A stretch of DNA of 36,336 nucleotides, from the NCBI GenBank assembly GCA_002790095.1, contig PFUL01000180.1, positions 1 to 36,336 of the forward strand, read 5' to 3'. Positions 1 to 36,336 of the stretch are shown here, in pieces (the first letter of the stretch is position 1; each line of letters starts with the position of its first letter). The notes under the pieces were generated by a model. That model saw nothing but the letters and a program-made list of their open reading frames with translations. It had not been told where the DNA came from and searched no databases. This stretch comes from Elusimicrobia bacterium CG_4_9_14_3_um_filter_62_55 (lineage in GTDB: Bacteria > Elusimicrobiota > Elusimicrobia > UBA1565). The position numbers were made by a program, and so were the translations under genes.

Positions 1-112
1 AAAGCGACCGATTTAGCCGTCGGCCGCGTTGTGCGCGCCATCGGACCGGCCTTGGCCTTTCCGGGCGCCCCGGACATATTCGACTTGCTCTTCCCGCCCA
101 GGGGCTTCCGGT

Positions 113-496
113 TTAAATGTCCGGTGGCGCTTCACAAAACGAGGGGGGCAGGCTCCTCCATTGGATGTGAAAAAACTTTGCGATACGCTGAGCAATCACT
201 TCTGGCTGCCCAACAGAACCAATCACAATAATACCACCGTGGTTCTTTTTTGCGGTAGCCCAACGTTGATGGATTATGCGGAAATCCCGGCGATTGTGGG
301 TAACCATAACCCAATTCTTCTGGGCTGAAAATTCGAGTTGAAAATCGTCTGGTTTCCCGCTATTGCCCGCATCAAGTGTGTGTACAACAGAAAACCCCGA
401 CCTTTCTAGTAACTTTTTAACGGGGTATTCGATGTTTTCATTTAGGTAAATGACGGGAAGCTCGGTTCGCTCCTGGGAAGCTTCCACAGGTATCAC
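113..496 (-). CDS. DUF5615 PIN-like protein, putative toxin
   Basis: 127 aa, GTG start overlapping the stop of the DUF433 gene upstream (GTGA). The core has the DUF5615 layout: a short strand ending in LNEN near residue 20, a Leu-rich helix, a strand with VVHTLDAG, an acidic PDD pair, then VMVTHNRRDF. Family members usually read LDEN, so the first acidic metal ligand appears replaced by Asn here, followed by Glu. DUF5615 proteins are PIN-like and are commonly found as the presumed RNase toxin beside DUF433 antitoxins. The pairing here matches that. Nuclease activity is inferred, and the LDEN change makes catalytic competence uncertain. It is the last gene of a three-gene operon. Confidence 0.8.
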   Translation of the reverse strand: MIPVEASQERTELPVIYLNENIEYPVKKLLERSGFSVVHTLDAGNSGKPDDFQLEFSAQKNWVMVTHNRRDFRIIHQRWATAKKNHGGIIVIGSVGQPEVIAQRIAKFFHIQWRSLPPSFCEAPPDI

Positions 497-882
497 TGGA
501 TGGCGAATTCGGACCGGGTCTCTTCCTCGATGAGTTCCTCAATTTCAGCGGGATGCTGCCGGTAATACTCCTCAGCAGCATCAATCTGGCCCGCAGACAG
601 TTGAGGATAGACGGCACCAAGGCGAGATTTCTCCCCCAGTCTCGTAAGTGCCTCGATGAGATGATGCACCGAAATGCGTGTCCCAATAATTATGGGAGCT
701 CCTCCGCAAATCTGCGGAGTGCAGCCAATCAGGTATGCGGAGCTTTGTCCCGGCCCACTCTGCCCCTGAGGGGTCGCAGGTATTTCGGATGCGAGCATGA
801 GGTATAAGGCAGTGTCCCCCGAAGTCTCGGTCGAGGAGTGTTGCAACAAAAAGAATTCATCCTTATCTAGGGTTAGACTCAT
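493..882 (-). CDS. DUF433 protein, putative antitoxin
   Basis: 129 aa. Residues about 52-115 carry the DUF433 signature: ICGGAPIIIGTRISV, a helix, then YPQLSAGQIDAAEEYY, which is a winged-helix-like antitoxin domain. The N-terminal 50 residues are an extension without recognisable similarity. Its ATG overlaps the stop of the 244-aa gene upstream and its stop overlaps the GTG of the DUF5615 gene, so translation of all three is probably coupled. A GGAGG sequence lies about 9 nt before the ATG. In known pairs the DUF433 member neutralises the PIN-like toxin; that role is inferred here from gene order. Confidence 0.85.
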   Translation of the reverse strand: MSLTLDKDEFFLLQHSSTETSGDTALYLMLASEIPATPQGQSGPGQSSAYLIGCTPQICGGAPIIIGTRISVHHLIEALTRLGEKSRLGAVYPQLSAGQIDAAEEYYRQHPAEIEELIEEETRSEFAIQ

Positions 883-1613
883 AAAGTCACTGCCTCCAGG
901 CTGGCGCCAATCAATTCGTCAGCCTCCTTCCAAACAGCTGCGACATCACGCGGTTCCATGCTGTTCGCAAGATCGCGGTTGTTAATATCAACCTTCACCA
1001 TCAGGTTGAAGTTGTCTTCGAGCTTCATCTGCTGAAATATCACCTGGGTGTTTATGTTCATCAGCTTGCCGGATGAGCCCGCGACGATGCGATTGAATAC
1101 AAGTTGCACTACAGCGATGTCAGCAGAGTTGTCCGCGAGAATTTTCTTTAAGAGAGCCGGCTTGTCCCCGGCAGAATACGGGATTACGATTTCAAAAATC
1201 TTGCCAGCACGAGAGAAGCGCAGGCCTTTTAGGATTTCGGCAACTTTGAACAGCGAGGTTTCCATCTTCTTGTTTAAGTCTTTGGCTTGCAATGAAATAT
1301 CGTGATGGAATGTTCTCTCGCCAGCTTTGATGAGATGGTAAATGGTTATGGCGTCAGTGCCAATGAAAAAGGAAGGGGCTGTTGCGACTGCGCCGCCATC
1401 CATATTGTATTGGCGGAAGACTTGATACAGAGGGGCAGGCCCTCGCTGAGGCACCTGAATCCCCGCATCAAAAATCTGGTAATGAGTGGGATCAAGCTCC
1501 TGGAGGTTGGCCTTCAGAGCCTCTCGCTCACTCGCCTTCAATTCCGTTCTAAGAGGGATGCGGCACGAGAATTGAAGCGAGTATTGATGTGCTTTTTTAA
1601 GAATATCGCTCAT
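879..1613 (-). CDS. Unknown protein heading a DUF433/DUF5615 operon
   Basis: 244 aa, not recognised. ATG at 1613 has a good AGGAGA ribosome-binding site about 9 nt upstream. No signal peptide or membrane segment is seen. The protein is a mixture of predicted strands and helices; the C-terminal half contains LMNINTQVIFQQMKL and LMVKVDINNRD, which look like paired beta-strands, ending in a helix with WKEADELIGA. It overlaps the DUF433 gene by 4 nt, so it belongs to the same transcript. Its GC content is clearly lower than the genes right of 2300, consistent with acquisition. It could be a third component (co-antitoxin or regulator) or the cargo the pair sits with. Confidence 0.75.
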   Translation of the reverse strand: MSDILKKAHQYSLQFSCRIPLRTELKASEREALKANLQELDPTHYQIFDAGIQVPQRGPAPLYQVFRQYNMDGGAVATAPSFFIGTDAITIYHLIKAGERTFHHDISLQAKDLNKKMETSLFKVAEILKGLRFSRAGKIFEIVIPYSAGDKPALLKKILADNSADIAVVQLVFNRIVAGSSGKLMNINTQVIFQQMKLEDNFNLMVKVDINNRDLANSMEPRDVAAVWKEADELIGASLEAVTL

Positions 1614-1636
1614 GTTCTCAGGCTCTCCTTGTCGCT

Positions 1637-1675
1637 ACTGTAATACAGTGTAGTAGACATAGGCCCGGCCCGCAA
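1637..1675 (-). promoter_or_regulatory. Predicted promoter and palindromic operator of the TA-like operon
   Basis: Read on the minus strand, TTGCGG (1670-1675) is followed after 17 nt by TACACT (1647-1652). A perfect 13-bp palindrome ACTGTAATACAGT (1637-1649) overlaps the -10 element, 23 nt before the ATG at 1613. This placement is what an autorepressor site would have, as is usual for toxin-antitoxin operons. Both hexamers are imperfect, so the promoter call is tentative. Confidence 0.45.
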
Positions 1676-1889
1676 GGGGCCGATTTTGTCCGCCGACACC
1701 CTTTGTGCCAAGATATAGTGAGACAGATTCGGGTTCTGAATTAGTTGTGCAGGGCGGGGGAGTGCTACGAGTCTGCGTCTCGTCGGCTCGCCCATCCGAG
1801 CAATAACCTGCGTCAAACCGACCCAGGATACCGCTGAGTATATGACGTTCCCGGAGTTCGAAACCGTCGCCGGAGTCCTGCTGAGACTC
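1676..1889. other. Gene-free spacer
   Basis: No convincing gene is seen. A 95-codon minus-strand frame (1610-1897) crosses it and overlaps the next gene by ATGA, but its product resembles nothing and it would contain the predicted promoter and operator. The stretch may be decayed sequence at an integration border. Confidence 0.3.
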
Positions 1890-1946
1890 TCTGACAAATC
1901 TCCGGCGGCACCGCGCCCCCAGGGCGCGGCACTGCCGGAGATTTTC
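1890..1946. repeat. Direct and inverted copies of the tRNA-Asn 3' end
   Basis: AAATCTCCGGCGG at 1896-1908 is an exact direct copy of 1995-2007, which is the 3' end of tRNA-Asn plus flank. The similarity extends leftward through TCTGA with one gap. A second copy, inverted, lies at 1934-1946 (GCCGGAGATTTTC). The two outer copies form the base of a hairpin whose upper stem is CCGCGCCC against GGCGCGG. Copies of a tRNA 3' end beside the gene are typical of integrase attachment sites. Confidence 0.5.
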
Positions 1947-1954
1947 CGCTTTAC

Positions 1955-1988
1955 AAAAAAGGCTCAGCTAATTTAGCTGAGCCTTTTT
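1955..1988. terminator. Bidirectional intrinsic terminator
   Basis: An 11-bp perfect stem (GGCTCAGCTAA, 1961-1971, with its complement at 1973-1983) is flanked by six A and five T residues, so it can act in both directions. On the minus strand it follows the tRNA-Asn gene by about 11 nt and would end its transcript. Confidence 0.85.
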
Positions 1989-1998
1989 CTGAGAAAAT

Positions 1999-2304
1999 CT
2001 CCGGCGGTAGGATTCGAACCTACGACCCATCGGTTACAAGGCCCCCCGGCTTTCACCGAGGCTTGGACTATCTCATCACCCACGAAGGGTGTCGGGCGCT
2101 TCCCGCGGCGAACCTCGCCGAAGTACGAGCTCTCGCTCTAGTCTCTGCACCTTCCCCGAACCGTCTCGAGGCTTGGCTCAGGATTCCCGTTGCAGCCTGG
2201 AAGCCGCGTTAGGGTTCCCTGAATTCACCCGATTTTTCAACCACCGTTACCGGTGGAAGCTGCCGATCTGACAGCCGATTGCTCTACCGCTGAGCTACGC
2301 CGGA
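1999..2304 (-). tRNA. tRNA-Asn(GUU), split by a group I intron
   Basis: Exon 1 is 2304-2271 (34 nt) and exon 2 is 2036-1999 (38 nt). Joined they give a 72-nt cloverleaf: acceptor TCCGGCG/CGCCGGA, D arm GCTC...GAGC, anticodon stem ATCGG/CCGAT with loop CTGTTAA (anticodon GTT), T arm GTAGG-TTCGAAT-CCTAC, discriminator G. CCA is not encoded. Other junctions give either a 6-nt loop or an intron that does not end in G. The chosen junction lies between U35 and U36 and satisfies the group I rules (exon ends in U, intron ends in G). The gene would not be found by a search that assumes an unbroken tRNA. Confidence 0.9.
2037..2270 (-). ncRNA. Group I self-splicing intron (IC3-like) in tRNA-Asn
   Basis: 234 nt. 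P1 forms between exon GGCUGU and intron GCAGCU, with the required U.G pair at the splice site, and the last nucleotide is G. P2 is CCACCG/CGGUGG. Core strings typical of bacterial tRNA introns are present in order: GAAUUCAGGGAA (P3/P4 region), AAUCCUGAGCCAAGCC (P4/P6), GGUGCAGAGACUAG (P6/P7) and GAUGAGAUAGUCC (P7/P9). No homing-endonuclease frame is present, so the intron is a minimal ribozyme. The subclass IC3 is inferred from size and location in a tRNA. Confidence 0.92.
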
Positions 2305-2313
2305 TACACCTTT

Positions 2314-2319
2314 ATTATA
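2314..2319 (-). promoter_or_regulatory. -10 element of tRNA-Asn
   Basis: TATAAT on the minus strand, 9 nt before the mature tRNA 5' end. No good -35 is seen. It lies inside the start region of the divergent transporter gene. Confidence 0.6.
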
Positions 2320-2331
2320 CCATGATTGAGC

Positions 2332-3210
2332 ATGTGGCGAGAACGGCTCCGACGGACGGACGGCCTCCTGCTGGTTCTCTTCTCCTCGACCTGGTTCTCC
2401 GCGACCACTTTGTTGGTCAAATTGCTCGGAACCGAAATCCCGACCGCCTGGATCGCGTTCATGCGCTCGGTCGTCGCGCTGCCGATGATCGCGGTGTTCA
2501 TGCACCGCCGCGGGCTGTCCTACCGCAGCGAACACGGCTTTCGCCTATTTCTAAGAGGGGTCTGGGGCATCTCGGCGATGGTCTGCCTGTTCTGGGCGCT
2601 GCCGCGCATCCCCGTCGCCAACGTGATGCTGATGAGCCACGCGAGCCCGCTGTACGCGGCGATCTGGGGCGTGCTGTTCTTGGACGAGAAGCTCGATAAG
2701 GCCGGAGTCTTCTGCCTGCTCGTCGCGTTCTCCGGCGTGTATCTCGCGCTGCGGCCGGAATTAAGCCTGGAATCCCTGCCTTACTACGCGGCGCTGCTCT
2801 CCGGAATCTTCTCCTCCTTGGCCTTCGCGACGATTCGCTCGCTCGGGAAGACCGAACCGCCGCTTCGGATCATCTTCTATTTCGGACTGATCGGAACCTG
2901 CGTCTTCCTGCCCTTCGCGCTCAAAAGCGGCTACCTCCCCACGCCGCGAGAATGGGCGCTGATGTTCGCGGTCGGCGCGACCGCCACGGTCGGCCAACTC
3001 TTCTTGACCACCGGCATCACGAAAGCGCCCGTGGCGCGCGCGTCGGTCGGCGCGACCTTCATCATCGTCTTAAACATCGCCGGCGGCCGGCTGTGGTGGG
3101 GGGAAGTGCCCGACGCGTGGACCTGGGTCGGCTGTCTCTTGATCGTCGGCGGCATCGTCGGTCTTACCACGGCGGTGCGCCGGCGCCTCTTGATCACCGT
3201 CGCCGAATAA
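2332..3210 (+). CDS. DMT-family (EamA) permease
   Basis: 292 aa from ATG 2332; a TTG two codons earlier (2326) is an alternative. Ten hydrophobic segments arranged as two EamA repeats are seen, the first beginning LLLVLFSSTWFSATTLL and the second after residue about 150 (YYAALLSGIFSSLAFATI). The TRSLG/RALG-type and APLYAAIWGVLFLDEKL-like motifs in each half are typical of drug/metabolite exporters of the inner membrane. The substrate cannot be told from sequence. No Shine-Dalgarno is present and the start codon overlaps the divergent tRNA-Asn promoter, so the transcript may be leaderless. It ends 5 nt before the hairpin of a strong terminator. Confidence 0.88.
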   Translation: MWRERLRRTDGLLLVLFSSTWFSATTLLVKLLGTEIPTAWIAFMRSVVALPMIAVFMHRRGLSYRSEHGFRLFLRGVWGISAMVCLFWALPRIPVANVMLMSHASPLYAAIWGVLFLDEKLDKAGVFCLLVAFSGVYLALRPELSLESLPYYAALLSGIFSSLAFATIRSLGKTEPPLRIIFYFGLIGTCVFLPFALKSGYLPTPREWALMFAVGATATVGQLFLTTGITKAPVARASVGATFIIVLNIAGGRLWWGEVPDAWTWVGCLLIVGGIVGLTTAVRRRLLITVAE

Positions 3211-3242
3211 AAAAGCCCCCGGCGATCGCCGGGGGCTTTTTT
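3208..3242. terminator. Bidirectional intrinsic terminator
   Basis: A perfect 22-bp palindrome GCCCCCGGCGATCGCCGGGGGC (3215-3236 in two 11-base arms), flanked by seven A and six T residues. It serves both the transporter and the convergent LonB-like gene. Confidence 0.93.
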
Positions 3243-3250
3243 ACAAAGGC

Positions 3251-6200
3251 TTACTTGCCGGCTTTCGCGGCCTCGGAGCGGATCTGCGCGAAGTACTTGT
3301 TCGCGTCGCGGATCACTTCGGAGTAGGGCTTGTCCATCAGGATCTCGACGCCCTGGCTCACATGGCTGATCGCCCAGATCTTGAATTTGCCCTCATCGAC
3401 CGCCTGCTTAATGTCCGGCCTAAGCATCAGGTCCGCGACGTTCATTTCGGGAATCAGAACGCCCTGCTCGCCGTTGAGCTCCTTGCCCTGGCGGCGCAGC
3501 ATGTCGACGACCACGTCGTAGAAGCCCGTGATCTTCTCGTTGACGCCGCCGATCACCTGGACGTTGCCCTTTTGGTCCATCGAGCCGGTCATCGCGATGC
3601 CTTGCTTGATCTTCGCGCCGGAGTAGGCGGAGAGCACGCCGTAGGTCATGGTCTGCGTCGCCGAGTCCCCGTCGATGCCGCCGTACTGCTGGGCGAACTC
3701 GATGGAGACCTCGGCCGGGATCGCCTGCCGGCTGCCGAAGGTGCGCTTAAGGAAGCCCTGGATCACGCCGACCGATTTATCGAAGCTGCTTCCGGTGGAG
3801 TGCGCGTCCTGGTCGGTGGAGACGATCAGCCGTCCGCCGGTGCGAACGCCCGCCTCGTAGGTGATGCGGGACGGGACGCCGAAGTCGTGGCCGACGACGG
3901 CCAGGCCGTTGTTTTGTCCCTGGACCTCGCCCTCGATGTCCACATGGAAGGTGCCTTCGCCGAACAGGTCGAGCATGTGCTTGCGGCTCGAACCGCGGCG
4001 CGCGGAGCGGGCGTCGACGGCCTGGCGGACGTCCTCGGCCTCCACGATGTCCCGGCTCGCCTTGCGGGCGTAGTGCGACGCCTCGAGCAGCAGGCTGTTG
4101 ACCGCGCCGAACTGGGCGGTCAGTTTCCGGTTGGAACCCGCCATTTTGGCGCTTTCCTCGAGAACGCCGGCGATGGCGCTCTGACTCATGTCGAGCAGCT
4201 TTCCGCCGCTGTATTGGATTTGCGTGTGCAGGAAGCTCAAGAACGCCTGAATCGTCTCCTTCGCGATCTTAAACGAGCGCTCGAACTCCGCCGCGGCCCG
4301 GAACAGGCCGGAGAAGTCCTCGTCGTTGTGTTCGACCATCATGTGCATCATCGGCGAGGCGATGAACACGATCTTCACCATGTTCTCGCCCTTCACGTCC
4401 ACCTTGTACTGCTCGCCCTGTCCGGTGGCGATGCCCTGCACGCCGCCTTCGGTGATCGTCGCCTGGCCGCTGCGAACCATGCGCATGAGGAACGGGTAGG
4501 TGCCCTCGCGCAAAGTCTCAAGCAGATCCAAAACGAGGTAGCCGCCCCGCGCCTTCAAAAACGAGCCGCTCTTGAGAACCGGCCCGCCGGGGGACTTGCG
4601 CTTCACCGGCATCGCCAACCCGGGCATGATGACCATCTGACTTCCGCCCTCGGCCTCGCCGAACAGATTGGAGAAGTTCGGGGATTTCTCGAACACGACG
4701 GGCGCGCCCTGCGTGTTCGCGTTGTCGGTGAGCAGCGAGACCTTCACGCTGTCTTGGGGATCGCCGGCCATCGGATTTTTGGGGGAGTCGTTGGAGACGA
4801 AGGCCGGATAGTTCTTCACCAAATGCTCCACGAAGGTTTCCAGCCACGCCACCGCCTGTTTGCGGCTTTCGCTCAGCGGCGGATCGTTCTCGTGTATCTT
4901 CGCGTGTTCGGCCGAAATCTTCTCGGCGATCGCTTCCTGTTCGGCCAACAGCGGCTTCGCGACGGCCAACGCGCGCTGGACGAAGGACTCGAAGGTCTCT
5001 CCGGCGCCGATCACGCCCTTCGCCTTCAGCTCTTCGAACACCTTCGGCGTGACGATCGTCTTTTCCCCGTAGACCATCACGATCTGGCCCTGCTGGGTGA
5101 ACGCGATGCGCAGCGGCCCGATTTCGGCCGCGGCGACCTTCGCCTCGAACTCGGCCCAATAGGCCTGCTGGCGCGCGCGCCAGTCGTGATGGGCCTGGTC
5201 CTCATGGGAAGGGGCGCCGGAGGCCAACTGGTACACGGGTCCGGCAAGCTGGGAGATGACCTGTCCGGCCAGCTGCACCTCGACCTGTTGGAGCTTGGCC
5301 GTCACCTTCGCCTGCTCCTCCATGTTCACCTTCATGATCTTGCCGTACTCCTCGATCAGAGGCTTGGACGCCGCCTTGAGTTCCGCCATCAGGTCTTCCT
5401 TCGAATAGGGTTTGCCTTCGATCTTTTCGTCGATCTCTTCGGCTTTGAGCGGTTCGCCCTGGTAGGTGACCTCGGCCATGATCCCGAACTGGTTCTCGCT
5501 CATCTGGCGCACGGAGATGCGCAGACCCCATTCCCCCTTGATCTTGACCTTCGCCGCCTTGCGCTCGATCGCCTTCTGGCGGTCGGCGACGGCGGCCTGA
5601 AGGCTGCCCAGGAGCTTCTTCTTCATCTGGGCGTACTGGCCCGTGGAAAAAACCTTTTCGAGCGATCCGCCGACGTTTTCGAGCACGGCCTCGACGCCGG
5701 CCTTGAACTCACGGCCTTCGCCCGGGGCCATCTCCAACACCACCGGATTCTCCGGATTGTCGAGATGGGTCACCGCCACGAGATCGTTGGGCGTCGCGCG
5801 CTTCGGCGCGATTTCCGAAAGCAGCTGCCGAACCGCAGTTTCGCGGCCGGTCCCGTCCGGACCGGAGACGATCAGGTTGTAGCCCTTTTCCCAAAGTTCC
5901 ATGCCGAAGCGCATCGCGTCGAGCGCCGCGTCCTGACCGACCACTCCTTTCTTGCGAAGCTTCGCCTCGGTGGCCTTCTTCGGCAGATAGTTCGGGTTCG
6001 GGCTCCAGCGGACGTCGGATCCTTTCAGCCGGAACCGCTCGGTATCCATCTTCTCGACTTTCGGGCGGGCGGCCTCGGCCTTCGCGGCCGCCCAACGGCG
6101 CAAACCCGCGATCGGGCGCGGCAGGCGCGCCGTCGCGAGCCAATGATAGAAGCCGGAAGTCTTGGCGGCCTCCTGAGCCGGCAGCGCCGAACGATCGGTT

Positions 6201-6826
6201 TTCGCGGCGCCGCCGTCGAACACCTCCGACAGACGGGCTCCGCCGCCGTCGGGCAGCGCCAAGCGTTGGGCGAACGCGGTCAAATTGCTTTTCGCGGCGC
6301 CGGCCGGAAGCGCGGCCGCGACCGCGCCCAGATCCTGCGCGGAACGAGCTCCGGTAAATTCGTTAAGAAGCTTTTGGCCGCCGACGCGCTGGATCTCGTT
6401 GACGATCCCGATCACCGGGTGGCGGTCCACCGCGGAGAGACCGGCCGGGAGCGCCTCGGCTTGAATCGGAGCGGCGGAGGCGGTGGGGAGAACGGCGGTC
6501 GGGCGTTGGGCGGAGGGGGTCGCCTTGGCCGCGGAGCCGATCACGGCTTCCTGGGCAACGATCAGAGTCGAAGCGGAGAGACCCGGGGAGAAGGTCATCT
6601 GCATCGAGCCGACCGTGGCCGCCTGGGATTGCCCAAGCGCCGTCGCGGCGGGAGCGATGACGGTGCCGAGCGCCGTTTGGCCGATATTGACCCGCGCGAT
6701 CGGCGCGGCGAAGGCGATCCCGCCCGGTCCCGTCAACAGCAGGGCCGCGGCGAGCGCCGTGGAAAGGAGTTTATTCGCGGCTGCGGCAAGGCTCGAGGAC
6801 TTCCCCATGTCTCTGTTCCCCATCAT
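3251..6826 (-). CDS. LonB-like AAA_32/Lon-domain protein with signal peptide
   Basis: 1191 aa. Order: signal peptide (about residues 7-40, hydrophobic core LLSTALAAALLLTG, likely cleavage AFA-AP), a low-complexity Ala/Pro region to about 260, an AAA_32-type ATPase region (280-950), and a C-terminal Lon protease domain (950-1175). The P-loop is GPDGTGRET (322-330), where Arg replaces the usual Lys; a Walker B-like GGYLVLD ends at 767. The Lon dyad is intact: Ser1055 in GDSATQ and Lys1098 in GGVNEKI. Ordinary LonB-type proteases are cytoplasmic and about 800 aa. The start at 6808 (preceded by GGGGAA) would remove six residues and give a cleaner leader. Export of an ATP-dependent protease would be odd, so either ATP is not used or the leader has another role. 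Confidence 0.88.
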   Translation of the reverse strand: MMGNRDMGKSSSLAAAANKLLSTALAAALLLTGPGGIAFAAPIARVNIGQTALGTVIAPAATALGQSQAATVGSMQMTFSPGLSASTLIVAQEAVIGSAAKATPSAQRPTAVLPTASAAPIQAEALPAGLSAVDRHPVIGIVNEIQRVGGQKLLNEFTGARSAQDLGAVAAALPAGAAKSNLTAFAQRLALPDGGGARLSEVFDGGAAKTDRSALPAQEAAKTSGFYHWLATARLPRPIAGLRRWAAAKAEAARPKVEKMDTERFRLKGSDVRWSPNPNYLPKKATEAKLRKKGVVGQDAALDAMRFGMELWEKGYNLIVSGPDGTGRETAVRQLLSEIAPKRATPNDLVAVTHLDNPENPVVLEMAPGEGREFKAGVEAVLENVGGSLEKVFSTGQYAQMKKKLLGSLQAAVADRQKAIERKAAKVKIKGEWGLRISVRQMSENQFGIMAEVTYQGEPLKAEEIDEKIEGKPYSKEDLMAELKAASKPLIEEYGKIMKVNMEEQAKVTAKLQQVEVQLAGQVISQLAGPVYQLASGAPSHEDQAHHDWRARQQAYWAEFEAKVAAAEIGPLRIAFTQQGQIVMVYGEKTIVTPKVFEELKAKGVIGAGETFESFVQRALAVAKPLLAEQEAIAEKISAEHAKIHENDPPLSESRKQAVAWLETFVEHLVKNYPAFVSNDSPKNPMAGDPQDSVKVSLLTDNANTQGAPVVFEKSPNFSNLFGEAEGGSQMVIMPGLAMPVKRKSPGGPVLKSGSFLKARGGYLVLDLLETLREGTYPFLMRMVRSGQATITEGGVQGIATGQGEQYKVDVKGENMVKIVFIASPMMHMMVEHNDEDFSGLFRAAAEFERSFKIAKETIQAFLSFLHTQIQYSGGKLLDMSQSAIAGVLEESAKMAGSNRKLTAQFGAVNSLLLEASHYARKASRDIVEAEDVRQAVDARSARRGSSRKHMLDLFGEGTFHVDIEGEVQGQNNGLAVVGHDFGVPSRITYEAGVRTGGRLIVSTDQDAHSTGSSFDKSVGVIQGFLKRTFGSRQAIPAEVSIEFAQQYGGIDGDSATQTMTYGVLSAYSGAKIKQGIAMTGSMDQKGNVQVIGGVNEKITGFYDVVVDMLRRQGKELNGEQGVLIPEMNVADLMLRPDIKQAVDEGKFKIWAISHVSQGVEILMDKPYSEVIRDANKYFAQIRSEAAKAGK

Positions 6827-6975
6827 CTTTAATTGACCTAAATCCCGCTCCGGGATACTACATAGTAGACCTCGCTTCAGCGTGATGAATGGGCCAACCG
6901 GCGCTAATTTAATGAAAATAGGGCCTATTTCCGTCTGGTGCTATAAGCCTAGTCCCGTTTTGCTAAAGTTTGCCT

Positions 6976-7392
6976 ATGATTCTCTCGATACTCGTCGCCT
7001 TTCATATCCTCGGACTCGCGCTTTGGCTGGGCGGGCTTTGGGGCACCTCCCGCGTCCTCGAGATGCGCCACGACCTCCCGGGCGTTCCCTCGGAAGCCCT
7101 CGCGGGAATCGAGCACGAACTGCTGTACCGCCTCGTGCATCCCGGAATGGGACTGGCGCTGGTCTGCGGGGCGGCGCTGTTTTCCTGGGCGCCGAAGCAC
7201 TACTTAGGGGAAGGGTGGATGATCGCGAAGCTTTTCCTCGCGGCCCTCTTAATCGCCGTGACGCTGTGGATTATCAAAGCGCGGCGCGGTCCCGAGGGCG
7301 GGGTTTCTCCGAAAAGTCTTCAGTTCGCCCGCGGCTTCGCCGTCTTCATCGCAACCGTCGCGCTGCTCCTAGCGACCGTCCGCCCTTTTTAA
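6976..7392 (+). CDS. HemJ-like (UPF0093) small membrane protein
   Basis: 138 aa, four membrane segments. Features shared with HemJ, the oxygen-independent-type protoporphyrinogen IX oxidase: FHILGLALWLGGLW in helix 1 (conserved His), an Arg after it, LVHPGMGLALVCG in helix 2, and GWMIAKLFLAALL in helix 3 with its conserved Lys. The C terminus lacks the usual fourth-helix HemJ signature, so it may be a CopD/DUF2214-type relative. No other haem gene is nearby. ATG 6976 is chosen over an in-frame TTG at 6970; only a weak purine stretch precedes it. Confidence 0.6.
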   Translation: MILSILVAFHILGLALWLGGLWGTSRVLEMRHDLPGVPSEALAGIEHELLYRLVHPGMGLALVCGAALFSWAPKHYLGEGWMIAKLFLAALLIAVTLWIIKARRGPEGGVSPKSLQFARGFAVFIATVALLLATVRPF

Positions 7393-7412
7393 AGTAGGGA
7401 CCAGGTCCATTC

Positions 7413-9005
7413 TTATAAAACGACCCCGCGGACGGTTTTAACGCCGGGGACTTTTTTAAGCTCGCTCTGCAGTTCGGCCGAGGGTTCTTCATCCAGCGTG
7501 ATCACCATCACCGCTTCGCCGCGCGCCGACTTGCGGCCCACGCGCATGTCGGCGATATTGACGTCGTGCGCGCCGAGCAAAGAGCCGACGGCCCCGATGA
7601 TGCCGGGGGTGTCGTCGTTGGAGAGCACGAGCATCCGCCCTTCGGGGCTGACGTCCACGAAGAGTTCGTCCAGGCGTACGATGCGCAGCTTGCCGTCGTC
7701 GCCGACCGTCCCCGACACGCTGCGCTCGCCTTTGTCGGTCACCGCGGTCACCGTCAGCAGGCGCGCGTAGCCCTCGGGGGAGGGGGCGGTCGATTCCGAG
7801 ATCTCGATGCCTCGTTCCATCGCGAGAATCGGAGTGTTGATGAACGAGAGCGTGAAGTCCATGATCGTTGAAAGAGCGCCCTTCACGGCCGCGACCGAAA
7901 GCGGCCGGCGCGCGCCGTCCGGAAATTCCCCATGGAAGCGGCAGCGAATCCCCTTCAACCCCGAGTCGAGCGTCTGCCCGAGGAAGCGGCCGAGCTTGTC
8001 CGCAAGGTCGAGCGTCGCGCCGAGGGATTCCAACTGATCCGGATCGAAACCGGGCAGATTGATCGCGTTGCGCACCAGGCCCTTTGTGCGGAATTCGAGC
8101 ACGCTCTTCGAAAGTTCCTCGGCGACCTTGAACTGCGCCTCCTCGGTGGAGGCCCCGAGGTGGGGGGTGAGGATCACGTTGGAAAGCCCGCGGAGTTCGC
8201 TTTTCACGTCGAGCGGTTCGCCGTCGAACACGTCAAGCGCCGCGCCCTTGAGCTTCCCGGACTTGAGCGCTTCGATCAAATCCTTCTCGACGATCAGTTC
8301 GCCGCGCGCGCAATTGATCAACCGCGCGTCTTTCTTGAACCAGCCGAGCGTCTTGGCGTCGATGATCCCGCGAGTCTTCTCGGTTACGGGCATGTGCAGG
8401 GACACATAGTCGGAGTTCTCAAGAAGCGGCTTAAAGTCCGAGAGCGTCACGCCGAACTGCTCGGCCTGCTCGGCGGAGATGAACGGATCGTAAGCGAGCA
8501 CCTTCATCCCGAAGGCGCGGGCGCGCTTGGCGACTTCGCGGCCGATGCGTCCGAAGCCGGCGAGACCCAGCGTCTTCTCCTGCAGTTCGGTTCCCATGAA
8601 CTTCGAGCGGTCCCAACCGCCCGCCTTCAGGCGGCCGTCGGCCTGGGCGATGTTGCGCGCCAGAGCGAGCATGAGTCCGAACGTGTGCTCGCACGCGGAA
8701 ATCGTATTGGCGGCCGGGGCGTTCACGACGGCGATCCCGCGCCGCGACGCGTCCTTCACATCGATGTTGTCGACGCCGACGCCCGCGCGGCCGATCAGCT
8801 TGAGCGCGCCCGCCTTTTCGAGCCATTGAGCGGTAATCTTCGTTTCCGACCGGACCAGCCAGGCCTCGGCCTTGGGGACCTCCGACTCGAGCGTCGCATC
8901 CGACGGCGTGACGGCCATCACCAGTTCGCACGCGGGATCCTGCTGCAGGGGCTCGAGCCCTTTCGGGTCGATCTTGTCGGTCACGAGAATGCGGAATTTG
9001 TCCAT
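7413..9005 (-). CDS. serA: D-3-phosphoglycerate dehydrogenase
   Basis: 530 aa, the long three-domain form. It oxidises 3-phosphoglycerate to 3-phosphohydroxypyruvate, the first step of serine synthesis. The NAD site GFGRIG is at 150-155. The catalytic set of the D-2-hydroxyacid dehydrogenases is in place: Arg234 (NCARGE), Glu263 (DGEP) and His282 (PHLGAST). An intervening domain follows (about 310-450) and a C-terminal ACT domain (455-530, DDTPGIIGAVGSLL) that in relatives binds serine for feedback control. ATG 9005 has GAAGGAG 5-6 nt upstream. It lies 52 nt after lon on the same strand and may be read through from clpP-lon. Confidence 0.96.
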   Translation of the reverse strand: MDKFRILVTDKIDPKGLEPLQQDPACELVMAVTPSDATLESEVPKAEAWLVRSETKITAQWLEKAGALKLIGRAGVGVDNIDVKDASRRGIAVVNAPAANTISACEHTFGLMLALARNIAQADGRLKAGGWDRSKFMGTELQEKTLGLAGFGRIGREVAKRARAFGMKVLAYDPFISAEQAEQFGVTLSDFKPLLENSDYVSLHMPVTEKTRGIIDAKTLGWFKKDARLINCARGELIVEKDLIEALKSGKLKGAALDVFDGEPLDVKSELRGLSNVILTPHLGASTEEAQFKVAEELSKSVLEFRTKGLVRNAINLPGFDPDQLESLGATLDLADKLGRFLGQTLDSGLKGIRCRFHGEFPDGARRPLSVAAVKGALSTIMDFTLSFINTPILAMERGIEISESTAPSPEGYARLLTVTAVTDKGERSVSGTVGDDGKLRIVRLDELFVDVSPEGRMLVLSNDDTPGIIGAVGSLLGAHDVNIADMRVGRKSARGEAVMVITLDEEPSAELQSELKKVPGVKTVRGVVL

Positions 9006-9057
9006 CGTTTCTCCTTCGCCCTCAGGCGTCCGCCGAGGGCCGCTGTCCGCCCCAGGC

Positions 9058-11496
9058 TTACGCGTTCGGGGCGGTGTAGCCGCTGCCGCCGGTTTTCGGA
9101 TCGGCGCGCTTCCAGGAAGCGCTCCGCGACTTAGGCTTGTCCCCGTCGGAGTCGGGCGCCAGGGCCTGATCGAGCACCTGGCTGATGTGGCTCACGCCGA
9201 TCATGTCCAAGCCGCTCTGAACGTCCTTGGGGATTTCCTCGAGGTCCTTGCGGTTGAGCTCGGGGAACAAAATCACGCGCAGACCCATGCGGTGCGCGGC
9301 CATCACCTTGTCCTTTAAGCCGCCGATCGGAAGCACGCGTCCGCGCAGAGTGATCTCTCCCGTCATACCGACGCCGTCGAGCACCGGCCGGCCCGTCATC
9401 TGGCTGGCGATGGCCGTGGCGATCGCAATGCCGGCCGAAGGGCCGTCCTTGGGCGTCGCCCCTTCCGGAACGTGGATGTGAAAATTGAGCTTCGAGAACA
9501 GGTCGGGGTCGATCCCCAACTGCTCCGCGACCGACTTGACGTAGGAGACGGCGGTTTTCGCCGATTCCTGCATCACCGTCCCGAGTTTTCCGGTCAAGAG
9601 GATCTCGCCCTTGCCCTTCGACGTGGCCACTTCAATGGCCAGAATCGATCCGCCCACCTCGCTCCACGCGAGACCGGTCGAAACGCCGACCCCGTTGTGG
9701 GACTTATCTTCGGGGGCGTACTTCGGGATGCCCAGCGACCTCTGAAGATTCGCGGCGTTGACCTTAACGGTCTTCACCTTCTTTTCAACGACCTGGCGGG
9801 CGGCCCGCCGGCAAAGCGTCGCGATTTCTCGCTCGAGACTGCGCACGCCGGCCTCGCGCGTGTATTCCTGCATCACGCGGCCGAGCGCGTCGTCCGAGAT
9901 TTGCAGCTGAGTCGGCTTCAGCCCATGCAGCTTCACCTGTTTGGGGATCAAATGATCGTTGGCGATGCGGGCCTTCTCGCTGTGCGTGTAGCCGGAAAAG
10001 CGAATGATTTCCAGACGGTCCTGCAGCGGAATCGGAACGCCCTCGAGGGAATTCGCCGTGCAGATGAACATCACCCTGGAAAGGTCGAACTCCGTGTCGA
10101 GATAGTGGTCGACGAAAGAGTTGTTCTGCTCCGGGTCGAGGACTTCGAGCAAGGCGGCCGCCGGGTCGCCCCGCCAGTCCGTTCCCATCTTGTCGATTTC
10201 ATCGAGCAGGAAAACCGGGTTGTTGCTCTTCGCCTTTCGCAGCGATTGGATGATGCGCCCCGGGAGGGAACCGATGTAGGTGCGGCGGTGGCCGCGGATT
10301 TCGGCCTCGTCGCGCACTCCGCCCAGGGAGATGCGCGCGAAGCGGCGGTTCATCGCCGTCGCGATCGAGCGTCCGAGGCTGGTCTTTCCGACGCCGGGCG
10401 GACCGACGAAGCAGAGGATCGGTCCGCGGAGCTTCTTCGTCAATTTGCAGACGGCGAGATACTCGAGAATGCGGTCCTTGGCCTTATCGAGTCCGAAGTG
10501 ATCGTCGTCGAGAATTTTCTTGGCGCGGATCACGTCGAGCTTGTCCTGCGTTTTGACGGACCACGGCAAATGGATCATCCAATCGAGATAGGAGCGGCTG
10601 ACGGTGGACTCGGGGGAGAACGGCATCATTTTCTCGAGCCGGCGAAGCTCCTTAAAGGCCGCCTCTTCCGCGGCCTCGAGCATCTTCGCTTCCTTCACCT
10701 TGAGCGCGAGTTCCTCGATCTCTTTGGCGAAATCGTCCTTCTGGCGGAGCTCCTTCTGAATCGCCTTCATCTGCTCCGTCAGGTAGTACTCCTTCTGCGT
10801 CTTCTGAATGGAAGACCGCACTCGAGTGTGGATCTTCTTCTCCAGCCCGAGGATCTCGATCTCGGAGTTGATAAGTTCCGCGAGCTTCTCCAGCCGCTTC
10901 ACCGGATCGATGGCTTCCAAAAGGGACTGCCGGTCCGGAAGCTTGGTTACCGAGTTCGACGCGATCATGTCGGCGAGCCGGGAGGCGTCGCGGATCTGAG
11001 AGAGGGATTGCCCCGCTTCCGGCGGCGCCCGGCGGGTCATCTTCAAGTAGGACTCGAAAGATTGGACGCACTGGCGCATGAGGGCTTCGAGCTTCGGCGT
11101 GTCTTCGACTTTCTCCGCGGGGTACGCGAGATCGCCTTCCCAATATCCCGATCCCGCGAGCCGAAGGCCCGTGAGTTGAACGCGGGTGACCCCCTGGAGG
11201 AAAACCTTCAGCGTTCCATCAGGCATGCGGAGGAACTGGATCACCTCGGCGAGCACTCCGGTTTTGTAAAGATCGCCTTCCTTCGGATCCTCGATCGACG
11301 CCTTCTTTTGCGCCGTCACCGCGACGAGCTTCCCCGCCTGCATCGCCTGTTCGAGCGCCTTGATCGACCGCTCCCGGCCCACGGAAAGCGGCAGCGCCAT
11401 GTGCGGGAACACGACCACATCCCGCACCGCGAGCAGGGGCAGACGGCCGGGGCGTTCGGCACGGCGCGATTCAGGGGTAGGGGGGGGTTTTTTCAA
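9058..11496 (-). CDS. lon: ATP-dependent protease Lon
   Basis: 812 aa, normal LonA size. N-terminal substrate-recognition domain from about residue 19 (LPLLAVRDVVVFPHM), coiled helical region 220-300, AAA+ module with Walker A GPPGVGKT (365-372) and Walker B LLDEID (430-435), then the protease domain with catalytic Ser687 (DGPSAG) and Lys730 (GLKDK). It degrades misfolded and regulatory proteins in the cytoplasm. The start is TTG at 11496, directly followed by six A and eight C residues, and lies 10 nt after the clpP stop. The C-terminal 30 residues are a polar tail not needed by the fold. Confidence 0.97.
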   Translation of the reverse strand: MKKPPPTPESRRAERPGRLPLLAVRDVVVFPHMALPLSVGRERSIKALEQAMQAGKLVAVTAQKKASIEDPKEGDLYKTGVLAEVIQFLRMPDGTLKVFLQGVTRVQLTGLRLAGSGYWEGDLAYPAEKVEDTPKLEALMRQCVQSFESYLKMTRRAPPEAGQSLSQIRDASRLADMIASNSVTKLPDRQSLLEAIDPVKRLEKLAELINSEIEILGLEKKIHTRVRSSIQKTQKEYYLTEQMKAIQKELRQKDDFAKEIEELALKVKEAKMLEAAEEAAFKELRRLEKMMPFSPESTVSRSYLDWMIHLPWSVKTQDKLDVIRAKKILDDDHFGLDKAKDRILEYLAVCKLTKKLRGPILCFVGPPGVGKTSLGRSIATAMNRRFARISLGGVRDEAEIRGHRRTYIGSLPGRIIQSLRKAKSNNPVFLLDEIDKMGTDWRGDPAAALLEVLDPEQNNSFVDHYLDTEFDLSRVMFICTANSLEGVPIPLQDRLEIIRFSGYTHSEKARIANDHLIPKQVKLHGLKPTQLQISDDALGRVMQEYTREAGVRSLEREIATLCRRAARQVVEKKVKTVKVNAANLQRSLGIPKYAPEDKSHNGVGVSTGLAWSEVGGSILAIEVATSKGKGEILLTGKLGTVMQESAKTAVSYVKSVAEQLGIDPDLFSKLNFHIHVPEGATPKDGPSAGIAIATAIASQMTGRPVLDGVGMTGEITLRGRVLPIGGLKDKVMAAHRMGLRVILFPELNRKDLEEIPKDVQSGLDMIGVSHISQVLDQALAPDSDGDKPKSRSASWKRADPKTGGSGYTAPNA

Positions 11497-11506
11497 CGGA
11501 TTAGGC

Positions 11507-12133
11507 CTAGTTCTGCCCGACGCCCAGGTCGTGGGGCCGGTGCTGGATGACGTGGTCGATGATGCCGTACGCCTTCGCTTCCTCGGCGGACATGTAGTAG
11601 TTGCGCTCCATGTCCTTCTCGATCTGTTCGAGATTCTTGCCGGTGTGCGCCGCGAAAAGTTCGTTGAGCTTGCGCTTGGTCTTCATCATCTCGTCGGCCT
11701 CGATCTGGATGTCGGAGGCCTGCCCCGAAATGCCGTAGCCGCCGATCAGAGGCTGGTGGATCATGATGCGCGAATAGGGCAGCGCCATGCGCTTTCCTTT
11801 CGATCCGGCCGCGAGAAGCACCGCGCCGAAGCTCATCGCCATCCCCATGCAGATCGTCGTGATCGGGGCCTTGATGTACTGCATCGTGTCGTAGACGGCG
11901 TATCCCGCGGTGACCATTCCGCCGGGGGAGTTGATGTAAAGATAGATGTCCTTGTCGTTGTCTTCCGCTTCGAGATAGAGCATCTGCGCGATCAGCAGGT
12001 TTGCGGAGTCGGTGGTGACGACGCCCTCGCTGCCGCCGACGAAGATGATCCGGTCCTTCAAAAGGCGGGAATAGATGTCGTATCCGACGGCCGAGCCTTG
12101 GTTCCAGCGTTCGAGAATCGTAGGGATGATCAT
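11507..12133 (-). CDS. clpP: ATP-dependent Clp protease proteolytic subunit, Asp-to-Asn triad
   Basis: 208 aa, standard ClpP length. The N terminus IIPTILER...[13 protein letters not shown] is canonical. Catalytic Ser101 (MAMSFGAV) and His126 (IMIHQP) are present. The third triad residue, normally Asp in a RD-x-x-MSAEEA context, is Asn178 ([11 protein letters not shown]; codon AAC). The same exchange is known in Listeria ClpP1, which depends on a partner ClpP for activity. clpP is followed by lon; no clpX lies between them. No Shine-Dalgarno is seen, and a TATATT element lies only about 8 nt before the ATG. Confidence 0.96.
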
Positions 12134-12221
12134 GGCATCAATATAACAATTTTCATCCCGCCCGGAGACGAAAAGGCGACATTTTCAGACAAATTAGGAA
12201 GGATTTGATAAAATTCCCGCA

Positions 12222-12659
12222 ATGAAAGAGAGCTTCCAAATCACGATCAAAAGACCCCGCGACGAGGTCTTCAAAGTCGTCAATGATTTTCAGCATTTGG
12301 CGAAGGCCGGCCAGGGCAAGATCCGACTCCAGAGCGTCGCGGGGAAACCCGCTTCCGGTCCCGGCTCCGAACAGACTATCTCCAGCGACTTCCCCGGCAT
12401 GCAGGACATCCGCATCGAGACGCTGGAATGGGACGAACCCAAGCGCGTCGTGCGCAAGTTCCATGTAAAGGACCTCCCGACCACGGTCGAATTGGATTTC
12501 AGCGAGAAGGACGGCGCCACCGTCGTCGACCTCACCGTGGAACTGGTCGCTCAAAGCATGGTCTACAAGATGATGATGCCGATGCTCGCGAAAACCATCC
12601 GCGACCAGAAAGGCAAAGCGCTGGAGCAGGTCCAAAAGCAGCTCGAAGCGAACGCTTAG
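12222..12659 (+). CDS. SRPBCC-fold (START/cyclase-like) protein
   Basis: 145 aa. The pattern is that of the helix-grip fold: strand FQITIKRPRDEVFKVVNDFQHLAK at the start, a run of alternating strands in the middle (IRIETLEWDEPKRVV, TVELDFSEKD, TVVDLTVELVAQ), and a long C-terminal helix from about residue 108. Such proteins bind hydrophobic ligands or act as cyclases or chaperones. The ligand cannot be assigned. It is divergent from clpP with 88 nt between them; TAAAAT lies about 8 nt upstream of the ATG, suggesting a very short leader. Confidence 0.75.
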   Translation: MKESFQITIKRPRDEVFKVVNDFQHLAKAGQGKIRLQSVAGKPASGPGSEQTISSDFPGMQDIRIETLEWDEPKRVVRKFHVKDLPTTVELDFSEKDGATVVDLTVELVAQSMVYKMMMPMLAKTIRDQKGKALEQVQKQLEANA

Positions 12660-12775
12660 AAGCGCGCATCGTCGAAATTAACCCAGAGGTCCCAAATTCC
12701 CCTAGGCCGCAATACGCGCGGCCGGGGGGTCCCGGGCCCCAACCGCTCCCGCGGCTTCGCGGGCACACTAGGATC

Positions 12776-13468
12776 ATGAAGATGATCCGAACCTTCGCAG
12801 TCCTCATCCTCGCGGCCTCGACCGCCTCCGCCGCCGGACTGGAAAGCCTCGCGCTTCAGATGCGCGCTCTTCCCGGCATGAGCGCAGTGCCGATGGCCGG
12901 CATGCAGCGGCTCGCGGTCTCAACGAAGGAAAACGGAAAGAAGATGAAGAAAGCCGAAGTCCGGAAAATCGGACGCGGCCTGACGATCACGCGAACCGGG
13001 GCGGCGAACTACGAGAACGGCGAGAAGATATCCAAGCACCTCCTTAAATACGGTCAGGCAGGCTTCGACCTTTTCAACCAGCCCGCGCGCTGCGTCTCGC
13101 AAACCCGGGGGGAAGGGGAAAGCGGAATCGAGATGCTGGCCTGCCAGCAGTTCGCGGAAATGCCGGAGTCCGATTCGGACATCAAGGTCGCGGTGCTGCG
13201 GCATTTGGTCGGCGACGTTTCCGTCTACTACGAGACCTGGACCCAGGACGATTCCGGGACCTTCAAGATCGAACAGTACAGCTTTCTGGTCTCGCCCTCA
13301 GGCGAACTGCAGGAGGCGGTGAAGACGATTTTCGCGGCCGGCGCGGATGAACAGCCGGTGCCGGTAACCCCGGCAGAGGAGTTCGAGTCCTCCGACCCGG
13401 CGATCCGTTCGGTGTACGCCGAGATCGCCTCGGAAGTGCTGAAGACGCTGCCGCAAATCCGGATCTGA
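12776..13468 (+). CDS. Secreted protein of unknown function
   Basis: 230 aa. A signal peptide is clear: KMIRTFAVLILAASTASA-A, with cleavage after residue about 18. The rest is soluble, with charged stretches, three Cys (one in QPARCVSQT, one in LACQQF) and two predicted beta-rich segments (VSVYYETWT, FKIEQYSFLVSP). No family is recognised. ATG 12776 is preceded by AGGA at short spacing; an ATG two codons later is possible. It faces tig across a terminator hairpin and is 116 nt after the SRPBCC gene. Confidence 0.75.
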   Translation: MKMIRTFAVLILAASTASAAGLESLALQMRALPGMSAVPMAGMQRLAVSTKENGKKMKKAEVRKIGRGLTITRTGAANYENGEKISKHLLKYGQAGFDLFNQPARCVSQTRGEGESGIEMLACQQFAEMPESDSDIKVAVLRHLVGDVSVYYETWTQDDSGTFKIEQYSFLVSPSGELQEAVKTIFAAGADEQPVPVTPAEEFESSDPAIRSVYAEIASEVLKTLPQIRI

Positions 13469-13513
13469 TTCGGCCGGAACCACCACCACCACCTCCACCG
13501 GCTGAATAAAGAG

Positions 13514-13540
13514 CGGCCCCTCCCTAAAAGGGAGGGGCCG
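13514..13540. terminator. Hairpin between convergent genes
   Basis: 11-bp stem CGGCCCCTCCC/GGGAGGGGCCG with an AAAAG-type loop. T-rich sequence follows better on the minus strand (CTCTTTATT), so it is most likely the tig terminator. Confidence 0.7.
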
Positions 13541-13561
13541 GTTCTCTAATCGAGAGGCGTC

Positions 13562-14833
13562 TTACACCTTCACGGTCTTGATCTTCGCCGCGTCGCGGAT
13601 GCTCTTAAGCACCTTGCGCTCGCGCAACGCCGCGCGGATATCGTTCTCGCGCTTCGCGAAGGTCTCTCGGACTTCCTTCTTCTGGGCGTCGTTCTCGGTC
13701 CCTTCGAGGGCCTGCTCGAGCTCGGCTTGGAACTCCTCGTCGGTGGCCTCGACCTTGTCGCGATGCGCGATCTCGGAAATGATGAACTGCATGCGGACGG
13801 ATTTCTCGGCGTCCGGACGGATCTTCTCTTTGAGATCGGCGAGTTCCTTCTCGGAAATCTTCTGTCCGTTCAAGCGTCCGGTGATGCGCTGCAGCATGTA
13901 GTCGGCCTGCTGATCGACCATGCGGGCGGGGACGTCGAATTTATTATCGGAGAGAAGCTTCTCCTCGATCTCGCGCTGCAGCTCGTGATCGGATTTGCGC
14001 TCGTTCTCGCCCTTCACGATTTCGCGCAGCTTCTCCTTGAGCGCGTCGAGCGTGTCGAATCCGAGGTCCTTCGCGAAATCGTCGTCGAGCGCGGGAATGA
14101 TCTTGTTCTTGACCTCGACGATCTTCACCTTCGCGTGCGTGTCCTTCTTTTCGATCTTCACCTCGAATTCCTTCTCGTCGCCGCGCTTGGCGCCGAGCAG
14201 CCCCTGGGTCAGGCCGTCGATGGTTTGCTCGGAACTCATGTCGACCAGTTCGCCCTTTCCGCTGCCGCCCTCGATCGTCTTCCCGTCGCGGGTCAATTCG
14301 AAATTGATGACCACATAGTGATTCTCGGCGATGACGCCGTCTTCGACGGCCTCGAGCCGAGCGTTGCCTTCCTGAAGCTGCTTCACCCGCTCGTCGATGT
14401 CCTTTTCGTCGACCGCGTATTCGTTCTTCGTGACGGAAATTCCCTTATACCCCTTAGGGTCGACGTTCGGGGCGACTTCGACCTGGAGCTCAAAGCTCAA
14501 CGGCTTGCCGTTTTGCAGGTGCAGGTCCTTCACCTCGGGCATGGTGATCGGGCGAAGGTCCTGTTCCTTAATGACGTCGCCGATCACCTGCTTGAGCAAA
14601 TCCTCCACGGCCTCGGCGCGCACGCGGTCGCCTAACTGCCGCTTGACCATCTCCAGCGGGGCCTTCCCCTGGCGAAAGCCGGGCAGGCGGACGGTCAACT
14701 GCATGCGGACCAGCATGTTCTGTGCGGCCTCCTCCAGCTTGTCCTCGGGGACTTCCACCTTGTAGCGGCGAAGCGTGCCCTTTTCCTCGAGTTTGGTCGT
14801 CTTCAACTTCTGCGTGGGGGTCCAAATGGCCAT
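13562..14833 (-). CDS. tig: Trigger factor (ribosome-bound chaperone and prolyl isomerase)
   Basis: 423 aa. N-terminal ribosome-binding domain with the signature LPGFRQGKAPLEMVKRQLG (residues about 50-70). Central FKBP-type isomerase domain about 165-245 (VVINFELTRDGKTI, IDGLTQGLLGAKRGDEKEF). C-terminal helical chaperone arms 250-415. It meets nascent chains at the ribosome exit. ATG 14833 has AAGGAG 8 nt upstream, and a TATAAT -10 lies at 14881-14886. In many bacteria tig heads tig-clpP-clpX-lon; here it is on the same strand as clpP-lon but separated from them by two opposing genes. Confidence 0.96.
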   Translation of the reverse strand: MAIWTPTQKLKTTKLEEKGTLRRYKVEVPEDKLEEAAQNMLVRMQLTVRLPGFRQGKAPLEMVKRQLGDRVRAEAVEDLLKQVIGDVIKEQDLRPITMPEVKDLHLQNGKPLSFELQVEVAPNVDPKGYKGISVTKNEYAVDEKDIDERVKQLQEGNARLEAVEDGVIAENHYVVINFELTRDGKTIEGGSGKGELVDMSSEQTIDGLTQGLLGAKRGDEKEFEVKIEKKDTHAKVKIVEVKNKIIPALDDDFAKDLGFDTLDALKEKLREIVKGENERKSDHELQREIEEKLLSDNKFDVPARMVDQQADYMLQRITGRLNGQKISEKELADLKEKIRPDAEKSVRMQFIISEIAHRDKVEATDEEFQAELEQALEGTENDAQKKEVRETFAKRENDIRAALRERKVLKSIRDAAKIKTVKV

Positions 14834-14880
14834 GAAATCGTATCTCCTTGATTTAGCGGGGAAGCTTCTTGCGGACCTCT

Positions 14881-14886
14881 ATTATA
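14881..14886 (-). promoter_or_regulatory. -10 element of tig
   Basis: TATAAT on the minus strand, 47 nt before the ATG. A TTGACG sits 22 nt further up, at the edge of the large palindrome, which is too far for a standard -35. Confidence 0.6.
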
Positions 14887-14899
14887 CCGCATTCCAGCG

Positions 14900-14992
14900 G
14901 GGGTCGGTCGTCAAGTTGTTCAAGTTGTTCAAGTTTTGGGTTTAAACCCTCGAAACAACTTTAACAACTTAAACAACTTGACGACCGACCCC
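14900..14992. repeat. 93-bp palindrome with internal tandem repeats
   Basis: The arms (about 14900-14937 and 14955-14992) begin GGGGTCGGTCGTCAAGTTGTT and match with only a few C/T differences. Each arm holds repeated AAGTTGTT units (about 8-9 bp period). The centre contains GGGTTTAAACCC. As RNA it would make a long hairpin, but no T-run follows. It fits a small non-autonomous element or REP-like sequence better than a terminator. Confidence 0.75.
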
Positions 14993-15006
14993 GATCGCCG
15001 CAATCA

Positions 15007-15087
15007 TGGGCCGGGTGGGACTCGAACCCACAAGCCTTGCGGCACACGCTCCTAAGGCGTGCGCGTTTGCCATTCCGCCACCGGCCC
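15007..15087 (-). tRNA. tRNA-Leu(UAG)
   Basis: 81 nt, class II. Acceptor GGGCCGG/CCGGCCC, anticodon stem CACGC/GCGTG with loop CTTAGGA (anticodon TAG), a long variable arm (TGCCGCAAGGCT region), T arm GTGGG-TTCGAGT-CCCAC, discriminator A. CCA is not encoded. Confidence 0.96.
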
Positions 15088-15101
15088 GAATGAAAAGGAT
15101 A

Positions 15102-15239
15102 CTAAGAGCGGGGCTTGTCGGTCTCGCCTTTCTTCGGCGCGGACAGCGGGGCAATAGAAACGGCCCCGGCGTAAGCCGCGCTTGAAAGCAGCAGGCTCAA
15201 CACGACCGGGACCGTTTGAATCGAAAAAGAGTGGGCCAT
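15102..15239 (-). CDS. Possible 45-aa exported peptide
   Basis: An open frame from ATG 15239, inside the tRNA-Lys 3' end, to TAG at 15102. The product has a plausible signal peptide (hydrophobic VPVVLSLLLSSAAYA-GA) and a short polar tail ending KGETDKPRS. There is no ribosome-binding site and the start codon is made of tRNA bases, so it may be a remnant of a longer exported protein or chance. Confidence 0.22.
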   Translation of the reverse strand: MAHSFSIQTVPVVLSLLLSSAAYAGAVSIAPLSAPKKGETDKPRS

Positions 15240-15303
15240 ACGGGATTCGAACCTGTAACCTTACGCTTAAGAGGCGTCTGCTCTACCGTTGAGCTAATGG
15301 CCC
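15232..15303 (-). tRNA. tRNA-Lys(CUU)
   Basis: 72 nt. Acceptor GGGCCAT/ATGGCCC, D arm GCTC/GAGC, anticodon loop CTCTTAA (anticodon CTT), T loop TTCGAAT, discriminator A, no encoded CCA. Two mismatches are seen: G27-A43 in the anticodon stem and A-C in the middle of the T stem (ACAGG/CCCGT). It is probably functional, but less regular than its neighbours. Confidence 0.9.
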
Positions 15304-15342
15304 TAGCTCACAAAGCGTCGGCCGATAGCCCGACGCCGGATG

Positions 15343-15348
15343 ATTATA
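15343..15348 (-). promoter_or_regulatory. Extended -10 promoter of tRNA-Lys
   Basis: TGCTATAAT on the minus strand, about 40 nt before the tRNA. The leader between can fold through GCGTCGG/CCGACGC. Confidence 0.6.
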
Positions 15349-15408
15349 GCACAACGCGAAGCGTTGGGAAATTCGGAATCTCTTCGATATTCCGTAACAA
15401 CCCCGACA

Positions 15409-15437
15409 TTGCGGCGCGGGCATGCGGCTGTTACACT
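15409..15437 (+). promoter_or_regulatory. Predicted promoter of the GYF_2 gene
   Basis: TTGCGG, 17 nt, TACACT preceded by TGT (extended -10 type). It is 45 nt before the ATG. The two hexamers and spacing are the same as those proposed for the operon at 1613. Confidence 0.45.
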
Positions 15438-15481
15438 CAATAAGACGCCGGAGACCGCCTCGCGATGCGGCCTCTTCCGTC

Positions 15482-17596
15482 ATGCGCATGAAATACTGGA
15501 TGTTTCAACACAATCAGGTCGTCGGCCCGTACGACCGCGAGGAACTCTCCGAACAGGGGGGATTTTCAGCGGAATCGCTTGTTTGCCCCGAGGGACGCAA
15601 GGGGACTCAGATGGGCGATTGGCAGCGCGCGGGCGTCGTCGCCGAACTCGCTGAAGTGCTTCTGCGCAAAGCCCGTGTCCCCGCGGGATCGTATTCCTCT
15701 TTCATCGAGCCCGGCGCCAGCCTGATCCCTCCCGAACCGACGCTGCGCGATCTCGCCGTTCTCGGAACGCTGCAGGAAAAAGTTTCTCTGCTTGAAAATT
15801 CATTGACCCAGCTTCAAGACGAACTGCGCCAGCGTGAAGAGGAGATCACCGGTCTCAAGGTTCACCTCGATGAAAAGACGCAGGAGAGCGCGCAGCTCAA
15901 GGACAAGCTCACGGGATTGGAAACGCGCATCGAAGCGACCGAGGGCGGTCTAAAGGAAGAGATCGGCAGGACGAAGGACGAACTCTCTCAGGAAACCGAG
16001 CTTATCGGTGAATTGAAGGGCCAGCTCGACTCGGTCCGTTCCGACATTCAGGACTCGCTTTCCAAGCTCGAAGAAAATCAGGGGCGGCTGCGCGACGAAC
16101 TCAAAGAGGAGATGATCGGCCTGCGCAAGGCCGGCCCGGCCACGCCCGTTTTCGCTTCCAGCGCTCCGACTCCCGGTCTCGAAGACGCCGGGGATCTGCC
16201 GGCCGCCGCCGGCGCGGGGGACTTAGGGGAGCTTCCACCGCCTCCCGGATTGGCGGGGTCGCTCGAGGAAGTGCCGCCGCCGTCGCTCGAAATACCCGAG
16301 GGCGACGACGCGCCGCTTCCAATGCCCGAGATGTCGTTCGAGGAAAGCGATCTGCCTCCTCCTTCCGATTTGCAGCCGCCTCCCGGCGACCTGCCGCCGC
16401 CTCCCGGAATGGAAATGCCCGGGGCCGAGGATACGTTCGATGGACCCGGCGGCCTGGAATTTCCCGATGATGCGCCGGCGGTCACCCTCGAACCGCCGCC
16501 TTCGCTCGATGCGCCGGTGCCCGGCATCGACATTCCGAACACCGCTCCCGGAATGGTGTCCGAACCTCTCGTTCCTCCGCCGACTTTGCCCGCACCGTCG
16601 CCCGATTTCGGCGCCGGGGACGCCGATCTCGTAGATCTCTCGGCCGCAGGCGCGGCGCAGACGGCGGCAACAAAAACCAAAAGCGGTTTTTTCCGGAAAC
16701 TCATGATCTTCACGGTTTTCATGACGCTCGTCGCCGGCGCGGCGTTCCAGGGTTATCAAATGGGGATTTTGAAACCGTATCTCGATCCGATGCTCAAGCC
16801 GATTCTCCCGGTCGTCAAACCCCTGATCAAGCCTTATCTTCAGAAACTGGGACTGCTGCCGACGAAAGGATCACCGATCGCAACGCTGAAAGAGACTCCG
16901 GAGGAGACTTCCGCCGCTCCCGAAGAAATGCCGGACCGGACTCAGGAGGCGATCGATTTCGCGAAAAATTACCCGGTCGGCGCCTCGGGACGCACGCTCG
17001 CTCAGATCCTCGAGGACCGCAAGGGTTCCGCCCGGCTTCTTGAGCCGTGGAATGCCGAACGCCTCGCCCCCAGCCGCTTCCAGGTGAATTTCTACGGCAA
17101 ACCGGGATCCGCCCCGGATTTTCAATTCGAGGTAATGCTCGATGAGGGACAAATCCGCGGTCTCACGGCCAAGAGCATTCAGGCCTTAAACGGAGAACTT
17201 CCCGCCGCGGCGAAACCTCCGGCAGCCCCCAAGCCGAAGGCCCGGAGCACTCGGCGAGGCGGCGGCGCGTCCCGCAGACGCCGCAGCGCGCCTCCCCGCT
17301 CCGAACTCGCCGACGACGGATCCTTGAACGATCCGCTCGGCCAAATGCTGCTCGATTCATCGCTCGGGGAACGCGCCCCGATCAAGAAGGCTCCGGCGCC
17401 GGAAGCGGAGGAGGAGGCCCCGCCCGAACCCGCGAAACCCGCTCGGCTCTCCCGGCGTCAGCGCAGGGCCGCGGAGAAAGCGGCGGCGGCCGCGGCTTCC
17501 GAACCCGCGGAGGAAGAGGATGACTCCTCCGGCGGACAGTCCGAAGATGAGCTCACGCTCGACGAGCTTCTGCTCCCCGGCGTCCCGCGTCAGTAG
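15482..17596 (+). CDS. GYF_2-domain, coiled-coil, single-pass membrane protein
   Basis: 704 aa from ATG 15482; ATG 15488 is equally possible and neither has a ribosome-binding site. Residues 3-60 form a GYF_2-type domain (MKYWMFQHNQVVGPYDREEL, then GDWQRAGVV), a fold often found at the N terminus of bacterial membrane proteins. Residues about 95-205 are a heptad-rich coiled coil, 220-385 a Pro/Gly/acidic region with repeated PPPG-like motifs, and 402-424 one membrane helix. The following part (about 425-590) has a small globular stretch, then an Ala/Arg/Glu-rich tail. The large domain before the helix should be cytoplasmic. Function unknown; it heads a run of envelope genes. Confidence 0.8.
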   Translation: MRMKYWMFQHNQVVGPYDREELSEQGGFSAESLVCPEGRKGTQMGDWQRAGVVAELAEVLLRKARVPAGSYSSFIEPGASLIPPEPTLRDLAVLGTLQEKVSLLENSLTQLQDELRQREEEITGLKVHLDEKTQESAQLKDKLTGLETRIEATEGGLKEEIGRTKDELSQETELIGELKGQLDSVRSDIQDSLSKLEENQGRLRDELKEEMIGLRKAGPATPVFASSAPTPGLEDAGDLPAAAGAGDLGELPPPPGLAGSLEEVPPPSLEIPEGDDAPLPMPEMSFEESDLPPPSDLQPPPGDLPPPPGMEMPGAEDTFDGPGGLEFPDDAPAVTLEPPPSLDAPVPGIDIPNTAPGMVSEPLVPPPTLPAPSPDFGAGDADLVDLSAAGAAQTAATKTKSGFFRKLMIFTVFMTLVAGAAFQGYQMGILKPYLDPMLKPILPVVKPLIKPYLQKLGLLPTKGSPIATLKETPEETSAAPEEMPDRTQEAIDFAKNYPVGASGRTLAQILEDRKGSARLLEPWNAERLAPSRFQVNFYGKPGSAPDFQFEVMLDEGQIRGLTAKSIQALNGELPAAAKPPAAPKPKARSTRRGGGASRRRRSAPPRSELADDGSLNDPLGQMLLDSSLGERAPIKKAPAPEAEEEAPPEPAKPARLSRRQRRAAEKAAAAAASEPAEEEDDSSGGQSEDELTLDELLLPGVPRQ

Positions 17597-17673
17597 CCCC
17601 CGTCGATTGACAGGGGTTTCCGGAGCCGTTATAAAGGAGTTGCGGACGGTCGGAGTCGGCGTCCGTTTTTCCG

Positions 17674-18090
17674 ATGAAGAATTTAAAACGACTGCTTGCC
17701 CTGATCGTGGTCTCCGCCGCGCTCGGCTGGGTATACGCGAATTTCGGCGGACGGGTTCGGGAGATTTACGAGAAGCGCGCGTATCCGTCCATTCGCTCCG
17801 ATTCTCCGCTCGCGGAGGATCTCAAACGGTCCGTCGAAGCCCGCCGGGATCGGGAGTACCTGCAGGAGTTCCGGCGCGTGAGCGCCAAGCTTCAAGACGC
17901 CTCGGCGCGCGGCCACGACGTCAGCAGGCTCGCGTCGCGGATGCCCAGCGCCGCGCGTCTCGGCCGCCGGCGAAAATACAAATGGGGGAAGGTTCTGCTC
18001 AACAGCATCGAAGTCCGAATTCCGCGCGAAACCACGCCGGTCGTCCGCGCGGCGGATTCCTCCGATTCCTATTTAGGAGAGCGAAAGTAG
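17674..18090 (+). CDS. Small membrane-anchored protein of unknown function
   Basis: 138 aa. One N-terminal hydrophobic segment (LLALIVVSAALGWVYANF, residues 7-24) is likely a signal anchor. The rest is basic and helical with no recognised domain. It lies 77 nt after the GYF_2 gene and its stop is one base before the ATG of the TPR-SpoIID gene, so it should be co-translated with that gene. Confidence 0.68.
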   Translation: MKNLKRLLALIVVSAALGWVYANFGGRVREIYEKRAYPSIRSDSPLAEDLKRSVEARRDREYLQEFRRVSAKLQDASARGHDVSRLASRMPSAARLGRRRKYKWGKVLLNSIEVRIPRETTPVVRAADSSDSYLGERK

Positions 18091-18091
18091 G

Positions 18092-20284
18092 ATGAACGCG
18101 TTCTTTCGCCTCTGCCTCGCCGCCGCGCTCGCGGTCCCGCCGCACCCGTCGTCGGCGGCGGAACCCGCGGATGCGGAATCGGAAATCATTGAGACCTATC
18201 GCGGGTCGCTGTCCGAATACTTGCAAGGACGCTACCAAGCGGCCGAGGCCGGATACCTCTATTTGGTCGCGCTCGGCTCGCTCGACGCCGGGCCGACGGC
18301 GAATCTCGCGCTGATGCTGCGCGATCAAGGGAAACCCGACGAAGCCGCGCCCCAGTGGCTGAAGGCCACGCTTCTCGACAAGACCGATTCCTTCCTCTGG
18401 AATCAACGCGCGTGGAACTACCTCGCTCTCGGACGATTTAAAGAGGCGCGCGACGCATTCAAGAAAGCCGTTGAAAATTCGGACCGTCCCGATGACGAAG
18501 GGGAGGCCCATCTCGGTCTCGGCCTGAGCGACTCGATCGACGGCAACGACAAGGCGGCCCTTCCCGAGTTCGAAAACGCGATCAAGCGCAGCACCTATCT
18601 TCGTTCGGCGGCCTCGCTCGAACTCGCTCGCCTGCGTCTGCGGCGACGCGATTACGCGCCCGCGATTCAGCTCTTCACCGATTCCCTCGAAGCGGACCGC
18701 GAGCAGCCCGAAGCCGCCCGCGAACTCGCCGAGGTCTACGAAAAAACAGGCCAAGCCAAAGCCGCATGGCAAGCCTACAAGCTTCTCGGGGACCTCGATC
18801 CCCGCGATCCGACGGCGGCGGGAAAGCTGAAAAAACTAGAGCGCTACATCGAAGGCCCCCCGGAGGATTCCCTTCCGCTGGTGCGCCTGGCCCGCCCGAT
18901 GTTCCGCGGCCTTGAGGACGAAAGCGAGGCGGACCGCGCCCCGCCCGCCGTGCGCGTCGCGTTGTTTGCGGGACCGGACGGGCTTCCGCGGCACTTGACC
19001 CGGTTCTACGTCATGGGCAGCACGACGACGCGCCTTTGGGACCTAAGGCTCGAGGACGAAGTCGTGCAGGCGGCGCCGCCGTATCGCCAATGGGAGATCT
19101 CGTATCGCGCCGACAGCCGCCTGATCGAAATCCGGGACACGAACGGGAACATCGTCTACGTCACCAAACAACCGTTTCGATTTCAGCCCACGCACGAGGG
19201 ATACACGCTCCTGGTCAAGAACCCGCAACCGACTGACGTACGGGGTCTCGATCTTTCCGACCGGGAATTGCGCGGCATGCTCGAGGTGATTCCGACTCCC
19301 GACGGCTTTCATTTGGTCAACGAAGTTCCCCTGCAGGAATACCTCTTCGGAATCACGCCGACCGCACTGCCTCCGGGAAGTCCTCCGGCGGCGTACCGTA
19401 CGCTCGCGGTTCTCACGCGCTCGAAGGTTCTCGAGCGCTTGCGCCGGGGCGTCTCCAACGCCGAACGCACCCAGCTCTGCGACGGAGAACACTGCTTCCT
19501 GTACCGAGGGTTGGCGAAAGAGCGCGCCGACTCCACCGAGGCGGTGCGGGAAACGCGGGGCGTGACGATTCTCCCACCGCAAGGCATGGCGCTTGAAGAA
19601 CACCGCTCCTGCGGCTGGTCCACGCTCAGCGGAGTGCAGGACCGACGCACGCCGGCGCTGGTGCTGCGCTCCCCGCTCGATTTCGAACGCCTGACGCATC
19701 GCTTTCCCGATAAGAAGCTCTATCATGAGGCGTCTTCGATCGTTCCCGCGAATTGGAACCGCTGGGTGCGCATCCTTGACCCCGATCCGATCCGGGAACG
19801 CGTCGAGCGCGTCGCGGATGTGGGACCGCTCCGGCGCATCGTGGTGCTCGGGCGCGACGCGACCGGCCGGGTGCAGGGCGTGCGCGTGATCGGCGCCCGG
19901 GGACAAGCGGAATTCAAAGGAGCGGAGGCCGTGGAGGCCGTGCTCTCGCCCGGAGGTCTCCGTTCGACGATGTTTTCGCTGCTGCCGATCTACAAAGGGA
20001 AGCGGCTTCTGAAGATTCTCGTGTGGGGCGCCGGAACCGGACACGGACGAGGCGTCTGCATCGCGGGGACGCTCGGACAGGCGCATCTCGGTCGGCGCTT
20101 CGACGAGATTCTCGATCACTATTACGGCTCCGGCCTCCGCTACCAGGGCTATACGAAGCCGAAACCCGTCGTCTTCGAAGCCCCCAAGCCGGCGGCGCCG
20201 GCGAAACCCCAGGGCTACCGCCGCCCCCGCACGAAATCGCATCACCGCCAGCCCCACCGCCGCCGCCCCGCAGAGAAACGCTAA
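18092..20284 (+). CDS. Exported TPR protein with SpoIID/LytB domain
   Basis: 730 aa. A signal peptide (residues 1-23, ending SSAAE) precedes a TPR array (about 30-250: units such as AEAGYLYLVALGSLDAGPTANLALM and FLWNQRAWNYLALGRF). Residues about 385-690 match the SpoIID/LytB pattern: EVPLQEYLFGITPTALPPGSPPAAYRTLAVLTRSK, an internal C-x(4)-C pair, and GAGTGHGRGVCIAGTLGQA near the end. SpoIID binds and processes peptidoglycan glycan strands during endospore engulfment; relatives in non-sporulators are taken to act in cell-wall remodelling. The C-terminal 60 residues are Pro/Lys/His-rich. Its place after two envelope genes supports a periplasmic role. Confidence 0.87.
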   Translation: MNAFFRLCLAAALAVPPHPSSAAEPADAESEIIETYRGSLSEYLQGRYQAAEAGYLYLVALGSLDAGPTANLALMLRDQGKPDEAAPQWLKATLLDKTDSFLWNQRAWNYLALGRFKEARDAFKKAVENSDRPDDEGEAHLGLGLSDSIDGNDKAALPEFENAIKRSTYLRSAASLELARLRLRRRDYAPAIQLFTDSLEADREQPEAARELAEVYEKTGQAKAAWQAYKLLGDLDPRDPTAAGKLKKLERYIEGPPEDSLPLVRLARPMFRGLEDESEADRAPPAVRVALFAGPDGLPRHLTRFYVMGSTTTRLWDLRLEDEVVQAAPPYRQWEISYRADSRLIEIRDTNGNIVYVTKQPFRFQPTHEGYTLLVKNPQPTDVRGLDLSDRELRGMLEVIPTPDGFHLVNEVPLQEYLFGITPTALPPGSPPAAYRTLAVLTRSKVLERLRRGVSNAERTQLCDGEHCFLYRGLAKERADSTEAVRETRGVTILPPQGMALEEHRSCGWSTLSGVQDRRTPALVLRSPLDFERLTHRFPDKKLYHEASSIVPANWNRWVRILDPDPIRERVERVADVGPLRRIVVLGRDATGRVQGVRVIGARGQAEFKGAEAVEAVLSPGGLRSTMFSLLPIYKGKRLLKILVWGAGTGHGRGVCIAGTLGQAHLGRRFDEILDHYYGSGLRYQGYTKPKPVVFEAPKPAAPAKPQGYRRPRTKSHHRQPHRRRPAEKR

Positions 20285-20301
20285 TTTCCTAGAATGATCG
20301 C

Positions 20302-21483
20302 ATGAAGGCGAAGGTCGTGCACATCATCACCCGTCTTGATTTCGGCGGGGCGCAGCAGAACACGCTGTACACGGTCGAACACCTCGATCACGAACGCTTC
20401 GAGACCGTTCTTCTCACGGGCCCAGGGGGGCATTTGGACGCCAAAGCCGCCGCGCTCGGCCCCCGGGTCAAGGTGCGCTTCGTCGAGGACTTGGTCCGGG
20501 AGGTCTCCCCGTTTCGCGACGTCATCGCGCTGTTGGAACTCACCCGGATGCTGCGTGAGGAAAACCCCGCGGTCGTCCACACGCACTCGTCGAAGGCCGG
20601 GATTCTCGGCCGTTTCGCGGCGGCGCTGGCGGGCGTCCCGCTGATCCTGCACACCTACCACGGGTTCGGATTTCACGAAGGCCAAAAACCTCTCATGAAA
20701 ACCGTCTTCGTCTTTCTCGAGCGCCTCGCCGCGCGCCTGTCGACCCGTTTGATCTTCGTCTCGAAGGCCAACATCGACACCGCCGTTCGCCACGGCTTAG
20801 TCGCTCCCGAAGCCGCCGTTTTGATTCGCAGCGGCGTGGCCCTTGCGGAACTTCCGGCTCCGATCCCCGGAAAAAAGGAGAAGCGCGCCTTGGCCGGACT
20901 CAGGCGGGACCCGCCCTTGGTTCTCAGCATCGGCAACTTAAAGCCCCAAAAGAACCCCGGCGATTTTCTCAAAGCGGCGGAAAGCGTCGTGGCGCGCTGT
21001 CCCCAGGTTTCCTTCGTTTTCATCGGCGACGGCCCGGCGCGCGCGCGCCTCGAAGCGCGCGTTATCGCCAAGGGTCTCTCCCGGAACGTTCGCTTCCTGG
21101 GCTGGCGCGACGACGCCCGGGAACTCCTCGCCGCGGCCGACATCTTCCTCATGACCTCGTTGTGGGAGGGACTGCCGCGCGCGTTGGTGGAGGCGATGAA
21201 ATCCGGACTCCCGCCTGTCTGCTACGGGGTCGACGGCGTTCGGGACCTCGTGCGGGACGGCCTCAACGGATTCTCGGTCGCCCCCGGCGACTGGCAAACC
21301 CTCGCGGACCGCGTCCTCGCGCTCGTCGAAGACAAGACGCTCCGGGAGCGGCTCGGACGGGAAGCCGTCCGAGCCATCGGAGCGGACTTCGACATCGACG
21401 GGATGGTTCGCCTTCAAGAGCGCCTGCTCACGGACCTGCTCGAGGGGCTCGCCGGACCTTCTCTGACCGGAGCGGCGCCGTGA
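20302..21483 (+). CDS. GT4-family glycosyltransferase
   Basis: 393 aa, GT-B fold. The N-terminal half has the acceptor-side pattern VHIITRLDFGGAQQNTL and VHTHSSKAGILGRFAA. The C-terminal half has LVLSIGNLKPQKNPGDFLKA, VSFVFIGDGPARARLE, and the E-x7-E type donor motif SLWEGLPRALVEAMKSGLP. Such enzymes transfer a sugar from a nucleotide donor in polysaccharide or lipid glycan synthesis at the inner face of the membrane. Sugar and acceptor are not predictable. It overlaps the patatin gene by 4 nt. Confidence 0.92.
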   Translation: MKAKVVHIITRLDFGGAQQNTLYTVEHLDHERFETVLLTGPGGHLDAKAAALGPRVKVRFVEDLVREVSPFRDVIALLELTRMLREENPAVVHTHSSKAGILGRFAAALAGVPLILHTYHGFGFHEGQKPLMKTVFVFLERLAARLSTRLIFVSKANIDTAVRHGLVAPEAAVLIRSGVALAELPAPIPGKKEKRALAGLRRDPPLVLSIGNLKPQKNPGDFLKAAESVVARCPQVSFVFIGDGPARARLEARVIAKGLSRNVRFLGWRDDARELLAAADIFLMTSLWEGLPRALVEAMKSGLPPVCYGVDGVRDLVRDGLNGFSVAPGDWQTLADRVLALVEDKTLRERLGREAVRAIGADFDIDGMVRLQERLLTDLLEGLAGPSLTGAAP

Positions 21484-22349
21484 AGGCGCCGGGCCTCGGA
21501 CGCTCGCTCGGCCTCGTTTTGGCTGGAGGCGGTTCCCTCGGAGCCTGGCAGGCCGGCATGCTCGACGGACTCGTCCGAGCCGGCCTGCGTTTCGACGACG
21601 TTCTCGGGTTCTCCATCGGGTCGCTCAACGGAGCCGGCTACTGCCTGCGCAAGATGGACGTCCTGCTCGACATCTGGAGGAACATCGACGGGGCCCGAGT
21701 GATGCGCTTCAAGCCGAAACTCTTCCCGCTCAGCCTTTACACCAACGACGCCATCGCGGAAGTCGTCACGCATGGAGGCGACGACGACGAAGCCCGCCGC
21801 AACTGCCGCGCCCGCTTCACGATCGTCTCGACCGATAAGCGCGACGACCGCAAATGCTACGCCCGCTTCACGCCCCAGGGCGAAGACGGTTGGGACGGGC
21901 CGATCCACCGCCATCTGATGGCAAGCTGCTCGATTCCGATCGTGTTCCCGCCGGTCCAAATCGAAGTGGGGGGGCAAATCCGGCATTTCGTGGACGGCGG
22001 AGTGTGGGTGTCCGAAAAAATCAGTTTCGAATCCTTGGCCGGCTGCGAGGATATCCTCGTCTTGGTCATGACCCGCCCCGATGAAATCGGCCGCGATCCC
22101 GGATGGGGCTACCTCCCACGCCGAGAACAAACCGTTCGCGAGGGACTTTGGGACTACATCGACGTCGGGCTCAGCACGTTGAGCGCGCACCCTCGGCGCC
22201 CCCGTATTTTCAAGGTGTTTCCTTCCCGACGCTTGGACTACTCCATGCTCGGCTTTAAGACCCGTTTCTGCCGGCCCGCGGTGGATCAGGGAGTCCTCGA
22301 CGCCTCCGCCTTCCTTAAGGATCCGTCCAAATATCTAGTGGGGCGGTAG
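21480..22349 (+). CDS. Patatin-like phospholipase
   Basis: 289 aa from GTG 21480, which overlaps the upstream stop (GTGA); the longer open frame to 21162 is inside the glycosyltransferase. The patatin Ser-Asp dyad and oxyanion loop are complete: GGGSLGAWQAG (16-26), GFSIG with Ser45 (43-47), and DGG with Asp172. This fits a cytoplasmic or membrane-associated lipid acyl hydrolase of the RssA type. The last codons lie inside the first copy of a tandem repeat. Coupling to a GT4 gene suggests a role in membrane lipid turnover; this is inference. Confidence 0.92.
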   Translation: MKAPGLGRSLGLVLAGGGSLGAWQAGMLDGLVRAGLRFDDVLGFSIGSLNGAGYCLRKMDVLLDIWRNIDGARVMRFKPKLFPLSLYTNDAIAEVVTHGGDDDEARRNCRARFTIVSTDKRDDRKCYARFTPQGEDGWDGPIHRHLMASCSIPIVFPPVQIEVGGQIRHFVDGGVWVSEKISFESLAGCEDILVLVMTRPDEIGRDPGWGYLPRREQTVREGLWDYIDVGLSTLSAHPRRPRIFKVFPSRRLDYSMLGFKTRFCRPAVDQGVLDASAFLKDPSKYLVGR

Positions 22350-22437
22350 CCCCGCTGTGCCGGATTTCGACGGGGCTATAAGAACATCCGGCCTAGTGGG
22401 GCGGTAGCCCCGCTGTGCCGGATTTCGACGGGGCTAT
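22335..22437. repeat. Tandem duplication (two 45-bp copies, 58-bp period)
   Basis: Copy 1 (22335-22379) and copy 2 (22393-22437) are identical and the spacers are also similar. Copy 1 contains the last codons and stop of the patatin gene. Each copy holds GGGGC, GCCCCG and CGGGGC in a row, so the middle element can pair with either neighbour. Confidence 0.9.
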
Positions 22438-22467
22438 CAAGACGACCGGTGCTCGTAAAATGCTAGT

Positions 22468-22548
22468 ATGAACGGATTCATTTGGATTCGGAGATTCCGT
22501 GAAGAACTTGGATTTAATTCGGGAGGCCGCTGCCGCGTAGACCCATGA
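22468..22548 (+). CDS. Possible 26-codon leader frame upstream of the GT2 gene
   Basis: ATG 22468 opens a 26-residue frame that ends at TGA overlapping the ATG of the glycosyltransferase (ATGA). GGGAGG lies inside it, 8 nt before CTG-type codons and too far from the downstream ATG to act directly. A TAGTAT element just overlaps its start, which argues against it. It may serve translational coupling or be chance. Confidence 0.25.
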   Translation: MNGFIWIRRFREELGFNSGGRCRVDP

Positions 22549-23546
22549 GCACGTCCCCTGAGGGGACGGTCCGCCCTTCGACTCCGCTCGCGAGCGGGGG
22601 TCCGAAACTGAGCGTCGTCGTCCCCGTTTACAACGAAGAAGAAAATCTCGCTGATCTCGGCAAGGAGATCCGCGAGGCTCTCGTTTCGATTGATTACGAA
22701 GTCATCCTCGTCGACGACGGATCCACCGACCGCTCCTTTGCGGAAATCGAGACGCTCGGACGCCTCGACCCGCGCTTTAAAGCGGTCCGGCTGGGCACGA
22801 ATTTCGGTCAGACCGCCGCGATGGCGGCGGGAATCGATCACGCGGCGGGACAGGTCCTCGCGTTCCTGGACTCGGACCTCCAGAACGATCCTCGCGATAT
22901 TCCGGGGATGCTGGTGAAGCTCGATGAAGGAGAGGGTTGGGACGTGGTCAGCGGCTGGCGCAAACGCCGGCAGGACAAATGGTTCACGCGCCGTCTGCCC
23001 TCGCAAATCGCCAACGCGATTATTTCGCGCACCACCGGCGTCACGCTGCACGACTACGGCTGCACCCTCAAAATTTACCGGGCCGATTTCATCAAGAACC
23101 TCCGGCTCTACGGGGAGATGCACCGCTTTATCCCCGCCCTCGCCGGTTTCTTGGGTGCGCGCATCGTCGAGGTCCCCGTCAACCACAGGCCGCGCACGCG
23201 CGGCGTTTCGAAGTACGGCCTCATCCGGATTTTCAAAGTCGTCCTCGATTTGCACACGGTTAAATTCATGCATCAGTATCTCACAAAGCCGAATTACCTT
23301 TTCGGCGGGGGCGGTGCGCTCATGCTCGCCGCCGGCGCTTTCCTCGGCGGCGTGACGCTTTACAAGAAATACTGGCTCGGCGTTTTCGTCAAGGACCAGC
23401 CGCTGTTTCAGATTTCCATCTTCTTCTCCTTGATCGGGCTGCAGCTGCTGCTGTTGGGCCTGCTGGCCGAAATCCTGATCCGCATCTACTACGAACTGCG
23501 CGGCAAGCGCAACTATTTCGTCCGGCGCACGGTGAATTTCAAATGA
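22545..23546 (+). CDS. GT2 polyprenyl-phosphate glycosyltransferase (GtrB/ArnC-like)
   Basis: 333 aa. GT-A domain: LSVVVPVYNEEENL near residue 20, VILVDDGSTDRS, GTNFGQTAAMAAGIDHA, DSDLQNDP with the metal-binding DxD, then the HRPRTRGVSKYG motif near 220. Two C-terminal membrane helices (LFGGGGALMLAAGAFLGG and ISIFFSLIGLQLLLLGLLAE) place it with enzymes that load a sugar onto undecaprenyl phosphate at the inner leaflet for later flipping. The first 20 residues are Pro/Ser-rich and atypical, so the true start may be a little downstream. It overlaps the next gene by 4 nt. Confidence 0.92.
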   Translation: MSTSPEGTVRPSTPLASGGPKLSVVVPVYNEEENLADLGKEIREALVSIDYEVILVDDGSTDRSFAEIETLGRLDPRFKAVRLGTNFGQTAAMAAGIDHAAGQVLAFLDSDLQNDPRDIPGMLVKLDEGEGWDVVSGWRKRRQDKWFTRRLPSQIANAIISRTTGVTLHDYGCTLKIYRADFIKNLRLYGEMHRFIPALAGFLGARIVEVPVNHRPRTRGVSKYGLIRIFKVVLDLHTVKFMHQYLTKPNYLFGGGGALMLAAGAFLGGVTLYKKYWLGVFVKDQPLFQISIFFSLIGLQLLLLGLLAEILIRIYYELRGKRNYFVRRTVNFK

Positions 23547-24007
23547 GCGATTGCACGCCGCTGAAATTTCCCGTCGCGCAGATTCGGGACAATCGCGGCC
23601 TCTCGGCGTCCTTGACGATTCCGGCGTCGTCGCTGTTTATAGAACCGCTCCCGGAGGCGGTCCACGCCGGCGACGTGGCCGCCGCTCTCGATTTTTCCAT
23701 CGGAGGAAGCAGCATCCTGCTGGAGGCCCGCATCGCCGGGGCCTGGACGGTGGCCTGCAGCCGCTGCCTGACCCTTCACGACGCGCCCTACGAGGCGCAG
23801 TTCGACGAAACCTTCCCGCTCACCGACGAGACCATCGACGTCTCCGGTCCGCTCCGGGAAGCCGCGCTGCTCGAGATTCCGCAGCGCTCTCTTTGCCGTC
23901 CCGATTGTCCGATCCCGTGGGGAAACGACGGCCGGGAACCGGGCCAGCCCGCCCCGGAACCGACTTCGTCCCCGTTCGACGCTCTCAAGAAATTCAAGGA
24001 GAACTAA
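23543..24007 (+). CDS. yceD: YceD/DUF177 protein
   Basis: 154 aa. The DUF177 core is recognisable: a central CSRCL motif (Cys at about 72 and 75) in a strand-rich segment, DETFPLTDETIDVSGPLREAALLEIP, and a CRPDC pair. The family is almost always directly before rpmF and affects 23S rRNA accumulation in E. coli and plants. ATG overlaps the GT2 stop. The usual order yceD-rpmF-plsX is preserved here. Confidence 0.9.
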   Translation: MSDCTPLKFPVAQIRDNRGLSASLTIPASSLFIEPLPEAVHAGDVAAALDFSIGGSSILLEARIAGAWTVACSRCLTLHDAPYEAQFDETFPLTDETIDVSGPLREAALLEIPQRSLCRPDCPIPWGNDGREPGQPAPEPTSSPFDALKKFKEN

Positions 24008-24011
24008 CGTC

Positions 24012-24236
24012 ATGCCCAATCCATTCCGCAAACACACGCCGCGCCGCACCGGCAACCGCCGTTCCAAGAACTCGCAGCTTCACCTCGGCGGCCAGAGCCG
24101 CTGCACCAACTGCAAGTCGATGGTCCGTCCGCATACCGTCTGCAAGGAATGCGGCTTCTACGGCGGGAAGCTCGTGATCGCCAAGAAGGAAAAGAAGGCC
24201 AAACAGCAGGAAGGCGGCGAAGAGCAGCAGGGCTAG
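24012..24236 (+). CDS. rpmF: 50S ribosomal protein bL32
   Basis: 74 aa. N terminus MPNPFRKHTPRRTGNRRS is typical for L32; the zinc ribbon is CTNCKSMVRPHTVCKEC (two CxxC pairs, 11 residues apart). A Lys/Glu/Gln-rich tail follows the fold. AGGAGA lies 11 nt before the ATG. Four nt separate it from yceD. Confidence 0.97.
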   Translation: MPNPFRKHTPRRTGNRRSKNSQLHLGGQSRCTNCKSMVRPHTVCKECGFYGGKLVIAKKEKKAKQQEGGEEQQG

Positions 24237-24241
24237 TACCA

Positions 24242-25249
24242 ATGAGGATCGCCCTCGATCTCGGAGGCGGTCCGATTCAGCCCGCTCTCGCCGGGGCGCT
24301 CGAGGCCGCCCGAAAGGGAGGCCTCGAGCTTCGCCTCTTCGGCCCCGAAGAGGCGCTGCGCTCTGAACTCGCCATGCTTGGCGCTTCCGAGAACCAAGGA
24401 CTCTCCATCCACGACGCGCCCGGGGTCATCGGCCCCGATGAGGATCCGCAGACCGCCTGCAGGGACAACGTCGACGCATCGGTGCTGCTCGCCGCTGCCT
24501 GCGCCGCTTCCGGAGAAGCGGATGCCTTCGTCACCGTCGCCCCCGTGCGGGTCGCGGCCGCCGCGGGATTGTGGCACTGCAAGCGCCTGCCGGGGGTGCT
24601 GCGGCCCGCGGCCGCGTCTCTCTTGCCCGTATCCGGCGGCCCCGCGCTGCTGCTCGATACCGGCGCGGCGACGGACTGCAAGCCCTGGCATCTGCTTCAA
24701 TTCGCGCTGATGGGCTCTCTCTACGCTCGCTGCGTGATGGACCGCCGCGATCCGGTCGTTCGCGTGCTTGGTTCGGGGACACGGGGCTCGGGCCCGGGCG
24801 AGTTGGTGCGCGAGGCGCTTCCGTTGCTTAAATACGCGGGAGTGCGTTTTGAAGGGCCGATCAATTCCGAAAGTCTGGCGGCCGGCGGCTTTGACGTCGT
24901 CGTCGCGGATGGGGACTGCGGAGAGGCCGTTTTGGGCGCGCTGAGGGGCTTTGCGAAGCAACATTCCTTAATGTTAGAATCCAGCGTCGTAAAAAGTCCC
25001 TTTCGTAAGCTTGGCGCGGCGCTTGCGCGGGGCGTTTTCGAGGACTCCGCCGCCTTCGGGCGCGCAATAGGGGGGGGAGGAACCGCCCTATTGGGAATCG
25101 GCGGTACGGGGGTCGTTTGCCGCGCAACCCGGGACGGCGCCGCAGAGGCCGTTGAGTCGGCGGTGCGGCTCTCCAACTCCGAGTTTCGCGATCGCGTGCA
25201 GCGAAGGCTCGAAGACGTTAAGACGGGGATGCAGGATGAGCGGGCGTAA
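24242..25249 (+). CDS. plsX: Divergent PlsX-like phosphate acyltransferase
   Basis: 335 aa, normal for PlsX, which converts acyl-ACP to acyl-phosphate for phospholipid synthesis. Recognisable parts: MRIALDLGGG at the N terminus (family: ALDAMGGD), GVLRPAAASLLP, LLDTGAATDCKPWHLLQFALMG in the centre, and GGFDVVVADGDCGEAVLGALRG. The usual NIGEE-type motif is replaced by VLGSGTRGSGPGEL, and the C-terminal HGSS is missing. Position after rpmF and before fabG supports the name. Activity should not be assumed. ATG 24242 is chosen over a longer frame inside rpmF. Confidence 0.85.
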   Translation: MRIALDLGGGPIQPALAGALEAARKGGLELRLFGPEEALRSELAMLGASENQGLSIHDAPGVIGPDEDPQTACRDNVDASVLLAAACAASGEADAFVTVAPVRVAAAAGLWHCKRLPGVLRPAAASLLPVSGGPALLLDTGAATDCKPWHLLQFALMGSLYARCVMDRRDPVVRVLGSGTRGSGPGELVREALPLLKYAGVRFEGPINSESLAAGGFDVVVADGDCGEAVLGALRGFAKQHSLMLESSVVKSPFRKLGAALARGVFEDSAAFGRAIGGGGTALLGIGGTGVVCRATRDGAAEAVESAVRLSNSEFRDRVQRRLEDVKTGMQDERA

Positions 25250-25283
25250 CGGCGACGGGAACAAGGTTAGGGGGAATTCAGCG

Positions 25284-26078
25284 ATGGACAACACAGGTGT
25301 GCAGGATCGACCGCTGACGGGCGCCTCGGGCGCGCAGCGTCTGAAGGATAAAGTCGTCATCATCACCGGCGCGGCGCTCGGCATCGGGCGCGCGACGGCC
25401 GAACGCTTCGCCCGCGAAGGCGCGAAGGTCGTCGTCGTCGACATGGACGAAAAATCCGCAAAAGACGCCGCCGACGCGCTCGCCGCCGATCACGGAGTGG
25501 AAACCCTCGGGATCGCGGCCAACGTTGCCGACAAAGACGCCTGCGACGCGGCCGTCAAAGCCGTCGTCGAGAAATTCGGAAAAATCGACGTTCTCGTCAA
25601 CAACGCCGGAATCACCAAAGACGGGCTCTTGATGCGCATGTCCGAACAGGATTGGGACGCCGTTCTCGGCGTCAACCTGAAGGGCGCGTTCCTGTGCACG
25701 AAAGCGGTGCTCCGCACGATGATGAAGGCCCGTACCGGGCGCATCATCAACATCGCCTCCGTCGTCGGCATGGAAGGAAACGCCGGCCAGGCGAATTACG
25801 CCGCCTCGAAGGCGGGCATCATCGGGCTCACGAAGGCGTGCGCGAAGGAATTCGCCTCCCGCAACATTCTCGTGAACGCGGTCGCGCCCGGCTTCATCCA
25901 CACTCGCATGACCGACGCGATTCCCGAAGAGCCGAAGAAGAAACTCTTCGAGCGGATCACCCTGAGCCGCATGGGAGAACCGTCTGAGATCGCCAACGTC
26001 GTATTTTTCCTGGCATCCGACGACGCCACCTACATCACCGGTCAGGTGATCGTGGCGGACGGCGGCCGGGAGCTGTGA
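25284..26078 (+). CDS. fabG: 3-oxoacyl-ACP reductase
   Basis: 264 aa from ATG 25284 with GGGGGA 8 nt upstream; a longer frame runs back into plsX. Short-chain dehydrogenase fold with TGAALGIG (28-35), NNAG (106-109) and the Ser159-Tyr172-Lys176 catalytic set (INIASVVGM, NYAASKAG). It reduces beta-ketoacyl-ACP with NADPH in fatty-acid elongation. About 20 N-terminal residues precede the fold, more than usual. It sits between plsX and acpP, but fabH and fabD, often found there, are absent. Confidence 0.94.
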   Translation: MDNTGVQDRPLTGASGAQRLKDKVVIITGAALGIGRATAERFAREGAKVVVVDMDEKSAKDAADALAADHGVETLGIAANVADKDACDAAVKAVVEKFGKIDVLVNNAGITKDGLLMRMSEQDWDAVLGVNLKGAFLCTKAVLRTMMKARTGRIINIASVVGMEGNAGQANYAASKAGIIGLTKACAKEFASRNILVNAVAPGFIHTRMTDAIPEEPKKKLFERITLSRMGEPSEIANVVFFLASDDATYITGQVIVADGGREL

Positions 26079-26114
26079 CGAAATAGCCGTACTTCCAAGG
26101 AGACACGACTCATC

Positions 26115-26360
26115 ATGTCCGATAACAACTACGAAGACCGCGTAAAGAAAATCATTGTGGAGCAGCTCGGCGTCGACGCCGCCGAAGTGACCCCGCAGGC
26201 CCATTTCGTCAACGACCTCGGAGCCGACTCCCTCGACACCGTTGAGCTCGTCATGGCTCTTGAAGAGGAATTCGACACCGAGATCCCGGACGAACAGGCC
26301 GAGAAGATTCAAACCGTCGGCCAGGCGATCGAGTACATCAAGGCGCACGCGAAGAAGTAA
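26115..26360 (+). CDS. acpP: Acyl carrier protein
   Basis: 81 aa, acidic, four-helix. The phosphopantetheine Ser39 lies in the invariant [18 protein letters not shown]. It carries acyl intermediates in fatty-acid synthesis. CAAGGAG is 13 nt before the ATG; fabG ends 36 nt upstream. Confidence 0.98.
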
Positions 26361-26379
26361 GGCGGATCGCGGCACCGCG

Positions 26380-27102
26380 ATGACGCCCTCGATCGAGGAG
26401 GTCATCGGCTACACGTTCCGCGACAAGGAACTGCTGCTCGAAGCGCTGACGCACAAGTCGTACGCCTTCGAGCGGGATGCCGACGGTCACAACGAGCGCC
26501 TGGAATTTCTGGGCGACAGCGTGCTGTCGGTCGTGGTAGCCCGCCTTCTGTTTAACGAGCACCCCGGGGAAGACGAGGGGCGCCTATCCAAGCATCGGGC
26601 GTCCCTCGTCTCCCGGGCCTCTTTGGCCCGGTGGGCCGAGCGCATCGAGCTCGGCGTCCACCTAAGGCTCGGGTCGGGTGAAGAGTCGACGGGGGGGCGT
26701 TCGCGTCCGAGCCTTTTGGCGAACGCGCTGGAAGCCGTGATCGGCGCGGTTTTTATCGACGGCGGATTCGATTCGGCCGACGCCTTTGTCCACCGATGCT
26801 TTCTCGACGAGATGGCGGATTTCGTCGAGACCGATTTTAAGAGTCGCCTTCAGGAACTGGTTCAAAAACGTCACCAACGCATGCCGGATTACACGATTGT
26901 GCAAGCGACGGGGCCCGATCACGACAAGACGTTTCACGTCGAAGTATCGTTCGCCTCGAAGACGCTGGGGACCGGCTCAGGGAAAACGAAGAAGGAAGCG
27001 GAGCAGGAAGCGGCCCGGGACGCGCTCCAGCGCATAGAAAACAAGCGGGGCGGCGCCGCCCGCAAGCCGGCTAAAGGAAAGCGCCCGAGCGCTCAGGGAT
27101 AA
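26380..27102 (+). CDS. rnc: Ribonuclease III
   Basis: 240 aa. Catalytic domain with NERLEFLGDSVLS (Glu42, Asp46) and NALEAVIGAVFIDGG (second Glu of the active site). A double-stranded RNA-binding domain follows (about 155-225: FKSRLQELVQKRHQRMPDY, GSGKTKKEAEQEAARDALQ), then a basic tail. It processes rRNA precursors and other duplex RNA. ATG 26380 lies 19 nt after acpP; fabF, usual between the two, is missing. Confidence 0.96.
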   Translation: MTPSIEEVIGYTFRDKELLLEALTHKSYAFERDADGHNERLEFLGDSVLSVVVARLLFNEHPGEDEGRLSKHRASLVSRASLARWAERIELGVHLRLGSGEESTGGRSRPSLLANALEAVIGAVFIDGGFDSADAFVHRCFLDEMADFVETDFKSRLQELVQKRHQRMPDYTIVQATGPDHDKTFHVEVSFASKTLGTGSGKTKKEAEQEAARDALQRIENKRGGAARKPAKGKRPSAQG

Positions 27103-27114
27103 ACAGGAGACACC

Positions 27115-27909
27115 ATGGGAATTCACATCGCCGTCTGCGTCAAACGCACGCCGTCTTCAACCACCGTCGCCATCGGGGGCGACGGAAAGGTGCAGACCGC
27201 CGGGCTGCCGCACGGCATCAATCCGTTCGACGAATACGCCGTCGAGGAAGCGATCCGCATCACCGAAAAACTCCCCGGCTCCAAGGTGACGATCCTCTCG
27301 GCCGGCGCCGCGGAGTCCGAGGAAGTGGTGAAAGCCGCTCTCGCCCTCGGGGCAGACGAAGGCGTCCTCCTCACGGACCCGGCCTTTGACGGATCGGACA
27401 CGATCGCCACCTCGCGAATTCTCGCGGCTGCCGTCGAGAAGCTCGCCGACGTCAAGCTCGTCCTGTTCGGAAAGCAAACCAACGACGGCGAGTCCGGTCA
27501 CATGACGGCTTTGGTCGGCGCGCGGATGAAGCGGCCCAGCGTTGTGGCCGTGCGCAAGATCACCGCGATCGACGAGACCTCCATCACGGTCGAGCGGATG
27601 ACCGAGGATGGGGCCGACACGCTGAAGCTCGCGCTGCCCGCCGTCGTCGGAGTGACCAAGGAGATCAACGAACCGCGGCTGCCCTCCCTGAAGGGAAAGA
27701 TGAAGGCGAAGAAGGCCGTCGTGGCGAAGTGGAGCGCCTCGGATCTCGCCCTCGACCCCTCCTCGGTCGGGACCGCCGGTTCGCGCACCGCCGTCGTCAC
27801 GATGGAGCCCGTACCCGCCCGCGGGTCCGGGCTGCGGATCGAAGGGGACTCGCCGGAGGAACAGGCGAAAAACCTCGTCGCAAAACTCAAAGAAGCGAAA
27901 TTCATTTAA
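27115..27909 (+). CDS. etfB: Electron transfer flavoprotein, beta subunit
   Basis: 264 aa. Typical start IAVCVKRTPSSTT, the region GINPFDEYAVEEAIRITE, the AMP/nucleotide loop ADEGVLLTDPAFDGSDTIATS, and the LFGKQTNDGESGHMTALVGARM motif. With EtfA it forms the FAD heterodimer that passes electrons from acyl-CoA and similar dehydrogenases to the quinone pool. AGGAG lies 8 nt before the ATG. No dehydrogenase or ETF:quinone oxidoreductase is in the window. Confidence 0.96.
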   Translation: MGIHIAVCVKRTPSSTTVAIGGDGKVQTAGLPHGINPFDEYAVEEAIRITEKLPGSKVTILSAGAAESEEVVKAALALGADEGVLLTDPAFDGSDTIATSRILAAAVEKLADVKLVLFGKQTNDGESGHMTALVGARMKRPSVVAVRKITAIDETSITVERMTEDGADTLKLALPAVVGVTKEINEPRLPSLKGKMKAKKAVVAKWSASDLALDPSSVGTAGSRTAVVTMEPVPARGSGLRIEGDSPEEQAKNLVAKLKEAKFI

Positions 27910-27921
27910 GGGAGCACTCCG

Positions 27922-28932
27922 ATGGCATATGAAGGCAAAGGCATTTGGTGCGTCGGCGAGGTGCGGCACGGAAACCTCTCCCCGGCGTTGTTTGAGCTGA
28001 TCACCGCAGCCCGGATCATCGCAGAAGCGCGCGGGGAAACCGTGACGGCGGTCGTCGCCGGACACGGCGTCACGGCGAAAGCCGGTGAGATCGCCGCGCG
28101 CGGCGCCGACAAGGTCCTGATTCTCGATCATGACGCCCTCGGGCAACTCGTCGACGAGGCTCACGCCGGCGCGATCGCCGCGGCAGCCGCGGCCGAAAAG
28201 CCCAAAACGATCCTCTTCACCGCGTCGCTCTACGGACGCTCGGTGGCTCCCCGGGTCGCCGTCTCGTTGGACGGGGCGCTCGCATCGGGGGCCGGCGAAA
28301 TCAGCGTGAGCGACGGAACGCTGACCCTGAAGCGCTCGGCCTACGCGAGCAACGTGATCGCGACCGTTTCGGTGAATGCCGCCGACGGGCCCGAAATCGT
28401 GACCCTCGCTCCGATGGCGTTTGATCGGTCCCCCGCCGGAGACCAGAAAGCTGAAATCGTCAACGGAACCGTCGACGCGTCCTCCTGGACGGCGAATACG
28501 GAGTTTGTTTCCTTCTCCGCCGACGAAAACAACGAGGTCGACCTCGGCGCGGCGGAAAAAGTAGTCTCAGGCGGGCGCGGTCTCGGCAAGCCGGAGAACT
28601 TCGAGCTGATCCGGAATCTGGCGAAGTCGCTCGGGGCGGCCGTCGGCGCAAGCCGCGCGATCGTCGACGCGGGATGGGTCCCCTATAAGCATCAGGTCGG
28701 ATTGACCGGACGACAGGTCCGCCCCCGCCTGTATGTCGCGGCGGGGATCTCCGGGCAAATCCAGCACCTCGCCGGCATGAAATCCTCGGACGTGATCGTC
28801 GCGATCAATACCGACGCCGAATGCCCGATGATGAAGATGGCGACGTACGCGGTAAAGGGCGACGCGATCCTCGTGCTCCCCGCGCTCGTCGGCGAGATCA
28901 ACAAAGCCCGCGGGAACTCGGTCGCCTCATGA
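27922..28932 (+). CDS. etfA: Electron transfer flavoprotein, alpha subunit
   Basis: 336 aa. The C-terminal FAD domain is canonical: [53 protein letters not shown], and [20 protein letters not shown] precedes the ATG, which is 12 nt after etfB. It ends in ATGA, overlapping the peptidase gene. Confidence 0.96.
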
Positions 28933-31394
28933 GGGAGCACCTTCGGTGCTGCCGTTACTACGAGACCGCCGCCGAAGCCGCGGATCGGCGCCTCGGCGCC
29001 GCCGGCTCGGCGCCCCCGGAGATCTCGGGGTCCCTGCTGGGTACGAAATCCCGCTACGCCCCAGACCGCGACTTCGACACCGTCCATGTCCGCATCGAAC
29101 TCGACTGCGACCTCAAGCGCCGCGCCGCGACCGGGCTCGTCCGGACGACGCTGCGCGCCTTGTCGCACTCCTCACGAACGGTCAAGCTCCGCGCCGGGGG
29201 GATGAAGATTCTGGACGTAACCGAAAGCGGCAAAAAGCTGGCGTTCCGCCACAAGGACGACCGCCTGAGCTTCAAATTGTCCCAATCCCTCTCGCAAGGA
29301 GAAGAAACGGCCGTCTCCATCCGATACCGCATCGTCTCCCCAAAATGCGGTCTGCATTTCTCCCCGGCAGAAGGAACCGGTCCCGCCTCTCAGATGTGGA
29401 GCCAAGGCCAGCCCGAGGACGCTCACTATTGGTTCCCGTGTCACGATATTCCCAACGAAAAGGCCACGACCGAGGTCGTGGCGACCGTTCCGAAAGGCTT
29501 CGTCGCCGCCTCCAACGGGGAACTGCACGAACACCGCGTGCAGGGCGCGAAAGAGATTTTTCACTGGCGGATGGATCATCCCCATTCTCTTTATCTCGTC
29601 TGCCTCTGTGTCGGCCGCTTCTCGGTGATCGAAGACCGCTGGGAAGATGTGCCGGTGGTCTATTACGCCGAAAAAGGCCGCGAGGCGGACGCGCGGCGGG
29701 GGTTTTCCAAGACCGTCGCCGCCATGGACATCCTCTCGCGCAAGCTCGGCGTACGCTATCCGTACCCGCGCTACGCGCAGGTCGCCGCCGCGGAATTCCC
29801 GGGCGGCATGGAAAACACAACCTGCACCACTCAGACGGACGCCTGCCTTCTATCGGCTGAGGCGGCGCTCGACTACGACTTGGATCTTCTGGTCTCCCAC
29901 GAACTTGCGCACCATTGGTTCGGCGATCTCCTGACCTGCCGGGACTGGTCGCACGCCTGGCTTAACGAAGGATTCGCAACCTATTGCGAGATGCTCTTCA
30001 CCGAAGAGGACAAGGGTCGAGACGAGGCGGATCACGAGCTCGAAACCAACCGGCGCAGCTATCTGCACGAGGATTCCACGCGCTACCGAAGGCCGCTCGT
30101 TTCCCGGCAATACCGCTACCCCTGGGTGCTCTTCGACCGGCATCTCTATGAGAAAGGCGGATGGGTGCTCCACATGCTGCGCGCCCAACTCGGGGAAACC
30201 GACTGGTGGAACTCCCTTCGTCATTACCTGCAAAAGCACCGCAATCAAAGCGTTGAAACCACGGATCTGATCGTCGCGATCGAAGAGGCGACCGGCCGCA
30301 ACCTGCGCAAATTCTTCGATCAGTGGGTGTACAAATCGGGCTTCCCGGTTTTTGACGTCCGGTTTTCCTGGGACAAGAAGAAGAAGGAGGCGGGACTCTG
30401 CGTTCGCCAAACCCAAGGGAACGGGGGAGGCACGCCGGTCTTCGACGCCGCCGTGGTTATTCGCTTCACCGGAAAAAACGGCGCGTGGGTGAAGGAGTAC
30501 CGCGAACGCGTCAGGCACGCGAAGCGCGATCATCACTTCAAACTCCCCGCCGAACCCGCGATGGTCGAATTCGACGCGGAGCATACCGTGCTGAAGCGGC
30601 TGACGATGCACAAGCCGCACGCGATGTGGCTCGCCGAACTCAAGGGCGCGAAAACCGGATTGAGCCGTTCCCGCGCCGCCTGGCAGGTCGCGCATTGGGG
30701 AGACGCCGCCGCGATCAAGGCGCTTGAAACCGCGGGCCGCACCGATGGGTTCTGGGGCACGGCCGCCGAGGCGGCCAAGGCGCTCGGAACGATCCGCACG
30801 GAAGAGGCCTTCTCAGCGCTCAGACGCCTCCTGAAGGTCAAGTCCCCAAAGGTTCGACGCGCCGTCGCCGGCGCGATCGGCGGGTTCGGGCATCCGGACG
30901 GAGCGAAGGTGTTGGCGCCCCTGATCGCCTCGGACAAGAGCCTCCCCGTGAAGGGGGAGGCGATCCGCGCGTTAGGCCGCACGATGGACCCGAAGTGGAC
31001 CGCCAAGATCAAGAGCCAACTCAAACGCAAGTCCTACTGGAACTCGGTGGAAGGCGCCGCCGTCACCGCGCTCGCGTCGCAAAAAGACCGCAGGCATTTG
31101 CCTCTGCTGCGTTCTCTGGCGAAGACGGCGGGGTATCCGCTGAAGGTGCACGCCCTGCGAGGCGTCGCCTCCTTCGTGCCTGTCGCGCCCGAAGCGCTCG
31201 ATTGGGTCTGCGACGCCGCGCTTTCGAAAGACGAGCGCGTCTCGCTGCAGGCGATCCAGTCCCTCGGCTCGATCGGCGATCCTAAAGCGATCCCGACGCT
31301 CGAGAAGGCCCGCAAGAACGCCCACGACACGCGCATCAAGGCCTACGCGTCCGAGGCGATCGCGCGGATCAAAAAGGAAGCGGTCCCGGCTTAG
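28929..31394 (+). CDS. M1-family aminopeptidase with HEAT-like C-terminal repeats
   Basis: 821 aa from ATG 28929 (ATGA with etfA); an earlier start would lie inside etfA. N-terminal beta domain, then the gluzincin catalytic domain: GGMEN (292-296), HELAHHW with His324, Glu325 and His328, and the third zinc ligand Glu347 in NEGFATY. Beyond about residue 560 come helical repeats of about 30 residues ([36 protein letters not shown]) that read as HEAT repeats. The protein trims N-terminal amino acids from peptides. No signal peptide is seen, so it is likely cytoplasmic. Its stop overlaps that of convergent feoB by 4 nt, with no terminator between. Confidence 0.93.
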
Positions 31395-33301
31395 ACGGAA
31401 AGGCGCGAAAGGATCTGGTACGCCGCCACGGCGGCGATCCAGGCCATCACGCCCATGTACCCGAAGGCGAAGGCGGGCCATTTCCAGGTTTCAGTCTCGC
31501 GGCGCATGATCGCCAAAGTCGAAATGCACTGCAGGGCGAAGACGAAGAACGCGATCAAGGCCATCGCCGTCGGGAAATCCATGAGCGGCCGTCCCGTTTC
31601 GGGATCGCGGGCCTTCTTAAGCATGTCCACCAGACCCGTCTCGTCCTCGCTTTCAACGCCGTAAATCTGCGCCAAGGTCGAAATCACCACTTCGCGCGCC
31701 GCCAACGAGGCGATCACGCCGATGTTGATGCGCCAGTCGAAGCCCGCCGGGGCGAACACCGGCTCCACGAATCGACCGATGCGCCCCGCGAAGCTTTGCT
31801 GCAATTGACGGCTCTGGGCCACCGCCGCGGGTACGCCCGGATCGGCCTGCGCCCGCGGAAACGCCAGCAGAACCCAAAGCAGCATGGAGGCCGGAAGGAT
31901 CACCCGCCCCGCCCGTGAAACGAAGATCTTCGCGCGATGCCACATCGACAAGAAGACGTTGCGGAAGGTCGGCCAGCGATAGGGGGGGAGTTCCATGTAA
32001 AACGGGAGCAAGCTCCCCTTCACCAAGGTTTTTGAGAGCACCCAAGACGCCGTAAACGCGGTGACCGCCCCAAATAGATAGAGGCCGAACAGGATCAGTC
32101 CCTGAATGCCGAGTGGGCCCCAAAAGGCCCTCTCGGGAACGAAGGCGGCGATCAGCAAAGTGTACACCGGCAGCCGCGCCGAACAAACCATAAACGGCGC
32201 GACGAGCATCGTCTTCAACCGATCGGATTCGGAGGGAATCGACCGCGTCGCCATGATCCCCGGCACCGCGCAGGCGTGGCAGGACAAGAGCGCGACGAAG
32301 GAGCGTCCCTGCAGGCCGACGAAACCCATCAATCGGTCCGCCAGAAAAGCCGCCCGCGCCATGTAGCCGACGGCTTCCAGAAGGTTGATCAGGAAGAACA
32401 GAATCATGATCTGGGGGAGAAAGACGAGGACCCCGCCGACGCCTTCCACGACCCCGTGAACAACGAGGTCGCGCGGCAGGCCCGCCGGCGCCCAGGACTC
32501 GATCCACGCGCCGAAGCCGGAGCAGGCCCCCGACATCAGGTCCATCAGCGGTCCGGCCCACGTGAAAATCGCCTGAAACAGAAAGCCCATCACCAGCAGA
32601 AAAATCACGGGACCCATCACCGGATGCAGCACGAATTCGTCGATGCGCCGGGAGAGACGATTTTCCTTTTTCGGCTCCCGGTAGCATTCCTGCAGCACCG
32701 TGTCGGACCAGGCCGCCCGCGCGACGGCCGACTCCAGCGGCGCCGCGACCACGGGCCGGGGCCAGGACTGCGCATCCACCGCGGCGTCAAGCACTTCGGC
32801 GACGCCCGTGCCTTTGTGTCCGACGACTCCGAACACCGGGACCCCCAACGCGCGGGAAAGCTTCAGCGTGTCGAGCCGTCCGCCGCGCGCGGTGATCTCG
32901 TCGACCATCGTCAACGCGACGGCGGTCGGCAGTCCCTCCTGGAGCACCGTCGCGAGCAGCCCCAGCGAGCGGTGCAGCGCGCTGCCGTCCAAAATGAACA
33001 AGACCGCGTCGGGCCGCCGTTCGAACGCGCTCTTGCCTTCGATGATCTCGCGCGCGATGGCCTCGTCGGGGCTCATCGCCGAGAATCCGTAGAGCCCCGG
33101 CAAATCCAAGATGCGCGCCTTGCGGCCGCCGCGCACCAAGAGTCCGTCCTTCTCCTCGACCGTCACTCCGGGATAATTGCCGACCTTCTGGTTCATCCCC
33201 GTCATCGCGTTGAACAAGGTCGTCTTGCCGCAGTTGGGGGAACCGACCAAAGCGACGGTCGCGAGCTTCTCTTCTTCGGCGATTAAAGAGGCCGCGCTCA
33301 T
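31391..33301 (-). CDS. feoB: Ferrous iron transport protein B
   Basis: 636 aa from ATG 33301, which overlaps the feoA stop (ATGA); a longer frame to 33352 lies inside feoA. N-terminal G domain: GSPNCGKTT (P-loop, about 20-28), the switch region VGNYPGVTVEEK, DLPG (about 67). The G4 motif reads TMVD where NMMD/NKxD is usual. The membrane part holds the two Gate motifs, with the Cys-containing LLSCHACAVPGIMATRSI and the later GVIASLAAREVVISTL. It moves Fe2+ across the inner membrane. Confidence 0.96.
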   Translation of the reverse strand: MSAASLIAEEEKLATVALVGSPNCGKTTLFNAMTGMNQKVGNYPGVTVEEKDGLLVRGGRKARILDLPGLYGFSAMSPDEAIAREIIEGKSAFERRPDAVLFILDGSALHRSLGLLATVLQEGLPTAVALTMVDEITARGGRLDTLKLSRALGVPVFGVVGHKGTGVAEVLDAAVDAQSWPRPVVAAPLESAVARAAWSDTVLQECYREPKKENRLSRRIDEFVLHPVMGPVIFLLVMGFLFQAIFTWAGPLMDLMSGACSGFGAWIESWAPAGLPRDLVVHGVVEGVGGVLVFLPQIMILFFLINLLEAVGYMARAAFLADRLMGFVGLQGRSFVALLSCHACAVPGIMATRSIPSESDRLKTMLVAPFMVCSARLPVYTLLIAAFVPERAFWGPLGIQGLILFGLYLFGAVTAFTASWVLSKTLVKGSLLPFYMELPPYRWPTFRNVFLSMWHRAKIFVSRAGRVILPASMLLWVLLAFPRAQADPGVPAAVAQSRQLQQSFAGRIGRFVEPVFAPAGFDWRINIGVIASLAAREVVISTLAQIYGVESEDETGLVDMLKKARDPETGRPLMDFPTAMALIAFFVFALQCISTLAIMRRETETWKWPAFAFGYMGVMAWIAAVAAYQILSRLSV

Positions 33302-33549
33302 GGAAGCACGCTCTTGACGAAAATGCGCCGGGCATCTTCGCGGCGAAGGCACAGCACGGTCTCCCGGATCGAAAACGCGATGGGATCTCCGAGCGGGGCG
33401 GTATGCAGACGCTGCACCGTGGTGTCGGGCAGCAGACCGAGGTCCTCGAAGCGTTCACGGCGCGCGGCCGGAAATTTCGGGTCGTAGCCGAGGACCACCG
33501 CGGTCTGCATCCGCGCCAAGCGATCCAAGGTGAGGGCGTCCGTGCTCAT
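33298..33549 (-). CDS. feoA: Ferrous iron transport protein A
   Basis: 83 aa, SH3-like FeoA fold: an N-terminal half ending RRERFEDLGLLPDTTVQRLHTAPLGDPIAFSIR and VLCLRREDARRIFV. FeoA partners FeoB in Fe2+ uptake. The ATG at 33549 lies about 20 nt after the predicted start of transcription, behind a palindrome. Stop and FeoB start overlap. Confidence 0.94.
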   Translation of the reverse strand: MSTDALTLDRLARMQTAVVLGYDPKFPAARRERFEDLGLLPDTTVQRLHTAPLGDPIAFSIRETVLCLRREDARRIFVKSVLP

Positions 33550-33556
33550 CTCTTAT

Positions 33557-33598
33557 TGAAACCTAGTTTCATTATACCCTTTAAGCCGCCTTTTGCAA
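33557..33598 (-). promoter_or_regulatory. feoAB promoter with palindromic operator
   Basis: On the minus strand TTGCAA (33593-33598) and TATAAT (33571-33576) are 16 nt apart. A perfect 15-bp palindrome with TGAAAC arms and a 3-nt centre (33557-33571) begins at the last base of the -10 and covers the start point. That is the expected place for an iron-responsive repressor of the DtxR/Fur kind; the repressor is not identified. Confidence 0.65.
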
Positions 33599-33621
33599 GT
33601 AAATTCCGGCTCTCCCGCTCT

Positions 33622-34197
33622 TTAAAGTGCTTTAGAGGCGGCGGCGCTTCGGTACTCTTTCTGGAAGTTCTTAAGACCCCGATAGGCCAGCCATAGGAAG
33701 ATCGCGTAGAGGCCCGCGGTGACGGTGAGACCGCGCGAGGCGTAGAGGGGGACGTAGACGATGTCGACGAGAATCCACAGGTGCCAGCTCTCGACGCAGC
33801 GCTTCACGAGATAGTATTGCGCGATGAAGGAAACGATGGTCGTAAACGAATCCCAAAGGGGGACCTTGCCCTCCATCGCCGTAAACGCCCAAAACAGCCC
33901 GGCCCAGCCGAGCGCGAAAACCACGGCGGTCCCGGCCAGCAGGCGGCCGGAGGCGCGCGTCACCGGCTCGGGCTCGCGATTCTTGCCCCCGTGCAGCCAC
34001 ATCCAGATGCCCCAGAGGCTGGTCGCGAGAAAGTACGCCTGGATCAGAATCTCCCCGGGCAGCCAAACGACGTAGAAGATCCAAATGTAAAGGACGGTGC
34101 CGATCAGCCCGATCCACCAACCCAGCGGCTTATTCTCGGCCAAAAGCCAAACGCTCCAAAGATAACTCGCCGCGGCGATCCATTCGGTCCAAGACAT
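33622..34197 (-). CDS. pnuC: PnuC-family nicotinamide riboside transporter
   Basis: 191 aa, about seven membrane helices. PnuC pattern: W-rich first helices (YLWSVWLLAENKPLGWWIGLIGTVLYIWIF), GEILIQAYFLATSLWGIWMWLHG, FIAQYYLVKRCVESWHLWILVDIVYVPLY and a final helix with YAIFLWLAYRGLKNF. PnuC transports nicotinamide riboside by facilitated diffusion for NAD salvage. No NAD-pathway gene is adjacent. No obvious ribosome-binding site precedes the ATG. Confidence 0.9.
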   Translation of the reverse strand: MSWTEWIAAASYLWSVWLLAENKPLGWWIGLIGTVLYIWIFYVVWLPGEILIQAYFLATSLWGIWMWLHGGKNREPEPVTRASGRLLAGTAVVFALGWAGLFWAFTAMEGKVPLWDSFTTIVSFIAQYYLVKRCVESWHLWILVDIVYVPLYASRGLTVTAGLYAIFLWLAYRGLKNFQKEYRSAAASKAL

Positions 34198-34366
34198 CGA
34201 GGAGAGTTTAGCATAGGAGACTTGCCGCAGCGTCCCTCACGCCGTCGGAGAGCGCGCGAGCACCCGGGTGAAAGCCGAGCATAGATTTTTTCAATGGAGA
34301 TCTGTCCAATTTTCTAATTTCCAATTTACGCATCGAGTGGCAACCTTCCCTGAGGAGGACAACACC

Positions 34367-34750
34367 ATGAGCACGAAACAAATGAAGGCGCATCATCGAC
34401 GGAACAAAGCGGCTCCCCTCAATGGAGCGGGGACCAGGCTCGATTCGGATACGGTCGTGATCGAGTACCCGTCCAGCGGCGAAACGCTGTGGTCGGATCG
34501 ATACACGCTGCGCATCGCGGCTGAAGTCGACGGTTACGTGGAGGCAGCGATGGACGGCGGCCCCTGGCAAGCTTGCCGCGCATCGGACGGATATTGGTGG
34601 TTCGATTGGAGCGGGTACAAGCCCGGCAGGCATGAAGCCGCGGTCCGCCTGACCGCTGCCGACGGCAAGATCCACCGCGGCAACGACGTCGAGTTCAGGG
34701 TTGAGTTCGCTGAAATCGAATCGCCAAAGCAGGAGTCCGTGACGGCATAG
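34367..34750 (+). CDS. Small protein of unknown function, Ig-like pattern
   Basis: 127 aa from ATG 34367, which has a strong GAGGAGG 10 nt upstream. The N-terminal 25 residues are basic and polar, with no signal peptide. The rest alternates strands: TVVIEYPSSGETLWSDRYTL, IAAEVDGYVEAAMDGGPW, YWWFDWSGYKPGRHEAAV, VEFRVEFAEI, which resembles one beta-sandwich (Ig-like) domain. Not recognised as a known family. It is divergent from pnuC with 169 nt between and stands alone; downstream is a convergent kinase gene. Confidence 0.72.
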   Translation: MSTKQMKAHHRRNKAAPLNGAGTRLDSDTVVIEYPSSGETLWSDRYTLRIAAEVDGYVEAAMDGGPWQACRASDGYWWFDWSGYKPGRHEAAVRLTAADGKIHRGNDVEFRVEFAEIESPKQESVTA

Positions 34751-34773
34751 GCGAGCGCCCCTTCGCCGCGGTC

Positions 34774-35817
34774 CTAAAGGGTCGAAGGAAGCGAGACCAA
34801 GAATCTCGCGCCGCCGCCCGGAACATTGTCCGCGACCACCGTGCCCCCGTTTGCTTCAACCATATTTTCAACAATCGCGAGGCCGAGTCCGGAGCCCTTC
34901 ACGTTGCGCGATCCCGCGCTGCGAAAGAGCCGGTCGAAAACCCTTTGAAGGTCCTCGGAGGGGATGCCGGGACCCGAATCGCTGATAGACAACTCGGACG
35001 CGTCCCCCTTAGAGCGCCCGAGAACCTCGACCGTTCCTCCGCGCGGGGTGAATTTAATGGCGTTGTCGATAAGGTTCCCGTAGATGTGGGGGAGATGGTC
35101 CGGGTTTGCGAAGACGACCAGGTTCGGCTCTATGTCCATCTTCAGGGCGATCCGGCGGCGCTTGGCGATTGGAACGAACGCGGCGGCGATCTCCCACAGG
35201 ACTTTTGCCAGTGGAATATGGGCGGGCTTCGTCGTACTCGACTTCGCGCCGGCAAAATCCAGAAGACGATCCACCAATCCCGACATCCGCTTGGCGTGAT
35301 CTTCTATGAATTTGAACAAAACGGTTTGAGAGGCGGGGTCTTGGGATGCCGAGCGCAGGGTTTCTATCGAACCCTGAATGACCGCGATCGGAGAACGCAG
35401 CTCGTGAACGATGTCCCCCATGAAAACGTCGCGGGATTGCTTCCTCCTCCGGGAGGATTCCTCGCGCAGGCGTTTAGTGGCGTCTCGAACCATCAGTAGA
35501 TTGTAGGGACGATTTTTCAAAACCAGGAAAGTCCGCCAAACATCGGCCGGGAATATCGATCCGGACTTCCGCTGAAAATGCGGGAGTTCCAGCCGCTCCT
35601 TCGCGCGCCGCTCACCCGTGGATTTGCGCACCCGGTCCGCAGGCAACAGCAAATCCCGCAGCTTTAACCCCAGGAACTCGGGCAATGACCTTCCAAACAG
35701 TTCTTGAGCCGGAAGGTTCGCCTGCAAAATCGCGCCCGACTGGGACTCCCGGATCAAAAGGGCGTCTTGAGACGCGGGGAGGATGCACCTCGAGGGGGCT
35801 GTGAAAAAGAAGAACAA
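34774..35817 (-). CDS. Soluble PAS-domain histidine kinase
   Basis: 347 aa from TTG 35817; the start is uncertain because the first residues are low-complexity Phe and no ribosome-binding site is seen. PAS domain about 20-115 (SGAILQANLPAQELFGRSL). HisKA with His138 (DIVHELRSPIAV). HATPase_c with N box NLIDNAIKFTPRGG, G1 DSGPGIP, and G2 GSGLGLAIVENM. No membrane helix is present. It senses an unknown cytoplasmic signal and autophosphorylates on His138. No response regulator is in the window. Confidence 0.88.
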   Translation of the reverse strand: MFFFFTAPSRCILPASQDALLIRESQSGAILQANLPAQELFGRSLPEFLGLKLRDLLLPADRVRKSTGERRAKERLELPHFQRKSGSIFPADVWRTFLVLKNRPYNLLMVRDATKRLREESSRRRKQSRDVFMGDIVHELRSPIAVIQGSIETLRSASQDPASQTVLFKFIEDHAKRMSGLVDRLLDFAGAKSSTTKPAHIPLAKVLWEIAAAFVPIAKRRRIALKMDIEPNLVVFANPDHLPHIYGNLIDNAIKFTPRGGTVEVLGRSKGDASELSISDSGPGIPSEDLQRVFDRLFRSAGSRNVKGSGLGLAIVENMVEANGGTVVADNVPGGGARFLVSLPSTL

Positions 35818-35850
35818 ACAGCGGCGACGGTTTAAAAACCGGAAATGTGA

Positions 35851-35881
35851 TAGAATGGCCCAGCTGGCGGGGTAGCTCAGG
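35851..35881 (+). pseudogene. Truncated tRNA 5' end with its -10 element
   Basis: TAGAAT (35851-35856) is followed after 9 nt by GGCGGGGTAGCTCAGG (35866-35881), which reads as the acceptor 5' strand, TA at positions 8-9 and the D stem 5' strand of a tRNA. The spacing is the same as for tRNA-Asn at 2304-2319. The tRNA sequence stops there; no anticodon or T arm follows. Confidence 0.5.
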
Positions 35882-35895
35882 AACGATCCACTGAT

Positions 35896-36336
35896 TTGTG
35901 CTGCCGCGCGTTGCGCGTCGGGCTCGCGCTCCTCCTTGCCGTACCCGCCGCTTGGGCCAACCCGTCCGGCGGTGTCGTGACCTCCGGCTCGGCGACCATC
36001 GGCTCGAGCGGCTCGACTTTAACCGTCAACCAGACGACCGATCGGGCCATCATTAACTGGAACGACTTCTCCATCGCTTCCGGTGAAACTACGCGGTTCG
36101 TGCAGCCCTCTGCGACCTCGGCCGCACTTAACCGGGTAACAAGCGCCAACCCTTCCTCTATACTCGGCACCCTCTCCGCCAACGGCCAGATTTACTTGAT
36201 CAACCCGAACGGGATTACGGTGGGCGCCGACGGGGTCATCAATACGCAGAGCTTCATCGCCTCGACGCTGGGCCTGACGGACTCCCAGTTTCTGGCCGGC
36301 GGCGACATGACCTTCTCGGGCCCCTCTCAAGCGGGC
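35896..36336 (+). CDS. Filamentous-haemagglutinin-like exoprotein, N-terminal TPS domain (partial)
   Basis: 147 codons to the window edge; the 3' part is missing. The start is taken as TTG 35896, giving a signal peptide (RALRVGLALLLAVPAAWA-NP). After it comes the two-partner-secretion domain: NQTTDRAIINWNDFSIASGE, VTSANPSSILGTLSANG, and the signature NPNGITVGADGVINTQSF. This domain is bound by a TpsB/FhaC outer-membrane pore that exports the protein as a beta-helix. No transporter gene is in the window. No ATG or ribosome-binding site precedes the signal peptide, so the start is provisional. Confidence 0.87.
   Translation, partial: MCCRALRVGLALLLAVPAAWANPSGGVVTSGSATIGSSGSTLTVNQTTDRAIINWNDFSIASGETTRFVQPSATSAALNRVTSANPSSILGTLSANGQIYLINPNGITVGADGVINTQSFIASTLGLTDSQFLAGGDMTFSGPSQAG

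Follow-up and report, generated by a model that had tools for sequence, protein, structure and literature searches.

Background

Group I introns of bacterial tRNA genes have been described for few hosts, namely tRNA-Leu, tRNA-Ile, tRNA-Arg and tRNA-fMet. The introns of tRNA-Ile(CAU), tRNA-Arg(CCU) and tRNA-fMet lie on the other side of the anticodon than the tRNA-Asn site considered here. Classical bacterial tRNA introns of subgroup IC3 have no P7.1 and P7.2 hairpins between P7 and P3, such hairpins being a feature of group IA. Bonocora and Shub reported in 2001 an endonuclease that is encoded within an intron and acts specifically on tRNA-fMet genes (as cited in PMC3984707), and the tRNAscan-SE 2.0 paper mentions fMet and Ile2. 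Some tRNAs of CPR bacteria are mentioned in passing as having group I introns (PMC8172020), with no tRNA-Asn, site or family named in the passages of that paper on CPR tRNA introns. The 2014 review of bacterial group I introns (PMC3984707) placed all phage group I introns known by then in protein genes, and 'Asn' is absent from its text. A sequence-only reading of the DNA analysed here had called a tRNA-Asn host split within the anticodon little described; this holds for the open-access literature, where we found no description of an intron at site 35/36 of tRNA-Asn, but not for the sequence collections, where the site is common across bacteria.

The interrupted tRNA-Asn gene

The window, that is the whole stretch of 36,336 nucleotides analysed, is contig C53 of an Elusimicrobia draft genome (G000; 4.31 Mb, 202 contigs, 95% complete). 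The Rfam group I intron model RF00028 matches it on the minus strand at 2280-2044 over the full model (1-253), scoring 73.5 bits, above the gathering score of 50, with an E value of 5.1e-17. In its default mode, with no introns allowed, ARAGORN misses the tRNA-Asn of the window, which reflects a limit of the tool and no real absence; its intron mode recovers tRNA-Asn(gtt) at 2304-1999 (minus strand), a gene of 306 nt (72 nt when spliced) with a 234-nt intron placed between gctgt and taacc. The split point of the GUU anticodon lies between U35 and U36. The 5' exon (34 nt, 2271-2304) ends in U35, the intron (2037-2270) ends in G2037 and contains no ORF of 60 codons, and the 3' exon (1999-2036) extends from U36 to the discriminator G73, with no encoded CCA. 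The expected exon junction after splicing is predicted to read CUGUUAACC. Thus the sequence-only reading was exact in naming a group I intron in tRNA-Asn(GUU) at 1999-2304 on this strand, and the covariance-model check that it proposed gave a match above the gathering score.

The boundaries agree with the corresponding locus of G189, a genome of the same family and another genus, in which a LonB-like protease (window 3251-6826, minus strand; Pfam), an EamA-type transporter (window 2326-3210, plus strand; Pfam EamA, 1.9e-33) and tRNA-Asn occur in the same order and the tRNA gene is intact. Window positions 2271-2304 and 1999-2036 align to L257 2596-2629 and 2630-2667, respectively, and because the two exons abut in this intronless orthologue, the intron is 2037-2270. 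This exact empty site, along with ARAGORN, bears out the earlier placement of the insertion between U35 and U36. Another family relative, G184, has an intronless tRNA-Asn beside the same EamA transporter, with the LonB-like protease region recognizable as DNA, whereas the syntenic locus is rearranged in the congener G188. The gene, its boundaries and the empty site are established. The comparison points to either a gain of the intron in the window's lineage or its loss from the relatives with the empty site; lateral gain would be the simplest reading, with loss as the alternative.

An extended -10 promoter-like element, TGGTATAAT, was read from the sequence directly before the tRNA (2314-2322, minus strand), and a terminator-like hairpin with a T run (1955-1988, minus strand; fold of -21.6 kcal/mol) follows directly after it. 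A promoter/terminator consensus scan, which used a two-hexamer model without the extended -10, reported neither TGGTATAAT nor the hairpin. With these elements on its two sides, the interrupted tRNA-Asn looks like a one-gene transcription unit. Elsewhere in the window, positions 1699-1759 match the tRNA array of G188 and its surroundings (L253 4928-4989) at 77% identity across 62 bases, perhaps as the remains of a tRNA gene or by chance, and a DUF5615 (PIN-like) gene adjoins a DUF433 gene (113-496 and 493-882 (-)), by its look a toxin-antitoxin pair.

Structure of the intron

Helices P1-P9 were assigned by hand from the Rfam alignment and tested on a MAFFT alignment of 56 tRNA-Asn introns. Over these introns 92.8% of the base-pair cells are paired, compared to 34-46% in slid controls; 46 of the 62 pairs show changes on both sides, and the covariation score is 0.508 vs 0.156 in shuffles. 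All helices lie on the minus strand. P1 pairs the exon sequence GGCUGU (2271-2276) with the internal guide sequence GCAGCU (2258-2263), with U35 forming a U.G pair with G2263 at the splice site, and this pair is conserved in 56/56 introns. P1 hardly varies (4/6 pairs invariant), its exon side being formed by the anticodon arm. The P2 hairpin with a GUAA tetraloop (2241-2256) has both-side changes in 6/6 pairs, and P3 (5' strand 2226-2232, 3' strand 2092-2098) covaries in 7/7 pairs. The P4-P5-P5a domain (2178-2222) and P8 (2077-2091) are found by the hand model, the covariation test and the minimum free energy (MFE) fold, and P6-P6a (2149-2177) by the first two of these. P7 (GACUA, 2139-2143, with UAGUC, 2066-2070) is nearly invariant (4/5 pairs) and 99.6% paired, while 9/10 pairs covary in P9.0 (AAG/CUU) and the GAAA-capped P9 (2038-2064). 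Overall, covariation is seen in P3, P4, P6a, P8, P9 and also P9.0, and the conserved fold is established. The landmarks noted from the sequence alone (exon-final U, intron-final G, the U.G pair of P1 and the core P3-P7 strings) all reappear in this model.

Between P7 and P3 the window intron carries a 40-nt insert that forms P7.1 (GAGA loop) and P7.2 (2099-2138), according to Rfam, the hand model and the MFE fold. The family is not uniform in this respect, about one-sixth of its members having only a short segment between P7 and P3. Although the intron shares the anticodon-loop insertion of subgroup IC3, it has the P7.1/P7.2 insert that IC3 introns lack; therefore we do not file it as IC3, and by P7.1/P7.2 alone it would be closer to group IA. 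Its description as minimal was apt in that it has no ORF, but not in view of P7.1 and P7.2 and of a family that reaches 180 nt.

When the 306-nt precursor is folded without constraints, the MFE structure contains the acceptor, D and T stems of the tRNA together with P1-P6, P7.1, P7.2, P8 and P9, and the P7 pseudoknot is the sole helix missing from it. The intron is predicted to be catalytic. It is possible, if rather doubtful, that the intron is genuine but needs a host protein for folding and does not splice unaided. All core helices, the GNRA loop in L2 and the GAAA loop in L9 are present, and self-splicing in vitro is known for bacterial tRNA introns, both of which argue against such a need. 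For it speak the search for P10, in which none was apparent, since the bases 5' of the guide sequence allow only a G.U pair with U36, and the precedent of natural group I introns that require help such as Cyt-18 (PMC3984707).

Distribution within Elusimicrobiota

RF00028 matches were found in 62 of 341 Elusimicrobiota genomes. The sequence-only reading had suggested looking for the same insertion site in other genomes of the lineage, and an interrupted tRNA-Asn is indeed present in 33 of the 341, with the junction always at 35/36; among the 56 genomes of its order the window genome is the only one with a tRNA-Asn intron. ARAGORN in intron mode misassigned the isotype (Tyr, Cys, Thr) in several relatives, and junctions were therefore read directly. 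By exact-pattern search, 248 genomes have an intact tRNA-Asn, including 247 of the 308 without an interrupted gene but only 1 of the 33 with one, so that an intact copy is absent in 32/33. The Fisher p value of this exclusion, 2.4e-19, is descriptive because the genomes are related. The pattern is not at fault, since each of the 33 genes would fit it once spliced, and several of the 32 genomes without an intact gene are 97-100% complete. Both the distribution and the near-exclusion of intact copies are established. As cells without tRNA-Asn could not read AAU and AAC codons, interrupted genes that are sole copies are presumably spliced, and asparagine decoding appears to depend on a self-removing RNA in bacteria that have no intact tRNA-Asn. 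The interruption also explains why a default tRNA finder misses tRNA-Asn in these genomes.

Group I introns of this phylum also occur in tRNA-Leu, CAU-anticodon and other tRNA genes and in rRNA genes (L081, L095, L101, L069, L097, L106, L118 and others). The 23S rRNA gene of the window genome has a weak group I match of 621 nt with 24.5 bits (L002 1501-2121, C106:33632-34252).

A second tRNA-Asn gene

The sequence-only reading had made cell viability depend on splicing if the interrupted gene were the only tRNA-Asn. It is not the only one: typing of the tRNA complement of G000 from contig stretches revealed, on contig C191, an array of 25 ARAGORN-called tRNAs that includes an intronless tRNA-Asn(GUU) (L054 9441-9515, 63.4 bits), and a similar array of G188 (L253) has one with 66 bits. 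Dependence on splicing by necessity is thus not directly applicable to G000.

This raises the question of whether the interrupted gene is dead or dying, with the array tRNA-Asn doing the decoding. Besides the two array genes themselves, the congener G188 favours such a state, the array copy being the only tRNA-Asn found there. Several observations speak against it. The interrupted gene keeps its two exons and its ribozyme core in full, between promoter-like and terminator-like flanks. The non-array tRNAs of G000 cover every amino acid but Asn, which would then be the sole one without a standalone tRNA outside the array. In the array tRNA-Asn, position 8 is A where nearly all tRNAs have U, and the D loop is altered; U8 is missing in 12 of the 25 array tRNAs vs 5 of 47 elsewhere in the genome. 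Finally, the interrupted gene is the only tRNA-Asn found in 32 relatives. Taken together, we regard a dead gene as quite improbable. Given standalone tRNAs for all other amino acids and the odd array copy, the interrupted gene probably supplies the tRNA-Asn of G000 under normal conditions, with the array copy as a possible backup, and we infer that it is spliced in the cell.

The array itself (L054 8079-11639), with divergent tRNAs half of which have no U8, neighbours a T4 Rnl1-like RNA ligase (L054 10360-11388) and a PcfJ-like protein (L054 5892-7625), and may serve in tRNA repair or as a decoy. We considered C191 as a phage contig and dropped this idea: a comparable array exists in the congener G188, and the genes of the contig have a chromosomal look (radical SAM proteins from Pfam matches, the rest judged by eye).

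Other phyla, phages and mobility

At least 113 stretches of named genomes have the 3' junction of an interrupted tRNA-Asn, which indicates presence, not frequency, per phylum. Among the matches listed from all collections, 143 of 155 loci have the matching 5' exon too; in the other 12 it was not recognised, often where the locus ends nearby. The hosts among these matches include Patescibacteria, Omnitrophota, Nitrospirota, Cyanobacteriota, Myxococcota, Bacteroidota, Acidobacteriota, Aminicenantes, Rokuibacteriota, Planctomycetota, Bacillota and Stahliibacteriota; an archaeal MAG with an interrupted tRNA-Asn (L136) may be misbinned. Outside Elusimicrobiota, 43 of the 49 genomes with an interrupted gene among the matches listed have no intact tRNA-Asn. 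Among these 43 is the WWE3 RAAC2 record, titled as a complete chromosome. Only the interrupted gene was likewise found in Nitrospira. In cyanobacteria such as Microcoleus and Tychonema an intact tRNA-Asn was present as well in 5 of 6 checked. Plasmid sequences gave no match to an interrupted tRNA-Asn. Phage-like IMG/VR contigs (L244, L246, L248, L249, L251) contain tRNA-Asn interrupted at 35/36 within clusters of other tRNAs. A separate case is that of jumbo phages of Klebsiella, in which a CAU-anticodon tRNA is split by a group I intron (L262 670-979 of phage Muenster, RF00028 104 bits; L263 1194-1496, OU509535.1).

In a FastTree phylogeny of the intron cores the window intron groups with that of G179 (support 88), introns of Myxococcota, Aminicenantes and Acidobacteriota lie near it, and those of Elusimicrobiota do not form one clade; with cores this short, support is weak at depth, and the tree is a basis only for the phyla being mixed. 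Among the matches listed, 40 of the 52 introns of at least 330 nt have an ORF of at least 60 codons, which lies in the P1 loop, before the guide sequence. Nearly all of these ORFs belong to one family with invariant CxxCGY, HH and C..NCH.E motifs (Cys, His and Asn residues), Pfam HNH models match them below cut-off, and the best matches include phage proteins, several named HNH endonuclease, that are 48-60% identical to them. The presence of HNH endonuclease-like ORFs in the P1 loop of these long introns suggests that the tRNA-Asn introns homed in the past.

The persistence of an intron without a mobility gene, in a tRNA-Asn gene that is usually the sole copy, could also mean that the intron is retained because regulated splicing limits asparagine decoding under some condition. 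The intron alignment has no conserved extra aptamer-like domain, and mobility with rare clean loss accounts for the persistence, making such regulation very unlikely. An assembly or binning artefact, or excision by an archaeal-type protein endonuclease, can practically be set aside: the genome is a draft in 202 contigs, but the neighbours are syntenic in two family members (G189, G184), 32 further Elusimicrobiota genomes have the same structure, and the group I core covaries.

Overall reading

The best explanation of the whole, in which we have high confidence, is a spliced group I intron at site 35/36 of tRNA-Asn, a settled member of a wide and once-mobile family. The tRNA-Asn(GUU) precursor would be transcribed alone, with a compact P7.1/P7.2 group I intron parting U35 from U36. 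The intron would fold with P1 on the 5' exon, the P3-P8 core, P9.0 and the terminal G; external guanosine would attack after U35, and U35 would then be joined to U36 to give a standard tRNA-Asn. The family of same-site introns, some of which carry in their P1 loop an ORF for an HNH-type endonuclease, has probably been dispersed by homing and transfer, and the window copy would be an ORF-free, settled member of it.

On balance we also lean, with more reserve, towards a broader view: that site 35/36 is home to a bacteria-wide but unrecognised family of mobile introns with HNH-type endonucleases, carried by phages too, which makes asparagine decoding ribozyme-dependent in whole lineages whose tRNA-Asn is seemingly missing in standard annotation. 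If the interrupted gene is the sole copy, every asparagine codon would rely on RNA catalysis. Such genomes are a ready-made collection in which to study how homing introns become established in essential genes.

Comparison with known systems

The tRNA-Leu(UAA) introns of cyanobacteria, plastids and this phylum resemble the window intron as group I introns of the anticodon loop with a U at the 5' splice site and a split anticodon, so that a split within the anticodon is not new even among Elusimicrobiota. They differ in host tRNA and in site (34/35 vs 35/36), and those of Elusimicrobiota have no P7.1/P7.2, both of which the window intron has. The introns of tRNA-Ile(CAU), tRNA-Arg(CCU) and tRNA-fMet (Azoarcus, Agrobacterium, Synechocystis) likewise combine a bacterial tRNA host, an anticodon-loop site and a compact ribozyme, but are reported from few lineages, whereas the tRNA-Asn site is occupied in many phyla and with an HNH-type ORF in the P1 loop. 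The tmRNA introns (PMC11915505) are also compact, have a P7.1 region and a tRNA-like host, occur in many phyla and mostly lack an endonuclease gene. These lie in the T loop, with endonuclease genes in 4.1%, within P7.1 or after P9, compared to endonuclease-like ORFs in the P1 loop of 40 of the 143 tRNA-Asn introns among the matches listed. What is new here is the host, tRNA-Asn, whose one anticodon serves for both asparagine codons, together with a different site and anticodon split, another ribozyme subtype and a very broad occurrence, with splicing and homing as predicted properties of the family.
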